From: Ruminococcus sp.
Lineage (GTDB): Bacteria > Bacillota > Clostridia > Oscillospirales > Ruminococcaceae
Assembly: GCA_017525915.1 (NCBI GenBank)
Contig: JAFXSC010000001.1
Location: 218,918-282,917, forward strand
Reading direction: 5' to 3'
Length of the DNA stretch: 64,000 nucleotides
The notes beneath the pieces are model-generated. The model was not told the DNA's origin. It searched no databases and saw only the letters and a list, made by a program, of their open reading frames with translations. Positions 1 through 64,000 of this stretch are shown here, one piece after another. Made by a program: the position numbers and the translations under genes. Within the stretch, counting starts at the first letter, position 1, and each line of letters opens with the position of its first letter.

Positions 1-1808
1 ACGCCTTCGGGAGGCTCGATGTAGCTTATAGTTCCGGCGGCTTCATTTCCGCTGAGAATATCGAGCTTTAAATACTTCTCTTCGATCCTGTCGTAGTATC
101 TCTTGCGATCGCTCGCAATGGCGAGCGGATTATCGGGATCCATGAATTTTTCCTCGCTCAGACCGTTCTTTTCAAGAAGGCTCCTGAACTCGCTGTCATT
201 TATGAATACTGCCGTGAACGGCACACTTCTTGTGCCTTCCTGCATGGAAGGGAACATTTCCGCCGTACTGTCAGTGAGATAAGAATCGTTTATCGTGATA
301 TTATCGCTGTAAGGAAGGAAATACGCCGCTTTTGTCACTTCCTTTGTATTCCTGACGATCTCAAGGAACTCGTCAGGAGTCTTTCCGCCCAAATCTTCCT
401 TTAAGCAGCCGAAGCTGATATCGCAGCCGCTTCCGTCGTACTCATACTGAGCCGCTTCAACGAGGTACATAGTGAAAGATGCGGCAGAGATGAAGAGGAC
501 CACGCTCATGAAAAGGCTTGCTATGGTCGCACGGCGGCGGCTTTTGTTGCACTTGAAATGCTTTGTCGCAATGATGCCGGGCAGACCGAAAAGCTTTGCG
601 GTGATGCGCGGAGTGCGTCTGAGACTGCGCGAATTCTTGATATCACTGCTCTGGCGGATAGAGTCGATAACGTTGAGCTTGGTTGCCCTTTCAGCCGGCC
701 CCCATGCAGAAACAAGGATTATCGCAAGCGTCATAACGACCGCAAGCGCGATTGCCTTCACGGAGACACACAGAGTGATACTGAACGGAGTGTTCATGAG
801 GTCTGCAAAGCTGCTGCCGATGACCTTGAAGGTCACTCCCATTCCCGCAATACCGAGAATAAGTCCGAGAGGTATCGCGACAGCACTTATAACGAACGCT
901 TCGTATATTACCATTCTGCGGAGCTGCTTCTTTGTTGCACCGATGGACGAGAGCAGTCCGAACTGCTTCGTGCGTTCGGAAATTGATATCGAAAAAGCAT
1001 TGTGTATGAGCTGATATGCTCCGAAGGCGATAAGACCTATGATAACGATGACCAGTATCAGTATGGCAGCAAGTGCGCCGCCGTTCATCGAAGCACCGTA
1101 GAGCATAAGAAGCTCATCGTTGACATCTCCGTCAAGCTGATTATCGCTGATGAAGTCATAAACGTCTGACGGATCCTTCATTCTGATACATATCATATAC
1201 TCTTCGAATGTTTCGTCCGGATCAACACCTGAGAACATGGCAGCATAGTCGATATTATCCTCGTTGAGCACTCCGACTACCGTAAGTGTCCGCCTTTCCT
1301 GAATATCCGTGAGTTTGCCGTATTTTACAACGCTATCCTGACTTCCGTATGCCAGCTCGACCTGTGAGCCGAGCTCGAAGTCCTTATAGAGCCTTGCCCT
1401 TGAACTGCTCACGACGAGTTCATGGCTGTTCTGCGGATATCTTCCGCTTTCAAGTCTATGAGCGTTCATCTCAAAGTAATTCTCGCTTGCAGGGATAAGA
1501 GCGTGGACATAGCTTTTTCCGTCACTGTCACTGTATTCAACGTACTGTATCCTGCCGTTGTACGAGACCTCTTCTATCTTTGAGGAGGACTGTGCAATTT
1601 CAAGTATATTCTGAGAGCCCCATACTGTTGCGTGCCAGTCACCCATCTGATATTTGATGCTTTTTCTGGCGTAAACGAGCATACTCGCGGCACCGGAAGT
1701 CACAGCACATATCAGTGCCGTCGAAAGCATGATACCGATAATGGTGATGATCGTGCGGGTGCGGTTCCTCTTCAGGGACTGCATCGTTACCCTGTTCAGT
1801 ATATTCAT
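1..1808 (-). CDS. MacB/FtsX-type ABC transporter permease (3' end outside window)
   Basis: The reading frame opens with ATG at 1808 and stays open to the window edge, giving 602 residues without the C-terminus. Residues 15-40 form a membrane anchor, followed by a large extracytoplasmic region. A hydrophobic segment (LAAILILVIVIIGLIAFGAY) then leads into a stretch with SISERTKQFGLLSSIGATKK, the typical cytoplasmic motif of FtsX/MacB permeases, and further membrane helices. It would form the membrane part of an ABC exporter or antimicrobial-peptide resistance pump. Its start overlaps the stop of the ATPase gene by 4 nt (ATGA), so the two are translationally coupled. The divergent two-component system suggests control by an extracellular stress such as a peptide antibiotic; that substrate is inference. 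Confidence 0.85.
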   Translation of the reverse strand, partial: MNILNRVTMQSLKRNRTRTIITIIGIMLSTALICAVTSGAASMLVYARKSIKYQMGDWHATVWGSQNILEIAQSSSKIEEVSYNGRIQYVEYSDSDGKSYVHALIPASENYFEMNAHRLESGRYPQNSHELVVSSSRARLYKDFELGSQVELAYGSQDSVVKYGKLTDIQERRTLTVVGVLNEDNIDYAAMFSGVDPDETFEEYMICIRMKDPSDVYDFISDNQLDGDVNDELLMLYGASMNGGALAAILILVIVIIGLIAFGAYQLIHNAFSISISERTKQFGLLSSIGATKKQLRRMVIYEAFVISAVAIPLGLILGIAGMGVTFKVIGSSFADLMNTPFSITLCVSVKAIALAVVMTLAIILVSAWGPAERATKLNVIDSIRQSSDIKNSRSLRRTPRITAKLFGLPGIIATKHFKCNKSRRRATIASLFMSVVLFISAASFTMYLVEAAQYEYDGSGCDISFGCLKEDLGGKTPDEFLEIVRNTKEVTKAAYFLPYSDNITINDSYLTDSTAEMFPSMQEGTRSVPFTAVFINDSEFRSLLEKNGLSEEKFMDPDNPLAIASDRKRYYDRIEEKYLKLDILSGNEAAGTISYIEPPEG

Positions 1809-2488
1809 TTTCTCAGCACCTCATCGCGTGTTATCTTTCCGTCCTCGATAGCGATTATGCGGTCAGCCTGAAGGGCAATGCTTTCATCGTGGGTGATGAC
1901 AATGAGGGTCTGACCGTACTTCTTGTTTGAGAGCTTGAGAAGTTCCATTATCTCCTGACTGTTCTTGCGGTCGAGGTTTCCGGTCGGCTCATCTGCAAGC
2001 ATTACTGCCGGAGCATTCATGAGTGCTCTGCCTATGGACACTCTCTGCTGCTGACCGCCCGAAAGCTCGTTCGGAAGATGCTTTTCCCTGCCGCTCAGCC
2101 CGAGCGTTTTTATCAGCTCGGAAAGACGTTCCTCATTCACCGGCTGACCGTCCATGAGTACGGGCAGGGTAATATTCTCGGTGACGTTTAGCACCGGTAT
2201 AAGGTTGTAGAACTGGTAGATAAGCCCGACCTGCCTGCGGCGGAATATCGCAAGCTTTTCCTCGTTCTGGCTGTAAACGTCGCAGCCGTCCATGAACACC
2301 TTTCCGGATGTCGGTCTGTCAACGCCGCCGAGAATGTGCAGAAGCGTGGATTTTCCCGAGCCGGAAGGTCCTATTATCGCAACGAAGCTCCCCTTCTCTA
2401 CTGAGAATGAAATGCCGTCGATAGCACGCACCTCGTTCTCGCCTTTGCCGTATATTTTTGTAAGTCCTTCAACTTTGAGTATCTCCAT
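1805..2488 (-). CDS. ABC transporter ATP-binding protein (MacB/LolD type)
   Basis: A 227-residue ATPase with Walker A GPSGSGKST, Q-loop, signature LSGGQQQR and Walker B VMLADEPTGNLD followed by the H-loop ITHD. The wording of the signature and the TGNLD motif is characteristic of the MacB/LolD/FtsE group that pairs with FtsX-like permeases. I chose ATG 2488 because AAAGGA lies 8 nt upstream; a longer in-frame extension to 2518 would run into the likely promoter. It energises the permease encoded immediately downstream with a 4-nt overlap. It is transcribed divergently from a response regulator/histidine kinase pair, an arrangement common for peptide-resistance exporters. Confidence 0.93.
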   Translation of the reverse strand: MEILKVEGLTKIYGKGENEVRAIDGISFSVEKGSFVAIIGPSGSGKSTLLHILGGVDRPTSGKVFMDGCDVYSQNEEKLAIFRRRQVGLIYQFYNLIPVLNVTENITLPVLMDGQPVNEERLSELIKTLGLSGREKHLPNELSGGQQQRVSIGRALMNAPAVMLADEPTGNLDRKNSQEIMELLKLSNKKYGQTLIVITHDESIALQADRIIAIEDGKITRDEVLRK

Positions 2489-2518
2489 AATATCAGTCCT
2501 TTCCGGTTTTATGTACAT

Positions 2519-2524
2519 ATTATA
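2519..2524 (-). promoter_or_regulatory. Extended -10 promoter for the ABC exporter genes
   Basis: On the minus strand the sequence reads GTGGTATAAT, an extended -10 (TGn-TATAAT), 31 nt upstream of the ATPase start. The -35 region (around ACCGCA) is poor, as expected if the promoter depends on the extended -10 or on activation by the divergent response regulator. Confidence 0.55.
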
Positions 2525-2585
2525 CCACGCCTTAATGACTTTGCGGTGACTTTATTATAACAATTCTGTCACTTTCGCAGATGTC

Positions 2586-2614
2586 TTGAAAAATTACCGG
2601 CAATGCTGTATAAT
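2586..2614 (+). promoter_or_regulatory. Sigma-A promoter of the two-component genes
   Basis: TTGAAA (2586-2591) and TATAAT (2609-2614) are separated by exactly 17 bp and lie 31 nt upstream of the response regulator start. The position between divergent genes makes this 157-bp intergenic region the natural control region for both operons. Confidence 0.85.
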
Positions 2615-2645
2615 AGTATCAAGAACATCAACGGAGGCGGTAATT

Positions 2646-3317
2646 ATGTCAAAACTCCTGCTCGTAGAGGACGACAGTGGTATAGTTTCGGCACTGATCG
2701 AATTTCTCACAAGCGAGGGCTTTTCGGTCAGGAGCGTTCCCGGTCAGCGCGAAGCCCTTGATATCGTCGGAAGGGAGAGCTTCGACCTCGTTCTGCTCGA
2801 TGTATCCCTCAGCAACGGAAACGGCTTTGCGGTCTGCTCGGCTATAAAATCCGAAAAGGGCATACCTGTCATCTTCCTTACGGCTTCCGATGACGAATAC
2901 AGCACAGTCTCCGGCTTCGAGGTCGGAGCGGACGACTACATTCCCAAGCCGTTCCGGCCGCGCGAGCTTGTTTCAAGGATAAGGAACGTTCTCCGTCTCA
3001 CCGGCAGAACGGGCGGAGTTACAAGGCTCGGCGATGTGGTCATAGATACCGTCAGAGGTACAGCCTCGCGCAACGGAACCGACCTGTTCCTCTCAGCTCT
3101 CGAATACAGGCTGCTGCTCGTATTCCTTAACAACCGCGGCGCTGTCCTGAGCCGCAATCAGCTCCTCGAAGCGATATGGGACATTGCCGGTGAATTTGTC
3201 AACGACAACACCCTTACGGTCTACATAAAGCGCCTCAGGGAAAAGCTCGAAAAGGACCCGCAGAACCCGGAAATAATCAAGACTGTCCGCGGTCTCGGCT
3301 ACAAGGTGGATATATGA
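2646..3317 (+). CDS. OmpR/PhoB-family response regulator
   Basis: A 223-residue two-domain regulator. The receiver domain has the acidic pair VEDD at residues 7-10, phospho-acceptor Asp52 in LLDVSLS, the Thr of FLTASDD and the conserved Lys in IPKPF. The C-terminal winged helix (from about residue 125) ends with VNDNTLTVYIKRLREKLE and TVRGLGYKVDI, the recognition region of OmpR/PhoB members. ATG 2646 follows a GGAGG-type site and a consensus promoter. It overlaps the kinase gene by 4 nt and is divergent from an ABC exporter, so it most likely controls that exporter and itself. Confidence 0.95.
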   Translation: MSKLLLVEDDSGIVSALIEFLTSEGFSVRSVPGQREALDIVGRESFDLVLLDVSLSNGNGFAVCSAIKSEKGIPVIFLTASDDEYSTVSGFEVGADDYIPKPFRPRELVSRIRNVLRLTGRTGGVTRLGDVVIDTVRGTASRNGTDLFLSALEYRLLLVFLNNRGAVLSRNQLLEAIWDIAGEFVNDNTLTVYIKRLREKLEKDPQNPEIIKTVRGLGYKVDI

Positions 3318-4306
3318 CCCGGCTTTTCCGTAACAGAGAGGTATGTATAACTCTCGCACTTATCCTCGCGGCGGCGGTCTGCGGAGCTTTCTTCACAGGA
3401 GGTAGCCTTCCCGTTTATTTTGCCGTCTGCATGGCAATTGCGGCTATATACATTGTATCAGAATACATTCATTACCGTAAGCTGAACCGTCTTACTGCCG
3501 AGATAGACAGCATTCTCCACGGCAGCGACAAGGCGCTTTCGGAGTGTACCTCCGAGGGCGATATCTCACTCCTCCGCAGTGAAATATACAAGATGACCGT
3601 GCGCCTGCGCGAAAACAAGCACAATCTTCTTGCGGAAAAGAGCTTCCTTGCGGATTCACTCGCGGATATCTCCCATCAGCTCAGAACTCCGCTGACATCT
3701 GTAAATATCCTGCTGACGATACTCTCACGCAGCGACACATCCGCTGAGCGCCGGAGGGAACTGCTCATGGAGCTTCAGGAGATCATCTCACGGACGGACT
3801 GGCTCATAACTACCCTCCTCAAACTTTCAAAGCTCGACGCCGGCGCAATAAGTCTCCGCAGCGACAGTCTTCTGCTGAAAGATGTCATTGCAAATGCCTG
3901 TATGCCGCTGGAAATAGTCATGGAGCTGCGCGGTCAGGAGCTGAAGGTCAAGGCAGACGGCGGCTTCACAGGGGATATGGTCTGGACCTGCGAGGCTGTC
4001 TCGAACATAGTCAAGAACTGCTCCGAGCACACGCCCGAGGGTGGCTGCATAAGCATCACAGCCTCCGAAAATACGCTGTATTCCGATATAGTGATACAAG
4101 ATAACGGAAGCGGCATCGACCCGGAAGACCTTCCGCATATATTTGAGAGGTTCTATAACGGCAAGAATCACAGCGACAAGAGCTTCGGCATAGGGCTTGC
4201 GCTTGCACGGAGGATAATCACCGAACAGAACGGCATCGTCAAAGCCGATAATGCTCCCGGCGGCGGCGCTGTTTTCACGCTGAGATTTTTCAAGTCAACA
4301 GTATAA
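3314..4306 (+). CDS. Sensor histidine kinase
   Basis: A 330-residue membrane kinase. Two helices at about residues 11-29 and 32-52 are joined by only a few residues, so there is almost no extracellular sensor loop. This is the intramembrane-sensing layout seen in kinases that work with ABC exporters. The H-box ADISHQLRTPLTSV places the phospho-His at 121. N-box NIVKNCSEHT, G1 DNGSGID, F-box FERFY and G2 GIGLALAR complete the ATPase domain. The gene overlaps its response regulator by ATGA. The short sensor and the divergent transporter suggest detection of transporter activity or of a membrane-active compound. Confidence 0.95.
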   Translation: MTRLFRNREVCITLALILAAAVCGAFFTGGSLPVYFAVCMAIAAIYIVSEYIHYRKLNRLTAEIDSILHGSDKALSECTSEGDISLLRSEIYKMTVRLRENKHNLLAEKSFLADSLADISHQLRTPLTSVNILLTILSRSDTSAERRRELLMELQEIISRTDWLITTLLKLSKLDAGAISLRSDSLLLKDVIANACMPLEIVMELRGQELKVKADGGFTGDMVWTCEAVSNIVKNCSEHTPEGGCISITASENTLYSDIVIQDNGSGIDPEDLPHIFERFYNGKNHSDKSFGIGLALARRIITEQNGIVKADNAPGGGAVFTLRFFKSTV

Positions 4307-4338
4307 AAGCCATAAAGGAATCCCCTTTATGGCTTTTG
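4305..4338. terminator. Bidirectional intrinsic terminator
   Basis: Inverted repeat AAAAGCCATAAAGG / CCTTTATGGCTTTT with a short loop, lying between the convergent kinase gene and the ECF S-component gene. A-rich and T-rich flanks allow it to end transcripts from both sides. Confidence 0.85.
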
Positions 4339-5025
4339 TCATACCCCGTATTTTATCTTTATCCGTTCCAGTTTTTCGCCGAAAGGTCTCGCAAGCAGTG
4401 CCAGAAACAGCACATTCGATACCGCATACGACACAGTGTACGGTATTGCCGTTCCCAGTGCTGCAAAGTAAAGGTTCCACTGAAAGCCCTCCGCATACCA
4501 CAGAACAGTCCAGATATCCATGATAAACGAATAAGCCACTCCGGCAGCCGCTCCGTAAATGAGAAGCAGTATCCTGTTTCTCCGCAGAGGCTCCGACAGT
4601 ATCCCTGCAAACAGCCCTATCATGCCCCATGCAAGCATCTGGAAGGCTGTCCAAGGTCCCTGCCCGAAATAGAAATTCGACAGCAGCGCCGACATCGCTC
4701 CCACAAGGAATCCTGCCTCTCCGCCAAGATAGAGCGCGGTGATTATCGTCAGCGCAGTCATCGGTTTCAGAAAGGGTATGAACCTTCCGGCAAAACAAAG
4801 TGCGGTCATAACCGATACTATGACCATGCGCCGCGTACCGGTAGACTTTTTCTCGAAGCCGGCCGCGAATAGAAGCAGTGCAAATGCCGCTATCGCAAGG
4901 GATATGATGATATGCCGCTTCCGCGCGAACGCCGCCGAACCCAGCACTGCAAGCGCCGGTATCACGATGAAGGGAACTGCCGCCTTTATGCCGCTTCTCA
5001 GTTTCCTGCTCTTTATTACTATCAT
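4339..5025 (-). CDS. ECF transporter S component (probable cobalamin-specific subunit)
   Basis: A 228-residue, highly hydrophobic protein. Two helices near residues 12-58 precede a typical ECF S-component core beginning with RRMVIVSVMTALCFAGRF and continuing through AFQMLAWGMIGLFAGIL and VAYSFIMDIWTVLWY. S components bind a vitamin and toggle in the membrane when docked on EcfT. It is the last gene of a five-gene operon, 1 nt after the double ATPase gene. Substrate choice rests on context: DUF4430 (transcobalamin-like) surface proteins and a B12-type leader head the operon, so cobalamin is inferred. Another vitamin or a queuosine precursor cannot be excluded from this sequence alone. Confidence 0.82.
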   Translation of the reverse strand: MIVIKSRKLRSGIKAAVPFIVIPALAVLGSAAFARKRHIIISLAIAAFALLLFAAGFEKKSTGTRRMVIVSVMTALCFAGRFIPFLKPMTALTIITALYLGGEAGFLVGAMSALLSNFYFGQGPWTAFQMLAWGMIGLFAGILSEPLRRNRILLLIYGAAAGVAYSFIMDIWTVLWYAEGFQWNLYFAALGTAIPYTVSYAVSNVLFLALLARPFGEKLERIKIKYGV

Positions 5026-5026
5026 A

Positions 5027-6658
5027 TCAGTCCTCCCGGCGTCCGTTCATGCGGCACAGACTTATAACATCGTCAAGGACTGCCGTCCGGTCGTATATCC
5101 CCCTCGCCATGCGGCTCGCCGCCGTGGTATAGAAAGTATTTGCCGTGAAGAAGTCCTCCGGAGTGCCTGTTGACACTATCTGTCCGCCGAAGAACATAGC
5201 GCAGCGGTCGGCGCACACAGCGGCAAATTCAACGTCGTGCGTGACGGCGACCACAGTTATGCCGCTGTCACGGAGCTTCTTCAGTACGTTTATTATCCCC
5301 TGCTTCGTTGCGGCGTCCATGCCCTTTGTCGGCTCGTCAAGGAGGAGAAGCTTCGGCTTCGCCGCAAGCACCTTCGCAAGCGCGGTGAGCTGCTGCTCGC
5401 CGCCGGAAAGGTCATAGGGGTGCTTGTCCATAAGGTGCGAAAGGTCATAGGGCAGCGCCGCGGCATCAGCCCCGGCTTCGTCAAGCTCCTCGCGCACCGT
5501 ATTCCGCAGGAACACGGTCTGAACGTCCTGCGGCAGCATCGCAAGGCACTCGCGGTAGAGCGAACGGTTGCGGTATTCCTTCTGCTTTTTCCCGAAAATG
5601 CGGATATCTCCGCAGTAGGGACGGAGTATACCGGCAGCAGCCGACAGCGCAGTGGTCTTTCCGGAGCCGTTTCCGCCGAGTATGCAGAACAGCTCACCCT
5701 TCATTATTTTAAGCGAAAGACCGCTGAGAACGTCCGGGGACTGCCTTTCATAGCGGAAGAACACGTCCCGGAACTCCAGCGCAGTTTCGGTGGCGGAGGA
5801 CTTCTCCGCGGCAGGGAGAGAACGTATCTCATTGCGGAAGCCCGCGGCGATGTACTCCTTGCCCTCGCGCACGGTAAGCGGACATTCTCCGCCGCTGTCA
5901 AGCGCCGCATAGAGCCTTGAAGCTGCCGGCATTCCGCAGAGCAGCTCCGGACGTTCCCGGAGAGATGCAATGACCTCGCGCGGACTGCCGTTTGCGGTTA
6001 TGCCGCCGTTTTCCATGACGATGAGCCTGTCGCAGAGCGGAACCGCTTCTTCAAGGCGATGCTCCGCAAGGAGTATTGTAATACCAAGCTCCTGATTGAG
6101 CTTTCTGAGGGTTGAAATGAACTCTGAAGCGGCTATCGGGTCAAGCTGCGCGGTCGGTTCGTCAAGGATAAGGAGCTCCGGCTGCATAACCAGCACCGCC
6201 GCAAGGTTGAGGAGCTGTTTCTGTCCGCCGGAAAGTTCTGCGGTATCGCTGCCGTACCAGCTTATGATGCCGAAATAGCTCGCTATCTCGGCAGTTCTCC
6301 GTGCTATCTCCTCCTGCGGCACACCGAGGTTTTCAAGCCCGAAGGCAAGCTCGTGCCACACCTTATCGGTGACGATCTGCTGCTCCGGTCTCTGCATTAC
6401 AAAGCCGATGCGCGAGGCTGAATCCCTTGCGCTGAGTTCACCGAGAGGCGATCCGCAGAACATTACCCTGCCGGACATTTCACCGTTGGGTATAAGCTCA
6501 CGCTTGAGCATACGCAGGAGAGTGGATTTTCCGCTGCCGGTCGCACCGCAGAGCACCGCGAGCTCTCCCCTTTCAAGGCGGAGCGAGGCATTTCTCAACG
6601 CCGGTGAAATGCACTGAGGATAGCTGAACGTCAGATCCTCGACCGCAAGTATCTCCAC
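5027..6658 (-). CDS. ECF transporter double ATPase (fused EcfA1-EcfA2)
   Basis: 543 residues carrying two complete ABC domains. The first has GATGSGKST, LSGGQKQLLNLAAVL and LLILDEPTAQLDP; the second has GGNGSGKTT, LSGGEQQLTALAKVL and LLLLDEPTKGMD. Most ECF systems use two separate ATPases, while this fused form resembles YkoD/CbiO2-type proteins. The start is GTG at 6658, chosen because GGAGGTG lies 8 nt upstream and because the family motif LAVEDLTFSYP follows directly. It overlaps the EcfT gene by 28 nt and is followed after 1 nt by the S-component gene. It powers uptake through EcfT and the S component. Confidence 0.93.
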   Translation of the reverse strand: MEILAVEDLTFSYPQCISPALRNASLRLERGELAVLCGATGSGKSTLLRMLKRELIPNGEMSGRVMFCGSPLGELSARDSASRIGFVMQRPEQQIVTDKVWHELAFGLENLGVPQEEIARRTAEIASYFGIISWYGSDTAELSGGQKQLLNLAAVLVMQPELLILDEPTAQLDPIAASEFISTLRKLNQELGITILLAEHRLEEAVPLCDRLIVMENGGITANGSPREVIASLRERPELLCGMPAASRLYAALDSGGECPLTVREGKEYIAAGFRNEIRSLPAAEKSSATETALEFRDVFFRYERQSPDVLSGLSLKIMKGELFCILGGNGSGKTTALSAAAGILRPYCGDIRIFGKKQKEYRNRSLYRECLAMLPQDVQTVFLRNTVREELDEAGADAAALPYDLSHLMDKHPYDLSGGEQQLTALAKVLAAKPKLLLLDEPTKGMDAATKQGIINVLKKLRDSGITVVAVTHDVEFAAVCADRCAMFFGGQIVSTGTPEDFFTANTFYTTAASRMARGIYDRTAVLDDVISLCRMNGRRED

Positions 6659-7509
6659 TTTATGCTCACCTCCGTTTCAATAATTACCGGCAGCAGCGCA
6701 AGAAGGCTGTATGCCGCGATTCCGCATATCCCGATGATACCGGGAGTGCCGTACTTCACCGCCGGGTAGAAGCTGAACGTCAGTCCGCCTGCCATTACCC
6801 CGGCAACGGTCATTCCGAGCAGCGTAAAAGTCGTCAGCAGAAGTGCGGTATCGCTCCGCCTGAACCGGAATCGCTTCATCTGCGAACGCCTGCCGGTGCC
6901 GTAACCTCTTGCCGCCATGCTGTCCGCGGTTATTATGCCGTTTTCAAGTCCCCATGTGACGAGTATCGAGAATATCCTCATTCGTCCGCGGATATCATCA
7001 ACAACGTTGTCGTCCCGGAAAAGTCCCATCGCGGTCTGGGTATCCTTCACTCTCTTTGACTGCCTGTTGAACAGCGGCACGAAGCGTATCGCCATCGAGA
7101 GTATCAGCGAGAGCTTCGGCGAGAGCGCACCGGCAACATACAGGAGCTTCTCGCTCGTCATTATCTGCGTGAACGAGCGGAACCAGTAGAGCACGCCGAT
7201 TATCATTGCCGCCGAGTTAATGCCGTAGAGCAGCGCTTCGAGCGTTATCGGATTGTCGTTCATGATAAACAGCACCGTTACGCCGTTGTGGGACATGAGG
7301 GGATTTGCCGCCGCAAGTATCAGGAACAGAAGCAGGAAGAAAAAGTGCGACCGTGCGTGTCTTCTGCCGTTGCGAACAAGGTACAGCGCTATACCGCCGA
7401 GCAGAGAAACCGCCATGAAAGGCGGATAGGACGAGAACATCGCTACGCCGGTCACGCTGAAAAAATATACCGCTATGACTATCGGGTTGAATTCCTGAAA
7501 GCTTCTCAT
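6631..7509 (-). CDS. ecfT: ECF transporter transmembrane coupling protein EcfT
   Basis: A 292-residue membrane protein with several helices and the coupling-helix motif MAARGYGTGRRS, the Ala-Arg-Gly signature by which EcfT contacts the ATPases. It links the double ATPase to the S component. It begins with ATGA overlapping the stop of the preceding DUF4430/terpenoid-barrel gene, and its 3' end overlaps the ATPase gene by 28 nt, so the whole set is translated as a tightly packed operon. Confidence 0.9.
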   Translation of the reverse strand: MRSFQEFNPIVIAVYFFSVTGVAMFSSYPPFMAVSLLGGIALYLVRNGRRHARSHFFFLLLFLILAAANPLMSHNGVTVLFIMNDNPITLEALLYGINSAAMIIGVLYWFRSFTQIMTSEKLLYVAGALSPKLSLILSMAIRFVPLFNRQSKRVKDTQTAMGLFRDDNVVDDIRGRMRIFSILVTWGLENGIITADSMAARGYGTGRRSQMKRFRFRRSDTALLLTTFTLLGMTVAGVMAGGLTFSFYPAVKYGTPGIIGICGIAAYSLLALLPVIIETEVSIKWRYLRSRI

Positions 7510-9335
7510 TCCTCGTATACCTCGTCAAGATCGTGTCCGAGCTCGCAGGTGTACAGCCACTCGATGAAGTCACCGTCGCTGAGAACGTATTCTCCGCAGC
7601 CGCGCGAGGGCGTGATGCCGTTTACATGGTACACCCAGCCGGAGAGATCGCCGAAATCCATTTCGTAGAGGTAGCTTATGCCGGCGATGTAGACCATGCC
7701 GTGCGACGAGCCTGCGCTCCCGCGGTTCTCGACCTGAATGCGGTAAGCCCTTGCCGCCTCGATGAGGATATCATAGACTGTCTCGCCCTCCTCGATGTCG
7801 AACTCGGTGACATCAAGGATAATGCCGTCCTCCGGGATATAATCATGGTCGCACCTGTCCGCAACGGTATCGCAGCGAATGGTCATAGTTACCGTACCTA
7901 CGGCATTTTCCTTGTGCTTTTTCTCACCGGTATAGTAGCTGTCCGTGGACTGGAAATCCGTGAAAAGGACAAAGACTATACCAGCCGCCGCGACAACGCC
8001 TATCGCAATGAAGTTCTTGTAGCTGCGCTTGCCGGTGATGAATGCCGCGAGTGCGAGAACTCCGGCTGCTCCGCAGATAACGGCAATGACCTTGCCCTTG
8101 TAGCCGCCCTTTCCGCCGCTGTCGGAAGTGCCTGCCGCTGCTTCAAATGATGTGGCCACGGAGGAAGAAACAGTCTCCGTTTCAGTCACAGCGGAGGTCA
8201 TGACAGTCGTTTCCGTGACCGTGGTTTTTGCATCAGTTGTCGAGGATGCCGCCATTGAAGCAGAAGTCTCCTCAGTTTCAGTCTGAACAGCCGTGACCGT
8301 CTGCGTAACTGTTACGGCTGTCGTAACAGCGACAGTGGTCTGTACAGCCGTGGTCGTGACGGTCACCGGAACATCTGCCGGCTTGCGGTTGTCAAGGACG
8401 AGGAGCGGAGACTGTCCGCGCTTCATCCTGATATAGGAAACATAGGCGTAGTAAGCCTGAACGGTCGCGGTAGGATTGCTCTCGCCGCCCATTACATGAC
8501 AGTAGCTTCCGTCCGCGAGCCTGTATGAAGCTATCGCGCTGATGATGTCGCCGTCCTTCAAGAAACGCGCGTCGGTCCGGCAGTCTATGCCCAGAGCCGA
8601 AAGTGCTGTGAGTACCTGCGACGCGCTCTCCGGATTGTCAGTGCCGAAGCCCTTATAGCCGCCGTCCGGCTGCTGCTTTTCCGAGAGGAAGGTCAGCGCT
8701 CTGTCAACAGCCGCGTGAACGCTCCCGGAGGTACTGTATTGCGGCGCGAGTGCCTGTAAGGTCATGGCGGTCACGTCAACATCACCGTATTCTCCCCAGA
8801 GTGCCCAGCCGCCGTCTGCAAATTGCAGGGAGAGCAGCTTTTCCGTGACCGTATCAGCGGTAATGTTCGGCGCAGTGTAGCCGTTGTTGATGATATGCAG
8901 GGCGTATATCCAGCTCATGATGCCCTGCTGTCCGGCTGAACCGGAAAGAGCCTCGGTGATGAAGCTGTCATCACTTCCTGCTGCGATGAGTGCAAGGGCA
9001 TACTTCTCCTTCGACACTGCATTCATCGTTTTACCGGAGCTGAGATAAGCTTTGAGCGCCTCCTCGTACGATGAAAGATTTCTCTCACCCGACTGACTGA
9101 GTCCCACGATGAACCATTCCGACGATACACCTGCACCGTCTGTGAGGGCACCGTCTATCCACGACTGTATGCTGTCCGCACCCGACTTTTCAAGCTCATA
9201 ATCAACTATACCGCCGGCAAGAGCTTCGACCTCGCCGACGGTATGAGCTTCACCTGCGGCGTTTATACCCAAAGCGCCGAGGTCAAATATTATCGTGAGC
9301 AGACAGAACAGCAGTACCGCTGCCTTAGTCCTCAT
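7506..9335 (-). CDS. Membrane-tethered transcobalamin-like protein (alpha/alpha barrel + DUF4430)
   Basis: 609 residues. A signal peptide covers residues 1-28. Residues 40-310 contain squalene-cyclase/prenyltransferase-like alpha repeats (LLSLQFADGGWALWGEYGDV and LSEKQQPDGGYKGFGTD). A Thr/Val-rich linker follows at about 320-400. Two membrane helices at about 408-455 are separated by a short basic loop (KRSYKN). The C-terminus is a DUF4430 domain with SGWVYHVNGITPSRG. An alpha6/alpha6 barrel plus a DUF4430-like beta domain is the domain order of eukaryotic intrinsic factor and transcobalamin; here both parts would sit outside the cell on a two-helix anchor. It is encoded in an ECF operon with a B12-type leader, so a cobalamin-capturing role is a strong inference. 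Confidence 0.82.
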   Translation of the reverse strand: MRTKAAVLLFCLLTIIFDLGALGINAAGEAHTVGEVEALAGGIVDYELEKSGADSIQSWIDGALTDGAGVSSEWFIVGLSQSGERNLSSYEEALKAYLSSGKTMNAVSKEKYALALIAAGSDDSFITEALSGSAGQQGIMSWIYALHIINNGYTAPNITADTVTEKLLSLQFADGGWALWGEYGDVDVTAMTLQALAPQYSTSGSVHAAVDRALTFLSEKQQPDGGYKGFGTDNPESASQVLTALSALGIDCRTDARFLKDGDIISAIASYRLADGSYCHVMGGESNPTATVQAYYAYVSYIRMKRGQSPLLVLDNRKPADVPVTVTTTAVQTTVAVTTAVTVTQTVTAVQTETEETSASMAASSTTDAKTTVTETTVMTSAVTETETVSSSVATSFEAAAGTSDSGGKGGYKGKVIAVICGAAGVLALAAFITGKRSYKNFIAIGVVAAAGIVFVLFTDFQSTDSYYTGEKKHKENAVGTVTMTIRCDTVADRCDHDYIPEDGIILDVTEFDIEEGETVYDILIEAARAYRIQVENRGSAGSSHGMVYIAGISYLYEMDFGDLSGWVYHVNGITPSRGCGEYVLSDGDFIEWLYTCELGHDLDEVYEE

Positions 9336-10239
9336 TCTTCTTTCTTAATGCAAATGCAGCGCCAACGGATACCGCAAGAACTGCTGCGGCTGTACCAACG
9401 CCGGCAACGCCTGTTTTCGGTGAATTGTCTCCGCCTGCCGCTGCGGTCGAGGATGTCGATGAAGCGGAAGTATCAGATGTGGCAGTTGTTGTTGTCGTAG
9501 TAGTTGTTGTTGTAGTAGTTGTAGAAGTAATGCCAGCACCGCCGGTCATGTTTGCAACGCATACAGGCGGAACGAGAGTGAGCTTGTCAGATTTGGCAGA
9601 TATCTCATTTCTGCCGGGATTGTCGATAACAACAGTAACCTTTCCGTTATCGTCGGTAACGAACTCGGTCGGAGCGCCGTTTACAAGGATAGCTGCGCCT
9701 GCAACGGGAGCAGCAACAGGTGACCAGTTAGCATCGAATGTGATATGATTTAGGGTAAGCTCAACGCTTGCACCGCATTCAGCCTCGAAATTATTCTTGT
9801 CGAACCAGCTGTATGTATCAGAAAAGCCGGAAACATCAGAATATACATAGGCATTGATGTAAGCACCGTCGGTTATCTCATCACCAAGTCCCATTGACAT
9901 CGTATTATTCACATAGTAGCCGTAGTTTCCGCCGTTCTCAACGCCGTAGAGCTTGTCGAGCTGGAGACCGTACTGACCTACCGATGACTTATAGCCGGCA
10001 GCAGCGCCGCCTTCATAATTCTCCTCATGGAAGATATAGAGAGCGTCGTTGATAGTGAGCTTGCCGTCGCTGTCGATATCGGTAACGTTAACTTCCTTCT
10101 GCACAGCAGCGATGCTGTCAGGTCCGAGGGTAACGGTAACATAAGCCTTGCAGCTTGCTGTATCCTCTGCGAATGAAGTCATGCTTACAGCTGAACAGGT
10201 GAGTACGAGTGCCGAAGCAGCAATGATGATCTTTTTCAT
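9325..10239 (-). CDS. Secreted DUF4430 protein with sortase-like C-terminus
   Basis: 304 residues starting at ATG 10239 behind AAAGGAGAA. An N-terminal signal peptide (MKKIIIAASALVLTCSAVSM) precedes a DUF4430 region with DIDSDGKLTINDALYIFHEE and YYVNNTMSMGLGDEITDGAY. A second beta region is followed by a run of about 14 Thr residues. The end carries NSPKTG, a hydrophobic segment and a basic tail RKKNED, resembling a cell-wall sorting signal. DUF4430 is related to the C-terminal domain of transcobalamin. As the first gene after a cobalamin-riboswitch-like leader and ahead of the ECF genes, it probably binds cobalamin or corrinoids at the surface. Its stop overlaps the next gene by 11 nt. Confidence 0.8.
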   Translation of the reverse strand: MKKIIIAASALVLTCSAVSMTSFAEDTASCKAYVTVTLGPDSIAAVQKEVNVTDIDSDGKLTINDALYIFHEENYEGGAAAGYKSSVGQYGLQLDKLYGVENGGNYGYYVNNTMSMGLGDEITDGAYINAYVYSDVSGFSDTYSWFDKNNFEAECGASVELTLNHITFDANWSPVAAPVAGAAILVNGAPTEFVTDDNGKVTVVIDNPGRNEISAKSDKLTLVPPVCVANMTGGAGITSTTTTTTTTTTTTTATSDTSASSTSSTAAAGGDNSPKTGVAGVGTAAAVLAVSVGAAFALRKKNED

Positions 10240-10270
10240 AGCTATTCTCCTTTTAAAATGATGCAGACGC

Positions 10271-10298
10271 AAAAAAAGCGCCAAGCAGAGCCGGACGC
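10271..10298 (-). terminator. Leader terminator of the cobalamin operon
   Basis: On the minus strand GCGTCC and GGCGC pair (one bulged T) and are followed directly by seven T residues, about 30 nt before the first start codon. Its position between the presumed aptamer and the ribosome binding site is that of a riboswitch expression platform. Confidence 0.6.
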
Positions 10299-10299
10299 G

Positions 10300-10520
10300 A
10301 TCACGCAACACTATAAGCCCACCGCCGTAATAACGGTGAGGCATTGCAATGCGGCGCAGCTTCGTTCCCCTATGCCCGGAAACTTCGCGGAACTGCCATA
10401 TATGGCTCATCCCGGTCGTCTGCTGGTCTGACGAGCGACCCGGCTCGGGAACGGTGTTCCCACACGGTAGTGACTGCTGCGGCGGTTTCTGACCGCACTT
10501 CCCTCAGTTTCAGACCTTTT
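10300..10520 (-). promoter_or_regulatory. Probable cobalamin riboswitch (variant)
   Basis: The minus-strand leader contains GGGAAGTGCGGTCAGAAACC, then GCAGCAGTCACTACCGTG, close to the conserved core of cobalamin aptamers (GGGAA, a hairpin of GGTnAnAAnCC type, GCAGTCACnnCTACTGT). A box CGTCAGACCAGCAGACG partly resembles the B12 box. GGTCTGA (10510-10516) and TCAGACC (10425-10431) can close the core as a helix. The leader is about 320 nt long, ends with a terminator and precedes genes for transcobalamin-like proteins and an ECF transporter. Several positions differ from the common consensus, so it may be a short or variant class. The boundaries are approximate. Confidence 0.7.
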
Positions 10521-10566
10521 TCCCGTTCTGGACGGGATTTTTTGTTGTTACCAACAACTTAAAGAT

Positions 10567-10595
10567 ATTATACCACGCTTTCTGCCGTATGTCAA
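10567..10595 (-). promoter_or_regulatory. Sigma-A promoter of the cobalamin operon
   Basis: Minus strand TTGACA (10590-10595), a 17-bp spacer and TATAAT (10567-10572) preceded by TGG. Transcription would start near 10560, leaving a long untranslated leader before ATG 10239, which fits a riboswitch-controlled operon. Confidence 0.9.
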
Positions 10596-10724
10596 GCTTT
10601 TTTGCACCTCCGGAACATACGGGGGCTCTTTCATGCCGCAGGCGACCGTTTCCGGCATATTCCGCGCAGGAAAAGTAATATAATGTTATCAGCGGATAGT
10701 TCCGGCAGAGGGAGGGCTGTACGG

Positions 10725-11540
10725 TTGGAAACGATATATCTCGATGTGCTGATAATATTGAACATCTACATGAATTTCTTTCTTCTGCGGATAACTGCCT
10801 GTATCACGCATTCTCCGCTGAAAAACGCAAGATGTGCCGCAGCTTCTCTGTACGGCAGCCTGTTTTCACTGCTGATACTCGTCCCGGAGCTGAACGGCCT
10901 GCTCTCGGCTTTGATACGCGCTTTCGCAGCATTCACCATATCTGCCGCAGCCTTTGGTTTTCACGGCAGGAAACGTCTTGTCACCGTGACCGGAGCTTTT
11001 CTCGGCGCAAACTTTATTCTTGCCGGGTGCATCTATGCGGTCTACTCATGGCTCACGCCGGATTTCATGCACTTCAACAACTCCTATTTCTACATAGATT
11101 TTTCGCTGCTCGTGCTCGTCATCACGACCTCTGCACTTTACGCAGCCGCTTACGCCGCAAGGATACTCCTCGATAAGGCTCCGCCCGGACACGGCTGTTA
11201 CAGGATAACCGTGAAGTACCGCGGAAAGACTGCAAGTCTCGAAGGACTCGCTGATACGGGCAATTCTCTCGTTGATATGTTCTCAGGCTCGCCGGTCATC
11301 GTCTGCGGCGCTGACGACCTTGCCGGTATCCTTCCGGAGGGCGGCAGTACGCCTGCCCGAGGCTTCCGGCTGATACCCTGCCGGACAGTGACCGCCAGCG
11401 GAGTTATGCCTGTATTCCGTCCGGACGAGGTGCTGATACTCGATATGCTCAGCGGAGTCCGCAAGCCTGTCGATGCTGTCATCGGGCTCGGAAAAACATC
11501 CGGCAGCGCCGTTTTCAATCCCGGACTGCTCAGACTATAA
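10725..11540 (+). CDS. spoIIGA: Sigma-E processing peptidase SpoIIGA
   Basis: 271 residues if started at TTG 10725, which has GGAGGG about 9 nt upstream and gives the family's usual beginning (ETIYLDVLIILNIYMNF). An ATG at 10683 would add 14 residues. Five hydrophobic segments fill residues 1-150. The C-terminal half has LADTGNS, the aspartic-protease motif of SpoIIGA. In sporulating Bacillota this membrane protease cleaves the pro-sequence of sigma-E in the mother cell after a signal from the forespore. It lies 18 nt upstream of sigE, the conserved arrangement. The organism therefore retains at least this part of the sporulation pathway. Confidence 0.88.
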   Translation: METIYLDVLIILNIYMNFFLLRITACITHSPLKNARCAAASLYGSLFSLLILVPELNGLLSALIRAFAAFTISAAAFGFHGRKRLVTVTGAFLGANFILAGCIYAVYSWLTPDFMHFNNSYFYIDFSLLVLVITTSALYAAAYAARILLDKAPPGHGCYRITVKYRGKTASLEGLADTGNSLVDMFSGSPVIVCGADDLAGILPEGGSTPARGFRLIPCRTVTASGVMPVFRPDEVLILDMLSGVRKPVDAVIGLGKTSGSAVFNPGLLRL

Positions 11541-11558
11541 TACATAAAGGAGAAGACT

Positions 11559-12254
11559 ATGAACATTTTCAAGCTCTTATCAAAACGGATAAAAGACCTC
11601 CTGTCAGGGAGGATAGACTATATCAACGGACCGGACACGCTGCCCCCTCCGCTCACCCGTCAGCAGGAGGAGGAAGTCTTCGTGCGGCTCGGAGAAAATG
11701 ACCCCGAAGCGCGGAACTGCCTTATCGTACACAACCTCCGGCTCGTGGTATACATCGCAAAGAAGTTCGAGTCCACCGGCATAGGCATAGAGGACCTCGT
11801 TTCTATCGGCACTATCGGACTGATAAAGGCGGTCAGGACCTTCTGTCCGAACAAGAACATCAAGCTTGCGACCTATGCTTCGCGGTGCATCGAGAACGAG
11901 ATACTCATGTTCCTGAGGAAGTCCTCGCAGTACCGCAATGACCTTTCGATAGACGAGCCGCTGAACGTAGACTACGACGGGAACGAGCTGCTTCTTTCGG
12001 ACATACTCGGCACCGAGGAGGACGTCGTCAACAAGGGCATCGAGACCGAGGCGGAAAGGGAGATACTCCGGGCGGCAGTGAGCGAGCTGTGTGACCGTGA
12101 ACGGGAGATAATGGAGATGCGGTTCGGACTTGTCAACGGAAAGGAAATGACCCAGAAGGAGGTCGCCGAGCAGATAGGGATATCGCAGTCCTATATATCA
12201 AGGCTTGAAAAGAAGATAATCAAGAAGCTCCGCGTAAGGCTTGAAAGCTTCTGA
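11559..12254 (+). CDS. sigE: RNA polymerase sporulation sigma factor SigE
   Basis: 231 residues. The N-terminal part (about residues 1-30) is the likely pro-sequence removed by SpoIIGA. Region 2 carries [29 protein letters not shown] and [15 protein letters not shown]. Region 4 has [13 protein letters not shown] and [20 protein letters not shown]. Length and wording match the sigma-E/K group. It directs mother-cell gene expression during endospore formation. It follows spoIIGA after 18 nt with AAAGGAGAAG before the ATG, so the protease and its substrate are co-expressed. Confidence 0.95.
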
Positions 12255-12258
12255 GGCG

Positions 12259-12287
12259 TTGACATATTCGCATATATATGCTACAAT
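12259..12287 (+). promoter_or_regulatory. Sigma-A promoter of lipoprotein gene
   Basis: TTGACA (12259-12264), 17 bp, TACAAT (12282-12287), beginning 5 nt after the sigE stop codon. It gives the lipoprotein gene its own vegetative promoter, independent of the sporulation pair upstream. Confidence 0.85.
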
Positions 12288-12308
12288 TACTAAAAAGGAG
12301 GTATGTAT

Positions 12309-13001
12309 ATGCGTAAACTCATTGTTCTCAGCACAATTCTGACAGCAATGTTTGCTCTTTATGCGTGCAGCTCAACTTCGACCAGCCGCAAAACGAGCTC
12401 CGACACTTCACCGACTGAAATCTCCGACACCACTGCCGCAGAAGACCTTACCGGCGAAGATACCTCAGACATTCCGGACACAACTGCCCCCACCGCTCCG
12501 AACGGCATATTCACCGTACACGCCACCGACAGTATAACAGCTGAAGACAGTGAAAGCGTTTCCGCACTGTGCAATGAGATCTGCTACCGCTGGACAAAGC
12601 TCAACAACGGCAGAGGGAATATCGGATTCGGTCAGTATGTTGAGTACAAAGTCCTTGATTCCTACCTCGTGTACACTGCTCTGAACGCCACACTGCCGAC
12701 AAAAGCGGACGAGGACGATACTCATTTTGAGCTGACCTCTCTTGAACCGTCCGGCAATCACGCTGTTGCAAAGGGCGTATACAAGGACAGGAACAGCGCT
12801 TACGGCGAATATATTTTCCTGCTCACACTCTCTGACGGCAGACTTCTCGTGAACGATATGATAATGAATTACGAGGGCTCGACAGATATGATCTACCGAC
12901 CGGAAATAGTTTCCGAGCCGTTCTTTGACTTCTGGGAAGACCCTTCTCTTTACAGAATTGTAGCGCAGAAGACCTTCGACCAGGGCGCATCTGCAAACTG
13001 A
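12309..13001 (+). CDS. Lipoprotein of unknown function (paralogue of 22706-23362)
   Basis: 230 residues from ATG 12309; the ATG at 12303 is too close to the GGAGG site. The signal peptide ends with the lipobox ALYAC. A Ser/Thr-rich linker follows, then a folded domain with KGVYKDRNSAYGEYIFLL and LLVNDMIMN. The same domain pattern (GVCKSRNAAYGEYIFII, LLVNDMMIN, IYRP) is found in the lipoprotein at 22706, so the two are paralogues about 10 kb apart, each with a strong promoter of its own. I do not recognise a named family; the function is unknown. A terminator follows directly. Confidence 0.8.
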   Translation: MRKLIVLSTILTAMFALYACSSTSTSRKTSSDTSPTEISDTTAAEDLTGEDTSDIPDTTAPTAPNGIFTVHATDSITAEDSESVSALCNEICYRWTKLNNGRGNIGFGQYVEYKVLDSYLVYTALNATLPTKADEDDTHFELTSLEPSGNHAVAKGVYKDRNSAYGEYIFLLTLSDGRLLVNDMIMNYEGSTDMIYRPEIVSEPFFDFWEDPSLYRIVAQKTFDQGASAN

Positions 13002-13014
13002 ACATACCAGAACA

Positions 13015-13049
13015 GGGGGAACCTTTGCGAAAAGGCTCCCCCCATTTTT
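13015..13049 (+). terminator. Intrinsic terminator after the lipoprotein gene
   Basis: GGGGGA/TCCCCC stem with inner CCTTT/AAAGG pairs and a run of five T at 13045-13049. Confidence 0.85.
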
Positions 13050-13078
13050 ATACTGAAACTTTCATTTATGTTCCGCAC

Positions 13079-14062
13079 TTATCCGTTTTTGTTCTCCGGG
13101 ATCAGAAGCTCCATTCTCTCGTTGAAAACATCGTCGGGCACATAGTACATTTTGCCGTAATAGGAGCTGCCGTCAGCTGTAACGTCCATTACTACTTCCC
13201 TGCATCCTGCGATAAGAGTTTTCCAGTCGTCCGTGACAATATATCCGCCGTCGACCTTTTCTATCTGCGGGTGGAACTGGTACATGGTGAAGTATTTGCT
13301 CTTCATTTCGGCATCTCCGCTCACTATCTCATCATTCATCCAGAGCTTTCCGTCACCCCTGCCTATCGGGATAACATAGTGTCCGCCCTTCTTTATGGAC
13401 ACTACTGAATCCAACATGAAATAGCGGTCCTCGACAGTTACCTCGTCGCCAGCCTTGAAATCGCCGCTGTAAACCTTGTCAACTCTTATTTTGTAAGCCA
13501 CTGATGACTCCTTATGATAAAGTCTCCCGTTCGGCTCGAATTTATTGCTTGCAGTGGCAAATTCATAATGATTCACCCACATATCCAGTATCTCGCCTTC
13601 GATCATACCGTTTGAATCATCAAGTAATTCCTCTTTGAATGCCTCAATATCAAATGCTGCGTAACTTAATGCAGCACTTACATCGTCATATCCCTCGATC
13701 TCGGGAGCATCAGTGCTTTTGACCAGCCTGCTGTAATACAGCGGCTCATCGGTGAGAATATTCTCAGTTGAAGCCGGAACAGCCGCAGCTTCCGCACTTG
13801 AAGGCTCTGCCTGCATCAGCTCCGTACCGCTTACTGTACTTGTTATCTCCGTCTTGTTATTATCCTTTTTCAGCAGACCGCTTTTGCCTGCGCCTATCGC
13901 GCCAATGCCTACGAACGCAAGGCAAAGTGCTGAAACAACTATACGTTTTTTCATAGCTTTCTCCTTTCTGAACTGAGCCGAAACAGCTCCGGTATCTTCG
14001 GATTCAGTTATATAATCCTTGTTTATCCCTGATATTGCGTCATACAGATCATTTCTTCTCAT
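13079..14062 (-). CDS. Anti-sigma-factor-like membrane protein
   Basis: 327 residues. A short cytoplasmic N-terminus (MRRNDLYDAISGINKDYI) of about 37 residues is followed by one membrane helix (VVSALCLAFVGIGAIGAG) and a large outer domain with YKIRVDKVYSGDFKAGDEV and GHYVIPIGRGDGKLW. The gene overlaps the end of the upstream XRE/sigma-region-4 regulator by 14 nt and is co-transcribed with it. A small inner segment, single helix and outer sensor domain translated together with a sigma-like regulator is the usual layout of an anti-sigma or regulator-tethering protein. The outer domain is not one I can name, and the role is inferred from context. Confidence 0.65.
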   Translation of the reverse strand: MRRNDLYDAISGINKDYITESEDTGAVSAQFRKEKAMKKRIVVSALCLAFVGIGAIGAGKSGLLKKDNNKTEITSTVSGTELMQAEPSSAEAAAVPASTENILTDEPLYYSRLVKSTDAPEIEGYDDVSAALSYAAFDIEAFKEELLDDSNGMIEGEILDMWVNHYEFATASNKFEPNGRLYHKESSVAYKIRVDKVYSGDFKAGDEVTVEDRYFMLDSVVSIKKGGHYVIPIGRGDGKLWMNDEIVSGDAEMKSKYFTMYQFHPQIEKVDGGYIVTDDWKTLIAGCREVVMDVTADGSSYYGKMYYVPDDVFNERMELLIPENKNG

Positions 14063-14501
14063 TGTTCATCACCTCAAGATACTTTTTGAATTTCTTCCGT
14101 GTACGCATAAGAACTGTACGGACGTTGCTCTCTTTGATACCGTATTTATCCGCAATGGTGCTGATATCCTCAAGGAAATAATAGCGTCTGACGAATACGC
14201 TCCTGTCACGGCTCCTCAGAGTTGACAGGAAATGGTTCAGATCATTCAGAAGATCGCTGCTTTCGGTGTCTGATAAAAAGCTGTACAGCTCATTTATCAC
14301 AGCATCTTCCTTTTTCATTATCTCGTCTGGTGATACGGAGAGCAGATCCGCTATTTTCAGGACGGTAGCATAGTCTGGCTGGCAGATATCCCTCTCCCAT
14401 TTGGAGACCATAACCCTTGTAACGTAGAGCTTATCCGCAAGCTGTTCCTGTGTCATGCCTGCTTTCATTCTCAGTTCTGCGATTTTATGACCGGTCAGCA
14501 T
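14049..14501 (-). CDS. Hybrid regulator: XRE-type HTH fused to sigma-70 region 4-like domain
   Basis: 150 residues. Residues 1-65 form a classical XRE/Cro helix-turn-helix (IAELRMKAGMTQEQLADKLY, VTRVMVSKWER). The second half (about 85-150) resembles sigma region 4: RSRDRSVFVRRYYFLEDIST, IADKYGIKESNVRTVLMRTR, KKFKKYL, as in ECF sigma factors. There is no region 2, so it should not act as a sigma factor alone. GGAGGTGA lies 10 nt upstream of ATG 14501. It is coupled to a membrane protein that looks like an anti-sigma factor. A perfect inverted repeat over its own promoter suggests autoregulation. Confidence 0.82.
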   Translation of the reverse strand: MLTGHKIAELRMKAGMTQEQLADKLYVTRVMVSKWERDICQPDYATVLKIADLLSVSPDEIMKKEDAVINELYSFLSDTESSDLLNDLNHFLSTLRSRDRSVFVRRYYFLEDISTIADKYGIKESNVRTVLMRTRKKFKKYLEVMNNEKK

Positions 14502-14530
14502 TTTATCACATCACCTCCTCTGCTGATTTT

Positions 14531-14570
14531 ATTATATCCCATAATCCTCAAATAGTAAAGAAACTATTTG
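14531..14570 (-). promoter_or_regulatory. Promoter with palindromic operator of the XRE/sigma-like regulator
   Basis: Minus strand TTTACT (14554-14559), 17 bp, TATAAT (14531-14536). Arms CAAATAGT (14549-14556) and ACTATTTG (14563-14570) form a perfect 8-bp inverted repeat with a 6-bp centre covering the -35. An XRE dimer bound there would block the promoter, so negative autoregulation is likely. Confidence 0.7.
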
Positions 14571-14613
14571 TGACAGCCCGGTGCCGGTAAATGTTACTTC
14601 CGGACACAAAAAT

Positions 14614-14656
14614 CCCCCCGGAGCTTCCGCACATCATGTGCATCTTCTCCGAGGGG
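14614..14656 (-). terminator. Intrinsic terminator after the HD-protein gene
   Basis: CCCCTCGGAG / CTCCGGGGGG long stem with inner GCACAT/ATGTGC pairing, followed on the minus strand by ATTTTTG. It ends the WYL-WYL-HD operon. Confidence 0.8.
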
Positions 14657-14676
14657 AGCGTATCATAACAAAGGAC

Positions 14677-15450
14677 TTAATGCTGCCTTATTTTCAGCAC
14701 GCTTCTCGCGTATGCAAGGCTCTGGCGCAGCTGATCTTCCTTATCAAGTCCCGCAAGCCGGAGCTTGTGGGCGTATCCGAGTATTTCCGAAAGTTCCTCC
14801 GAAGGCGCAAGCCCTGCATTTATGAGGTCCTGCCCGGTGACATACGGACGCGCCATTATTTCCGTGAACTCCGCATATCTCCGCATCAGGAACTCCTCGG
14901 TATCTCCGCACTGCGGAAGCTTTCCGAGCCCGTCGCAGACAGCAAGCTGTATAAGGTCATAAGGCGCGCACGATCTGTCGAACAGCCTGTTGGCCTTTTT
15001 CAGCTTTGACCCAGTTGCCGCCAGTTTATTCGGTTCCATGTGCAGCTCGGTCATGTTCAGAACGTACCCCGTCAGCTCTGCATCTGCGGCAAGGCGCTCC
15101 ATGAACTGCCGGACTGCGGGAAGTCCGAGCGTTTCGTGCTCGTATGAGTGAACTCTGCCGTCCTCTGAAACTGTTGTGCAGACCGCTTTCCCGAAGTCGT
15201 GGCACAGCGCCGCGAGCATGAAACCGAGCGGATTTTCAGCTCTGCCGCGCCGTTTTGCAGCTTCATCGAGCACCATCATCGTATGCGTCCAGGCATCGCC
15301 TTCAAGGTGGTATTCACGGTTCTGCATAACTCCGATGAGCGCCTTCAGTTCCGGGAACCAGCCGCCGAGCTGTTCCGCTGCGCGGAGCTGTTCAAAGTAA
15401 GCGGAAGGGCGTTCCGACTTCAAAAGTGCATTTTCAAGCTCCGTCAGCAT
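14677..15450 (-). CDS. HD-domain phosphohydrolase (tRNA nucleotidyltransferase-like HD)
   Basis: 257 residues. The metal-binding HD motifs are visible: H in EGDAWTHTMMVLDEA, the HD pair in ALCHDFGK and a further His in HSYEHETLG. The N-terminus ELENALLKSERPSAYFEQLR resembles the region next to the HD domain in tRNA nucleotidyltransferases, but the catalytic head is absent. ATG 15450 is preferred because GGAG lies 9 nt upstream; it overlaps the WYL gene by 17 nt. Substrates of this group include nucleotides and RNA 2',3'-cyclic phosphates, but none can be assigned here. It is the last gene of an operon with two WYL proteins. Confidence 0.8.
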   Translation of the reverse strand: MLTELENALLKSERPSAYFEQLRAAEQLGGWFPELKALIGVMQNREYHLEGDAWTHTMMVLDEAAKRRGRAENPLGFMLAALCHDFGKAVCTTVSEDGRVHSYEHETLGLPAVRQFMERLAADAELTGYVLNMTELHMEPNKLAATGSKLKKANRLFDRSCAPYDLIQLAVCDGLGKLPQCGDTEEFLMRRYAEFTEIMARPYVTGQDLINAGLAPSEELSEILGYAHKLRLAGLDKEDQLRQSLAYARSVLKIRQH

Positions 15451-16438
15451 TTTCATCATCTCCGTTTTCCGCAAGCAGTTCCGCCTGACGTTTTACGCGC
15501 ATCTTAGCCTGTTCTCTCAGATGTGCCGGACCGAGTATCTCGATAACGGGTCCGAAGCTGAGAAGCTGTATGAGCAGTTCTGTCTCGTCCTGCTCATCGT
15601 ACCATATCTCGACCTTGTATTCTCCGGTCGCAAGGTCGCGGACGGTGTGCTTCTCATACGAGGCGAACTCCAGCATGAAGCGCTCCACACCGTTGCGCTC
15701 AGTGGTCACTCTTATCAGTGCCGGACTGCTGCATTTCCTGCTCAAAAAATAGCCATCAACAGACACCGGTGTGCGGAAGGTCCTGCCCGTATCAACAATA
15801 CTCGTAATGCGCCCGATGTTGATTACTCCGCTGCTCTTTATCCTGTCGTTCCGCAGCAGATAGCAGTACGCCCGGAACTTGTCGTTCTTGGGGGAATACT
15901 CCAGTTTCAGCAGCACGAACTTTCCGCTCATATGCTTCCCATGACCCGAAACGAACTCGATGAACACTATCCTCCTGTGCCTGACGGCTTCGAGCGCGGT
16001 ACGGAAATTCCTTATATAGTCCTCGCTGGAATAATCATCGCTGTCGGAGAAGCGGTCCGTGAACCCGAACTGCTCCTTCTTGTAGAGCGGAGTTACATCA
16101 GCAAGTCTTTCATCAAGACGCACAAGGGCTTCGCCGTCCATGAAAAGCCTTATCCTCGGGTCGGAGAGCTTGGCTCTGAGCCACATTTTCTGTAATTTCG
16201 TGAGTACCCTGACCGGTGCGTTCTTAGTGATGCGTCTGAGTTTTCCGTCAGCTCCGCGGCTGAAAAGTCCCCAGTCCTCGCTGCCGGGAATGAGCTTCTG
16301 CGGCAGGAAAAGAACTGAATCCCGGAAGCCTTCGCGCTGGACAGTCTCACGCACCGTCTTCTCGTCAGTAACTTCGTTTTCGAGAAGCTTTGCCGCTATC
16401 CGGAAATATGTGCCGTAAATCTCACTGAATATGTTCAT
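15434..16438 (-). CDS. WYL-domain protein (second of pair)
   Basis: 334 residues from ATG 16438 (GTG 16447 is an alternative). The central and C-terminal part has the WYL features: LEAVRHRRIVFIEFVSGHG, LLKLEYSPKNDKFRAYCYL, then NIGRITSIVDTG. WYL domains are ligand-binding domains of bacterial regulators and of several defence and CRISPR accessory proteins and can bind nucleic acid. No clear helix-turn-helix is visible at its N-terminus, unlike its neighbour. It overlaps the first WYL gene by 17 nt and the HD gene by 17 nt, so the three products are probably made in fixed proportion. Confidence 0.82.
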   Translation of the reverse strand: MNIFSEIYGTYFRIAAKLLENEVTDEKTVRETVQREGFRDSVLFLPQKLIPGSEDWGLFSRGADGKLRRITKNAPVRVLTKLQKMWLRAKLSDPRIRLFMDGEALVRLDERLADVTPLYKKEQFGFTDRFSDSDDYSSEDYIRNFRTALEAVRHRRIVFIEFVSGHGKHMSGKFVLLKLEYSPKNDKFRAYCYLLRNDRIKSSGVINIGRITSIVDTGRTFRTPVSVDGYFLSRKCSSPALIRVTTERNGVERFMLEFASYEKHTVRDLATGEYKVEIWYDEQDETELLIQLLSFGPVIEILGPAHLREQAKMRVKRQAELLAENGDDENADGA

Positions 16439-17696
16439 CTTCATCACCGCCGTACATTCTGTTCATTCGCGCAATATCGGCGCGGAAGCGCTTCTTTACC
16501 GTGTCCGGACCGCCCTCGATGCGGACTATCCTGCCGATAAACGTCTTCACCCAGTGCATGAGCTCGTTAGGGTCAAATACGTCAGCCGTCAGCGTATAGA
16601 GGTTATCCCCTGACCTTTCAAGCGTGCAGCAGCGCTTTTCACGTTCAAGGCGCTCGATGATATAGCGCTCATTTTTTTCATCAGCATAAAATATTATCTT
16701 TATCAGCGGAAACGTTCCGTTCTCGCTCCTCGAACCGAAGGATACTCCGAAACACCGGGACAGATTGCGGTCAAAGCTCTCTTTCAGTTCGTCATACTTT
16801 TCGCAGATATCCCCTGTCTTTACACTGTTCATGCAGTCGAGACGGAACGCCGTGAAGCGTTTCTGTCCCGGGATATATGCCGCAAGGTACCGCCTTCCCG
16901 TCTGAACGGAAACGAGTATCTTCATCGGCACCGCACGGGTCTCAGCGGTATTGTCAGCGCCCGTCATGAGCTTTTTCGCCGAAAATGTCCGGAAGATGAT
17001 AAAGCACCTGCCGTCCATAGCTTTGAGTATCTCCGGTATAAGCACATCTTCAAGCGTGTGGATAATATAATTATGCTTGAAGAAAAACAGTTCGTTTCTG
17101 AGCCCGAGCATTTTGAGTATACTGTTGCCGATAATGCCGAAATGCTGGGCTTCGGAAAAAAATTCCAGCGCATCGTCAAGTCCGGGGAAGTCCCTGATGA
17201 AACCGTCAGCACTGTCGCCGGACAACGAATAGTACATGGTCTTGCCCTGCTTGCCGGAAATGATTATCCCCTCATCAACGTATTCCTTCAGCTTGTTGCG
17301 GACGGTCTGCTCGTCAAAAAGCTGTGAATAATCAGTGTTCAGGGTATCCACAAGCTCCTTCAGCGAACGGCTCCTGGCGTCGTGCAGAATGTCAGTCAGA
17401 AAGAAATGCAACCGGATATCATTATCTGTGAAGCTCTTGGAATAATAGGCGTTATACAGCGGATTTTCGGGAATATTGCTGCTGTTCACGGATATGGAAA
17501 CGCTCCTGCCGCGGACGGAATCGTCATAGCGCATACAGTCGCCCATCCAGCTTTCAACGCGGCGTTTTTCATCACCGTATGTGCGGACACTCTTGCGGTC
17601 AAAGTCGCTGCGTACCTTGCAGCCGTATATGAAAAAGTCGCGGACATAGTCACGGGTCTTGTCGAAATTCTTGATGAGTTCAGAAAAGCCTGCCAT
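16422..17696 (-). CDS. WYL-domain transcriptional regulator (first of pair)
   Basis: 424 residues from ATG 17696 with GGGGGG 5 nt upstream. After an unusual N-terminal segment, residues 95-165 look like a winged helix (RSRSLKELVDTLNTDYSQLF, DEQTVRNKLKEYVDEGIII). The WYL region spans about 235-330 (KAMDGRCFIIFRTF, VPMKILVSVQTGRRYLAAYI), followed by a C-terminal extension (LMHWVKTFIGRIVRIEGG). It probably senses a ligand and controls transcription of its own operon or of the divergent RNA/TROVE-like locus, whose first hairpin begins about 200 nt away. Its N-terminal 90 residues match nothing I recognise. Confidence 0.82.
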   Translation of the reverse strand: MAGFSELIKNFDKTRDYVRDFFIYGCKVRSDFDRKSVRTYGDEKRRVESWMGDCMRYDDSVRGRSVSISVNSSNIPENPLYNAYYSKSFTDNDIRLHFFLTDILHDARSRSLKELVDTLNTDYSQLFDEQTVRNKLKEYVDEGIIISGKQGKTMYYSLSGDSADGFIRDFPGLDDALEFFSEAQHFGIIGNSILKMLGLRNELFFFKHNYIIHTLEDVLIPEILKAMDGRCFIIFRTFSAKKLMTGADNTAETRAVPMKILVSVQTGRRYLAAYIPGQKRFTAFRLDCMNSVKTGDICEKYDELKESFDRNLSRCFGVSFGSRSENGTFPLIKIIFYADEKNERYIIERLEREKRCCTLERSGDNLYTLTADVFDPNELMHWVKTFIGRIVRIEGGPDTVKKRFRADIARMNRMYGGDEDEHIQ

Positions 17697-17942
17697 TTCT
17701 TCTCCCCCCTTCTCAATGCGGAATTATGGTGTCCGCTTACGCGGGCATATCAGAATAATATTATTGATCGCCGTCAAGCGATACCGATAATTCCGGATCA
17801 CGGATCCTTTATTGACCATCATTATTATAATAACAAATAATCCTCCGATTTGCAATACCCGGAGTGTGTGCAGAAAAAATTATATGATTTTTACCAATTA
17901 CTGTGATATACTGTAATCACAGCAGAGGTACGAAATCTCTTT

Positions 17943-17993
17943 AAGGCACAAACAGCAATCGACATTATCCTGTCACGATAACTAACGTGCCTT
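17943..17993 (+). ncRNA. Array element A
   Basis: Closing stem AAGGCAC (17943-17949) / GTGCCTT (17987-17993). ACAGCA is at 17952-17957. An inner hairpin GACA-TTATCC-TGTC lies at 17961-17974. The 3' side of the internal loop reads TAACTAAC. Confidence 0.8.
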
Positions 17994-18002
17994 GCTATTT
18001 CA

Positions 18003-18062
18003 GGCGCTTACAGCAAATACTATGACCATGAAACTTTTTTAGTCTCATAAACTAAGAGCGCC
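18003..18062 (+). ncRNA. Array element B
   Basis: Closing stem GGCGCT (18003-18008) / AGCGCC (18057-18062). ACAGCA is at 18010-18015. Inner hairpin ATGA-A-ACT / AGT-C-TCAT (18028-18048) has a T-rich loop. The 3' side of the internal loop reads AAACTAAG, close to that of element A. Confidence 0.8.
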
Positions 18063-18067
18063 GAGTT

Positions 18068-18134
18068 AAGACGCAAACAGCAGATATGTCTGATTTTCTT
18101 TATCCGATGGGATAAATGATGATTATTGCGTCTT
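18068..18134 (+). ncRNA. Array element C
   Basis: Closing stem AAGACGC (18068-18074) / GCGTCTT (18128-18134). ACAGCA is at 18077-18082. Inner hairpin TTTATCC (18099-18105) / GGATAAA (18110-18116) is perfect with a GATG loop. Confidence 0.82.
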
Positions 18135-18147
18135 GAATCACAATCTT

Positions 18148-18225
18148 ACGGCTCTTACAGCATTATTTTCCGGGACGCAGGAGGCTGCCCCGACGGGGGT
18201 TAGCACTGTGAAAAAAACGAGCCGT
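18148..18225 (+). ncRNA. Array element D (GC-rich interior)
   Basis: Closing stem ACGGCTC (18148-18154) / GAGCCGT (18219-18225). ACAGCA is at 18157-18162. The interior holds two small stems, GCAG-GAGG-CTGC (18177-18188) and CCCC-GAC-GGGG (18188-18198), then GTTAGCACTG, which faintly resembles a tRNA D-loop (GGTTAG). Confidence 0.8.
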
Positions 18226-18227
18226 GT

Positions 18228-18306
18228 AAGTCAGCAACAGCAGAAGAAATTGGCTATTTGCAGGTTCAAATCCCGCCGGACAGAAATGTCCAGAATACGC
18301 TGACTT
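18228..18306 (+). ncRNA. Array element E with tRNA-like T-arm
   Basis: Closing stem AAGTCAGC (18228-18235) / GCTGACTT (18299-18306). ACAGCA is at 18237-18242. Inside lies GCAGG-TTCAAAT-CCCGC (18260-18276), a T-arm with a canonical 7-nt T-loop and one A-C mismatch. Next comes GGACA-GAAA-TGTCC (18278-18291), a perfect stem with a GNRA tetraloop. A T-arm without acceptor or anticodon arms fits tRNA mimicry as known in bacterial YrlA-type Y RNAs, not a tRNA gene. Confidence 0.82.
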
Positions 18307-18360
18307 GAAAGTTACACTTTTCCTGCCGGATACCGGCGGTGACTTGAAAGGAGAATTGAA

Positions 18361-19833
18361 ATGCTCAACTACTTAAAGAAGGAATCCAACATTACTGCTA
18401 CCGAGAACGATGCTCTGGCTTACCGTTCGTCGGAGTCGTTCTGCCTCGACTTGTTCTTCAAGGCAGGCGCTATGCGAAATACCTCCCCCGAGGATATCGC
18501 AGACGCAGTTACACGCGCTTACGCTGAAGATCCCGACAAGGCAATGAAGATAGTCTTCTTCGCCCGTGATGCAAGAGGCGGCCTCGGCGAGAGGCGCTTC
18601 TTCCGCTGCGCTGTATCTTCACTCGTCAGAACAGCTCCCCGTGCTGTCGAGAAGAATATCCCCCTATTTGCTGAGTACGGCAGATTTGACGATCTCTGCG
18701 TACTGCTCGGCACTCCCCTGGAGAAGTCCGCGGCTGCTGAGATAAAGTCTCAGCTTTATAAGGACATCGCCGCTATGAACGTCGGCGAGCCTGCTTCGCT
18801 GCTCGCAAAGTGGCTGCCATCCGCTAACGCTTCCTCTCAGGGTACACGCAATTCCGGCAGACGCATGGCTGCTCTGCTCGGCATGAGTGAGCGTGAGTAC
18901 CGCAGAACGCTCTCCGCTCTCCGCAGATATACCGACATTCTGGAGAACCGTCTCCGTGAGCGTGACTACACCTTCGACTATGAGAAGCAGCCCTCGTGCG
19001 CGATGTTCAAGTACCGCAAGGCTTTCAGCCGCAATGACGGCGAACGTTACTCTGCGTACCTCAACAAGGTCGAGGAGGGTACTGCAAAGCTCCACGCAGA
19101 CAGGCTTTTCCCCTATGACATAATCCGTGCCGCACTCAGCGGAAACGTTTCCGAAAACGAAAGACGCTCCCTCGATGCAGCGTGGAAGGCACTTCCCGAC
19201 CTGACTGCTGCAAAGCGCGAAAACGCTCTTGCAGTCATCGACGGCTCCGGCTCCATGACCTCTGGCTGCGGAAGCATACGCCCCATAGATGCGGCTCTGT
19301 CGCTGGGCATATACTTCGCTGAGCACAACAGAGGCGAATTCGCAAACCACTTCATAACCTTCTCGCAGACTCCCCGTCTGGTGGAGATAAAGGGCAGGGA
19401 TATCGTTGAAAAGGCAACATACTGCCGTACCTTCAACGAGGTCGCAAATACCGACCTTGAAGCGGTATTCAAGCTCATACTCAAGACTGCGATAAACAAC
19501 AAGGTTCCGGCCGGCGAAATGCCCTCGAAGCTCTACATCATCTCGGATATGCAGTTCGACTACTGCGTGACCGGCGGCAACAACGAGGTATTATTCAGGG
19601 CAATGAAGACGCTGTACCGCAATTACGGCTACGCACTGCCCGAGATAATCTTCTGGAACGTCAACTCGCGCTGTGACGCGATACCCGTGACACGCTCCGA
19701 GACCGGTACGGCACTGGTATCCGGCTACTCCCCTGCTGTGTTCGATATGGTAATGGGCGGCGAATGTTCACCCGAGACCGTGATGAACAGGATACTCTCC
19801 TCGGAGAGATATGCACCTGTGACATCGGCATAA
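18361..19833 (+). CDS. TROVE/DUF2828-like protein with vWA domain (Ro60 relative)
   Basis: 490 residues. Residues 1-280 form a helical repeat region with the DUF2828/TROVE-like signature FFARDARGGLGERRFFR (67-83), then YGRFDDLCVLLG and LAKWLPSANASS. Residues 288-480 form a von Willebrand A domain with the MIDAS motif AVIDGSGSM (Asp294, Ser296, Ser298) and IISDMQFD. Ro60/Rsr proteins have the same order: a HEAT-like ring that binds misfolded and Y RNAs, then vWA. GAAAGGAG lies 8 nt upstream of ATG. The five Y-RNA-like hairpins are directly upstream on the same strand, so the protein probably binds those RNAs. RNA binding is inferred from the family, not shown here. Confidence 0.85.
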   Translation: MLNYLKKESNITATENDALAYRSSESFCLDLFFKAGAMRNTSPEDIADAVTRAYAEDPDKAMKIVFFARDARGGLGERRFFRCAVSSLVRTAPRAVEKNIPLFAEYGRFDDLCVLLGTPLEKSAAAEIKSQLYKDIAAMNVGEPASLLAKWLPSANASSQGTRNSGRRMAALLGMSEREYRRTLSALRRYTDILENRLRERDYTFDYEKQPSCAMFKYRKAFSRNDGERYSAYLNKVEEGTAKLHADRLFPYDIIRAALSGNVSENERRSLDAAWKALPDLTAAKRENALAVIDGSGSMTSGCGSIRPIDAALSLGIYFAEHNRGEFANHFITFSQTPRLVEIKGRDIVEKATYCRTFNEVANTDLEAVFKLILKTAINNKVPAGEMPSKLYIISDMQFDYCVTGGNNEVLFRAMKTLYRNYGYALPEIIFWNVNSRCDAIPVTRSETGTALVSGYSPAVFDMVMGGECSPETVMNRILSSERYAPVTSA

Positions 19834-19838
19834 AATAT

Positions 19839-19881
19839 GACCTCCTGCGGTCCGATGAACTGCGGGAGGTCTTTTGTTTTT
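19839..19881 (+). terminator. Intrinsic terminator of the TROVE-like gene
   Basis: GACCTCC / GGAGGTC stem with inner GC pairs, followed by TTTTGTTTTT. It closes the RNA-array/TROVE-like transcription unit 5 nt after the stop codon. Confidence 0.88.
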
Positions 19882-19930
19882 CATTAATTATGCGAGGTGA
19901 GTGTGCCCGTACCGTGTTGAATTCCTGTGC

Positions 19931-20416
19931 TCATTCCGGAGCTGCGATATAATACGACTCCTGTATAGCTGCACACGCTGCCACGATACAGACTGCGGCT
20001 ACACTGTACCTCAGTTCTATGAATGAAAGCGTAAGCGGAAACACAAATAGCATAGCCCCTGTGATTTTATTCAGCAGCGAATGTACTGCTGTGAACTCTT
20101 TGCGCCTGATATATCCTGTGACAAGCGTAAAGGCTTTTATGAGTGCTATTACGGCTGCACAACAGTAAGTCCAGGCGGGTAAGTTCAGCACGGGGAGAAG
20201 CTTGAGCGTGCAGACTGCTGTAAAAACAATATCTGCAAGAGTATCGAGCTTTGCGCCGGATTCGCCGGCAGTTCCCGTCATCCTCGCTACGGTTCCGTCG
20301 ATCATATCTGTCAGACCGGCAGCAAAGTACAGCGCATAAAAAGCAGCCGAAAACGGAGTGCAGAAAAGCAGCAATATGCTTAGAGCGATCCTGCTTCCGG
20401 TTATTAGATTTGCCAT
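19931..20416 (-). CDS. CDP-alcohol phosphatidyltransferase
   Basis: 161 residues, mostly hydrophobic, with the complete family motif DG-x2-AR-x8-G-x3-D-x3-D seen as IDGTVAR...GAKLDTLAD (about residues 39-63). It transfers a phosphatidyl group from CDP-diacylglycerol to an alcohol such as glycerol-3-phosphate in the membrane. PgsA-type enzymes are usually a little longer (about 180 residues); the exact alcohol cannot be told. It is transcribed alone, convergent with the TROVE-like gene, and starts with GGCGGAA before the ATG. Confidence 0.85.
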   Translation of the reverse strand: MANLITGSRIALSILLLFCTPFSAAFYALYFAAGLTDMIDGTVARMTGTAGESGAKLDTLADIVFTAVCTLKLLPVLNLPAWTYCCAAVIALIKAFTLVTGYIRRKEFTAVHSLLNKITGAMLFVFPLTLSFIELRYSVAAVCIVAACAAIQESYYIAAPE

Positions 20417-20535
20417 ATTATTTCCGCCTTGTCACGTAGAATACTAATCCATTTTTTCTCGCCTTTACAGTCTTTCCTCACACTCAAAACTGTTTATGCA
20501 AACGTTAAAAATCGAGTGATTCATTTTGAAACTAT

Positions 20536-21222
20536 TCAGTTCTCTTGAACTATTTGATATCTGAAAATATCAATTGGCTTTCCAGATGTTGTTTTCCACA
20601 CCAACCAGCCATTGTTTGCTTTTCCAAGCGGTATCCAACCGGCAGTTGAGGGTGAGTCACATTCAACGTCTTCCATTAAAGCATTGTTTTCTATTATTGC
20701 AGCCCGTCTAACAGCAGGTGCCCAATTGCCAGTAACAGGAGCACATATACTACCTTTTAAAACAATGAATTTACCGTTTTCAACACGCATTTTAGCTGTA
20801 ATAGTGCCAAATCCACGGCGATTCTCTTTCATAATATATATGCCATCAGGTATCATTGTCATCCCTATATTTTCTTGCCTTTTTTCAGTAGCCTCAGCAA
20901 ATACCTCTGCTTTTGTTGCGTCTTCTGGATATACTTGTTTTCCCTCAAAAGAAGTAAGGAGCTGTATCACCAAATCAACGTCAACAGCGAATAATTCTGA
21001 ATTTTGCAGGCGGCTTTTATCAAACAAACTGTGAAGCAACGTTTCCTTTTCATCATATTCGTCAACTTCAATTGCAAAACGCCGCTTTAATCCTACCACA
21101 TTGTTGTAGCCGTTACGTTCAAGGTTATACATTCTGTTTTCAAATTGATTAGAAGCTGTTTTACCAATTTTAATCAGTCCCGGAACAACAGTTTCCATAA
21201 TATAAATAATGCCGTTTGCCAT
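20536..21222 (-). CDS. GIY-YIG (T5orf172-like) protein with DUF4357 domain
   Basis: 228 residues from ATG 21222 with AAGGA 7 nt upstream. Residues 1-90 look like a GIY-YIG/T5orf172 nuclease domain (GIIYIMETVVPGLIKIGKTA, RMYNLERNGY). The C-terminus resembles DUF4357 (GKFIVLKGSICAPVTGNWAP, GWLVWKT). It is visibly more AT-rich than its neighbours and uses rarer codons, a sign of recent acquisition. It follows the RlmD-like gene after 2 nt. Proteins of this kind occur in mobile elements and defence islands; the substrate here is unknown. Confidence 0.8.
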   Translation of the reverse strand: MANGIIYIMETVVPGLIKIGKTASNQFENRMYNLERNGYNNVVGLKRRFAIEVDEYDEKETLLHSLFDKSRLQNSELFAVDVDLVIQLLTSFEGKQVYPEDATKAEVFAEATEKRQENIGMTMIPDGIYIMKENRRGFGTITAKMRVENGKFIVLKGSICAPVTGNWAPAVRRAAIIENNALMEDVECDSPSTAGWIPLGKANNGWLVWKTTSGKPIDIFRYQIVQEN

Positions 21223-21224
21223 AA

Positions 21225-22631
21225 TCAATTCCTTTCATCTTTAGAAAACTTTGACATCAAAACTACGCACTCAACGTGCCTTGTTCTCGGGAAGAAATCA
21301 GCCGGTCTCAGCACATCGAGAGCAAAGCCCCTGCCGCACAGATAAGCGGCATCGCGGGCGGCAGTAGAGGGATTACAGGAGATCATAACAATCCTCGAAG
21401 GCGACATATCAACGCAGGCTTTCAGGGTAAGTTCATCGCAGCCCTTGCGCGGAGGGTCGAGGACAATGATATCCGGCGCCTTCCCCTCAGCAGCGAACCT
21501 TGCAGCTATCTCACCGGCATCACCTGCATAAAATTCAGCGTTTTTGATACCGGCACGCTCTGCGTTTGCCTTAGCGTCCTCGATAGCCTGCGGAACTACC
21601 TCAACGCCGATAACTCTGTCCACGCTGTCAGCCATTGAAAGTCCTATTGCACCTGCACCGCAGTACAGATCAAGAAGCAGCTCATCCTTTTTCGGAGCGG
21701 CAAGCCTTTTCGCCTCGGCAAAAAGCCTCTCAGCCTGTGCGGTATTCACCTGATAAAAGCTCTGCGGACTGAGCGTTACCGGCACGCCGCAGAGAGTGTC
21801 CGCGATAACGGGATTCCCGAGCAGACAAACGGTCTTATCTCCGAGAATGACATTGGTCTTCAGCGGATTGACATTCAGCATTACGGAGCGGACGTCCGGA
21901 AAATTCCTGATAACAGTATTGCCGAGGGTAGTAAGAGCCGTGCGTATCTGAGAGGAGTCCTTTGCGGTTATAAAGCAGACCATTATTTCCTTGCTGTGGA
22001 AGCCCTGTCTGATGTAGATATGGCGGAGAACACCGCTGCCGTTTTCCTCATTATATGGAGTTATGCAGGGCAGCTCACCTGAACCGAGTTCTTCTCTGCA
22101 CAGCCTCAGTATATCCCCGAAAACGAAAGGCTGGAGATCACAGTAGGTCACGGGAACGAGCCTGTGCGAGCGCGGAGCGTAGAATCCGAACTCAGGAAAG
22201 ACCTTGCCGTCCTGATATTTGTAGTCGGCATAAGGATACTGAGCCTTGTTGCGGTAGCCCTCTGTCTCCTCAGCACCGAAGATCGGCAGGGTCTCTGCCG
22301 GTGCAAGATGACCTATGCGCGTGAAGGCATCCGAGACTATCTGCGATTTTATGCGGCATTCAGCCTCATAGGATATATGCATGAATACACAGCCTCCGCA
22401 CTTTTTATAGTGCGGACATTCCGGCGTAACGCGGTCGGACGAGGGCGTTATGAGCTTTTCGATTATGCCGTAGGCGTAGCTTTTCAGCACCTTCACGATA
22501 CGCACCTCGGCAACGTCTCCAACAGCGGTATCAGGTACAAAAACGGCAAAGCCGTCCGCCCGGCACACGCCGCTTCCCTCGGAGGTAATATCGGTTATCT
22601 CGGCGGTGATTATCTGATTTTTAGTTAGCAT
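21225..22631 (-). CDS. rlmD: 23S rRNA (uracil-5-)-methyltransferase, RlmD/RumA type
   Basis: 468 residues from ATG 22631; an ATG at 22658 would add 9 residues but lacks a ribosome site. Order: TRAM domain (residues 1-60), iron-sulfur motif CPHYKKCGGCVFMH with a further Cys in YEAECRIK, then a Rossmann methyltransferase with LLDLYCGAGAIGLSMAD, VLDPPRKGCDE and the catalytic Cys in MISCNPSTAARDAAYL. It makes 5-methyluridine in 23S rRNA from SAM. Several RumA-like copies are common in Bacillota, so the exact position (U747 or U1939) is uncertain. It is divergent from the lipoprotein gene at 22706. Confidence 0.9.
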   Translation of the reverse strand: MLTKNQIITAEITDITSEGSGVCRADGFAVFVPDTAVGDVAEVRIVKVLKSYAYGIIEKLITPSSDRVTPECPHYKKCGGCVFMHISYEAECRIKSQIVSDAFTRIGHLAPAETLPIFGAEETEGYRNKAQYPYADYKYQDGKVFPEFGFYAPRSHRLVPVTYCDLQPFVFGDILRLCREELGSGELPCITPYNEENGSGVLRHIYIRQGFHSKEIMVCFITAKDSSQIRTALTTLGNTVIRNFPDVRSVMLNVNPLKTNVILGDKTVCLLGNPVIADTLCGVPVTLSPQSFYQVNTAQAERLFAEAKRLAAPKKDELLLDLYCGAGAIGLSMADSVDRVIGVEVVPQAIEDAKANAERAGIKNAEFYAGDAGEIAARFAAEGKAPDIIVLDPPRKGCDELTLKACVDMSPSRIVMISCNPSTAARDAAYLCGRGFALDVLRPADFFPRTRHVECVVLMSKFSKDERN

Positions 22632-22657
22632 ATATTCCACGCTTTCTGTATTGGCCA

Positions 22658-22686
22658 TTGACTTATAGCCAAAGGTCTGATATAAT
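22658..22686 (+). promoter_or_regulatory. Sigma-A promoter of the second lipoprotein gene
   Basis: TTGACT (22658-22663), 17 bp, TATAAT (22681-22686), 20 nt before ATG 22706. Like its paralogue at 12309, the gene has a near-consensus vegetative promoter of its own. Confidence 0.88.
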
Positions 22687-22705
22687 TTGAAAAAGGGGTA
22701 ATCCT

Positions 22706-23362
22706 ATGAAAAAGATAATAGCATTATCGATTGCAGGAACACTGTTAAGCTCGCTTGCTTCGTGCAGCAGTTCTTCAGACAGCAGCACTCCCGGAAGCAC
22801 TGATTCCGCAAGCGTGACCGCTTCCTCCGGAGAATTAACTTCTGCTCCCGCTGAGACCGCGGCATCAACTGAACTGTCAGAAGAGCCGTCAACAGCCGAA
22901 GCCCATGTATATGCTCCGAAGGAGGCAGGAGCAGTGACCGCAGCCGACAAGGATACTGTCACGGAGCTTTGCAGCGAAATGTGCCGGAGTTGGGGAAGCC
23001 TTTGCAGCGGATACCCGGAAAAGTCCATGCGCGAGCTTATCCAGTACAATGCGTTTTATTCTTACCTTGAATCTGCCGCTGCGAACCACAGCTTCCAAAC
23101 CATTCCTGACGACAGTTCATACTTTGAGCCTGTTTCGTTCGATATCAGCGGAGGATACGCAATAGCAAGAGGTGTGTGCAAGAGCCGCAACGCCGCATAC
23201 GGCGAGTACATCTTCATAATCTCAGCCACTGAAAAAGGCTTGCTCGTAAACGATATGATGATCAATACCGAAGACTCCCATGACCATATATACCGTCCCG
23301 GGCTTGTCAGCTCTCCCGCACCGGATTACTGGAAGGACAACTCTATAACAGTCAGTTCCTGA
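22706..23362 (+). CDS. Lipoprotein of unknown function (paralogue of 12309-13001)
   Basis: 218 residues. The signal peptide ends with the lipobox SLASC, then a Ser/Thr/Ala-rich linker of about 60 residues. The folded part matches the lipoprotein at 12309 (ELCSEMCRSW versus ELCNEICYRW; RNAAYGEYIFI versus RNSAYGEYIFL; LLVNDMMIN versus LLVNDMIMN; IYRP). GGGG lies before the ATG. Its 3' end overlaps the convergent hemZ gene by 11 bp. No named family is recognised. Confidence 0.82.
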   Translation: MKKIIALSIAGTLLSSLASCSSSSDSSTPGSTDSASVTASSGELTSAPAETAASTELSEEPSTAEAHVYAPKEAGAVTAADKDTVTELCSEMCRSWGSLCSGYPEKSMRELIQYNAFYSYLESAAANHSFQTIPDDSSYFEPVSFDISGGYAIARGVCKSRNAAYGEYIFIISATEKGLLVNDMMINTEDSHDHIYRPGLVSSPAPDYWKDNSITVSS

Positions 23363-24839
23363 TTGAACTGAGCAGTCTGAGGCAGTCTTCTGCCTCACTT
23401 TTTTTCTCCATGAGCTTGTCAAAGCTCCTGATGTACTCATACGGGAACTTGTAGTTGTGTATTCGCTCTATCCTTCCGCCGGGATAGACCAGCTTTGTCG
23501 AAGCGGCACAGCCTGCTCCGAGAATAGTCTGTGTCTCGTCCATGATGAAGATATTGTAGTAGCTCTCGAAGCCCTTCTTTGCATAGCCGACATTCTCGAG
23601 ATTGTCCACGGTATTCTTCTGGCGGTACATATAATACGGCAGATAGCCGCATTCCATGAGCTTTCCGATGCTGTAATCCACCATTTCCGCGGCAGGATTG
23701 CCGATATTTGCGTTGCCGCCTGCAAAAAGGTCGGCAGCGCGTTTTATTGTCAGCGCGTGGACCGTTATGCTCTCAGGGTCAAGCTCAATTATACGGTCGA
23801 GGGTATTGCGGAAGCTCTCAGCGCTCTCTGTGGGAAGTCCTGCTATAAGGTCGGTATTGATATTCGTGAAGCCGACCTTCCGCGCAAGCTCAAACGCCTT
23901 CACGGCGTCCTCACCTGTATGCTTCCTGCCTATGACGCGCAGAACATCGTCATTGAGCGTCTGGGGATTTACGGATATCCTCTGCGCTCCGAGCCCTTTG
24001 ATAACACGGAGCTTCTCCTCGTCAATGGTATCGGGACGTCCTGCCTCAACGCTGTATTCACGGACTGCCGCAAGGTCGAAGTTTGCAGCGACAGCTTCCA
24101 TGATGGTCCTCAGCTCGGCAGCTGATATGGAAGTCGGAGTTCCTCCCCCGAAGTAAATGGTATCTATCTTAGTGCCGTTCTCGCGGACAATATCGCCTGT
24201 TATCGCAAGCTCGCGGCAGAGTGCGTCAACATACTCCGGCATGAGCTTCCTTGCGGAATCCATAGAATGTGAGACGAACGAGCAATAGCTGCACCTCGTC
24301 GGACAGAAGGGTATCGAGACATACAGGCTCACCGCACTGCTGTCTATTTTTTCAAGTATCGGGAGCTGATTTTCAGCTGTTGCATAAGCAAGACGCAGCT
24401 TGTCCGGACGTATTTCATATTTATCCGCAAGTATGCGGTATATCTCGTCCTCGGACCTCCCCTGTCTGATAAGATCGACTACACGCTTTACGGGACGTAT
24501 GCCGGTCATAAGCCCCCACGGAGGAGTATTTCCCGTGCGCTTGCAGAGTATGTGGAATATCAGCCGGCAGAGCTCATGCTCTGCGGCGGCACTGTCCTCT
24601 GAGAGCGGACGTTCAAGGTGCTTTTCGTCCCTGCTGAGTTCTCCCGAGAGCATCACCTCAGTGTACACCCTGTTTTCATCTGCACCGGCAATGACATATC
24701 TTTCGCCGCACGCATCAGCGATATCCTCCGAGAACGCAAATCTTTCAGCATAGAAAAAAAGCTTCAGCGTGGATTCGACCTCGTATTTAAAAGAATTGCC
24801 GATCAGCACGACCGGCATTTTTGTTATATTATCGTTCAT
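23352..24839 (-). CDS. hemZ: Coproporphyrinogen III oxidase-like radical SAM protein HemZ
   Basis: 495 residues. An N-terminal extension of about 160 residues precedes the radical SAM core with CPTRCSYCSF (CxxxCxxC, about residue 178) and FGGGTPTSISAAEL, VEAGRPDTI and NTDLIAGLPTES. Length and extension match HemZ, which acts on coproporphyrinogen III without oxygen or in related heme-like chemistry. No other heme genes are in view. It is the last gene of recJ-relA-MBL-hemZ, overlapping the MBL gene by ATGA, with AAAGGAGAA upstream. Confidence 0.9.
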   Translation of the reverse strand: MNDNITKMPVVLIGNSFKYEVESTLKLFFYAERFAFSEDIADACGERYVIAGADENRVYTEVMLSGELSRDEKHLERPLSEDSAAAEHELCRLIFHILCKRTGNTPPWGLMTGIRPVKRVVDLIRQGRSEDEIYRILADKYEIRPDKLRLAYATAENQLPILEKIDSSAVSLYVSIPFCPTRCSYCSFVSHSMDSARKLMPEYVDALCRELAITGDIVRENGTKIDTIYFGGGTPTSISAAELRTIMEAVAANFDLAAVREYSVEAGRPDTIDEEKLRVIKGLGAQRISVNPQTLNDDVLRVIGRKHTGEDAVKAFELARKVGFTNINTDLIAGLPTESAESFRNTLDRIIELDPESITVHALTIKRAADLFAGGNANIGNPAAEMVDYSIGKLMECGYLPYYMYRQKNTVDNLENVGYAKKGFESYYNIFIMDETQTILGAGCAASTKLVYPGGRIERIHNYKFPYEYIRSFDKLMEKKSEAEDCLRLLSSIRN

Positions 24840-25471
24840 AGTTCTCCTTTGAACCTTCTAAGATAGGGATTTGAGAGTTTTTCTGTACTGAGCCTTGTCT
24901 CTCCGCCGTGTCCGGGGTAAACATCGTAATCGCCGTCAAGAAGGTATATCTTCCTCAGCGACTGCACCATTGCAAGAGGATCGCTGCCGGTGAAATCGGT
25001 CCTTCCGACCGAGCCCTGAAAAAGGGTGTCCCCCGAAAACATCCTGTCTCCGCAGAGATAGCACACGCTTCCCTCGGAATGACCAGGAGTGTGTATCACC
25101 CGGAAGCTCATATCACCGTCGTTTATCCAGCTGTCATCGAGTACGGAGGTATACTCTGTCACCGGCGAGAACGGCTCGCCGTACATATCCCTGTGCAGGG
25201 AAAGCTCCTCGCTCGTGAGCATTTTTGCATCTCTGTAATGGATATGGACCTCTGCTCCGGTAGCCTTTCTCACAGCCTCAACTCCGCCGATATGGTCGAA
25301 GTGACCGTGGGTGAGAAGTATCTTGCTGAGCGTGAAGCAGCGCTTCATGAGAAGGTCCATGAGGTATTCATGGTCTCCGCCGATATCTATTGCAACGCAC
25401 TGCCGCGGCGCAGTTTCAATGATGTAGCAGTTCGCGCCGAGAGGTCCGAGCTGAAGGGTGTAGAACTCCAT
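24836..25471 (-). CDS. MBL-fold metallo-hydrolase (glyoxalase II-like)
   Basis: 211 residues with the zinc motif LTHGHFDHIGG, a later His in VIHTPGHSEGSVCYL, the bridging Asp in FSGDTLF and the last His in VYPGHGGET. The size is that of the YcbL/glyoxalase II-like group, which hydrolyses thioesters; the true substrate is unknown. It is located between RelA/SpoT and HemZ in one operon, 11 nt after the former and overlapping the latter by 4 nt, an order common in Bacillota. Confidence 0.9.
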   Translation of the reverse strand: MEFYTLQLGPLGANCYIIETAPRQCVAIDIGGDHEYLMDLLMKRCFTLSKILLTHGHFDHIGGVEAVRKATGAEVHIHYRDAKMLTSEELSLHRDMYGEPFSPVTEYTSVLDDSWINDGDMSFRVIHTPGHSEGSVCYLCGDRMFSGDTLFQGSVGRTDFTGSDPLAMVQSLRKIYLLDGDYDVYPGHGGETRLSTEKLSNPYLRRFKGEL

Positions 25472-25482
25472 GTTATTCTCCT

Positions 25483-27777
25483 TTATATAGCTGCACGTTC
25501 AACCGAAATAACGCCCTTGATCTTCCTGAGCTTTTCAAAGAGGTTCCTGAGCTGTTCGGTGCTGGAAATGACGATAGTCCCCTCAAAGAGAGCGTTGCCG
25601 TTTTTGAGCACACGCGATGATGAATGGACGATCGGCACTCTTGCCTCCATGAGCACAGCCGATATGTCATAGACAAGCCCCATGCGGTCAACCGCTGTGA
25701 CCTCAAAACTCGTCTGAAGCTGTGAATCGCTGTTCTCTGACCACTGTATATCGCACCAGCGGCTGAGTTCCTCGGGGATATTCCTCTGGAGCACCGCCTT
25801 GTAGTTGGTGCAGTTGGTCGTATGTACCGATATGCCGTGTCCGCGGGTTATGAAGCCGACGATGTCGTCACCGGGGAGCGGATTGCAGCACTGTGCGAAT
25901 TTTACGGCAATATCCTCTATCTGGTCGAGGATAATGCCCGTTCTGCCGTTTGCCTTGGGCTGAATGAGCGGTACAGGCTCATGATCGGAACCGGAATTCA
26001 TCTTCTCATACTTGTCCTTGAGACGGGGTATGATCTTTGAGAGCATGATACCGCCATAGCCTATCGAGGCATAGAAATCGTCAAGCGTCTCGCAGTTGTG
26101 GCGCTTGAAATCGTCCTCGAGGAATTCCTCGTAATCCTCCTCTTTCAGGTTGATGCGGTGACGCTTGAACTCGCGCTCGAGCTCTGCCTTGCCCTCGATG
26201 ATATTCTCATCGCGGCGCTCCTTCTTGAACCACGAGCGTATCTTTGAACGTGCCTCGTTGGTCTGGACTATGTTGAGCCATGCCCTGTTCGGTCCCTTGT
26301 CGGGGTCCTTGCTGGTGATTATCTCGCATATCTGTCCGGTCTGGAGCTTATAATCGAGGGGAACTATCCTGCCGTCAACCTTTGCACCGGTGGTCTTATG
26401 ACCTATCTCGGTGTGGATACGGTAAGCAAAGTCGATGACGGTGGAGTTTACCGGAAGACTTACGGACATACCCTTGGGCGTCATTACGACGATATCCTCG
26501 GGGTCGAGGTCGGTCTTGATAATGCGGACTATCTCCTCAACGTCGTCGGAGGTCTGCTGAGCCTCGATGACCTGCCTTACCCACGCAAGGCGCTGCTCCA
26601 TCTTGTCCTTGCCCTGAATACCCTCCTTGTACTTCCAGTGGGCAGCGATACCGTATTCAGCGGTCTCGTGCATATCCCATGTGCGTATCTGCACCTCGAA
26701 GGGGATGCCCTCCTTGCCGAGGACGGTAGTGTGAAGGGACTGGTACATATTCGATTTCGGGGTCGAGATGTAGTCCTTGAAGCGGTTCGGCAGCGGACGG
26801 AACATATCGTGTATCAGACCGAGCACGTTGTAGCACTCGGCAATAGTCCCGACGATTATCCTGACTGCATATTTATCGTATATTTCGTCGATATTCTTGT
26901 GATTTATGAATATTTTGCGGTATATGCTGTAAACGCTCTTTACTCTGCCGTCAACCTGCGGCGGCTCGGAGAATTCCTCGGACTTGAAGCGCTGGTTGAT
27001 GCGGTTCTTGATAGTCTCAATAAAAGCCTCACGCTCCTCCTTCTTGTTTTCGAGGATATGTTCTATCTCGGAGTAGGCGTAGGGGTCGAGATAATGGAAT
27101 GCGAGGTCCTGGAGCTCCTCCTTTATCGCTCTGATACCGAGACGGTGAGCGATAGGGGCATATATATTCATGGTCTCAAGGGCAACATTGCGCTGCTTTT
27201 CGTGCGGACGGTATTTCAGGGTACGCATATTGTGCAGGCGGTCGCAGAGCTTGATTATCATGACACGGATATCCTGTGACATTGCAAGGAGTATCTTGCG
27301 GATATTTTCTGCCTGCTGCTCCTCACGGCTGAATATCGGTATTTTACCGAGTTTTGTAACGCCGTCAACGAGCATCGCAACGTCCTGACCGAAACGCTTT
27401 TTCAGGTCGTCAAGCGTCGCGGGAGTGTCCTCCACGACATCATGCAGAAGGGCGGCACAGACGGTATCGGTGTCCATACCGAGTTCAAGCACGATATATG
27501 CGACAGCAAGAGGGTGAATGATATAATCCTGTCCGGACGAGCGCTTCTGTCCCTCATGAGCCTTCGCAGCGAACTCATAGGCAGAAATGATCTTGCTGAG
27601 ATCGTACTGCTTATCCTCCCTGAGTATCTTCTGGATTATCATTTCAACAGTAAAGTTGTCGTCATAATCCGGTATCTCGCTGAGATACTTCTCCGGGTCG
27701 CGCGGCTCGGCGGTATCCGGTATCGGCACGCCCTGCTCGGGATGCTGAGCATTTTTGGTATTCATGTCATCATTCAT
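25483..27777 (-). CDS. relA: Bifunctional (p)ppGpp synthetase/hydrolase RelA/SpoT
   Basis: 764 residues from ATG 27777 behind GGGGGG. The N-terminal HD hydrolase is intact (KRSSGQDYIIHPLAVAYI, ALLHDVVEDT), followed by the synthetase (YDKYAVRIIVGTIAECYNVL, STPKSNMYQSLHTTVLG). A TGS domain (VVMTPKGMSVSLPVNSTVID), a Zn-ribbon-like region (FAQCCNPLPGDDIVGFITRG) and a C-terminal ACT domain follow. It makes and degrades the stringent-response alarmone. The gene follows recJ after 34 nt, a conserved linkage in Bacillota. Confidence 0.96.
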   Translation of the reverse strand: MNDDMNTKNAQHPEQGVPIPDTAEPRDPEKYLSEIPDYDDNFTVEMIIQKILREDKQYDLSKIISAYEFAAKAHEGQKRSSGQDYIIHPLAVAYIVLELGMDTDTVCAALLHDVVEDTPATLDDLKKRFGQDVAMLVDGVTKLGKIPIFSREEQQAENIRKILLAMSQDIRVMIIKLCDRLHNMRTLKYRPHEKQRNVALETMNIYAPIAHRLGIRAIKEELQDLAFHYLDPYAYSEIEHILENKKEEREAFIETIKNRINQRFKSEEFSEPPQVDGRVKSVYSIYRKIFINHKNIDEIYDKYAVRIIVGTIAECYNVLGLIHDMFRPLPNRFKDYISTPKSNMYQSLHTTVLGKEGIPFEVQIRTWDMHETAEYGIAAHWKYKEGIQGKDKMEQRLAWVRQVIEAQQTSDDVEEIVRIIKTDLDPEDIVVMTPKGMSVSLPVNSTVIDFAYRIHTEIGHKTTGAKVDGRIVPLDYKLQTGQICEIITSKDPDKGPNRAWLNIVQTNEARSKIRSWFKKERRDENIIEGKAELEREFKRHRINLKEEDYEEFLEDDFKRHNCETLDDFYASIGYGGIMLSKIIPRLKDKYEKMNSGSDHEPVPLIQPKANGRTGIILDQIEDIAVKFAQCCNPLPGDDIVGFITRGHGISVHTTNCTNYKAVLQRNIPEELSRWCDIQWSENSDSQLQTSFEVTAVDRMGLVYDISAVLMEARVPIVHSSSRVLKNGNALFEGTIVISSTEQLRNLFEKLRKIKGVISVERAAI

Positions 27778-27811
27778 AACTATCCCCCCTGTGGAGTCAT
27801 TTTCTTTAGCG

Positions 27812-29836
27812 TCATACCGTCTTCCCTCTGAGGGAGACGAGTACAGGCGCCGAATTGAGGTCAGCCTTCGCTGTGACCGGCACCCTTTCAACGGTGAGAT
27901 CGGCGGACGAAAGCTTTATCAGTCCGAGCTGCCGCAGTGCTTCGGCAGCCGTACAGAATTTACAGTAGTTGAGCGAAGGGTCCTTCAGGCGCAGATACAG
28001 CGTATCCATGCTGATACCGCCGTCGGGTATGCCCTTGTAGATCTTCACGACCTCGCTGCGGTCGGGAAGCATACTCGGATAGTATGCGGCCGGCAGTTCC
28101 TCGCCGCGCATAAAGGCTTCAAAAGCGCTCTGTGCCGCGAAGTACCGGCTCTGCTCGAAGCTGGAAGGCCGCATATCCCTGACAAGCATATTCACAGACT
28201 TCCTGCCCTTGTATTCGTTCACTCCGAGAGTGACTATCAGGTTGCAGTGCTCGTTGATGCCTACGGTAAGGGACTGCGGCGAGCATCTGAACATAAGTGC
28301 TTCTACGTTCTCAGTACCTACCCTGAGCCTGAGCTTTGTATGCAAACCGCCGGAAAGCGGCGAAATACCGGTAACAACGGCGTTGTCAACATAGAAAAGC
28401 GGCTTTTCGTTTTCAGCGCCAAAGGGTTCGAGGGCACTGAGTCCCTCAATATTCTCGGCGGTAAGCTCCTGCGGAGATATCGCCGAATCAGCGGTAACTG
28501 TGAAAAGGGGCATCTGCTTGTGATTCTCAGCAGCGTATTTTTCGAGAAGTTTCCGGAAATCCTCAGCCATGCCGGACTTTATGGTAAATCCGCCTGCGCC
28601 GGGGTGACCGCCGAATTTTTCAAGGACTTCCGAAGCGGCAGTCAGTGCGGAGAAAACAGAGAATTCCCCGAATGAACGTGCCGAACCGCGTATCTCTCCG
28701 TCAGCCTCCGATGCGATGAAGCAGGGCTTTCCGAACTGTTCCATGATGCGTGCGGCAACTATGCCGATAACGCCGTGATGCCAGTCCTTTCCGCATACGA
28801 AGATAACTCTGCCGCGTATCAGCGAAGGGTCGCTGTCTATCATGGAATAGATAGCGGAAACTATCTCGTTTTCGGCAGATTTGCGGCGTTCGTTCAAAGT
28901 ATTGAGTTCCTGCGCTATCGGAAGGGCTTCGTCGTAGTCCTCACACAGGAAAAGCTCAGCGGCAGTCTTTGGTGAGCCGAAGCGTCCGGCGGCGTTAATC
29001 CTCGGTGCGAGCCCGAAGCCAACAGCCTGCGAATCCACGGGCTTTTCCGCATATCCGCTGACCTCCTTCAGAGCTATAAGCGCCGGACGGTCGGTCTCGT
29101 TGATAAGTCCGAGCCCATAGGAAACGAGGAACCTGTTCTCCCCCGTCATGCTCACTATATCGGCAACCGTTGCTATCGCGGCAAGGTCGCCGAACTGCTC
29201 CAGAGCCATAGTGTAGTCGCCGCCGTCAAGTGCGGCAACGAGCTTCAGCGCAATACCTGCGCCGCAGAGATATTTGAAAGGAGACATACAGTCGCGGCGG
29301 TGAGGGTCAACTATCGCCTCCGCACGCGGGAGCTCATCTCCCTGCTGGTGGTGGTCTGTAATAACGAGCTTCATGCCGAGTTCATAGATGTATTCAGCCT
29401 CGGCTGCTGCGGAAATACCGTTGTCCACAGTGATGATGAGCTGTACTCCGTCATCGGCGATGTGCTTTACCGCATCCCTGTTCAGACCGTAGCCCTCGGA
29501 GCGCTCGGGGATATAGTATGTAACATCAGCACCGGTCTCGAGGAGGTAGGAATAGAGAATGACCGTTGCCATTATGCCGTCGCAGTCATAGTCGCCGTAA
29601 ACGCATATCCTTTCGCCGCTGTCTATCGCGGCATTGAGGATATCGGCAGCCTGCTTCATATCCTTTATGAGGAAGGGTGATGAGAGCTCGTCTGCGCTGA
29701 GGCTCTCCATAACGGCTTCCGGAGAGGTATAGCCCTTCTGTGCGAGAGCGGCGGCAGTGAGCGATGTAACTCCGCAGCTGAGCATGAGCTTGGAAATGAC
29801 CCTTCTGTCAGGCATACCGACAGTCCATTTTTTCAT
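27812..29836 (-). CDS. recJ: Single-stranded-DNA-specific exonuclease RecJ
   Basis: 674 residues from ATG 29836 with AGGAG upstream. DHH-superfamily motifs are clear: VYGDYDCDGIMATVILYSYL, ITVDNG, VITDHHQQGDELP and the DHHA1 region GVIGIVAARIMEQFGKPCF with RGSARS and FGGHPGAGGF. RecJ degrades single-stranded DNA 5' to 3' in recombination and mismatch repair. It heads the operon recJ-relA-MBL-hemZ and has a consensus promoter of its own. The length is within the usual range for Bacillota RecJ without long C-terminal additions. Confidence 0.95.
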   Translation of the reverse strand: MKKWTVGMPDRRVISKLMLSCGVTSLTAAALAQKGYTSPEAVMESLSADELSSPFLIKDMKQAADILNAAIDSGERICVYGDYDCDGIMATVILYSYLLETGADVTYYIPERSEGYGLNRDAVKHIADDGVQLIITVDNGISAAAEAEYIYELGMKLVITDHHQQGDELPRAEAIVDPHRRDCMSPFKYLCGAGIALKLVAALDGGDYTMALEQFGDLAAIATVADIVSMTGENRFLVSYGLGLINETDRPALIALKEVSGYAEKPVDSQAVGFGLAPRINAAGRFGSPKTAAELFLCEDYDEALPIAQELNTLNERRKSAENEIVSAIYSMIDSDPSLIRGRVIFVCGKDWHHGVIGIVAARIMEQFGKPCFIASEADGEIRGSARSFGEFSVFSALTAASEVLEKFGGHPGAGGFTIKSGMAEDFRKLLEKYAAENHKQMPLFTVTADSAISPQELTAENIEGLSALEPFGAENEKPLFYVDNAVVTGISPLSGGLHTKLRLRVGTENVEALMFRCSPQSLTVGINEHCNLIVTLGVNEYKGRKSVNMLVRDMRPSSFEQSRYFAAQSAFEAFMRGEELPAAYYPSMLPDRSEVVKIYKGIPDGGISMDTLYLRLKDPSLNYCKFCTAAEALRQLGLIKLSSADLTVERVPVTAKADLNSAPVLVSLRGKTV

Positions 29837-29870
29837 AGAGAAGCTCCTAACGAGTAGATATATTTCATTT

Positions 29871-29899
29871 ATTATACCAGAAAAGGTGTTAATTTTCAA
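29871..29899 (-). promoter_or_regulatory. Sigma-A promoter of the recJ operon
   Basis: Minus strand TTGAAA (29894-29899), 17 bp, TATAAT (29871-29876) preceded by TGG. It lies in the 323-bp gene-free interval 29837-30159, which also holds the divergent promoter at 30083; in the remainder I see nothing beyond AT-rich sequence and a GC-rich patch near 30000-30055. Confidence 0.88.
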
Positions 29900-30082
29900 T
29901 AGTATTATTGTAAACAATCTGAGACTTTGTGCGTATTTGTGAATATTATAAGCGTCAATGTGAAAATGTGCACAATCTTTGTCAAAAGTGCAGACGGCGC
30001 AGCATCTCCGGAAAAGCTGATTCTGAGCCGCAGGCGCACAGAACGCGCCCCTGCACTGCTTTCTGTTCACTGCTAACTAATA

Positions 30083-30110
30083 TTGACATATTTTTTATTT
30101 GTGGTATAAT
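30083..30110 (+). promoter_or_regulatory. Sigma-A promoter of the MIF homologue
   Basis: TTGACA (30083-30088), 16 bp, TATAAT (30105-30110) preceded by TGG (extended -10), 50 nt before ATG 30160. Confidence 0.9.
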
Positions 30111-30159
30111 TGATGTATACAATATGTCCTGCAAGCACAGGAAATGGGAGGTAATATTC

Positions 30160-30501
30160 ATGCCGTTTATAAATGTCAAAACAAACGTTGCACTGTCAGA
30201 TGAAAAAGCTGAGAGCATAAAATCCGCTCTCGGACGCGCTATAACCGCTATCCCCGGAAAGTCCGAGGGCTGGCTCATGGTCGGTATCGAGCCCGGGTAC
30301 AAGCTCTGGTTCAAGGGCAGCAGCGAACCGGCTGCTATGGTCGAGGTCTCGATCTTCGGCGGCGCTTCGTCAAACGCACTCACAACTCTCACAAGCCACA
30401 TCACCGGTATCCTCACCGATAACGCCGGCATCTCGACCGACCGTATCTACGTCAAGTATTCAGAGACCGAGAACTGGGGCTGGAACGGCTCGAATTTCTA
30501 A
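30160..30501 (+). CDS. Macrophage migration inhibitory factor/tautomerase-family protein
   Basis: 113 residues beginning MPFINVKTNV, so Pro2 would be the free N-terminal catalytic proline after Met removal. The sequence continues with AMVEVSIFGGA and ends with RIYVKYSETENWGWNGSNF, the length and ending of the MIF/phenylpyruvate tautomerase family. It is probably a cytoplasmic trimer with keto-enol tautomerase activity; the natural substrate is unknown. GGGAGG lies 9 nt upstream. The following dockerin gene starts 11 nt later and may be co-transcribed, although the functions appear unrelated. Confidence 0.9.
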   Translation: MPFINVKTNVALSDEKAESIKSALGRAITAIPGKSEGWLMVGIEPGYKLWFKGSSEPAAMVEVSIFGGASSNALTTLTSHITGILTDNAGISTDRIYVKYSETENWGWNGSNF

Positions 30502-30511
30502 GGTGAGCTGT

Positions 30512-31687
30512 ATGAAGACAAGATTTTTAGGATTACTGACTGCGGCTGCTCTCTGTACAGCGGCAGTTCCGGCTTATACACCGGCAGAGCAGTACGTCTA
30601 TGCCGATGAATGGTACTTCGCCGGCGAGACCTGCGAGCCTCTCCACGACACTTCACGCGATGTCCAGAAGGAAGGCGTCGGCAATCCTCTTAATTTCGGC
30701 GAAAGGAACACCCCCGCAGATGCTTCGACAGAGGAGATACGCGCCATAAACCACAAAATGACCGTTCAGGAGGTAAAGTACGCCCTCTACAAGGAGATAG
30801 ACGAGCACTGGGACCTCATCTCTACCCGTCTCGGTCAGAAGGACCGCGAGAAGGTGTATGCACTCTTCCTCGGTCTCGGTTCAAGAGAATCCACCCTCGG
30901 CGAGGGAAAGATAGGTTCTGACCACGAAACTGCCTACGAGGACGGCTGGGGCGTGAATTCCGCCCACGCATACGGCACTCTCCAGACCGCGGTCACAGCC
31001 TTCGCCGGCTGCGATCCGAGTTTCATGCCCGAGGACAATGTCCCGGAGATGTTCCAGTATTCGTTCACAGAACCGAATTTCTATGACTGCATAATCTCAA
31101 ACCATATGGGCATCAGAAAGATACTCCACTTCGTCGAGATCTGTATAAACGAGGAGCATATGCATGATTATCAGGTCGTCCGCAACAGCCTCAAGGGTTT
31201 CAACACGGGCTGGTGCTACATGGCTGAGGACGACGGCGCATACAAGACCTACGCAGATGAAATATGCTCTATGGCACAGTTCTACTACTACGAGGGGCAT
31301 CTCTACGACAACGTCTTCACATGGACATCTGCCGGCGGTGAAATGGAGAAATACCGTACTGACGACAGATGGAGCAAATGGTGGGGCGACGGTGAGCCAA
31401 GCATGGCTGAGGTCAAGCCGACCGAATCACAGAGCGAGACTGACTCAAATGCTCCCGGGGATATCCTCTGCGGTGACGCAAACTGCGACGATCAAGTCAA
31501 TATGGCTGATGCGGTTCTGATAATGCAGTCTATCGGCAATCCCGACAAGTACACACTCACCCCCAAGGGCGAGAAGAACGCCGATACCGACGAATCCGGC
31601 GATATCACCAACAAGGACGCGCTTGCGATACAGAAATACAAGCTCGATATCATCAGCTCACTGCCTTACAGAGCGCCGATCGCCTGA
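30512..31687 (+). CDS. Secreted dockerin protein with lysozyme-like helical domain
   Basis: 391 residues from ATG 30512. A signal peptide covers the first 25-30 residues. The central 240 residues include YALFLGLGSRESTLGEG and NSAHAYGTLQTAVTAF, which recall lysozyme-like or chitosanase-like helical folds with a possible catalytic Glu in SRESTLGE; the family is not certain. The C-terminus is a complete type I dockerin with two calcium loops (GDANCDDQVNMADAVLIMQS and TDESGDITNKDALAIQKYKL). It would be a cellulosome component or be attached to a cohesin on the cell. The dockerin is almost the same as that of the GH26 enzyme at 34116. Confidence 0.78.
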   Translation: MKTRFLGLLTAAALCTAAVPAYTPAEQYVYADEWYFAGETCEPLHDTSRDVQKEGVGNPLNFGERNTPADASTEEIRAINHKMTVQEVKYALYKEIDEHWDLISTRLGQKDREKVYALFLGLGSRESTLGEGKIGSDHETAYEDGWGVNSAHAYGTLQTAVTAFAGCDPSFMPEDNVPEMFQYSFTEPNFYDCIISNHMGIRKILHFVEICINEEHMHDYQVVRNSLKGFNTGWCYMAEDDGAYKTYADEICSMAQFYYYEGHLYDNVFTWTSAGGEMEKYRTDDRWSKWWGDGEPSMAEVKPTESQSETDSNAPGDILCGDANCDDQVNMADAVLIMQSIGNPDKYTLTPKGEKNADTDESGDITNKDALAIQKYKLDIISSLPYRAPIA

Positions 31688-31716
31688 AACAAGCATACCA
31701 ACTCATAGAATATTTG

Positions 31717-31743
31717 ACGGGGACGCCTTATGTGTGTCCCCGT
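31717..31743. other. GC-rich hairpin between dockerin and lipoprotein genes
   Basis: ACGGGGAC (31717-31724) and GTCCCCGT (31736-31743) form a perfect 8-bp stem 30 nt after the dockerin stop. There is no T-run, so termination would be weak; it may be an mRNA 3'-end structure. TATAAT at 31771-31776 suggests a separate start for the next gene. Confidence 0.5.
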
Positions 31744-31795
31744 GTGCGTATTTCAGCAGACCTCCGCGCATATAATAGTGCCGGAGGTGCTGTGT

Positions 31796-32953
31796 ATGAA
31801 AAAATACCTGTCTTTGCTTTTGCTCGTCCCCATGCTCACCGCCTGCGGACAGGCTGACGGCAGCGTTCTCAAAGGGCTCGTCATTGAGGAGCAGACCTAC
31901 TCCGAACAGACCGCGGAGCAGTTCGGCATTCCGCCGGAAAAGGTCTGGTCTCCGCTGAATTTCGACCATGTTATCGCAAAGTGGTTCCCGTATATGGGCT
32001 ATGAGGACTATATGCTCGGAAAGAGCGCGGAGGAATTCCGGAGTGCCGTACATGAACTGTATTCCGGGGCAAAGGCTGAGGGCGTGAACACTCTCTATCT
32101 GCACGTTCATCCCTGCGGCGATGCCTACTACCGCTCGGAGATATTTCCGCGCGGCGTCTGCCTTGACGGCGGCTACGACCCGCTGGAGATAATGCTCGAA
32201 GAAGCCCATTCTCTGGGACTTTCTGTCCACGCATGGATAAATCCACTGCGCTGTCAGACCGAGGAGCAGATGGCTGTCCTCCCCGACAGCTTTACCGTGA
32301 AAAAATGGGCTGACGATCCCGGCTGCGATATCGCCGTACTTGTGAACGGAAGGTGGTACCTCGACCCGGCATATACCGAGACGGACGAGCTTCTCACTGC
32401 GTGCGTCGCGGAGATAATCAAAGGCTACGACGTTGACGGCATACACATCGACGATTACTTCTACCCTACGGCCGATATATCCTTCGATGCTCGTGAATTC
32501 GCGGAAAGCGGCGCTTCTGACCTCGCACAGTGGAGGATGTCCAACTGCACCCGCATGGTAAAAACTCTCCGTGATACCGTTAAAGCCTGCGACAGCCGCT
32601 TACAGTTCGGGATAAGTCCACAGGGCAGCATAAACGGCAATTACAGCAGCCAGTACGCCGATGTGCGGCTGTGGTGCGGCACTCCCGGCTACTGCGACTA
32701 CATCGTGCCACAGATATACTTCGGCTTCAATAACGAAAGCTGTCCATTCGCGGAAACTCTTTCGCTCTGGGAGGATATGACCTCAGACGAAGTTAAGCTC
32801 ATCATAGGTCTCGCGGCATACAAGCTCGGAAAGCCCGATAAATGGGCAGGCACAGCCGGCGAGAGCGAATGGGTGGACTTTCCCGATATCATAGAGCGGC
32901 AGATATCCCTCGTCGAAGCCTCGTCCGCGGAAGGCTACGCGCTTTATGAATGA
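31796..32953 (+). CDS. Lipoprotein with glycosyl-hydrolase-like 10 (GHL10) domain
   Basis: 385 residues from ATG 31796, with GGAGG 8 nt upstream. The signal peptide ends with the lipobox LTACG. The rest is a TIM-barrel-like domain: AEGVNTLYLHVHPCGDAYYR, LSVHAWINPLRC, GRWYLDPAYTE, YDVDGIHIDDYFYP, FGISPQGSINGNY and DYIVPQIYFG. These are the motifs of the GHL10/DUF187 family, putative surface glycosidases probably acting on peptidoglycan or other polysaccharides. ORF length and motif order are complete. Confidence 0.87.
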   Translation: MKKYLSLLLLVPMLTACGQADGSVLKGLVIEEQTYSEQTAEQFGIPPEKVWSPLNFDHVIAKWFPYMGYEDYMLGKSAEEFRSAVHELYSGAKAEGVNTLYLHVHPCGDAYYRSEIFPRGVCLDGGYDPLEIMLEEAHSLGLSVHAWINPLRCQTEEQMAVLPDSFTVKKWADDPGCDIAVLVNGRWYLDPAYTETDELLTACVAEIIKGYDVDGIHIDDYFYPTADISFDAREFAESGASDLAQWRMSNCTRMVKTLRDTVKACDSRLQFGISPQGSINGNYSSQYADVRLWCGTPGYCDYIVPQIYFGFNNESCPFAETLSLWEDMTSDEVKLIIGLAAYKLGKPDKWAGTAGESEWVDFPDIIERQISLVEASSAEGYALYE

Positions 32954-33008
32954 TTAAAGATTATTTTAAGCTTTACCCATTAAACTAATGTAAAAGGAGG
33001 TGTCCGGA

Positions 33009-33881
33009 ATGAAGTGGAAAAGTCTCATCGCGTCTGCCGCAGCGCTCACATTTATCTCGGCAGGCTATTCTTGCAGCCCGAAAAGCCGCACATCGTCTGA
33101 GGGAAAAACCGTCCCGGACACCTCCGGCACAGAGGACAGCGGCGAACTTACCGTGACTTTCCTCAGCGTCGGGAAGGCTGACAGCATGATAATCCGCTCG
33201 GAAAACAGCACAGTCGTAATAGACTGCGGAGAACGAGGCGACGGCAAGACTATCGTCAAATTCCTCGAAAATCAGGGTGTTACGGCTATCGACTGCCTTA
33301 TTGTCACCCACTTCGACAAGGACCATGTCGGCGGCGCTGCCAAGGTCATAAACAGCTTCGAGGTGAAGAAGGTGCTCACGCCGGACTATCAGGAATTCAA
33401 TCAGGAGACCGAGAAATTCCGCAATGCCATGAAGGAGCGCTCGATCGAACCGCAGCTCATGAGGCAGAATACTGTCTTTGAGCTTGACGGTGCGGAGTAT
33501 ACGGTCTACGCGCCCGAAAAGCGCTTTTACGGTCAGGACGACTCCAACGATTTCTCGCTCGTCACGAAGCTCGTGTATCACGATTCCACCTTCATTTTCG
33601 CAGGCGATGCGATGGAGCAGCGACTCAACGAGGTCATGGACATAGGCGACTGCGACCTGCTGAAGGTACCGTACCACGGGCGGAAAATAGCAAATCTCGG
33701 GGAATTCGTCGAATCCGTCTCGCCCGAATACGCCGTGGTCTGCACCTCGAAGGAGGAGTTTGCAACATCGACGCGCGGTATACTCGATGACTGCGGCGTG
33801 ACCTGCTGGTCCACCTGCTACAACGGCACCGTCACAGCCGTTACTGACGGAAAGACAATAACCGTGACATCGGAGAAGTGA
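33009..33881 (+). CDS. ComEC/Rec2-like MBL-fold lipoprotein
   Basis: 290 residues from ATG 33009 with AAAGGAGG upstream. The signal peptide ends at SAGYSC, a likely lipobox. The metallo-beta-lactamase domain starts with LTVTFLSVGKADSMIIRSEN and holds LIVTHFDKDHVGG (metal site), FIFAGDAMEQRL and LLKVPYHG. This is the hydrolase domain found at the C-terminus of ComEC and in many free-standing secreted proteins; it probably cuts phosphodiester or nucleotide bonds outside the cell. No ComEC channel part is present. A very stable terminator follows. Confidence 0.88.
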   Translation: MKWKSLIASAAALTFISAGYSCSPKSRTSSEGKTVPDTSGTEDSGELTVTFLSVGKADSMIIRSENSTVVIDCGERGDGKTIVKFLENQGVTAIDCLIVTHFDKDHVGGAAKVINSFEVKKVLTPDYQEFNQETEKFRNAMKERSIEPQLMRQNTVFELDGAEYTVYAPEKRFYGQDDSNDFSLVTKLVYHDSTFIFAGDAMEQRLNEVMDIGDCDLLKVPYHGRKIANLGEFVESVSPEYAVVCTSKEEFATSTRGILDDCGVTCWSTCYNGTVTAVTDGKTITVTSEK

Positions 33882-33891
33882 AGAATTAATT

Positions 33892-33925
33892 AACCGGCGA
33901 TAATTTAATTAAATTATCGCCGGTT
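33892..33925. terminator. Perfect palindromic terminator
   Basis: A 34-nt perfect inverted repeat with arms beginning AACCGGCGATAA and ending TTATCGCCGGTT, followed by CTGTTT. It ends the MBL lipoprotein transcript and separates it from the GH26 gene. The interval 33926-34115 shows no further gene. Confidence 0.8.
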
Positions 33926-34115
33926 CTGTTTATCATTTACAGAATTTGTGGTTCGTCTGTTGTGTATTCCTACAAAGATTTTTCCGTAATTGTAAACTTT
34001 TTGGAAAACTCCTTGCTTTTTTTACCGTTCGGGTTTATAATTAAAGTGTACGAAAACAAATTTAAGCAGCTGCACAGGGACAGTGCGGCAACAAGATCTT
34101 TTGGAGGGATATTAA

Positions 34116-36443
34116 ATGCATTCAGAATTCATCAGAAGGACAGGAGCGGCAGCTATGGCAGCAGCGCTCGCTTTTACCGGATCTGCCGCAAGGCTCACGG
34201 CTGTCCTTGACACATCAGCTGCCGATGCTATCGTGTTCGAGTTTGAGGACGCCGCCTTTTCCGGAGACGTCACTGTCGAGACCGGCAACGGCGCAAGCGG
34301 CGGCTCTTACCTGAAAATGACCGATAGCGGCACTATCACTCTCACATTCACAGTCACAGACGCAGGCGTCTATAACCTCGTCTTCTACGCAGGCGGCATA
34401 GGCACTGCCAAGCAGCAGAACCTTGCGCTCAACGGCGTTTCTCTCGACGTTCTCGCAATTCCCGAGTCGGAAGGTTTCGAGAAGATAACTCTCCCGAGCG
34501 TCAAGCTAAATGCAGGAGAAAACGTCCTCACGATCACAAAATCATGGGGCTGGAGCACCTTTGACAAGCTCGAGGTACTCCCGTTTGAGTACCCGGCAAT
34601 TGCCGCCTCTCAGGTATCGCCCTGCGACCCGAAGGCGACTGCTGAGACAAAGAGTCTCATGGCTTACCTCAACAGCGTTTACGGCAAAAACATCATCTCA
34701 GGTCAGCAGGAGATATACCAGTATGGTCCTCACGGCCTCGAACAGGAATTTGAGTACCTCTACAACACCACAGGGCACTACCCGGCTATCCGCGGCTTCG
34801 ACTACGGCAACCGCTGCTGTGAGCTTTTCGGTGCTTCCGATGACGGCTCGAACGACCGCGTTATCGACTGGGTAAAGAACAGGGGCGGTATTGCAACTGC
34901 TTCCTTCCATCTCAATGTTCCTAAGGATTTTGCAAGCTATACCGGCGGAACTATCCCCTTTGAGCAGACTACATACTCCGCAAAGATCGACGATAAGCCG
35001 GCTACGGATTTCGTTACGGCAAACGCTTACAAGGAGGGCACCAAGGAGTACGGCTACTACCGCGACGCTCTCGAAAGACTCGCCAAGGACTTCAAGGCTC
35101 TCGAAGCTGAAGGCATTCCGATAATCTGGCGTCCTCTCCACGAGGCTGAGGGCGGCGGCGGTGAAGACGGCTCATGGTTCTGGTGGGGCAAGGAGGGCTC
35201 TGCGGTCTACAAGGAGCTCTGGAAGTACACATACAAGACCCTCACCGAGGACTTCGGCTGCCACAACCTCATCTGGGAGTGGAACAGCTATAACTTCGAC
35301 ACCTCCGCAAACTGGTATCCCGGCGACGAGTACGTTGATATCATCGGCTACGACAAGTACAACTGCACAAAGTACCTCGAGGAGAACAACTGGCAGCCCA
35401 AGGTCGTTCACGACGACAGCGCCATTGCTTCCACATTCTACGGAATAATCGAGAAATACAACGGTGCCAAAATGGTGGCTATGGCTGAAAACGACTGCTT
35501 CTCAACTGTTGACAATCTCGTCAATGACAAGGCTGGCTGGCTCTACTTCTGCACATGGTACGACGGCGGCAGCGACAATAACAACTTCCTCACAAATCCG
35601 AACTTCAACACCAAGGAAGACACTATCGCAATGTATCAGAGCGATTACTGCATCACTCTCGATGAGCTTCCGGCAGACCTCTATTCCAAGGAAGCTCCCC
35701 CCGTTATCTCGACATCTACCATCTCAACGACAGTTACCACTACTACAACGACCTCCACTGCGCCTGTTGTAACGACCACTCACGAGAACGACCCGAACAA
35801 GACCTTCGCCGATATCAGCACAGACGCAAAGAACAACCTCTTCATCGAGTTCAAGGAGCCCTCTGACACAGTATACCTCCGTGTTGACCTTTCCGACGGC
35901 ATTACCTACGCAAACGGCGGTCTCGGCGTGAGCATTCCCGTTGACGGCAAGTACTACTGGGCAAACGTCAAGTGGGAAGCCACCAAGAGCGGCGATATCA
36001 AGATCTCCCTCGCGGACGATATCTACAACGTTACAGAAGGAACAGATGAGGTCGAAGACGAAGCCGTTATCGCAGCGGTAAAGGCTGCAATCGTCAAAGA
36101 GACAAAGTTCCAGGGACAGATATGGTACGCCTCTGATGCTGCCGGCAAGGCTGCTTCCACAAAGGGCGTGAATATCAGTGCCGCATATGTACTCAATTCC
36201 TCCGGAGCAATAATCTGGGGCGACGCAAACTGCGATGAGGCAGTGAATATGGCTGACGCAGTTATGATAATGCAGTCGATAACCAATCCCGACAAGTATC
36301 AGCTCTCACCCAAGGGCGAAAAGCAGGCTGATGCTGACGGCAGCGGCGATATCACCAATAAGGACGCACTCGCTATCCAGAAGCTGAAGCTCAACCTTTC
36401 AGACAAGCTTCCGGTCGAAGAAATGACCAATATTCCTGCATAA
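34116..36443 (+). CDS. Secreted GH26 beta-mannanase with CBM and dockerin
   Basis: 775 residues. A signal peptide is followed by a CBM35-like module (about 35-160; FEFEDAAFSGDVTVETGNGA, WGWSTFDKLEVLP). Next is a GH26 catalytic domain (about 165-525) with IISGQQEIYQYGPHG, IIWRPLHEAEGGG (acid/base Glu), WFWWG, HNLIWEWNSY and MVAMAENDC (nucleophile region). A Thr-rich linker leads to a second beta-rich module (about 560-690) and a dockerin (GDANCDEAVNMADAVMIMQS, DGSGDITNKDALAIQKLKL). It cuts beta-1,4-mannan in plant hemicellulose. TTGGAGGG precedes the start. The dockerin group is that of the proteins at 30512 and 36646. Confidence 0.92.
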   Translation: MHSEFIRRTGAAAMAAALAFTGSAARLTAVLDTSAADAIVFEFEDAAFSGDVTVETGNGASGGSYLKMTDSGTITLTFTVTDAGVYNLVFYAGGIGTAKQQNLALNGVSLDVLAIPESEGFEKITLPSVKLNAGENVLTITKSWGWSTFDKLEVLPFEYPAIAASQVSPCDPKATAETKSLMAYLNSVYGKNIISGQQEIYQYGPHGLEQEFEYLYNTTGHYPAIRGFDYGNRCCELFGASDDGSNDRVIDWVKNRGGIATASFHLNVPKDFASYTGGTIPFEQTTYSAKIDDKPATDFVTANAYKEGTKEYGYYRDALERLAKDFKALEAEGIPIIWRPLHEAEGGGGEDGSWFWWGKEGSAVYKELWKYTYKTLTEDFGCHNLIWEWNSYNFDTSANWYPGDEYVDIIGYDKYNCTKYLEENNWQPKVVHDDSAIASTFYGIIEKYNGAKMVAMAENDCFSTVDNLVNDKAGWLYFCTWYDGGSDNNNFLTNPNFNTKEDTIAMYQSDYCITLDELPADLYSKEAPPVISTSTISTTVTTTTTTSTAPVVTTTHENDPNKTFADISTDAKNNLFIEFKEPSDTVYLRVDLSDGITYANGGLGVSIPVDGKYYWANVKWEATKSGDIKISLADDIYNVTEGTDEVEDEAVIAAVKAAIVKETKFQGQIWYASDAAGKAASTKGVNISAAYVLNSSGAIIWGDANCDEAVNMADAVMIMQSITNPDKYQLSPKGEKQADADGSGDITNKDALAIQKLKLNLSDKLPVEEMTNIPA

Positions 36444-36462
36444 TACATCACCCCTTATAAAG

Positions 36463-36501
36463 CAGGGCTGCCACGGACGATTCCGGCAGCCCTGTCTTTT
36501 T
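36463..36501 (+). terminator. Intrinsic terminator of the GH26 gene
   Basis: CAGGGCTGCC (36463-36472) / GGCAGCCCTG (36485-36494) followed by TCTTTTTG. Confidence 0.88.
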
Positions 36502-36645
36502 GCAGCAGAACACACAAAACAAAGAGTTTTCTTTTGTGCATATCTACAATGTTGTGCGAAACTACAAGAGTTTTCTCCCCCTGCGCCGTCTAATAAGCAG
36601 AAACGCAGGAATGAACCTGTGACATTACAAAAAGGAGGAATACCT

Positions 36646-38433
36646 ATGAAAAACAAAAGACTTGCAGCATTGCTGACATCGTTCACAATGATGCTTTCAA
36701 CAGGCACAGCAGCACTTACCAGCCACGCTGCCGACAACGTTCCCGTTACCGCTGCCGATACCGCTGATGTATCGCAGACTGAGATACACTACTGTGAAAT
36801 GTGCGGTGCTGAACTTCCGGAGGGAACTAACCCCTCTCCGATCGGCGTGTGGGTCTGCGACCGCTGCCATTCACAGGGAATGGGAGGTACTACTATCCCG
36901 CGCACGACCACAGCCACAACAACTGAGGGGCCGATCTGCACGACAACAGACCCCAACAGCGGAAACGTAGCTCCCCCTGAGGAGAACGAAGACCACTTCT
37001 TCCTGTTCAGCATTCTGTGCTTTGATGACAACAGCGTTATCGACTCAAAAGCTAATGCCAAGATCAGGGTCGATTACGAGGATGGCACCACTGACTCCTT
37101 CTACTACCCCGGCACAGGCTGCTATGTAGACAAGAAGGGCATGAACGGCACTATCAGCATCATTTCGGCAAACGATGAATATGTCATTGACAACAGCATC
37201 GCGAAGACAGAATTCCCGGCAGACTATGAGAGCATCGTTCTCTACCTGAAAAAAGCTCCGGAAGTTACCGAGCCTGTCGAGGGCGAGGAGCTCGGCATCT
37301 ACGTTTTAGACGTTGACACAAATGAGCTCGTCGGCGCAGCATATCTCGAAATATACTACGACGACTATACGACAGAGGAACTGTTCTCCTCGTCAGAAAG
37401 ACCTGTGATCCACAAGCATGACGGCAGAACGGGTACTATCTCTCTCCTCGGAGTGCCGAACGGCTATGAGATCGTCGGCTCTGACGAGTACAACTTCATC
37501 GGGACTTCACAGTACGCAAGATTCTATGTAAAGGGTCAGCGCCTGAGCACAACAACTACTGCCACTGTAACTACGACCACCACAAGCGTTATCACTCAGC
37601 CTGATACTACTACATCCTATATCAGAACCTCACCGATGTCGTCTCTTGAACTTGATGTATATGACTTCATAGCTCCTGACATGGACGCATATGTGAACTA
37701 CGACTCATTCATGGTGTCATGGCTGAAAATATCAAGCGACAACCCGTATCTTGTTCCCGAAGCAAGCGAAATTAAAATCAACAACAATGCAAAGGGATAC
37801 TTTGTGGTCAGCTGCCTCAGAGGTGCTCCCGACGGAACAGGCACTATCACGGTACAGTACAACAACTGGCTTACAGGTGAGGTCGCAGAAAAGGAAATAA
37901 CCTTCACTATCAACCAGAATGTTTCCGTCACAACGTGTACCGGCACCACCACCTATCCGGGACAGTACCACAGACTTCTGAACATTTCCGGCGAAGTAGT
38001 TCTTGCTGTCGATAAAAACGGCATAGTCTTCGATAAAAACGGACAGTTCACATTCACTGAATTCGGCTACTCCTTCTTTAAAGACGTGAAGCCCGGCATG
38101 AAGCTGAACGTTTCGATAATGTACGATACGAGCCAGAACGACCAGATCATCAACGTCAGCGATCTATGTGTAACTGAGGAGAACTGCAAGGTCGAGCGCA
38201 CTATGGACGGAGATTCAAACTGTGACGGCGAAGTGAATATGGCTGATGCGGTACTCATAATGCAGGCAGTGACAAATCCCGACAAGTACGGTATCGGTCT
38301 TACAACCGGCATAAACCTCCGCGGAGAATCGAACGCTGACTCTGACGGCGACGGCGTGACCCAGAAGGATGCACTCAGGATACAGCGGTTCAAGCTAGGT
38401 ATCATCAAACTCGAAAACAATAAAAAGCGCTGA
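36646..38433 (+). CDS. Secreted dockerin protein with Cys4 zinc-ribbon and repeated domains
   Basis: 595 residues from ATG 36646 (AAAGGAGG upstream). The signal peptide is followed at about 48-72 by HYCEMCGAELPEG and GVWVCDRCHSQGM, a CxxC...CxxC zinc-ribbon, unusual in a secreted protein. Two related beta domains follow (DDNSVIDSKANAKIRVDYED and VDTNELVGAAYLEIYYDDYT), then Thr-rich linkers, a third domain, and a dockerin (GDSNCDGEVNMADAVLIMQA, SDGDGVTQKDALRIQRFKL). No catalytic family is recognised; it may be a structural or binding component of the cellulosome. Confidence 0.75.
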   Translation: MKNKRLAALLTSFTMMLSTGTAALTSHAADNVPVTAADTADVSQTEIHYCEMCGAELPEGTNPSPIGVWVCDRCHSQGMGGTTIPRTTTATTTEGPICTTTDPNSGNVAPPEENEDHFFLFSILCFDDNSVIDSKANAKIRVDYEDGTTDSFYYPGTGCYVDKKGMNGTISIISANDEYVIDNSIAKTEFPADYESIVLYLKKAPEVTEPVEGEELGIYVLDVDTNELVGAAYLEIYYDDYTTEELFSSSERPVIHKHDGRTGTISLLGVPNGYEIVGSDEYNFIGTSQYARFYVKGQRLSTTTTATVTTTTTSVITQPDTTTSYIRTSPMSSLELDVYDFIAPDMDAYVNYDSFMVSWLKISSDNPYLVPEASEIKINNNAKGYFVVSCLRGAPDGTGTITVQYNNWLTGEVAEKEITFTINQNVSVTTCTGTTTYPGQYHRLLNISGEVVLAVDKNGIVFDKNGQFTFTEFGYSFFKDVKPGMKLNVSIMYDTSQNDQIINVSDLCVTEENCKVERTMDGDSNCDGEVNMADAVLIMQAVTNPDKYGIGLTTGINLRGESNADSDGDGVTQKDALRIQRFKLGIIKLENNKKR

Positions 38434-38468
38434 CGGTTCAGCGCAGACAGATAGGAAACATGATGCAG

Positions 38469-38489
38469 AGGTCCGGAGCTCCCGGACCT
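38469..38489 (+). other. GC-rich hairpin in front of cobO
   Basis: AGGTCCGG / CCGGACCT with a 5-nt loop, 22 nt before the cobO start. Only TT follows, so it is either a weak terminator of the dockerin gene or a structure in the cobO leader. Confidence 0.5.
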
Positions 38490-38510
38490 TTGCCGGTATA
38501 GGAGGTTATC

Positions 38511-39005
38511 ATGATACACTATTACTACGGTGACGGCAAGGGCAAGACCTCTGCCGCGGCAGGAGCCTGTCTCCGTGCCGCCGGAAACGGCATGAAATGC
38601 GCGTTCGTACAGTTTCTCAAAAATGCCGGCAGCGGTGAAGCAAAGCTGCTGGGGAAATGTGCCGCGGACGTTTACAACTGCGGCGGGAAAGCAGATTTCC
38701 TCTATCTTATGAGCGATGAGGACAAGGCTGAGCTCAGAGCCGTTCACGACAGCAACCTCCGGAAAGTCCTCGCAGGCAGCTATGACCTTATCGTGCTTGA
38801 CGAGCTCGGCGACTGCATAGAGTACGGCATGATAGATATGGGCACGGTCTCCGGCATGCTGACCGCTCCGCCGTGCGAGCTTGTCATTACCGGACATACT
38901 CCAGTTGAATGTCTGATGAAGTGTGCGGACTATATCACGGAGATGAAGTGCATCGAGCACCCTTACAGACACGGCGCATCCGCAAGGCGAGGAATAGAGT
39001 ATTAA
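38511..39005 (+). CDS. cobO: Cob(I)alamin adenosyltransferase, CobO/BtuR type
   Basis: 164 residues. The P-loop GDGKGKTSAAAGACLRA is at the N-terminus, then CAFVQFLKN and YDLIVLDELGD, the motifs of the CobO/BtuR family. It uses ATP to add the adenosyl group to reduced cobalamin or corrinoids, giving adenosylcobalamin. TAGGAGG precedes ATG 38511. It stands alone between two dockerin genes and far from the cobalamin uptake operon at 4.3-10.6 kb. No riboswitch is visible in its 77-nt leader. Confidence 0.92.
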   Translation: MIHYYYGDGKGKTSAAAGACLRAAGNGMKCAFVQFLKNAGSGEAKLLGKCAADVYNCGGKADFLYLMSDEDKAELRAVHDSNLRKVLAGSYDLIVLDELGDCIEYGMIDMGTVSGMLTAPPCELVITGHTPVECLMKCADYITEMKCIEHPYRHGASARRGIEY

Positions 39006-39123
39006 GCCGTTTTAATGCGTGGTCCGGAATCAGAGATTAGTGCATAGTTGCGGTGTCCGGCAGCTGTTTTAAATCATATCGCCGAAGGCGACACCATAAC
39101 TTTCAACTCTCAATTATCAACTT

Positions 39124-39166
39124 AAAAGGCTGTTCTCAGGTAAATCCTTGACACTCAGCCTTTTTT
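39124..39166 (+). terminator. Terminator of cobO overlapping the next promoter
   Basis: AAAAGGCTG / CAGCCTTTT stem followed by further T residues. The right arm lies inside the spacer of the promoter at 39148-39176, so terminator and promoter share DNA. Confidence 0.7.
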
Positions 39167-39176
39167 CAGTTATAAT
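39148..39176 (+). promoter_or_regulatory. Sigma-A promoter of the GH53 gene
   Basis: TTGACA (39148-39153), 17 bp, TATAAT (39171-39176); ATG follows at 39195. Confidence 0.88.
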
Positions 39177-39194
39177 TGGAGCAGAGGTGATACT

Positions 39195-41144
39195 ATGCTC
39201 ATTAAAAAACTCGCGGCGCTTTCTGCCGCACTTGTGATAGGTCTTTGCTCAGTTATAAGCTCTCCGATAGGTGAAACTGCCGTTTCAGCCGACAGGACCG
39301 TCACTTTTGAGTCCTTCGACATGAACGTGAACGGCGGCGAGCCGATACGCGGAGTCGATATTTCCTCGATAACAGCTATCGAAAAAGCCGGTGTGGTCTT
39401 TTATGACAGCTACGGCAACAAGGAGGACATCTTCAAGGTCCTCGCAGACCACGGCGTCAACTATATCCGCGTCAGGGTGTGGAACGAGCCTTACACCTCC
39501 GACGGAAAAAGCTACGGCGGCGGAAACAGCGATGTCTATACCGCCGGTGAAATAGGAAAACGTGCCTCAAAGTACGGTCTGAAGCTCCTCGTTGATATAC
39601 AGTATTCCGATTTCTGGGCTGATCCCGGAAAGCAGACACGTCCGAAATACTGGGCTCAGCACGATCACGATACCCTCAAGGGCGAGATATACAAATGGAC
39701 GAAATGGGTGCTCGAATCCGTGACCGATGCCGGAGGCGACATCGGCATGGTGCAGGTCGGAAACGAGACCAACTGCTTCTTCTGCGGCGAGAAGGATATG
39801 TATAAGATATGCGACCTCTTTGCCTCCGGAAACAAAGCAGTCCGCGATTTTGACAGGAATATCCTCATCGCGCACCACTTCGCGAATCCCTCCAACACTG
39901 ACTACTACCTCTGGTACGCCAAGGTCATGAACGAATGCCGCCTTGATTACGATGTTTTTGCAACGTCCTACTACCCATACTGGCACGGCACTCTCAGCAA
40001 TCTCACAAGCGTGCTTAAAACCATCGGCGACACCTATGGGAAATACGTCATGGTCGCCGAAACTGCCTATCCCTACACGAACGAGGACGGCGACAGCTTC
40101 CCGAATGCGGTCTCGAAGTATTCCACGGGCTGTGAGCTCAATTATGATATCTCGGTGGAAGGCCAGTCGGAATGCCTTGCCGATGTATTTCAGGCAGTCG
40201 CAGATACCGGAAAATGGGGCTTGGGCGTGTTCTACTGGGAACCTGCATGGCTCGGTGTTCCCGGAAAATCGCCGGACGAACAGAAAAGGCTCTGGGACGA
40301 ATTCGGTTCGGGCTGGGCAACTGCAAACGCCGGTGAATACGACAAGGAAGCGACTTCCTCCGGCGGCTCGTCCTACGATAATCAGGCGCTTTTCGATTTC
40401 AGCGGACATCCGCTCCCCTCTCTCGATGTCTTCATGAACGTTTATCCGCGCTCCTCCGGTAATACTCCTACTGTGGGAAGTGATGTACCGGAGGGAGAAT
40501 ACCGCATAAAGAACGCTGCGACCGGTCTTTACCTGACCGTTTCCGGCGGCAGGGCTGAAAACGGCGCAGGCGCAGTCCTCTACGAAGCTGACGGTGCTGC
40601 GGACTATAACACATGGAAGCTCATAAGTGACGGAGACGGCTATTACAGGATAGTTTCCGGGCTCGGCACCGGATTTGCTCTCGGAACAGACAATGACAGT
40701 GGCTTCGGCATCTATTCCCAGCAGAGCTCGTCGCAGCAGCTTTTCAAGTTCGTTTCACGCAGCAGCGGCGGCTATGTCCTCGCAACAAGATCGAGCGGCG
40801 ACAGAAAAGCTCTCGGCGCACCTTCCTCCGAACCGCGGAGCGGTGCAAAGCTCCGCCATTCCTCCGCAAACGGCAGCGACGTCCAGACATGGGTGCTCGA
40901 ACCGGTCGAGGAATACGGCATCACCGGCGATATCAACGGTGACGGAGCATTCAACGTCTTTGACTATATCCTCCTCCGCCGCGCTGTCATAAACGGCAGC
41001 GGAAAAGCGATCTGCGACCTCAACGGCGACGGCGAGAGCAGTATAGCTGATCTCGTGGCATTCAGGAGCTTCCTGACCGGCAGAGAGGGCTTTGTTCCGC
41101 GTGAGACCGGAACGCCCCGGAATACCGTTTTCCCGGCGGAATAA
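39195..41144 (+). CDS. Secreted GH53 endo-beta-1,4-galactanase with ricin-type CBM and dockerin
   Basis: 649 residues. After the signal peptide, the GH53 domain (about 45-415) carries IRGVDISSITAIEKAGV, YIRVRVWNEPY, MVQVGNETNC (acid/base Glu) and MVAETAYPY (nucleophile Glu). A ricin-type beta-trefoil (CBM13-like) follows (EYRIKNAATGLYLTVSGGRA, ETN-free QTWVLEPVEEY), then a dockerin (GDINGDGAFNVFDYILLRRA, DLNGDGESSIADLVAFRSFL). It hydrolyses galactan side chains of pectin. Its dockerin resembles that of the pectate lyase at 54056 and differs from the group at 30512-38433. Confidence 0.92.
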   Translation: MLIKKLAALSAALVIGLCSVISSPIGETAVSADRTVTFESFDMNVNGGEPIRGVDISSITAIEKAGVVFYDSYGNKEDIFKVLADHGVNYIRVRVWNEPYTSDGKSYGGGNSDVYTAGEIGKRASKYGLKLLVDIQYSDFWADPGKQTRPKYWAQHDHDTLKGEIYKWTKWVLESVTDAGGDIGMVQVGNETNCFFCGEKDMYKICDLFASGNKAVRDFDRNILIAHHFANPSNTDYYLWYAKVMNECRLDYDVFATSYYPYWHGTLSNLTSVLKTIGDTYGKYVMVAETAYPYTNEDGDSFPNAVSKYSTGCELNYDISVEGQSECLADVFQAVADTGKWGLGVFYWEPAWLGVPGKSPDEQKRLWDEFGSGWATANAGEYDKEATSSGGSSYDNQALFDFSGHPLPSLDVFMNVYPRSSGNTPTVGSDVPEGEYRIKNAATGLYLTVSGGRAENGAGAVLYEADGAADYNTWKLISDGDGYYRIVSGLGTGFALGTDNDSGFGIYSQQSSSQQLFKFVSRSSGGYVLATRSSGDRKALGAPSSEPRSGAKLRHSSANGSDVQTWVLEPVEEYGITGDINGDGAFNVFDYILLRRAVINGSGKAICDLNGDGESSIADLVAFRSFLTGREGFVPRETGTPRNTVFPAE

Positions 41145-41158
41145 ATATACAGAAGCGC

Positions 41159-41190
41159 AGAGCCGTCCTCATGGGCGGCTCTTATTCTTA
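41159..41190 (+). terminator. Intrinsic terminator of the GH53 gene
   Basis: AGAGCCG (41159-41165) / CGGCTCT (41176-41182), then TATTCTTATAT, a moderately T-rich tail. Confidence 0.75.
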
Positions 41191-41247
41191 TATATACAAA
41201 AAGTTTAAACGTTTTTAGTGCAAAAAGCTAAACTACTGGCAAAATAC

Positions 41248-41275
41248 TTGACAAATTTCATAAAAGTGGTACAAT
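41248..41275 (+). promoter_or_regulatory. Sigma-A promoter of the kinase/phosphatase/vWA cassette
   Basis: TTGACA (41248-41253), 16 bp, TACAAT (41270-41275) preceded by TGG. It seems to serve the whole run of genes to 47159, as no other clear promoter or terminator lies between them. Confidence 0.85.
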
Positions 41276-41362
41276 TAAAATATATACTTGTACTCTCTGG
41301 CAAGTTGTCCGCGCCGGACGGACTGTATTTCCGGTAATACAGCTTTGAAGGATGATGCAAAA

Positions 41363-41767
41363 ATGAATGAGATCAAGTGTCCAACCTGCGGACAGTTAAA
41401 TCCGCCTGACTATGTGTTCTGTATCGGCTGTGGTACGAAGATAACCTCCGATGTGAGCTTCGATACGGGCTTTTCTCCGGACGGCACCGCCGCTGTGGAT
41501 ACCTCTGCCGAAAAGAGATTCGGCGACCTCAAGTGCCCGAACTGCGGCTCAGACCTCGAACCGGACAGCATATTCTGCGATAACTGCGGAATCAGGCTGG
41601 TAACTCCTGCCGTTCCCTCAGTACCGGATACTGCGATAGATGCTGCTGCTCCCGATGCCGGAAGTGATCCGCACACCGGTCTGAAAATAAGCATGAAGAA
41701 CTCCGGAAACGGCGGTGCGCCCAATCAGAGCGACCGTTTCAAGCCGGTAAAGGGTTTCGACAAGTAA
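41363..41767 (+). CDS. Double zinc-ribbon protein
   Basis: 134 residues from ATG 41363. Two similar zinc-ribbons occupy residues 5-28 (CPTCGQLNPPDYVFCIGCG) and about 54-78 (CPNCGSDLEPDSIFCDNCG). The rest is Ala/Pro/Asp-rich and ends in FKPVKGFDK, probably flexible. There is no membrane segment. It is the first gene of a cassette with vWA, PP2C and Ser/Thr kinase genes and may be a small adaptor or kinase substrate; this role is inference. Confidence 0.82.
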   Translation: MNEIKCPTCGQLNPPDYVFCIGCGTKITSDVSFDTGFSPDGTAAVDTSAEKRFGDLKCPNCGSDLEPDSIFCDNCGIRLVTPAVPSVPDTAIDAAAPDAGSDPHTGLKISMKNSGNGGAPNQSDRFKPVKGFDK

Positions 41768-41797
41768 TTTACAACATACAAGCAGGAGGATATTATT

Positions 41798-42484
41798 ATG
41801 CCAAACAATTTCAAACTTACATATAACATAGATATCGTTTTCTGTATCGACGCTACCGGAAGCATGGGCGATATCATCAACAAGGTCAAGGAGAACGCCA
41901 TCAATTTCTACACCGACCTCAAGACCGAAATGGGCAAGAAGGGCAAGGAGATCAACACTCTCCGCGCTAAGGTCATCGTTTACCGTGATTACAAGGCTGA
42001 CGGCGATGAGGCAATGATGGCAACGGATTTCTTCACTCTCCCTGCCGAGATAGAGGACTTCAACGCTACTATCCGCTCGGTCAAGGCTGCCGGCGGCGGC
42101 GATGAGCCCGAGGACGGTCTCGAAGCACTCGCTTTCGCTATCCGTTCCGACTGGAACAAGGAAGGCATCAAGAAGAGACATATCATCGTTGTATGGTCTG
42201 ACGCCTCGACCCACGCTCTCGGCTTCGGCAAGGGCGAGCCTAACTACCCTGCTGATATGGCTGCCGATTTCAGCGAGCTCACAAGCTGGTGGGGCGGCGT
42301 TCAGAACGACGGATATATGGACTACAACGCAAAGCGTCTCCTTCTTTTCACACCGGACAAGCCTGCATGGACAGATATCACAAATTCGTGGGATAACGTT
42401 GTCCATTTCCCCTCTCAGGCAGGAAACGGCCTCAAGGAGATCGACTATTCGCAGATACTCGACGTTATCGCTAACAGTATATGA
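41798..42484 (+). CDS. Stand-alone vWA-domain protein
   Basis: 228 residues forming one von Willebrand A domain. The MIDAS motif is CIDATGSMGD near residue 18, with later metal-site residues in VYRDYKADGDE and AAGGGDEPEDGLEALAFAI. GCAGGAGG precedes ATG 41798. The stop overlaps the PP2C start by ATGA. A vWA protein beside a PP2C phosphatase and a kinase is the composition of the TerY-P triad described in tellurite-resistance-linked gene sets, so it probably works as the metal-dependent scaffold of such a module. Confidence 0.9.
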   Translation: MPNNFKLTYNIDIVFCIDATGSMGDIINKVKENAINFYTDLKTEMGKKGKEINTLRAKVIVYRDYKADGDEAMMATDFFTLPAEIEDFNATIRSVKAAGGGDEPEDGLEALAFAIRSDWNKEGIKKRHIIVVWSDASTHALGFGKGEPNYPADMAADFSELTSWWGGVQNDGYMDYNAKRLLLFTPDKPAWTDITNSWDNVVHFPSQAGNGLKEIDYSQILDVIANSI

Positions 42485-43422
42485 ACACAGCAGAACTTTC
42501 CGCACTTATCCTCGCCCAGAAGCCCAAGATAGCAGATGCCGGCGAGGACGCCTATTCCTATTCCTTCCGCAATGCCGGGGACGGCTATATTGCCGTCTTT
42601 GACGGCTGCGGAGGCATGGGCGCAAAAAAGTATGCAGCTGCCGGCGGCAGAACGGGAGCCTATATCAGCTCGCGCACTGTTGCCTTCATGACCGACAGGT
42701 TCTATGAGGATAACAGCTTCATGAAGCACAGCGATCCCGCTGAGGAATTCCGCCGCTACATGAACGAAAGCATGGCACGGACAAAGAACCGCGTCAACGA
42801 CAGCTCCGGCGTGATGATAAAGGGCAATATGTTCCGTGAACTCCCGACCACTGCTTCTATTGCCGCGCTCGAAGCCACCCCGAATAATACAGTCATGTGC
42901 AATTTTCTCTGGGCAGGCGATTCGCGCGGCTATCTGCTCGACAGCAGCGGATTGTGCCAGATAACGACAGACGAAGTTATTACCGATGAGGACGCTTTCA
43001 CAAGCCTCCGCAGCGATGCCAAGCTCAGGAACGTCATCTATGCCGGTGAGGGCTTCACTATAAGTTCAAAAACAGTCCAGCTCAGCGTTCCCACCGCGGT
43101 CATTGTCGCTACGGACGGCGCTTTCGGCTATCTTCTGACACCTATGCACTTCGAGCATCTTCTGCTCTCAGCACTGTTCAATGCCGGTTCCCCCGAAGAA
43201 TGGGGCGAAGGCATCGTGCGTACACTGTCAGGCGTCAGCGGCGATGATTTTGCCCTCATAGCGGCTCTTACAGGCTTTGAGGACTTTGACAGCATAAAGG
43301 ACTACTTCGCGCCGCGCTATAACGAGCTTTGCAGGGATTACATCGACCCCTCGGCAGGCGCGGACGATGATACCCTTCTTGCGCTCTGGAACAAGTACAA
43401 GGACAATTATTACAGGCGGTGA
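42481..43422 (+). CDS. PP2C-family protein phosphatase
   Basis: 313 residues with the metal-binding PP2C motifs: AVFDGCGGMGAKKYAAAGG, LWAGDSRGYLLD, VATDGAFGYLL and GDDFALIAAL. It removes phosphate from Ser/Thr residues, presumably those added by the kinase encoded next. There is no membrane segment. It overlaps the vWA gene by 4 nt, and its stop is 4 nt before the kinase start, so production of the triad is coupled. Confidence 0.9.
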   Translation: MNTAELSALILAQKPKIADAGEDAYSYSFRNAGDGYIAVFDGCGGMGAKKYAAAGGRTGAYISSRTVAFMTDRFYEDNSFMKHSDPAEEFRRYMNESMARTKNRVNDSSGVMIKGNMFRELPTTASIAALEATPNNTVMCNFLWAGDSRGYLLDSSGLCQITTDEVITDEDAFTSLRSDAKLRNVIYAGEGFTISSKTVQLSVPTAVIVATDGAFGYLLTPMHFEHLLLSALFNAGSPEEWGEGIVRTLSGVSGDDFALIAALTGFEDFDSIKDYFAPRYNELCRDYIDPSAGADDDTLLALWNKYKDNYYRR

Positions 43423-43426
43423 TTCG

Positions 43427-44407
43427 ATGAGCGAGATAAAAGTCAAAATGGGAACGCACAAGGAGCCAGCTTCCGGAAGATCTGTACCGGAAGGCTTCAA
43501 GCCAGAATATATCGGAGAATTTCTCCTTACTGCTCCCATGACCACCAAGCACAGCGGCAACTCCAAATGGGGCTTCTGCCAGAAGGACGGCACCGAGTAT
43601 TTCATAAAGGAATTCCTCGCGCCGAAATACCCCGATGAAGATGTTGACCTGTCGGCTGAAATAAAGAACAAGCTCTGCAAGGCGTGCAACGACTGGTTCG
43701 CCAAGAAGCAGGTCATCTACAACAAGATATGCGAGGCTGCAAACGGCAATATCATTGCGCCTTACAGATTTTTCAAGCATAAGAGCTTCTTCTATATCGT
43801 TACGGAAAAAGTTCCTCCGTGCAGCCTTACATTTGAATCGGTAAGAATGCTTCCGCCCCAGCAGAAGCATATTCTCATGAAGGTCATAACAGCGTGCTTT
43901 TCCGCGCTTGCCTCAAAGGGTATCGTGCATTCCGATATGAAGCCGGAGAACATACTTTTCAAGAGCACTCTCCCCTATCAGTATACCGCTAAGATAATCG
44001 ACTTTGACGCAAGCTATCTTGCTTCTGATCCGCCCTTCGGCGACAATGTTCAGGGAACGCCGGAGTATTATGCACCCGAAAGTCTGCTTGCAAGTTACTC
44101 TAAGAGTGATCTCCTTGATTTAGGGATCACAGAGGACATTAAGCTGACACCAAAGGTCGATGTGTTCGCTCTCGGCATAATCTTCCACGAGATGCTCTGC
44201 GGAGAAAAGCCAGGTTTCGATAATGAATTTACCTATGTTCACGAGGCTGTCCTGTGCGATGCCCCGATCACACTGAACCCCTCGATTCCCCGTAAATACA
44301 GAGAGATCATCGGCAATATGCTCAAAAAGGATGCTTCCGAGCGCTGGTCGGCGGCAAAGGTATTCAACCACCTTTCCGGCATGACCGAAAAAGAAATGAT
44401 TAATTAA
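43427..44407 (+). CDS. Serine/threonine protein kinase
   Basis: 326 residues from ATG 43427. The ATP-binding Lys lies in TEYFIKEFL. The catalytic loop is HSDMKPENILF (HSD instead of HRD), the metal motif is DFD instead of DFG, and the P+1 loop GTPEYYAPES and VDVFALGIIFHEML follow. A clear glycine-rich loop is not visible. Without membrane segment it is cytoplasmic. Key catalytic Asp, Lys and Asn are present, so it should be active. It works with the adjacent PP2C and vWA proteins. Confidence 0.92.
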   Translation: MSEIKVKMGTHKEPASGRSVPEGFKPEYIGEFLLTAPMTTKHSGNSKWGFCQKDGTEYFIKEFLAPKYPDEDVDLSAEIKNKLCKACNDWFAKKQVIYNKICEAANGNIIAPYRFFKHKSFFYIVTEKVPPCSLTFESVRMLPPQQKHILMKVITACFSALASKGIVHSDMKPENILFKSTLPYQYTAKIIDFDASYLASDPPFGDNVQGTPEYYAPESLLASYSKSDLLDLGITEDIKLTPKVDVFALGIIFHEMLCGEKPGFDNEFTYVHEAVLCDAPITLNPSIPRKYREIIGNMLKKDASERWSAAKVFNHLSGMTEKEMIN

Positions 44408-44425
44408 CGTTCAAGGAGATCATAA

Positions 44426-45061
44426 ATGTGGATCTGTCCTAAATGCGAGACACACAACCGCGACGGCGACATGAACTGCTTTATCTGCGCCTGCAAGTAT
44501 CAGCCTTCTTATGATTTTGAAAAAGTGAAGAAGAAAGAGGCTTCCGAAGCCGCTGCAAGGGTAAGAGCGGAAAAAGCTGCCGACCGGGCAAAGTCTGCCG
44601 CAGAAGCGGCAAAGAAGGATCAGCGCAGGAGCACTGCCGCTAAGAAACCGGCATACACTCCACCGCCCAAGACCAAGGCCGAGACCAAGCCTGCTGCCGC
44701 TGCAAAGCCGCCTGAGCGCAAGTCTGAGGCAAAGAGCACTTCAACCTCTGTGAAACCTGCTGAGAAGCCAGCTGCTTCAAGTCCTAAACCCGCAAGCACA
44801 AGTTCCGGAAATGGAATTACATTGTGGACGATTATCAAGATAATCGCAGCCATCTGGTTGCTTTATTTAATATTCAAAAACGATTCACCCAGCGGCAGCA
44901 ACAGCTCGTCAAGCAAATCAGCTCTTTATCCGGCAGCGTATGTCTGCGAGCAGCTTGAATATGCTCCTGACGGGGAATACTTTTCACTCTGCCTTTCCCC
45001 GGCAGATACTTCATACATGATTTCCGAGGAGGATTCATATGTGGACCTGTCCGAAATGTGA
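44426..45061 (+). CDS. Membrane protein with RanBP2-like zinc finger (copy 1)
   Basis: 211 residues. It begins MWICPKCETHNRDGDMNCFI followed by CAC, a W-x-C-P-x-C...N...C-x2-C zinc finger of RanBP2 type. A charged Ala/Lys/Glu-rich region (about 30-110) looks like a coiled coil or flexible rod, then a membrane helix (TLWTIIKIIAAIWLLYLIF). The C-terminus (ALYPAAYVCEQLEYAPDGEY) is shared with the next gene. The last 23 nt of the gene also encode the start of copy 2. Zinc finger inside, tail outside is the likely topology. Function unknown; probably a partner or target of the kinase cassette. Confidence 0.82.
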   Translation: MWICPKCETHNRDGDMNCFICACKYQPSYDFEKVKKKEASEAAARVRAEKAADRAKSAAEAAKKDQRRSTAAKKPAYTPPPKTKAETKPAAAAKPPERKSEAKSTSTSVKPAEKPAASSPKPASTSSGNGITLWTIIKIIAAIWLLYLIFKNDSPSGSNSSSSKSALYPAAYVCEQLEYAPDGEYFSLCLSPADTSYMISEEDSYVDLSEM

Positions 45062-45710
45062 GACAAACAACCGCGACGGCGATATGAACTGCTTTGTCTG
45101 CGCCTGCGATTACAAGACCTATCTTGAATACAGGACGGTAAAGCAGAAAGAAGCTGCCGAAGCGGCTGCAAGGATCAGAGCGGAGGAAGCTGCCGCCCGG
45201 GCAAGGGCTGCTGCCGAAAAAGCTGCAAAAACAAAAGCCGCTATTGCCTCAGACGAATTGAAAGCCTTAGCCAAAGCCGCAGAGATTGCCGAGGCTGCTG
45301 CTTCTGAAAGCGCTGCTGCAACCGTAAAAAAGCCGGAAGAACCGCATGAGACTTATAAAGATGATCGCGGCGATTTCGTAAAAGAGTTTGAAAGATCGCT
45401 TACAACAAAAGATAAACGCTACAAATCTGTCAGACGTGAAGAACGGCTTTTGAAGTTTATCAAGATCATACTGTTCCTTGGTGCTGCTTTTGCCGTTTGC
45501 TACGGTGTGGTATATGTCAGCGAGCACTCCGACACCAGCAGTAGCAGCAGCACTTACAAAAGAAGATCGGCTCTGTATCCGGCAGCGTATGCCTGTGAGC
45601 AGCTTGAATATGCTCCTGATGCGGGATACTGTTCCCTCTGCCTGACCCCGGCAGAGACTTCATACATAATTTTCGAGGAGGATTCCTATGTGGACCTGTC
45701 CGAAATGTGA
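45039..45710 (+). CDS. Membrane protein with RanBP2-like zinc finger (copy 2)
   Basis: 223 residues starting MWTCPKCETNNRDGDMNCFV, then an Ala/Glu-rich helical region, a membrane helix (FIKIILFLGAAFAVCYGVVY) and the same C-terminal module as copy 1 (ALYPAAYACEQLEYAPDAGY, ending EEDSYVDLSEM). Its start lies inside copy 1 with GAGGAGG upstream, overlapping by 23 nt, and its own end overlaps copy 3 in the same way. It clearly arose by tandem duplication. The function is unknown. Confidence 0.82.
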   Translation: MWTCPKCETNNRDGDMNCFVCACDYKTYLEYRTVKQKEAAEAAARIRAEEAAARARAAAEKAAKTKAAIASDELKALAKAAEIAEAAASESAAATVKKPEEPHETYKDDRGDFVKEFERSLTTKDKRYKSVRREERLLKFIKIILFLGAAFAVCYGVVYVSEHSDTSSSSSTYKRRSALYPAAYACEQLEYAPDAGYCSLCLTPAETSYIIFEEDSYVDLSEM

Positions 45711-46152
45711 GACTTTTAACCGCGACGGCGACCCGAACTGCTTCATATGCGCCTGCGAGTACAAGACCTATGTCTATTTTAAGGCAATGAAGCGGACTGA
45801 ACCTGCTCCTCCGCCTGCTCAGACAGAATCGGTCTTGTTAGCTCCTTACGAGGACATAAGGCCTCCGGACAAGGCGCCGGACATCAGGCTCGACAAAGAA
45901 GAGCTCCACCGCAGGATAGTCTCAATGCGTCCGCCTACAACCGGACATAAAAAGCTGCCGCGTGTTGTATGGGTGATATTGATATTCATACTATGTGTTA
46001 TTGCACTTTACTTCATGTGCAGCAAGGTTGTGGACGACAATGCTGAAATCAGAAGAAAAAACAGAGGAGCTGTATTCTCATACTCAATTTCAGCTCCTGA
46101 CGATCAGGTGATAGAATGTCAGAATCCAGAAATAAATTGTCTTTTCCTCTGA
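45688..46152 (+). CDS. Membrane protein with RanBP2-like zinc finger (copy 3)
   Basis: 154 residues starting MWTCPKCETFNRDGDPNCFI. The middle part is short and Pro-rich without the Ala/Glu rod, followed by a membrane helix (VVWVILIFILCVIALYFMC) and a short outer tail that differs from copies 1 and 2. The start again overlaps the preceding gene by 23 nt with GAGGAGG upstream, and its end overlaps the next gene by 37 nt. It appears to be a diverged, shortened third copy. Confidence 0.8.
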   Translation: MWTCPKCETFNRDGDPNCFICACEYKTYVYFKAMKRTEPAPPPAQTESVLLAPYEDIRPPDKAPDIRLDKEELHRRIVSMRPPTTGHKKLPRVVWVILIFILCVIALYFMCSKVVDDNAEIRRKNRGAVFSYSISAPDDQVIECQNPEINCLFL

Positions 46153-47159
46153 GAGGGAACAATTATGAAAACTCCCTGCCTCCGGAAATATTCAAAGCAG
46201 CCGCCGGCAGCGATAATATATCATCTAAGCTCGGTCCTGCCGTGACCGGCACACCTCCTGCCCAGCCGGTACAGACCTCCCCTCCGCCGCAACCGCAGAC
46301 GAATGCTCCGCAGCAGGTGAGCACTCCCCGACAGGCAGAACCTCCGCGGCAGACCGCCGCTTCACCTGTGCCCGCAGTCCGCGAGGCTATTCCCAAGAAC
46401 GCTGAGCCGTACGGATATCCGCAGTCAGAGCCGGTACTCCGTCCGCGCATCGGAAGGATAGCCGCAGCTGTCGTTATACTTGCCGCACTCAGCGGTACGA
46501 TCATCTTCCTGCTTGTACATAAAAACAGCGGCAAGGACGAGCCCGATAAGTCCGGCGATCATCACGGTCATACCGACAGCTCATTCTGCTCGGGCGAGGA
46601 GGGCACCGACGAATACACCGGAGATGAAGCTTCCACCGAGCCCGGCGAGGACAACACAGCTGAACCGACTGAGGATAATACGGAAGCGCCCACTCAGGAA
46701 ATCGAAGAATTGCCAAAGAACGATGATGGAAGCATCAACTTCCTAATGCTTGATTACCGTCTCGGATTGCTTTGTTCGCGTGCTTTCGATAAGGTCTATA
46801 ACAGCGATGAGTATAAGACTTTAGAAAGCGCTGACTATGATACAACTCCGCAGAAGCTCGATATGCTGTTTAATAAAAACAGTCTCCTGCTTAAAGATGG
46901 ACTGATAAAAGGCAACAGCTGGAAGGGAAGCGCCTATTACCATTTCTTTACAGCCTACGGATATGAAGTCCTCGTTTCAACTACTGACGTCTATAATAAT
47001 GGTGATATCAGCTTCAGCATAAAATGTACGCCTGAAAGCCTTGAGCAGTATCACACCAACCTCCTGAACGGTGAAAACGTGCTGTACCTCTATCCAAAGA
47101 AGAATGACAGTGACGATTCATATACTGCAACGCTCTACATAGTCAACAAGGTCACATAA
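46116..47159 (+). CDS. Pro-rich bitopic membrane protein of the kinase cassette
   Basis: 347 residues. The first 105 are Pro/Gln/Thr-rich and probably disordered in the cytoplasm, a typical target for Ser/Thr kinases. One membrane helix (IAAAVVILAALSGTIIFLLV) leads to an acidic Glu/Thr linker and a folded outer domain of about 150 residues (FLMLDYRLGLLCSRAFDKVY, NSWKGSAYYHFFTAYGYEVL). The domain family is not recognised. It overlaps copy 3 by 37 nt and ends the cassette before a terminator, so it may be the outer effector or sensor. Confidence 0.78.
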   Translation: MSESRNKLSFPLRGNNYENSLPPEIFKAAAGSDNISSKLGPAVTGTPPAQPVQTSPPPQPQTNAPQQVSTPRQAEPPRQTAASPVPAVREAIPKNAEPYGYPQSEPVLRPRIGRIAAAVVILAALSGTIIFLLVHKNSGKDEPDKSGDHHGHTDSSFCSGEEGTDEYTGDEASTEPGEDNTAEPTEDNTEAPTQEIEELPKNDDGSINFLMLDYRLGLLCSRAFDKVYNSDEYKTLESADYDTTPQKLDMLFNKNSLLLKDGLIKGNSWKGSAYYHFFTAYGYEVLVSTTDVYNNGDISFSIKCTPESLEQYHTNLLNGENVLYLYPKKNDSDDSYTATLYIVNKVT

Positions 47160-47164
47160 AAGCA

Positions 47165-47188
47165 AAGCGCCTGCAAATGCAGGCGCTT
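47165..47188. terminator. Bidirectional terminator
   Basis: AAGCGCCTGC / GCAGGCGCTT with a 4-nt loop, followed by ATTATTATT. It is shared by the kinase cassette and the convergent PIG-L gene. Confidence 0.85.
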
Positions 47189-47192
47189 ATTA

Positions 47193-47921
47193 TTATCCGT
47201 TCGTACCGTCATAGAGTATCCAGTTCTCAAATGGATTCATGTGGCTGAGGTTCTTTACTACCTTCGACTGCGACTTATAGAGCTTCAGGATATCCTCCTT
47301 GAAGGCGAGCTGTTCGTCGGTAATTCGCGGTATGAGTCCGGCAACGCGGTCTATCTCGTTAGCGGTATAGTAGTTTCCGAAGAAATAAAGCTGAGACTTG
47401 AGCTCGTCCTGATGCTCCTTGAAAATATCCGTAACGAAGCGGTGGGTCATTTTATGGTGCTGATGACCGTATTCTCCGTTTGCGTTATGCGTCACGATGA
47501 GCTCCCAGTCGTGATAGCATATCACCTTTTCGAGGTCTCTGATGATATCGTCGCGGTTGTGCTCCCAGCTGTCCCTTCTGCCGAACGTCTTGTCCGGATA
47601 ACTGAGGATTATGCCGTCATTTCCGGTGGCCTCCAGTACATCGTAGAACTCCTTCTTCCGGACGGTCTTCGTCCTGTTCGTGACCACCACGACGAAATAG
47701 CCTTTTTCCATAAGGTGACCGCCGCCCCATATCATATCATCGTCCGGGTGGGCGACTATCATCAGCTTGGTCGCATTGTTGATACCGCTGGCCTCAAGTT
47801 CGCTGTCCGTCAGCGGCGGTATGCGGTAAACGCTGAAGGTATAGCTTATCACAGCGCCAGAAAGCATCAGGACGAAGCTCAGCGCTATGATTATGAATTT
47901 ACAAAGTTTTCTGCTTTTCAA
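47193..47921 (-). CDS. PIG-L family deacetylase, membrane anchored
   Basis: 242 residues if started at TTG 47921, which has GAGGTGG upstream; an ATG at 47951 in frame would add 10 residues. One N-terminal membrane helix (FIIIALSFVLMLSGAVISY) anchors it outside. The LmbE/PIG-L motifs are present: IVAHPDDDMIWGGG (zinc Asp/His), THNANGEYGHQHHKMTHRF. The family removes acetyl groups from N-acetylglucosamine-containing substrates. No glycosyltransferase lies nearby to suggest the substrate. Confidence 0.88.
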   Translation of the reverse strand: MKSRKLCKFIIIALSFVLMLSGAVISYTFSVYRIPPLTDSELEASGINNATKLMIVAHPDDDMIWGGGHLMEKGYFVVVVTNRTKTVRKKEFYDVLEATGNDGIILSYPDKTFGRRDSWEHNRDDIIRDLEKVICYHDWELIVTHNANGEYGHQHHKMTHRFVTDIFKEHQDELKSQLYFFGNYYTANEIDRVAGLIPRITDEQLAFKEDILKLYKSQSKVVKNLSHMNPFENWILYDGTNG

Positions 47922-47955
47922 AAAGCCCACCTCTGTTCCGTCATTTATCATTAAT

Positions 47956-47984
47956 ATTTTATCACAACAGTCATATATTGTCAA
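47956..47984 (-). promoter_or_regulatory. Sigma-A promoter of the PIG-L gene
   Basis: Minus strand TTGACA (47979-47984), 17 bp, TAAAAT (47956-47961). The TTG of the -35 opens the longest possible frame, which therefore cannot be the true start; the RNA would begin near 47949. Confidence 0.8.
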
Positions 47985-48037
47985 GTTCCGGCAGATATAA
48001 AATCAGTGTGTTTTCCGATAATGTTCACAAAAAAGTA

Positions 48038-48066
48038 TAGACTTTGCACGGGAAATATGGTATAAT
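48038..48066 (+). promoter_or_regulatory. Promoter of the beta-CASP hydrolase gene
   Basis: TAGACT (48038-48043), 17 bp, TATAAT (48061-48066) preceded by TGG. GGAGGAA and ATG 48107 follow. Confidence 0.75.
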
Positions 48067-48106
48067 CATATTGTACAGAAATGCTGTGCGAATGGAGGAA
48101 TGATTT

Positions 48107-49708
48107 ATGAAAATGACATTTATCGGAGCTACCCATGAAGTCACGGGCAGCTGCACATATATCGAGGCTTGCGGTAAGAAGTTCCTTGTTGATTTCGGTA
48201 TGCAGCAGGGCGAGGATACCTTCGAGAACGTTCAGGTGCCTGTTGCTCCGGGACATATCGACTTCGTGCTGCTCACCCACGCTCACATCGACCATTCCGG
48301 TATGCTTCCGCTCCTCTACGCGGGAGGTTTCACCGGCGAGATACACGCAACAGTTGCGACCTCGCATCTCTGCGACGTTATGCTCCGCGACAGTGCTCAC
48401 ATACAGGAATTTGAAGCTGAATGGCGCAACCGAAAGGGTCAGCGTAAGGGCGACGAGGAGTACGAGCCGCTCTACACTATGGACGACGCTCTCGGCGCGA
48501 TAGCTCTTTTCGTACCGCATAACTACGACGAGCCCTTCGAGGTGAGCGAGGGTATAACCGTTTCCTTCCGCGATGCCGGACACCTTCTCGGTTCATCGAG
48601 CATTATCCTCACGCTTACCGAGGACGGCATAACCAAAAAGCTCGTATTTTCGGGAGATATCGGCAATCCTCACCAGCCGCTCATACGCTGTCCGCAGTAT
48701 ATTGACAGCGCCGACTACGTTATTATGGAGTCCACCTATGGCAACCGCGTCCACGACCGTCCCACCGACTACGCGACTGCTCTTTCCAAAGTTATACAGA
48801 CAACCTTCGACCGCGGCGGCAGTGTTATCATACCTTCCTTTGCAGTCGGCAGAACGCAGGAAATGCTCTACTTTATCCGCCATATCAAGGAGGACGGTCT
48901 CGTCACCGGACATGACGGCTTCCCGGTCTATGTGGACAGTCCGCTTGCGAACGAGGCTACGGATATTTTCATCAACAACCGCGAGAGCTGCTTCGATGAT
49001 GAAGCTCTGTCCTTCGTCCGCAGGGGGATAAACCCTATCTCCTTCGAGGGTCTGATAAGAACGGTAACAAGCGACGATTCCCGCGCTATAAACGAGGATA
49101 CACGCCCGAAGGTCATCATCTCCGCGAGCGGTATGTGTGAAGCCGGACGTATCAAGCACCACCTCAAGCATAACCTATGGAAGCCCGAAAATACGATACT
49201 TTTCGTAGGCTATCAGGCTGGCAATACCCTTGGCAGAGGACTTATCGAGGGCGCTAAGAAGGTAAAGCTCTTCGGCGAAACCGTCCGCGTTGCCGCCGAG
49301 ATAAGACAGCTCCCCGGCATAAGCGGTCACGCAGATGTGAACGGCCTTATGGAATGGGCAAAGGCTATCAGCGGCGTTAAGAAGTTCTTCGTCAACCACG
49401 GCGATGACGCCTCCGCAAAGAGCTTTGTCCAGCGTCTCCATGATGAGCTCGGCGCGGACGCATATGCACCTTACAGCGGTGCGGAGTTCGATATCGGCGC
49501 AGGCGTGATAACCGTTGATGCCGAGCCTGTACCGATCCCGAAGAAGGCTCTTAATACAGCCAATATGAGTGCCGCTTACAGCGACCTCGTTGCCGCCGCC
49601 GACCGTCTCAGCCGCATGATAAAGCTCTCGGACGGCAGAACGAATGCGGATATGCGGAAGCTTGCTGAAGCTATAAACCGCCTTTGTGAAGACTGGAGCC
49701 TCGACTGA
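48107..49708 (+). CDS. MBL-fold/beta-CASP RNA hydrolase
   Basis: 533 residues. The metallo-beta-lactamase core has GATHEVTGSCTYIEACGKKF, LLTHAHIDHSGMLP and RDAGHLLGSSSI, VFSGDIGNP. The beta-CASP part has MESTYGNRVH, IIPSFAVGRTQEMLYFI, VIISASGMCEAGRIKHHL and a C-terminal LPGISGHADVNGL. This is the YSH1/CPSF-73-like group of ribonucleases. It probably processes or degrades RNA in the cytoplasm. An extra C-terminal segment of about 60 residues follows the catalytic part. It overlaps the next gene by 1 nt (TGATG). Confidence 0.92.
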   Translation: MKMTFIGATHEVTGSCTYIEACGKKFLVDFGMQQGEDTFENVQVPVAPGHIDFVLLTHAHIDHSGMLPLLYAGGFTGEIHATVATSHLCDVMLRDSAHIQEFEAEWRNRKGQRKGDEEYEPLYTMDDALGAIALFVPHNYDEPFEVSEGITVSFRDAGHLLGSSSIILTLTEDGITKKLVFSGDIGNPHQPLIRCPQYIDSADYVIMESTYGNRVHDRPTDYATALSKVIQTTFDRGGSVIIPSFAVGRTQEMLYFIRHIKEDGLVTGHDGFPVYVDSPLANEATDIFINNRESCFDDEALSFVRRGINPISFEGLIRTVTSDDSRAINEDTRPKVIISASGMCEAGRIKHHLKHNLWKPENTILFVGYQAGNTLGRGLIEGAKKVKLFGETVRVAAEIRQLPGISGHADVNGLMEWAKAISGVKKFFVNHGDDASAKSFVQRLHDELGADAYAPYSGAEFDIGAGVITVDAEPVPIPKKALNTANMSAAYSDLVAAADRLSRMIKLSDGRTNADMRKLAEAINRLCEDWSLD

Positions 49709-50193
49709 TGAACAAAGTACACAAAGCGGCAGTCCTCATAAGCTGGGGACTGCTTGCCGCTGTATTCATACACCTCTGCTTCAAGTGGAGCAGTATGCCG
49801 GAAACGACCGGTGTCCATTTTGACAGCAGCGGAGAATTTGACGTATTTGCGAGCAAGAAGTATATCGCCTACCCGTTCGTCATCGGGGTAGTATTCCTGC
49901 TTCTGCTGCACCTCGCGGCTCTTGCCGTTCGGAAGGCGCGTATCGGACTGAAGATAAACTCCGAAGGCGAGACTGTCCTCCGTGAGCGGTTAATGCTGCT
50001 GATAGACGCGAACCGGTTGTTCATCAGCCTTTGGGCGGCGTACTGGACCGAGCTCGTGATATACCAGCACAGGCTGATAGAGCTGCCGGTAATGATAGGT
50101 CTGATGATACTTTTTGTGATGTTCTTTGACATCTGCCGGCTGGCATTCTCGCTCAGGAAGAAGTACCCTCCTGATTCAGAAAATATTGAATAG
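49708..50193 (+). CDS. DUF1648-type membrane protein
   Basis: 161 residues with four hydrophobic segments (about 8-24, 54-74, 100-118, 126-146). Between the first two is PETTGVHFDSSGEFDVFASK, the DUF1648 motif. Members are small membrane proteins, sometimes regulators such as SdpI-type immunity proteins, but no function can be assigned here. Its start overlaps the stop of the beta-CASP gene, so it is translated from the same mRNA. Confidence 0.75.
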   Translation: MNKVHKAAVLISWGLLAAVFIHLCFKWSSMPETTGVHFDSSGEFDVFASKKYIAYPFVIGVVFLLLLHLAALAVRKARIGLKINSEGETVLRERLMLLIDANRLFISLWAAYWTELVIYQHRLIELPVMIGLMILFVMFFDICRLAFSLRKKYPPDSENIE

Positions 50194-50198
50194 AGAAC

Positions 50199-50230
50199 AA
50201 AACGGACGCACACTGTGCGCCCGTTTTTTC
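50199..50230 (+). terminator. Intrinsic terminator
   Basis: AAAACGG-A-CGCA / TGCG-C-CCGTTTT with a short loop and a T-run. It ends the beta-CASP/DUF1648 unit and can also serve the convergent Cys-rich peptide gene. Confidence 0.85.
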
Positions 50231-50233
50231 TAT

Positions 50234-50395
50234 TTACTGCTTATCCGATCTGTCGGCATGGCACTGACCGTGCATGGCACAGTTCTGGCAGCCGTGTGAA
50301 CAGCCACCCTTGCCGGAGCGTTTATCCCTTATGATACTGAACATCGCCAGTCCTACGACGAGCAAAACTATCAGAAGAACAATAAATGTTCCCAT
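50234..50395 (-). CDS. FeoB-associated Cys-rich membrane protein
   Basis: 53 residues from ATG 50395 with AAGGTG upstream. One membrane helix (VLLIVLLVVGLAMFSII) is followed by a short Cys/His-rich tail, SGKGGCSHGCQNCAMHGQCH. This is the layout of the small FeoB-associated proteins thought to assist ferrous iron uptake, either as a metal relay or as an assembly factor. It is downstream of feoAB on the same strand but separated by a methyltransferase gene. Confidence 0.85.
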   Translation of the reverse strand: MGTFIVLLIVLLVVGLAMFSIIRDKRSGKGGCSHGCQNCAMHGQCHADRSDKQ

Positions 50396-50463
50396 AATGC
50401 ACCTTACTTTCCGTACTTCTTAGTAAAAACGCGGAAGATGTCCCGCGGCATCTGCACCGGATA

Positions 50464-51141
50464 TTATGCAGTTGGAGTATATTCCCAGATCGTATATCTC
50501 TGTGGCCAATGATACATGAATAATCCGTGACTTGTAAATATCCATTCACGTTCCATCATCTTCCAGCCAGCCCTGTTTTCGAGATAGCTGCCGCTCTGCG
50601 TGTCCCACCAATAGATCAGCCTGATCTTATGCGTCAGGTTTTTTTCAAGGTAGTCTGCAAACTGTTTAAAAGTTTCCGTCTCAAACGGTCTCGCAAGGAA
50701 CATGACAGTATACTTATTATAGTCCTGTTCAAAAGCATTGCCATTGATAAGCGATATCTGAGGATAGGCTTTTGCCCAGTTTTCCGCATATTCGTATACT
50801 TCCTTGTTCAATTCGATGCCTGTCAGCGGACACGGGCATTTCCTGCCTGCCAGATATGCGAGAATGCGGCCTTTGCCGCACCCTACATCTATAAAAGAAT
50901 CGCTCTCATCAAAAGAAACGCTCTTTAATATCTTATCGAGAGCCCAATAGCAGGTCGATTCGCTGCCGGTCGCTCCCATAGTCTCTCTGTAAAGCGAGGG
51001 AACGTATTTTACAAGGGAACAGCCGCAGATACGCTTATCCTTCCTGCCGTCAAAGAAGTGCGTTGCTCTTACAGACAGTGCTATGAATCTCTTTATCAAG
51101 ATATTGTTATAGAATTTCCGTTTGTATATAAACTTTGCCAT
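50464..51141 (-). CDS. SAM-dependent methyltransferase, class I
   Basis: 225 residues. Motif I is FIDVGCGKGRILAYLAG at about 83-99, followed by an acidic residue in LTGIELNKEVYEYAENW and NGNAFEQDY. The C-terminal part is rich in Trp and Tyr (IRLIYWWDTQSGSY, MYHWPQRYTIWEY). The substrate is not apparent. The gene is more AT-rich than its neighbours and lies between feoB and the FeoB-associated peptide, so it looks like an insertion into a pre-existing feo operon. Confidence 0.8.
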   Translation of the reverse strand: MAKFIYKRKFYNNILIKRFIALSVRATHFFDGRKDKRICGCSLVKYVPSLYRETMGATGSESTCYWALDKILKSVSFDESDSFIDVGCGKGRILAYLAGRKCPCPLTGIELNKEVYEYAENWAKAYPQISLINGNAFEQDYNKYTVMFLARPFETETFKQFADYLEKNLTHKIRLIYWWDTQSGSYLENRAGWKMMEREWIFTSHGLFMYHWPQRYTIWEYTPTA

Positions 51142-51180
51142 TGCGGTATCTTCCGCCTCCTTCTGAAAATGTGATGTATT

Positions 51181-53601
51181 TTATTTTTTCCGTGAAGTAT
51201 TACCGCTCTTGTCGCTGTAAGGCTTCCTGATCAGCATATACACGAACAGTGCAACAACTGCACAAGCCGCGATAAGTCCCACAATATGTACATTTCCCGT
51301 GAAAAGGCAGCCGAACTGGTAGATAACGAGCGATACCGCGTATGCAAAGGTACACTGATAACCGAGTGCGAAAAGCGTCCAGCGGCGGTCGTTCATCTCA
51401 CGCCTTATAGCTCCCATTGCCGCAAAACACGGCGCACAGAGAAGGTTGAACGCAAGGAACGAGTAGCCCGCGAGTTTTGACAGCCCGTCAAAATCGAGAA
51501 CGCCGAACACTCCGACTATCTCCTCCTTAGCGAGCAGCCCCATGATCGTCGCAACTGCGGCGGCAGGCTTGCCAAAGCCGAGAGGTGCGAATATCCACCT
51601 TAAACCGCTGCCTATCTGACCGAGTATCGAATCTTCAAGGGCAAGGTCGGCGTTGAAGCCGAAGTTTCCGTCTGTCCAGCCAAATTTCGAGCCAGCCCAG
51701 ATGGCGACTGAGGCGATGAGTATGACCGTTCCGGCCTTCTTGACGAAGGACCAGCCGCGTTCCCACATCGAGCGGAGAACGTTCGTGACGGTCGGCACAT
51801 GATAGGGCGGCAGCTCCATAACAAAGGGCGAAGCCTCTCCGACGAAGCGCTTGGTCTTTTTGAGAATGATGCCCGAGGAGATTATCGCCGCCATTCCGAG
51901 GAAATATGCGCTCGGACCTACCCACCATGCACCGCCGAAGAGCGATACCGCTATCATTGAAATGACCGGCAGCTTTGCACCGCAGGGAATGAAGGTGGTG
52001 GTGATAATGGTCATGCGGCGGTCACGGACGTTTTCGATTGTCCTTGACGCCATGATACCGGGAACGCCGCAGCCTGTACCGATGAGTATCGGTATGAAGG
52101 ACTTGCCCGAGAGCCCGAATTTGCGGAAAAGTCTGTCCATGATGAACGCAACTCTCGACATATAGCCGCAGGCTTCAAGTATCGCGAGGAATATGAACAG
52201 CATGAGCATCTGCGGGAGGAAGCCCAGAACCGCACCTACGCCCTTGATAATGCCGTCCACTACAAGGCTTTTCAGCCAGTTCACACAGCCGATATCCTCC
52301 AGCCCCTTTTCAGCGTAGCCGGGGATACTGTTGATATAGCCCTTATAATCGGACTTTTCCGGTGCGGTGAAGTCCCCGTCCTTATCGAGAGCCTCACCGA
52401 GTGCGGCGTCAATATCGTAAACGATGTCGCCGCCGTAGAAATCGTCCCTGTGTCTGTCATAGGCTTCCTCGAACTCATCGAAGCTTTCAGACTCAAATGC
52501 GTCCTTCATATCGGAAGCTCCGCGCACAGAACCGTCCTTGCACGCCTGATTTATTACAAGTCCGACATCGGGCGTAAAGACGTACTTTTCAGTCCATTCG
52601 TCCATATCGGAGCTGTAGTCGCTCTCTCCGGAATCTGAGACGAAGAAGCCGTCCCCGAACAGTCTGTCGTTCACCCAGTTGGTCATGCGTGTACCGACCG
52701 TGGAAATCGAAACGTAGTAAACGAGGAACATAATAAGGGCGAACACCGGAAGTCCCAGCAGACGGCTCGTTACCACCTTGTCTATCTTGTCAGAGGCGGT
52801 GAGCTTGCCCTCGGAATTGCGCTTATAGCTGCCCTTTATGATGCTGGTAATGTAGTTGTATCGCTCGTTGGTGATTATTGACTCAGCGTCGTCGTCGAGG
52901 TCCCTTTCAACTCTTGCGATATCCTTGTTGATATGTTCAAGCACCGCTTCGGAAAGTCCGAGCTGCTTCTGGACCTTTTCGTCACGCTCGAACAGCTTTA
53001 CCGAGTACCAGCGCTGCTGTTCATCCGGCATATCGTGGACCGCCGCCTCCTCAATATGGGCAAGGGCGTGTTCAACGGGACCGGAAAAGGTGTGCTGAGG
53101 GAGCGTTATACCGTTCTTTGCCGCCTCGATAGCCATTTCGGCAGCCTCGTTGATACCGGTGCCCTTCAGCGCGGATATCTCGACCATTTTGCAGCCGAGT
53201 GCCTTCGAGAGCTTTTCTATGTCTATCTCGTCGCCCTTTTTGTTGACGACGTCCATCATATTTATTGCTATCACCACAGGTATGCCAAGCTCGGTGAGCT
53301 GAGTGGTGAGGTAGAGGTTCCTTTCGAGGTTGGTGCCGTCGATTATATTGAGTATCGCGTCCGGTCGTTCGCCGACGAGGTAATTACGCGCGACGACCTC
53401 CTCGAGAGTATACGGAGAGAGCGAATAAATGCCCGGCAGGTCGGTTATGACTATGCCCTCATGCTTTTTCAGGTCGCCCTCTTTTTTCTCAACGGTAACG
53501 CCCGGCCAGTTGCCTACGAACTGGTTCGAGCCCGTGAGAGCGTTGAAAAGTGTGGTCTTGCCGCAGTTAGGATTTCCTGCGAGCGCGATCTTTATGCTCA
53601 T
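51181..53601 (-). CDS. feoB: Ferrous iron transporter FeoB
   Basis: 806 residues. The N-terminal G domain has GNPNCGKTTLFNALTG, VGNWPGVTVEKKEG, DLPGIYSLSPYTLEE and AINMMDVV. The membrane part has the Gate motifs IPILIGTGCGVPGIMASRTI and PCGAKLPVI, and a second set near LCAPCFAAMGAI. An acidic insertion of about 110 residues (about 305-415) lies after the first membrane helix and would be outside the cell. It imports Fe2+ with the help of FeoA and the small Cys-rich protein. It follows feoA after 29 nt. Confidence 0.96.
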   Translation of the reverse strand: MSIKIALAGNPNCGKTTLFNALTGSNQFVGNWPGVTVEKKEGDLKKHEGIVITDLPGIYSLSPYTLEEVVARNYLVGERPDAILNIIDGTNLERNLYLTTQLTELGIPVVIAINMMDVVNKKGDEIDIEKLSKALGCKMVEISALKGTGINEAAEMAIEAAKNGITLPQHTFSGPVEHALAHIEEAAVHDMPDEQQRWYSVKLFERDEKVQKQLGLSEAVLEHINKDIARVERDLDDDAESIITNERYNYITSIIKGSYKRNSEGKLTASDKIDKVVTSRLLGLPVFALIMFLVYYVSISTVGTRMTNWVNDRLFGDGFFVSDSGESDYSSDMDEWTEKYVFTPDVGLVINQACKDGSVRGASDMKDAFESESFDEFEEAYDRHRDDFYGGDIVYDIDAALGEALDKDGDFTAPEKSDYKGYINSIPGYAEKGLEDIGCVNWLKSLVVDGIIKGVGAVLGFLPQMLMLFIFLAILEACGYMSRVAFIMDRLFRKFGLSGKSFIPILIGTGCGVPGIMASRTIENVRDRRMTIITTTFIPCGAKLPVISMIAVSLFGGAWWVGPSAYFLGMAAIISSGIILKKTKRFVGEASPFVMELPPYHVPTVTNVLRSMWERGWSFVKKAGTVILIASVAIWAGSKFGWTDGNFGFNADLALEDSILGQIGSGLRWIFAPLGFGKPAAAVATIMGLLAKEEIVGVFGVLDFDGLSKLAGYSFLAFNLLCAPCFAAMGAIRREMNDRRWTLFALGYQCTFAYAVSLVIYQFGCLFTGNVHIVGLIAACAVVALFVYMLIRKPYSDKSGNTSRKK

Positions 53602-53630
53602 TGTAATGATTCCCTGCTTTCTGTGCGGCT

Positions 53631-53852
53631 TTACTTCTCGATCTCTATCATAGCGGCATCGGCTTTGCGGATAGAAAGCTCATAGCCTCTGAGTGTTATC
53701 TCCATAGGGTCACCGAGAGGAGCGACCTTCCGGAGAGTCACAAGGACCCCTTTAGTCACACCCATATCCATTATACGTCTTCTTACGGCACCCTCGCCGC
53801 CTACCTTCTTAACAGTGGCACTTTGACCTATTTTAAGCTCATTCAGAGTCAT
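53631..53852 (-). CDS. feoA: Ferrous iron transport protein FeoA
   Basis: 73 residues with an SH3-like FeoA fold: LNELKIGQSATVKKV, RRRIMDMGVTKGVLV, LGDPMEITLRGYELSIRKAD. FeoA binds the cytoplasmic side of FeoB. GAGGAGG precedes ATG 53852. It is the first gene of the feo operon, under a consensus promoter whose start region is covered by a DtxR-like palindrome. Confidence 0.93.
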   Translation of the reverse strand: MTLNELKIGQSATVKKVGGEGAVRRRIMDMGVTKGVLVTLRKVAPLGDPMEITLRGYELSIRKADAAMIEIEK

Positions 53853-53870
53853 AAATATCCTCCTCTCATA

Positions 53871-53924
53871 GGTTAGGGCAAACTAACCCAGTATCATTAT
53901 ACAACATCTGCTCCGTTTAGTCAA
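53871..53924 (-). promoter_or_regulatory. feo promoter with DtxR/IdeR-like operator
   Basis: Minus strand TTGACT (53919-53924), 17 bp, TATAAT (53896-53901). Just downstream, at 53871-53888, lies GGTTAGGGCAAACTAACC, with arms GGTTAG/CTAACC that match the half-sites of DtxR-family operators. A repressor loaded with iron would block transcription. It is unlike a Fur box. Confidence 0.75.
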
Positions 53925-54016
53925 CAGGTTTTCCGACAAAATCTTCAAGTTTGTGCAACCGTTATCCAGTTGATACTTTATATCTCAAAAAAATGTAGAT
54001 TTTGCTAAACGCAAAA

Positions 54017-54046
54017 ACAGCCGCACTACTATTACTGTGCGGCTGT
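54017..54046 (-). terminator. Intrinsic terminator of the pectate lyase gene
   Basis: ACAGCCGCAC / GTGCGGCTGT around a 10-nt loop; on the minus strand it is followed by TTTTTGCG. Confidence 0.87.
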
Positions 54047-54055
54047 CAGCTGTAT

Positions 54056-56587
54056 TCACTTGTTGATAACTGCCCTTCTCAGGCGGATAAGGTCAAATAC
54101 ATCGACCCTGCCGTCCTTGTTCATGTCGGCGGCATTCCCCTGCTCCTCGTTGAGCTTTGTCCTGCCGATGAGATGATCCTGAAGTTTAACAATATCCGCA
54201 ATTTCCACAAAGCCGTCGCAGTTCACGTCGCCTGTGAGATCCTTTGGTCCGACCTGGTTCGATATGCCGAGGACTACAAAGTTCACGCACATATAGGACT
54301 GTCCGTTGCTGCCGAGAGTAATGGTATCACCGGATTTGATATCCTTGCAGTACATCATATACGATACATCGTTGGAAGATTTCAGAAGCGTCCGCATGAG
54401 AGTGTAATCGCTCAGCCAGTCGGGAACGTTCTCCACACGCGAGTCAAGTCCGACGTAGAGCTTCATATCCTTGCCGGCAGTGAAAGCTGCGGTATCTCCG
54501 GAGAAATTCTTCGCATCGCAGGCTGTGAGGAGTATCTCCGCTCCTTCAATATTGCTTTGCAGCTCCGCGACAGTGAAGTCGCGGTCGCCGTAGAGCTTCG
54601 AGCCGGCCTGTGCGTTCTTCGCAATGCCCCAGACGAGCGGATAAGCGCCCTCGCTGACCTGAACGTCCTTGAAAAGCTCGCCGCTGAGCGGTATCGCCGT
54701 GTCGCCGAACGAGAAGCTGTCCATGTTCAGCAGATAGCCATCGCCGCCCGTGAATTTCAGGTAAAGCGTGGTCGTGCCTTTTATAGTGGGGATATTGAAC
54801 TCGAAGTCCTGATAGTCCGAGAAGCCCGATGTTCCTGGGAAATTCACCTTTGCGGCAGGCTCGCCGCTTATCCCTCCGGTGTAGATCTCGATAGTTGCAG
54901 GATTGCCGGAAGCTCTTGTCCTGAAGGTATGAGCACCGGTTCCGAATGAGATATTGGAGTATTTTACCCAGTCGCCGTTCTCGATATATCCGATATTCTG
55001 ACCGCCGCCTTCGGTGTCCTCGGTCTGCACACCTTCCTGAGCAGTGTAGCTCTCAGCCTCGATAGTCTCGAATGCGTTTATCGGCTCAACGTGTACAACG
55101 TCCGTGGGCGAGAGCTTTACAACGCCCTCCGGGAAGGAATCAACGGTGAGGTCGTTGATGTAATATTCGATGTTCATGTAGCCCTGACCGCAGTAGTCAC
55201 CGGCGTAATCGTCCGGGTCGCTCGGGTCGAGACCTCTTGCAAGCTCCCAGTCATCAGCCATGCCGTCGTTGTCAGCGTCAGTGATAGTCTTGGTGAGGAC
55301 TGCTGAGGGGTAGCTGTAAGTCACACCGCACTTGATGCCGTACTTGTTGAGGTCGCTGACAGAGCCGTCATAGGCGGCAGTTCCGGAGCACGAGCCTGTT
55401 CCCGTCCTTGTCTCGTAGGCGCACTGCTGGTCGATAGCAGTCCTTTTGTCGGGAGCGATACCGTTTCCGGCAAAGCTCACAACATGGTCATAGGAAGCCG
55501 CAGCACTCTCGCAGGTAAGCGCGGTAGAGACGTTCTCGCCGTTGTTGTCGATGCTGAACGGCGAAGCGGTATAGAGGTTGTCCTTGGTGATACCGATGCC
55601 GGACTTGACCGTGATGCCGTCCCAGTTGTTGTAGGTGATGCCGTTCAGCGAGCCGTCCTTGTTGATGAGCTGGTTGCCGGAGCAGTATATCTTGAAATTC
55701 TCCGGCTTTGTGCTACTGTCAACGTTCACCCAGTTGTAGCCGCTTGTGGTGGAATTACCGGCTTTGAGGGTGTTGTTGACGTAGTTGAGATGCCCTATCG
55801 TACCGTATGCAGTCTGGTAGCCCCAGTCGTAGATGACGTTGTTGGTGAAGTCCGCAACACCCGTTCCCGGAACTTTTCCGCGGAAGTTTCGGGATACGTT
55901 GTGGATAATGAGGTTGTGGTCATAGGTGAGATTGCTGTTGCCCATCATTATCCCGAAGCCGTGAATACCCTTGTCATGGCCGCCCCACGAATTCGCAGGA
56001 CCGATAACGGAATACTGCACGGTATAATTGCTGTTGTAGGAATAAAGTCCCCACTGCTCATCACTTGCCCAGCCGATCGAGCAGTGATCGACGATGCAGT
56101 CCGAACCCTTCGAGCCTCCCCATGCGTCGTTTCCGGAGCTTGTAGCGTTGTACGGACCGGGACGCGAGCTGAGATAACGGCATATGATGTTGTTTCCGCC
56201 GAAAGCCATTTTGTAGTTCTTGAGCGTGATGCCGGCACCGCCGGGAGCGGTCTGTCCGGCGATAGTGACGTTGTTTACGCAGGAAACAGCGCTTTTCAGC
56301 TCGATAGTTCCGCTTACATCGAAAACGACGATACGGTTGGACTTGCTTACCGCATCACGGAAAGAGCCTTCGCCGCTGTCGTTGAGGTTGGTGACGTGAT
56401 AGACCTCGCCGCCGCGTCCGCCGGTAGAATACTTACCGCCGCCGACAGCGCCGGGAAAGGCAAGCACCCTCGATGATGCAGCATCTGCCGTATCCGTGAC
56501 CTTTCCGGGAGAATAGCCGGAAGCACAGGAAAAGACAACAGCAAGACCTGCGAGCATGGCAGTCAGTCTTCTGATGTTCGTGTTCAT
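54056..56587 (-). CDS. Secreted PL1-type pectate lyase with CBM6 and dockerin
   Basis: 843 residues. After the signal peptide, the lyase domain (about 40-430) is a right-handed beta-helix: AFPGAVGGGKYSTGGRGGEV, VTNLNDSGEGSFRDAV, IVDHCSIGWASDEQW, NHNLIIHN-like YDHNLIIHNVSRNFRGKVPG. DADNDGMADDWELARGLDP is a calcium loop often found at the end of such lyases. A CBM6-like module (FETIEAESYTAQEG, IENGDWVKYSNI) and another beta domain follow. The dockerin at the end has GDVNCDGFVEIADIVKLQDH and DMNKDGRVDVFDLIRLRRAV. It cuts pectate in plant cell walls. Confidence 0.9.
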   Translation of the reverse strand: MNTNIRRLTAMLAGLAVVFSCASGYSPGKVTDTADAASSRVLAFPGAVGGGKYSTGGRGGEVYHVTNLNDSGEGSFRDAVSKSNRIVVFDVSGTIELKSAVSCVNNVTIAGQTAPGGAGITLKNYKMAFGGNNIICRYLSSRPGPYNATSSGNDAWGGSKGSDCIVDHCSIGWASDEQWGLYSYNSNYTVQYSVIGPANSWGGHDKGIHGFGIMMGNSNLTYDHNLIIHNVSRNFRGKVPGTGVADFTNNVIYDWGYQTAYGTIGHLNYVNNTLKAGNSTTSGYNWVNVDSSTKPENFKIYCSGNQLINKDGSLNGITYNNWDGITVKSGIGITKDNLYTASPFSIDNNGENVSTALTCESAAASYDHVVSFAGNGIAPDKRTAIDQQCAYETRTGTGSCSGTAAYDGSVSDLNKYGIKCGVTYSYPSAVLTKTITDADNDGMADDWELARGLDPSDPDDYAGDYCGQGYMNIEYYINDLTVDSFPEGVVKLSPTDVVHVEPINAFETIEAESYTAQEGVQTEDTEGGGQNIGYIENGDWVKYSNISFGTGAHTFRTRASGNPATIEIYTGGISGEPAAKVNFPGTSGFSDYQDFEFNIPTIKGTTTLYLKFTGGDGYLLNMDSFSFGDTAIPLSGELFKDVQVSEGAYPLVWGIAKNAQAGSKLYGDRDFTVAELQSNIEGAEILLTACDAKNFSGDTAAFTAGKDMKLYVGLDSRVENVPDWLSDYTLMRTLLKSSNDVSYMMYCKDIKSGDTITLGSNGQSYMCVNFVVLGISNQVGPKDLTGDVNCDGFVEIADIVKLQDHLIGRTKLNEEQGNAADMNKDGRVDVFDLIRLRRAVINK

Positions 56588-56742
56588 TTAATATCCCTCC
56601 GAAAAAACAAATATATATTCATTATACACCAAATCGGCGGCGATTGCAATAAAATCATTTTGTTTTTTGAATGAATTTTGTACACACAGTCAGTGCCTAT
56701 ACAGAATATCCACCTTGATTTAACATAATCCACAACTCAGTG

Positions 56743-56771
56743 TTGACAAGCGTCCCTCCTTATAGTATAAT
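56743..56771 (+). promoter_or_regulatory. Sigma-A promoter of the GH-A-like gene
   Basis: TTGACA (56743-56748), 17 bp, TATAAT (56766-56771); ATG 56807 follows with GAAGGAGG. The opposing pectate lyase gene begins at 56587, and I see no clear promoter for it in the AT-rich interval. Confidence 0.88.
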
Positions 56772-56806
56772 ATATTTGATAATTGCTTCGCGGAAGGAGG
56801 ATGCAG

Positions 56807-58246
56807 ATGAACAAGGTCTATACTGTAAAGCTGGGCAGGGCAAAGTGTGCCGTTGACCTCGGCGACGGAAGTGAACGCGGAGAATACGTCTCTCAGGACT
56901 ACATACTCAGCAGGCTCGGCAGACCTCACCGCGCCGTCAGCCTGATGTACTGCTATTACCCATTCGACAAGGAATGGCCGCAGCGTATTTCCGAAGCGGT
57001 AAGCGGCGAGGACATCTCCTTCCAGTGGGACTACCCCTACGACGACTATTTCCCGTATACAGGCGGCATCGGCGGCTCACGCGAGGGTGAGCCCTTCACC
57101 TCCATGCGCGATATAAGGCGGCACGGTCAGGACGTTATCCTCACCATTACTATGGACCCTGCCGTTACAGACGAGCAGCTTGCAGCTATCGGCGACGACC
57201 TCCGCAGCTTCGGACGAATGTTCCTGCGTATCAACCATGAGGCGACCGGAAACTGGTTCAGCTTCAACAAACGTGCCTCCTATCAGGAGGTCGCAGACTT
57301 CTACTGCCGTGCCGTCCGCATAATCAGGGAACACGCTCCGAACGTGATGAACAACCTCTGCATAGGCGGCATCGAGGATATGAACAGCACTGAGGCAGTG
57401 AAAGAGAAGGAGTTCTCTCAGGCGGTGAAAGATACCGATATATGGTCAGTTGACAAGTATCTTGCCCTGCACTGGGGCTGGCCATATGATATCGCCGAGC
57501 CCGGCGGCAGGACACAGAAACGCAGCAGCGTGAGGAAGATATTCAGCCTCACAAAGCGCAGCTACGAGCGGTTCTGCCAGATAAACGGCGGTGTACCGAA
57601 GCCGATGCTCATGTCGGAATGCAACGCCGACGGCGATGTTACCGGCGCTTCCGGTCAGGCTGAAATGGTGAGGCTGTTCTACGATATGATAAAGGAAGAA
57701 AAAGCCGAATGGCTGTCCGGAGTATGCTTCTATCAGTTCCGCGACAGAGGCCGCCTCGGACTGGAGATACAGGACCCCAACTGTCCGGAGGTCGGCATCG
57801 AGCAGCCTGTTATGCAGGTGTACCGCGATATCATCAGCGATGAATGGTTCCGTCCGGAGATGACCGAAGGCGCTGAGGCTTCACTTCCGGCAGTTCTGCG
57901 CTGGGGAAGCTCCGAGGACGCGGAGGGTATTGCGATACCCGTTCACCTTGAACGCGACCCGGTATTCTTCGAGCTGAACTTCCGCGACAGCAGCAACCTC
58001 ATGATAGAGATAGACGGAAGGTGGTTCTACAAGTCACCGTCCGCAAAATGTTTGGACCTCATGCCGGCATTCTACGGTAAAGAGCCCTGCGGCGAGCGTG
58101 ACACCGTGCTTAGGATATTCGCTCCGCCGGCTTCCGGAGAGAACGATATATCCACGGATGACGGGCTTATGAACTACTATTTCACGCTTGAAAGCCTGCC
58201 GGAGATACGGCTGCGCTATGAGCCTGCCGAGCAGAGCCTTGACTAA
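56807..58246 (+). CDS. Cytoplasmic TIM-barrel protein resembling GH-A glycosidases
   Basis: 479 residues from ATG 56807, 7 nt after GGAGG; the ATG at 56801 is too close. There is no signal peptide. RMFLRINHEATGNWFSFNKR looks like the beta-4 acid/base strand, and KPMLMSECNADGDVTG like the beta-7 nucleophile strand of clan GH-A enzymes, with VCFYQFRDRGRLGLE after it. The C-terminal 120 residues form a beta-rich domain. A relation to GH26 or GH5 is possible but I cannot place the family. Its neighbour ispD starts 15 nt downstream and may share the mRNA. Confidence 0.68.
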   Translation: MNKVYTVKLGRAKCAVDLGDGSERGEYVSQDYILSRLGRPHRAVSLMYCYYPFDKEWPQRISEAVSGEDISFQWDYPYDDYFPYTGGIGGSREGEPFTSMRDIRRHGQDVILTITMDPAVTDEQLAAIGDDLRSFGRMFLRINHEATGNWFSFNKRASYQEVADFYCRAVRIIREHAPNVMNNLCIGGIEDMNSTEAVKEKEFSQAVKDTDIWSVDKYLALHWGWPYDIAEPGGRTQKRSSVRKIFSLTKRSYERFCQINGGVPKPMLMSECNADGDVTGASGQAEMVRLFYDMIKEEKAEWLSGVCFYQFRDRGRLGLEIQDPNCPEVGIEQPVMQVYRDIISDEWFRPEMTEGAEASLPAVLRWGSSEDAEGIAIPVHLERDPVFFELNFRDSSNLMIEIDGRWFYKSPSAKCLDLMPAFYGKEPCGERDTVLRIFAPPASGENDISTDDGLMNYYFTLESLPEIRLRYEPAEQSLD

Positions 58247-58261
58247 CGAAAGGATAACGAT

Positions 58262-58942
58262 ATGAACACATCAGTTGTAATAGTATGTGCCGGAAATTCG
58301 ACAAGAATGGGCGGCGTAAACAAGATACTCCTCCCTCTCGGCGAACGCCGTGTGATAGGCGTCACAATGCTTGCCTTCGAAAGATGCGAGAGCGTTTCCG
58401 AGATAGTGATAGTTGCCCGCGAAGCCGATATCCCGGAGATAAAGGCTGAGGCTGAGGCCGCCGGTATAACGAAGCTTGCCGCCTGCACTACCGGCGGAGC
58501 TACCCGTCAGGAGAGCGTTATCAACGGTATACGCTGCATTTCGCGCGGCACTGAGCTCGTTGCGATACACGACGGAGCGCGTCCGCTCGTCAAGCCGGAG
58601 CACATCAAAAAGGTCATCAGGGACGCTTCCGTTTTCGGCGGAGCAACTCTCGGAGTGCCGGTAAAGGATACTATCAAGACCGTTGAGGACGGTCTCATCA
58701 CCGATACTCCGCCGCGCAAGCTGCTCTACATCACGCAGACGCCGCAGGTATTCAAGCGTCCGCTCTATTTTGAGGGAATTGATTTTGCGCTTGAGCACGG
58801 TCTTGATTTCACGGACGACTGCCAGCTCGTCGAGGCTATCGGCGGAAAGGTAGCAATGACGGTCGGCGACTACACCAACATCAAGATAACCACCCCGGAG
58901 GACATTCGCCTTGCGGAGGTGCTGATGAAGCTGAATAACTGA
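58262..58942 (+). CDS. ispD: 2-C-methyl-D-erythritol 4-phosphate cytidylyltransferase
   Basis: 226 residues. The nucleotide-binding start is VVIVCAGNSTRMGGVNKILL (AGNSTRM for the usual AGxGxRM). Further motifs are GGATRQESVINGI, VAIHDGARPLV, GVPVKDTIK, TQTPQVFKRPL and DDCQLVEAIGGKVAMTVGD. It makes CDP-methylerythritol in the MEP isoprenoid pathway. It follows the GH-A-like gene after 15 nt with a weak site (AAAGGATAA). Confidence 0.93.
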   Translation: MNTSVVIVCAGNSTRMGGVNKILLPLGERRVIGVTMLAFERCESVSEIVIVAREADIPEIKAEAEAAGITKLAACTTGGATRQESVINGIRCISRGTELVAIHDGARPLVKPEHIKKVIRDASVFGGATLGVPVKDTIKTVEDGLITDTPPRKLLYITQTPQVFKRPLYFEGIDFALEHGLDFTDDCQLVEAIGGKVAMTVGDYTNIKITTPEDIRLAEVLMKLNN

Positions 58943-58948
58943 AACAGA

Positions 58949-58975
58949 GGGCGCACGGTGTGCGTCCTTTTTGAT
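58949..58975 (+). terminator. Intrinsic terminator of ispD
   Basis: GGgCGCA / TGCGtCC stem with a GGTG-type loop and a run of five T. Confidence 0.8.
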
Positions 58976-59006
58976 TAGGGGAAAACCGAAAAATTCAAAA
59001 AAGGTC

Positions 59007-59058
59007 TTGACAAATGCTGAGAAATGTGATATATTAACATATGAACAAGTATTCATAT
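59007..59058 (+). promoter_or_regulatory. Metal-efflux promoter with ArsR/SmtB (CadC)-type operator
   Basis: TTGACA (59007-59012), 17 bp, TATATT (59030-59035). At 59039-59058 follows ATATGAACAAGTATTCATAT, whose arms ATATGAA and TTCATAT closely match the operator of CadC/SmtB-type metal sensors. Position over the transcription start fits metal-released repression. No arsR-type gene is in this window, so the sensor must be encoded elsewhere. Confidence 0.8.
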
Positions 59059-59072
59059 AAAGGGGTGGCCTT

Positions 59073-61271
59073 ATGGAGCACGAACTCATGATAAATAATC
59101 TCTGCTGCGCCAACTGCGGCGCAAAGATAGAATCCGCCATAAACAAGCTGGACGGTGTGGAGTCCGCGGTACTAAACTTCCCTATGAAGAAGCTGAAAGT
59201 CCGCGGAGAACTCAGTGACGAGCTGCTTCAGCGCATCAACGAGACTGCGCGTTCGATCGAGCCGGACGTTGAAATCGTCCGCAGCGGACACCGCCACAAG
59301 CATCACCATGATAATCACCATGAACACGGTGAGCACTGCGAGTGCGGTCATGAGCATCACCACGAACACGGCGAACACTGCGAGTGTGGTCATGAACACC
59401 ACCATGAACATGAGGAGCACGAAAGCCTGCACTCTGAGCTGATACTGCTCATTTTCGGCATTCTCCTCTTTGCCGGAGCGCTCCTCACCGGTCATTTCCT
59501 CGATATCATGCCGCTGACCGTGGGACTCTATGTGCTGGCATATATTATACTCGGTTCTGATATCCTGCTGAAAACGGCGAAAAATATCCGTTCGCGCAAT
59601 TTCTTCGACGAGAATACCCTCATGACCGTCGCAACGCTCGGAGCGTTTGCTATCGGGGAATTTGCCGAAGCTGTCGGTGTTGTGCTGTTCTTCCGCATCG
59701 GCGAGATATTCGAGGACTTCGCAGTCAGCCACAGCCGCAAAGCTATAACTGAGACTGCTTCCCTGAAAGTGACCGAGGCTGATGTCCTGCGCGGCGAAGA
59801 CTTCGTGCGCGTGGACGCTGATGAAATATGCGCCGGTGATCTCCTCCGCATAAAGCCGGGCGAACGCATCGCGGCGGACGGCATCATCGAGTCCGGCAAG
59901 TCCTATCTCGATGTCTCCGCGATAAACGGCGAGCCAGTCCCGGTTCGTGTTGAGCCAGGAAACGGCGTAGTTTCGGGAAGTATCAACACCGGCGACGTTA
60001 TCCTCGTCAGGGCGACGGCTGCAGCTGACGAATCAATGATCGCAAAGGTCGCAAGGGCAATCGAGGAAGCATCTGCCGCTAAACCGAAGATAGACCGTTT
60101 CATTACGCGCTTTGCGAGGATATACACTCCCATAGTCATTGCCGCGGCATTCCTCACGGCAATAATTCCCCCGCTCTTTACAGGTGAATGGACAAAATGG
60201 ATACACTCCGCGCTCACCTTCCTTGTCATAAGCTGTCCGTGCGCTCTGGTACTGAGTGTTCCGCTTGCCTATTTTTCAGGCATCGGAGCCGCATCAAAGC
60301 TCGGTATACTGTTCAAGGGGGGCGATTCAATTGAAGCCCTCGGCAGAGTTAAGGCGATCGCCTTTGATAAGACCGGCACACTTACAGACGGCAGCTTCTC
60401 GGTAACGGAAGTCCACAGCTTCGGAAGTCTCAGCGATAACGAGCTGCTCGCGCTCTGCGGAAACTGCGAGCAGATATCCACCCACCCTGTCGCTGAGAGC
60501 ATCGTTGAGCACTGCCGCCGGGAAAACATCACTCTCTTGTCTCCGGAAACCGCCGGCGAGACTGCCGCAATGGGCGTATCTGCCGTTCTGGGCGGAAAAA
60601 CCGTTCTCTGCGGAAACGAAAGGCTCATGACCGCAAACAGTATCGTGCTTCCGCGCGATATCACCGCTGCCGGAAGCGTGGTCTACATCTCCGTAAACGG
60701 CAGAGCTGAGGGCGCAGTCATAGTTTCCGACACCGTAAAAAAGACCGCGGCAAAGGCAGTTGAAGGGCTCAACAAACGCGGCATTGCTACTGCAATGCTC
60801 ACAGGCGACAAACAGGAAAATGCAGATATTATGGGAAATATGCTCGGTATCGGCACTGTTCGCGGCGGACTTCTTCCTGACGGGAAGCTTGCAGAACTTG
60901 AAGCTCTCCGCGGGCGCTACGGCTCGGTAATGTTCGTTGGTGACGGCATAAACGACGGTCCGGTGCTTGCCGGTGCAGATGTCGGAGGTGCAATGCAGAC
61001 CGGCTCTGACCTTGCCCTCGAAACAGCTGACACGATCTTCATGAACTCCGAACCGGAGAGCGTTCTCAGGGCAAAGCGCATTGCTGACAAAGCGCTGAGG
61101 GTATCGTACGAGAACATCATCTTTGCACTTGCCGTGAAGGCGGCTGTACTCGTCCTCGGACTTCTCGGACATCCGAATATGTGGCTCGCAGTCTTCGCGG
61201 ATTCTGGCACGGCAATGCTCCTTGTGCTCAATTCCGTGCGGATACTGAACACAAACGCCTACACGAAATAA
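59073..61271 (+). CDS. cadA: Heavy-metal P1B-type ATPase (Cd/Zn/Pb efflux)
   Basis: 732 residues. An N-terminal HMA domain has NNLCCANCGAKIESAI. A His-rich linker at about 73-118 contains three HEHGEHCECGHEHH-like units. Eight membrane helices follow with the SCPCALVLSVPLAYF motif in the transport helix, the phosphorylation site AFDKTGTLTDG, nucleotide-site THPVAES and MLTGDKQENADIM, GDGINDGP. CPC, HP motif and metal-binding regions indicate the ZntA/CadA branch. It exports Zn, Cd or Pb. The CadC-type operator in front supports this. Confidence 0.93.
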   Translation: MEHELMINNLCCANCGAKIESAINKLDGVESAVLNFPMKKLKVRGELSDELLQRINETARSIEPDVEIVRSGHRHKHHHDNHHEHGEHCECGHEHHHEHGEHCECGHEHHHEHEEHESLHSELILLIFGILLFAGALLTGHFLDIMPLTVGLYVLAYIILGSDILLKTAKNIRSRNFFDENTLMTVATLGAFAIGEFAEAVGVVLFFRIGEIFEDFAVSHSRKAITETASLKVTEADVLRGEDFVRVDADEICAGDLLRIKPGERIAADGIIESGKSYLDVSAINGEPVPVRVEPGNGVVSGSINTGDVILVRATAAADESMIAKVARAIEEASAAKPKIDRFITRFARIYTPIVIAAAFLTAIIPPLFTGEWTKWIHSALTFLVISCPCALVLSVPLAYFSGIGAASKLGILFKGGDSIEALGRVKAIAFDKTGTLTDGSFSVTEVHSFGSLSDNELLALCGNCEQISTHPVAESIVEHCRRENITLLSPETAGETAAMGVSAVLGGKTVLCGNERLMTANSIVLPRDITAAGSVVYISVNGRAEGAVIVSDTVKKTAAKAVEGLNKRGIATAMLTGDKQENADIMGNMLGIGTVRGGLLPDGKLAELEALRGRYGSVMFVGDGINDGPVLAGADVGGAMQTGSDLALETADTIFMNSEPESVLRAKRIADKALRVSYENIIFALAVKAAVLVLGLLGHPNMWLAVFADSGTAMLLVLNSVRILNTNAYTK

Positions 61272-61287
61272 CGTATACCGCAAAATA

Positions 61288-61322
61288 AGGGGAAGCCTTC
61301 CGCAGTGAAAGGTTTCCCCTTA
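61288..61322. terminator. Bidirectional terminator
   Basis: AAGGGGAAgCCTT / AAGGtTTCCCCTT with one mismatch, between the convergent cadA and ABC-2 permease genes. Confidence 0.82.
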
Positions 61323-61350
61323 AATCATTATTATCTCGGTAAGCCGCCTG

Positions 61351-62115
61351 TTATTTCAGGTCAGCCTTCTTGAATAATCTGATACCAATAATGGGAAGAA
61401 CAATGATATAGCAAAGAGCCACCACAGGTATCATTGTCTTCATCATGCCTTCGGGATAGCTCTGGCTTGCCATGCTCTCATTGAGAATAGTTGCCTGCAT
61501 ATCAAGTATAAGAGAATTCACAAGTTCATTGACCTTGTCGTTCTTTGCAAGTCCCATGACGAGCATAGACACAACACTGAGCATACTGTTGATGACATAT
61601 GCAATGATAACGCCTGAAACAGTGCGGAAGATCATTACAAGGAAAAGTGTCAGCGATGCGTAGGCAAGTATTGTGAGCACACTTGTCCCCATACTGTAAG
61701 CAAAACAGCCGGAATTGATGTCACCCATTCCAAGGAGCGGAACTCCTGCGGCAAACGCAAATGCAATAGATACGAAATGATAGAACAGAGCAATTGCCGA
61801 GAATACTATACTATGAGCAAGATATATGCTCGTTCTTGAACAGCCGCAGATTATCTTGTTGCGGACCGTATTCTGGGTAAAATCGCGGACTACAAGCATT
61901 GCAGGGACTATTGCCATGAAAAGGCTCTGGCTGCCTAACATATTGAAAAGAATATTAAGTGCCGTTGCTTTCTCGCTGATGTCATTATCAGAGTTTTCGA
62001 TGAACCTGGTCAGTATTGCTGCGAGAACCGAGAATGCAGCGATTATTGCAGTGCACACCCAGAAACGCTTTGAAACCTTTGCTTTTGCAAATCCCTCTTT
62101 GAGCAGATTAATCAT
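61351..62115 (-). CDS. ABC-2 type permease
   Basis: 254 residues with six hydrophobic segments: WVCTAIIAAFSVLAAILTRF, LFMAIVPAMLVVRDF, then pairs near residues 95-180, and IPVVALCYIIVLPIIGI at the end. RDFTQNTVRNKIICGCSRTS is the cytoplasmic segment typical of ABC-2/bacitracin-type exporters. It starts 8 nt inside the ATPase gene. The cargo is unknown. Confidence 0.85.
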   Translation of the reverse strand: MINLLKEGFAKAKVSKRFWVCTAIIAAFSVLAAILTRFIENSDNDISEKATALNILFNMLGSQSLFMAIVPAMLVVRDFTQNTVRNKIICGCSRTSIYLAHSIVFSAIALFYHFVSIAFAFAAGVPLLGMGDINSGCFAYSMGTSVLTILAYASLTLFLVMIFRTVSGVIIAYVINSMLSVVSMLVMGLAKNDKVNELVNSLILDMQATILNESMASQSYPEGMMKTMIPVVALCYIIVLPIIGIRLFKKADLK

Positions 62116-63019
62116 TCATAGCACCTCCCACAAGATTTATGAAGAAGCTTTCGAGGCTCTCATGGTGCTCGGAAAGCTTTATTACTTCGCAGCCTTTTTC
62201 ATGAAGGCGCAGTACGAGAGGTGTTACCGTTATTTCTGAATATATCTCAGCTTCGGTATCCGAGGTGATCCTGAAATCAACGTTCATTTCGCCGAGAACG
62301 TCAGCCAGCACTTTAGTATCGCTGACAGTTACCTCAACGATATGGCGGCACACATGGTCGATCTCCTCAGCGCTCATTTCCTTGATGATCTTGCCTCTCT
62401 CAATAAATCCGTAGTGAGTTGCAAGCTTTGATAATTCATCAAGGATATGGCTGGAAATAAGTATCGTCATGCCGCGCTCCTTGTTGAGCCTTGTGAGAAG
62501 CTCGCGGACCTCGATGATACCCTGCGGGTCAAGTCCGTTGATAGGCTCGTCGAGTATCAGAAACTCCGGATCGTTCACGAGCGAAAAGGCTATGCCAAGC
62601 CTCTGGCGCATACCGAGCGAAAAATCCTTCGCAAGCTTCTTTCCTGTATCCTTCAGTCCGACAAGCTCAAGTATCCCTTTGACACAGGAGAAATCCTTGC
62701 CAAGAATACGGCACTGCTGACGGATATTCTCCTCTGCGGTCATATCGAGGTATATGGAAGGCGTTTCAACAACTGCTCCCATTATCTTTCGTGCTTCTCT
62801 CAGACGTGGGTCTGTATCCTTGAAGCCTTTGATCTCAAAGCTGCCGCCCGTCTTGAAGGCAACGCCGCTGAGTATTCTAATAAAAGTGGTCTTGCCGGCA
62901 CCGTTTCGTCCGACAAAGCCGTATATAGCGCCCTTTGGAACATGAACTGATACTCCGTCGAGCGCTTTGAAGTTCTTGTAATATTTTGCCAGTCCGTCAG
63001 ACTGTATAATATACTCCAT
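62108..63019 (-). CDS. ABC transporter ATP-binding protein (BcrA type)
   Basis: 303 residues. Walker A GRNGAGKTT, signature FSLGMRQRLGIAFSL, Walker B LILDEPINGLDP, then SSHILDELSKLATHYGFI. A C-terminal domain of about 85 residues follows, as in BcrA/antibiotic-exporter ATPases. TTGGAGA precedes the start. It energises the permease encoded downstream. No regulatory gene lies beside it, unlike the exporter at the left end. Confidence 0.9.
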   Translation of the reverse strand: MEYIIQSDGLAKYYKNFKALDGVSVHVPKGAIYGFVGRNGAGKTTFIRILSGVAFKTGGSFEIKGFKDTDPRLREARKIMGAVVETPSIYLDMTAEENIRQQCRILGKDFSCVKGILELVGLKDTGKKLAKDFSLGMRQRLGIAFSLVNDPEFLILDEPINGLDPQGIIEVRELLTRLNKERGMTILISSHILDELSKLATHYGFIERGKIIKEMSAEEIDHVCRHIVEVTVSDTKVLADVLGEMNVDFRITSDTEAEIYSEITVTPLVLRLHEKGCEVIKLSEHHESLESFFINLVGGAMND

Positions 63020-63072
63020 TTTTCGATCTCCAATTCCACGGTTGATATTTTAACTATCTAAAAAATACATAA

Positions 63073-63101
63073 AGGCGGCCATGCTTAATGCACGACCGCC
63101 T
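63073..63101 (-). terminator. Intrinsic terminator of tuf
   Basis: AGGCGG-CGTGC / GCATG-CCGCCT stem on the minus strand, followed by a T-rich tail, 30 nt after the tuf stop. Confidence 0.8.
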
Positions 63102-63130
63102 AAAGTCGTTTATGCGATTGTAAAAATCAA

Positions 63131-64000
63131 TTATTCGTTGATCTTTGTAACAACGCCGGAACCAACTGTTCTGCCGCCCTCACGGATAGCGAAACGGAGT
63201 CCCTCTTCGATAGCGATAGGAGTGATGAGCTCAACATCCATTGCTACGTTATCGCCAGGCATACACATTTCCTTGTCAGCAGGAAGTGTAACAACACCTG
63301 TAACGTCAGTTGTTCTGAAGTAGAACTGAGGTCTGTAGTTGTTGAAGAACGGTGTGTGACGGCCGCCCTCTTCCTTCTTCAGTACATAAACCTGACCGGA
63401 GAACTTTGTGTGGGGGTGGATCGAGCCGGGCTTGCAAAGAACCTGTCCACGCTCAACCTGGTCTCTTGTGATACCACGGAGAAGGGCACCAACGTTATCA
63501 CCAGCCTCACAGAAGTCAAGGGTCTTTCTGAACATTTCAAGACCTGTAACAACTGTTGTGAGCTTCTCGTCGGAAAGACCAACGATCTCAACCTGCTCGT
63601 TAACGTTGAGCTTACCACGCTCTACTCTACCTGTAACAACGGTACCACGGCCGGAGATGGTCATAGTATCCTCGATAGGCATAAGGAAGGGCTTAGCATC
63701 GTCTCTCTCAGGGCTGGGGATGTACTCGTCAACAGCATCCATGAGGTCGAGGATCGGCTTGTAAGCGGGATCGCTGAGATCATCGGGAGCGTTAAGAGCA
63801 GCAAGAGCAGAACCCTTGATGATAGGTGTATCGTCGCCAGGGAAATCATAGCTGGAGAGAAGGTCACGGATGTCCATCTCAACGAGCTCGAGGAGCTCTT
63901 CGTCGTCAACCTGGTCAGCCTTGTTCATGAATACAACGATTGCAGGAACGCCAACCTGACGAGCGAGAAGGATGTGCTCTCTTGTCTGAGCCATAGGACC
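63131..64000 (-). CDS. tuf: Elongation factor Tu (5' part outside window)
   Basis: The visible 289 residues are the C-terminal two-thirds. The segment begins [20 protein letters not shown] and keeps [20 protein letters not shown] (G4, NKAD) and KGSALAAL (G5, SAL). Domain 2 follows ([16 protein letters not shown]), then domain 3 ([33 protein letters not shown]). It carries aminoacyl-tRNA to the ribosome. Codon choice is that of a highly expressed gene. The frame is open to the window edge. Confidence 0.97.

What the first reader, a model, noticed from the sequence alone, without database searches (positions are those of the whole stretch)
17901..18360. Tandem array of five self-complementary RNA elements with a shared ACAGCA motif
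Seen: five hairpins lie one after another (17943-17993, 18003-18062, 18068-18134, 18148-18225, 18228-18306). Their closing stems are AAGGCAC, GGCGCT, AAGACGC, ACGGCTC and AAGTCAGC, each perfectly paired with its own 3' arm and not with the others. ACAGCA stands 1-2 nt inside the 5' arm in all five. Elements A and B also share AACTAA on the 3' side. Different stems with the same layout amount to covariation within one array. Inference: these are copies of one structured RNA family that has diverged under structural constraint, probably Y-RNA-like ligands of the adjacent TROVE-like protein. I know of no described family with this exact tandem pattern.
Basis: partly seen in the sequence, partly recalled or inferred. 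Interest (0 to 1): 0.95.

Follow-up and report, generated by a model that had tools for sequence, protein, structure and literature searches.

The report
tRNA-mimicking RNA array beside Ro-like protein
Just ahead of a gene for a bacterial relative of the human Ro60 protein lies a row of small folded RNAs that share one handle, and many such RNAs in relatives and in phages carry copied pieces of transfer RNAs, including anticodon loops, which suggests that they stand in for tRNAs when tRNAs are attacked or repaired.

Summary
In detail: all five hairpins lie at the stated coordinates. Four share one exact layout, called the handle here: 7-bp stem, 2 nt, ACAGCA, cargo, 7-bp stem, one unpaired G. 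The fifth (B) is off-register. Across 64 loci (window and relatives), 246 of 322 ACAGCA copies within 1 kb upstream of the gene have this layout, with many different stems; permuted motifs give at most 10, apart from register shifts. In 125 genomes of the genus the RNA tracks the protein: 59 with both, 7 protein only, 1 RNA only, 58 neither. The protein (DUF2828/DUF7788) has a predicted Ro60/TROVE-vWA fold. Handles also occur in other genera, in IMG/VR contigs and in the four isolate phages examined. New here: cargo copies tRNA. Of 462 distinct elements, 113 carry an anticodon-type arm and 72 more a T-arm; ten hold an ARAGORN tRNA. Anticodons are swapped in constant arms. RtcB ligase, WYL-type genes and CCA-adding enzymes are neighbours in relatives. 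Best reading: a multi-member, Y-RNA-like Ro RNP in tRNA damage response, probably presenting tRNA decoys. Y-RNA-like is well supported; decoy action is inferred. No expression or binding was tested.

The parts
17943..17993 (+). Handle RNA A: AAGGCAC / GTGCCTT, AA, ACAGCA, unpaired 3' G at 17994; cargo is an anticodon-type arm
   Evidence: covariance-model hit E 1.4e-8 (A-type relatives built the model)
17965..17981 (+). Anticodon-arm mimic TTATC-CTGTCAC-GATAA; loop identical to the loop of this genome's tRNA-Asp (GUC)
18003..18062 (+). Hairpin B: GGCGCT / AGCGCC with ACAGCA; off-register or degenerate handle
   Evidence: second elements of some relatives have a regular handle with a CTGTTAA (Asn) or CTTTTAA (Lys) anticodon arm, e.g. 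L031 -541, L043 -440
18068..18134 (+). Handle RNA C: AAGACGC / GCGTCTT, AA, ACAGCA; cargo a long AT-rich hairpin
   Evidence: covariance-model hit E 6.2e-5
18148..18225 (+). Handle RNA D: ACGGCTC / GAGCCGT, TT, ACAGCA; cargo GC-rich with an asymmetric internal loop, not a recognised tRNA part
18228..18306 (+). Handle RNA E: AAGTCAG / CTGACTT, CA, ACAGCA; cargo with TTGG (D-loop-like), T-arm-like GCAGGTTCAAATCCCGC (one mismatch) and a GAAA-capped hairpin (18278-18291)
   Evidence: relatives have GCAGG-TTCAAAT-CCTGC
17907..17912 (+). -10-like TATACT with TG one base upstream; lies inside the inverted repeat TGTGATATACTGTAATCACA (17902-17921)
   Evidence: sequence; similar TGTGATATACT or ATGCTATACT seen by eye in some relatives; not found by the consensus scan
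17870..17889 (+). GCAGAAAAAATTATATGATT, a block seen by eye in similar form before the array in some relatives; possible regulator site
   Evidence: inference
18361..19833 (+). Ro60-like protein, 490 aa (DUF2828 + DUF7788 vWA with D294-x-S-G-S)
16422..17696 (-). Divergent gene; homologue in 70 of 94 distinct bacterial neighbour sets; no Pfam match
15434..16447 (-). WYL/WCX-type regulator; homologue in 63 of 94 distinct bacterial neighbour sets
   Evidence: Pfam WCX 6e-6, PADLOC WYL 1e-10
14677..15474 (-). HD-domain protein resembling the C-terminal part of a CCA-adding/repair enzyme
   Evidence: NCBIfam match well below the curated cut-off

Best explanation
The locus encodes a Ro60-type ribonucleoprotein. 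The 18361 protein is a ring-plus-vWA Ro relative. Its RNA partners are made as one leader transcript and cut into four or five short RNAs. Each ends in the same handle (7-bp stem, two nucleotides, ACAGCA, one unpaired 3' G), the likely protein-binding site, and displays a cargo. Many cargoes copy tRNA: an anticodon arm, a T-arm, or in relatives almost a whole tRNA whose ends are buried in the handle so that it should not be chargeable. The RNP acts when tRNAs are cut: the cargoes occupy anticodon nucleases and other tRNA-handling enzymes (decoy or bait), while partner enzymes such as RtcB reseal ends under WYL control. Shown here: the handle, its covariation, its link with the protein, the tRNA copies, the predicted Ro fold, the neighbours. 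Inferred: transcription and cutting, binding of handle to protein (about 0.8), role in tRNA damage (about 0.6), decoy action (about 0.4).
Against: 277 of 462 distinct elements have no tRNA part that these tests recognise. None of the neighbour families that I checked is an anticodon nuclease (I made no dedicated search for one). In Salmonella no fragments of YrlA were detected when the SOS-induced anticodon nuclease acted. In the window itself RtcB is not beside the array; the one RtcB gene found in the genome is elsewhere, without handles in 3.8 kb around it. Sequence alone cannot tell a decoy from a scaffold. Elements for the covariation count were chosen by pairing, so that count is partly circular; the motif-permutation test is not.
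Confidence: 0.5

Rival explanations
1. Scaffold or gate: the RNAs are Y RNAs in the described sense. The handle holds the Ro protein and the tRNA-like cargo docks an exonuclease such as PNPase or another tRNA-binding enzyme, or closes the Ro ring. Several RNAs give several adaptors for RNA decay or quality control.
For: Described for YrlA: basal stem tethers Rsr, tRNA-like domain binds PNPase (PMC8394870, passages). T-arm and permuted T/acceptor/D cargoes fit this.
Against: Does not explain why anticodon arms, not named in the YrlA domain as described (D, T and acceptor arms), are copied with exact loops and swapped between tRNA identities.
Confidence: 0.3
2. Sensor: the displayed arms are cut by tRNA-targeting enzymes, and cut handle RNAs or their ends signal to the divergent WYL regulator, which turns on the repair operon.
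For: Two conserved divergent genes, one WYL-type; by analogy the RtcR-controlled operon responds to damaged tRNAs (PMC7790460); [quoted passage not shown]
Against: No member of either gene's cluster was found in the 80 viral neighbourhoods, although handles are present there; no ligand known.
Confidence: 0.15
3. Cis-acting leader: the hairpins regulate only translation or decay of the downstream mRNA and are not separate RNAs.
For: They lie directly before the gene in the bacterial loci; the consensus scan shows no terminator-like site on the + strand between array and gene.
Against: In Felix O1 and LeBron the elements lie after the gene; in four viral loci (L276, L281, L282, L315) the scan finds them only downstream within 1.5 kb. 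Whole tRNAs as cargo do not suit a leader.
Confidence: 0.05

Closest known systems
Bacterial Y RNAs (YrlA) with Rsr, the bacterial Ro60
   Same: Small RNA next to a Ro-family gene, stem from 5' and 3' ends, tRNA-like inner domain, link to RtcB repair operons (PMC8394870, passages). Phage elements in EFDG1, LeBron and Felix O1 hold T-arm, loop-closed acceptor stem and D-arm, read by eye.
   Different: Described YrlA is 90-150 nt with D, T and acceptor arms. Here, in the window, 51-79 nt RNAs in a row, a constant ACAGCA handle; in relatives anticodon-arm cargoes of many identities and whole tRNAs on handles; and a DUF2828 protein without a Pfam TROVE match. Ten canonical TROVE loci of about 3 kb each show no handle with a 3' G.
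rsr-yrlBA-rtcBA RNA repair operon (Salmonella)
   Same: Ro protein, tRNA-mimic RNA and RtcB together; regulator encoded divergently (PMC7790460, passages).
   Different: WYL-type genes instead of RtcR; RtcB absent from the window's locus; CCA-adding-like protein in 15 of 64 loci; rows of RNAs.
Highly transcribed non-coding regions near the Ro-like gene of Listeria phage CKA15
   Same: Authors suggest Y RNAs upstream of a Ro-like gene; protein found in purified particles (PMC12282133, passages and section 8). A Listeria phage, cka18, has three handles directly before its gene of this family.
   Different: The passages that I read name no handle, array or anticodon mimicry. If cka18 and CKA15 are colinear (not checked), the top region (26,236-26,727) lies about 1 kb before the gene and is not the handle array; whether one of the other two regions is, I could not tell.
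Phage tRNA clusters
   Same: tRNA genes lie near the handles in Felix O1 and EFDG1.
   Different: Handle RNAs cannot be normal tRNAs: ends in the handle, no CCA after the 3' G in the window, no ARAGORN call in the window.

Membership tests
Ro60/TROVE protein family | Ring of helical repeats followed by a vWA domain with MIDAS, as in solved Ro60 | tested here: met
Ro60/TROVE protein family | Sequence match to Pfam TROVE (PF05731) | tested here: not met
   Matches DUF2828 and DUF7788 only; no PF05731 match in the genome. A diverged branch, so the claim is Ro-like by fold
Bacterial Y RNA (YrlA) | Encoded beside a Ro-family gene | tested here: met
   64 of 64 usable loci have at least one handle within 1 kb upstream
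Bacterial Y RNA (YrlA) | Stem made of 5' and 3' ends | tested here: met
   (true 5' and 3' ends of the RNAs are not known)
Bacterial Y RNA (YrlA) | tRNA-like domain of D, T and acceptor arms | tested here: inconclusive
   In the window only E has a T-arm-like part and a TTGG; over all loci 72 T-arm and 15 T-plus-anticodon elements of 462; permuted bodies in phages
Bacterial Y RNA (YrlA) | Length 90-150 nt | tested here: not met
   51, 60, 67, 78 and 79 nt in the window; so Y-RNA-like, not filed as YrlA
Bacterial Y RNA (YrlA) | Binds a Ro protein and an effector such as PNPase | not testable with these tools
   needs CLIP or gel shift
RtcB RNA repair operon | RtcB gene in the same operon | tested here: not met
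   Not beside the window's array; RtcB cluster present in 31 of 64 and 12 of 30 other bacterial neighbour sets
tRNA | Recognised tRNA fold with acceptor end | tested here: not met
   No ARAGORN call and no Rfam hit in the window
cis-acting leader (T-box or attenuator type) | Always upstream of the regulated gene | tested here: not met
   Downstream in Felix O1 and LeBron

The most novel reading that the evidence does not exclude
A retargetable RNA shield: a universal Ro-binding handle shows exchangeable tRNA pieces, and specificity is changed by swapping only the anticodon triplet in a constant arm. Bacteria and many phages would use such panels to draw off, or to sense, anticodon nucleases used in phage-host and bacterium-bacterium conflict.
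Probability: 0.33. Interest if true: 0.95.

Novelty: new variant of a known kind. Interest (0 to 1): 0.87.

Why it matters
What bacterial Ro proteins and Y RNAs do is an open question. This adds a large, sequence-defined set of probable Ro partners with a constant end and readable cargoes, so that mutating ACAGCA or the anticodon gives direct tests. The protein family occurs in 681 of 50,697 phage records, among them Felix O1, Listeria, Enterococcus, mycobacterial and B. subtilis phages; in the 100 rows that I saw (some records twice) it is called hypothetical, RNA-binding, Ro-like, vWFA or DUF2828 protein, or is not annotated. If the decoy reading holds, it is a new kind of RNA-based protection of tRNAs.

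Tried and rejected
Simple tandem repeat of one RNA: rejected, only the handle is shared. Rfam: no family in the window; on ten other loci only tRNA reached the cut-off; whether Rfam holds a YrlA model was not checked. Shared AACTAA: not kept in L002. Promoter with a 17-nt spacer at the window, written in note 1: wrong; the hexamer that I had in mind is 11 nt away, so only an extended -10 is suggested. Cargo of type D: no known RNA recognised. Solved structures by sequence: nothing. NCBIfam: nothing for the Ro-like protein. Whether the array is the top transcribed region of Listeria phage CKA15: positions argue against it. Papers not held: gkw722, PMC4201824, PMC10870794. Error found on checking: locus L090 has its gene start off the contig, and my scripts took a wrong stretch as its upstream region; one search recounts without it (changes of 0 to 5 per count) and counts viral loci without removing duplicate elements (61, not 54, of 80).

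Full report
What is in the window. Four have exactly 7 Watson-Crick pairs, a 2-nt linker, ACAGCA, a cargo, the 3' arm, and one unpaired G. B is off-register. The gene that follows at 18361 encodes a 490-aa protein matching Pfam DUF2828 (2.1e-33) and DUF7788 (1.4e-44). Two divergent genes lie on the other side: 15434-16447 is WYL/WCX-type and 16422-17696 has no Pfam match. An HD protein that resembles the C-terminal part of a CCA-adding enzyme follows. A -10-like TATACT with TG before it sits at 17907-17912.

Is it more than chance? I searched 125 genomes of the genus; 66 have a match to the protein. I fetched 64 loci (62 from the genus, 2 from other families of the order; three genomes with only fragments of the gene, G059, G040 and G160, were not fetched). 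One (L090) had to be dropped because the gene start is off the contig; with the window this leaves 64. Within 1 kb upstream there are 322 ACAGCA, of which 246 have the exact handle; every locus has at least one. The other 59 permutations of the motif give at most 10, apart from the register shifts CAGCAA (77) and AACAGC (52). Downstream of the gene 2 of 35 fit. With a wider 1.6-kb net there are 278 elements with 49 different stems; of the 248 with the exact motif 246 have the 3' G (the 30 one-mismatch elements were admitted only with it). Over all loci, 462 distinct elements have 101 different stems (all, which corrects). The permutation test is covariation without circularity: the motif predicts a stem whose letters differ.

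Pair counts. In 47 anticodon-type elements all 12 pairs of the handle and the arm change on both sides, 99.0% of cells pair (72.1% shuffled), covariation 0.585 (0.177 shuffled; at most 0.117 slid). These elements were chosen for pairing, so this number is supportive only. A model from them (R1) hits 60 of 125 genomes; 59 of these are among the 66 with the protein, one (G106, one weak hit, E 3.9e-4) is not; 7 have the protein but no hit. Of 126 hits, counted by hand, 123 lie on the contig of the gene, upstream, within about 3 kb; the exceptions are on other contigs of G105 and G027 and in G106. The model was built partly from these genomes. In the window's own genome there are only two hits, A and C.

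What the cargo is. The 7-nt loops inside many elements obey the anticodon-loop rules. In 462 distinct elements, CT...A[AC] is flanked by at least 4 of 5 pairs at 118 of 217 sites; 14 control heptamers give between 3 of 88 and 15 of 65; the T-loop pattern gives 57 of 72. Thirty-seven of 278 elements have a loop identical to one of the native anticodon loops found in G000 (shuffle mean 0.38, maximum 3 in 200). Anticodons seen most: GUC 17, GUU 17, UUU 16, GAA 12, UGA 10, UUC 8 (all; native loops). Related sequences are not independent, so these are not probabilities. Element A has CUGUCAC, the tRNA-Asp loop of the same genome. The same 5-bp arm carries different anticodons in different species: TTATC/GATAA has GUC, UUC, UCC or ACC (three of its 21 loci have ATGAAAA instead); TCATA/TATGA has UUU, GCU or GUU (one CAGGATT); and others. 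By class: 266 elements of the first set: 60 anticodon, 44 T-arm, 162 other; 75 of the further genome loci: 9, 20, 6 with both, 40 other; 121 viral: 29, 8, 9 with both, 75 other. Ten elements contain an ARAGORN tRNA (10 of 147 plus-strand calls in the regions examined), e.g. L234 with a D-arm, a GAA anticodon arm and a T-arm between the handle arms. In phages some cargoes are permuted tRNA bodies: T-arm, acceptor stem closed by a loop, D-arm (EFDG1, LeBron, Felix O1; read by eye). In L258 two tRNA hits of 130 and 128 nt have ACAGCA in an insert where the anticodon arm should be. The handle's 7 bp, 2 nt and single 3' base have the geometry of a tRNA acceptor stem, positions 8-9 and 73 (general knowledge; inference).

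Spread. Of 34 further genome loci (L203-L236; at least L204, L219, L225 and L236 are the same records as loci of the first set) 30 have at least one upstream handle with the 3' G; of 80 IMG/VR loci 61 do. Both sets come from the best 80 of larger hit lists. The protein is in 681 of 50,697 phage records. I opened four isolate phages, picked by me for diversity; all four have handles: Listeria cka18 three upstream, EFDG1 three upstream (one with ACAGCG), LeBron three downstream (one with GCAGCA), Felix O1 four downstream among tRNA genes.

Neighbours. Clusters were made by BLAST over 64 + 30 distinct bacterial and 80 viral neighbour sets (after dropping L090 and the four duplicates): the 16422 family is in 70 (51, 19, 0), the 15434 family in 63 (45, 18, 0), RtcB in 44 (31, 12, 1), the CCA-adding-like protein in 16 (15, 1, 0). 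One RtcB and one CCA-adding member were checked with Pfam. Viral clusters include a class-V aminotransferase of cysteine-desulfurase type (11 viral loci), Band_7 (10), an AAA_33/HD protein, kinase-like (9), and a protein with a below-cut-off RNA-ligase match (6). Ten canonical TROVE loci from 398 genomes of the phylum, about 3 kb each, have no handle with a 3' G.

Literature. DUF2828 is named in 4 held papers, all on plants by their titles. Y RNAs, YrlA, RNA repair and anticodon decoys were searched; in the listings and passages seen I found no description of ACAGCA handles, arrays or anticodon-arm Y RNAs. The library lacks most subscription papers, including the main YrlA papers, so this is weak evidence of absence. 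Read as passages: PMC7790460, PMC7824862, PMC8394870, PMC4012209, PMC12282133 (section 8 in 75), PMC11208441.

Mechanism. That these RNAs are partners of the Ro-like protein follows from co-occurrence, common handle and fold; binding is not shown. tRNA mimicry is shown by sequence. A role in tRNA damage follows from the mimicry plus RtcB and CCA-adding neighbours. Decoy action is the most economical reason for copying anticodon loops exactly and swapping them, but scaffold and sensor readings stay open.

Against my reading. Most elements (277 of 462) have no recognised tRNA part; three of the window's five (B, C, D) are among the unexplained. None of the neighbour families that I checked is an anticodon nuclease, though I made no dedicated search. 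The window's locus lacks RtcB. No transcript data were examined.

Noticed in passing
17902-17921: Inverted repeat TGTGAT...ATCACA around the -10-like TATACT, with a further ACAGCA at 17919 that is not part of a handle; similar -10 blocks precede arrays in some relatives (by eye).
   Followed up: partly
L317 1960-2550: Listeria phage cka18 has a long stretch between tRNA genes that looks non-coding, without handles, which by position may match the most transcribed region reported for CKA15 (colinearity not checked).
   Followed up: no
L258 4200-4329 and 4342-4469: tRNA hits with an ACAGCA insert where the anticodon arm should be; looks like a circular permutation of the handle RNA.
   Followed up: partly
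L208 5374-5449: A tRNA-like sequence called as anticodon AAU, without a handle, between handle elements of Pseudoflavonifractor phocaeensis An858.
   Followed up: no
18172-18215 and type D elements in relatives: GC-rich cargo with a recurrent asymmetric internal loop (e.g. CGCAG-AGA-GC...GC-A-CTGYG); may copy another structured RNA.
   Followed up: partly
20536-21228 (-): T5orf172/DUF4357 protein that matches the PADLOC candidate defence model PDC-S57 (5e-104).
   Followed up: no
L229 (G058:C20): A second, partial copy of the Ro-like gene in genome G058, with no handle found upstream.
   Followed up: no
phage CKA15 (PMC12282133): The Ro-like protein CKA15_055 was detected in purified particles, so the protein may enter the host with the phage.
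   Followed up: no
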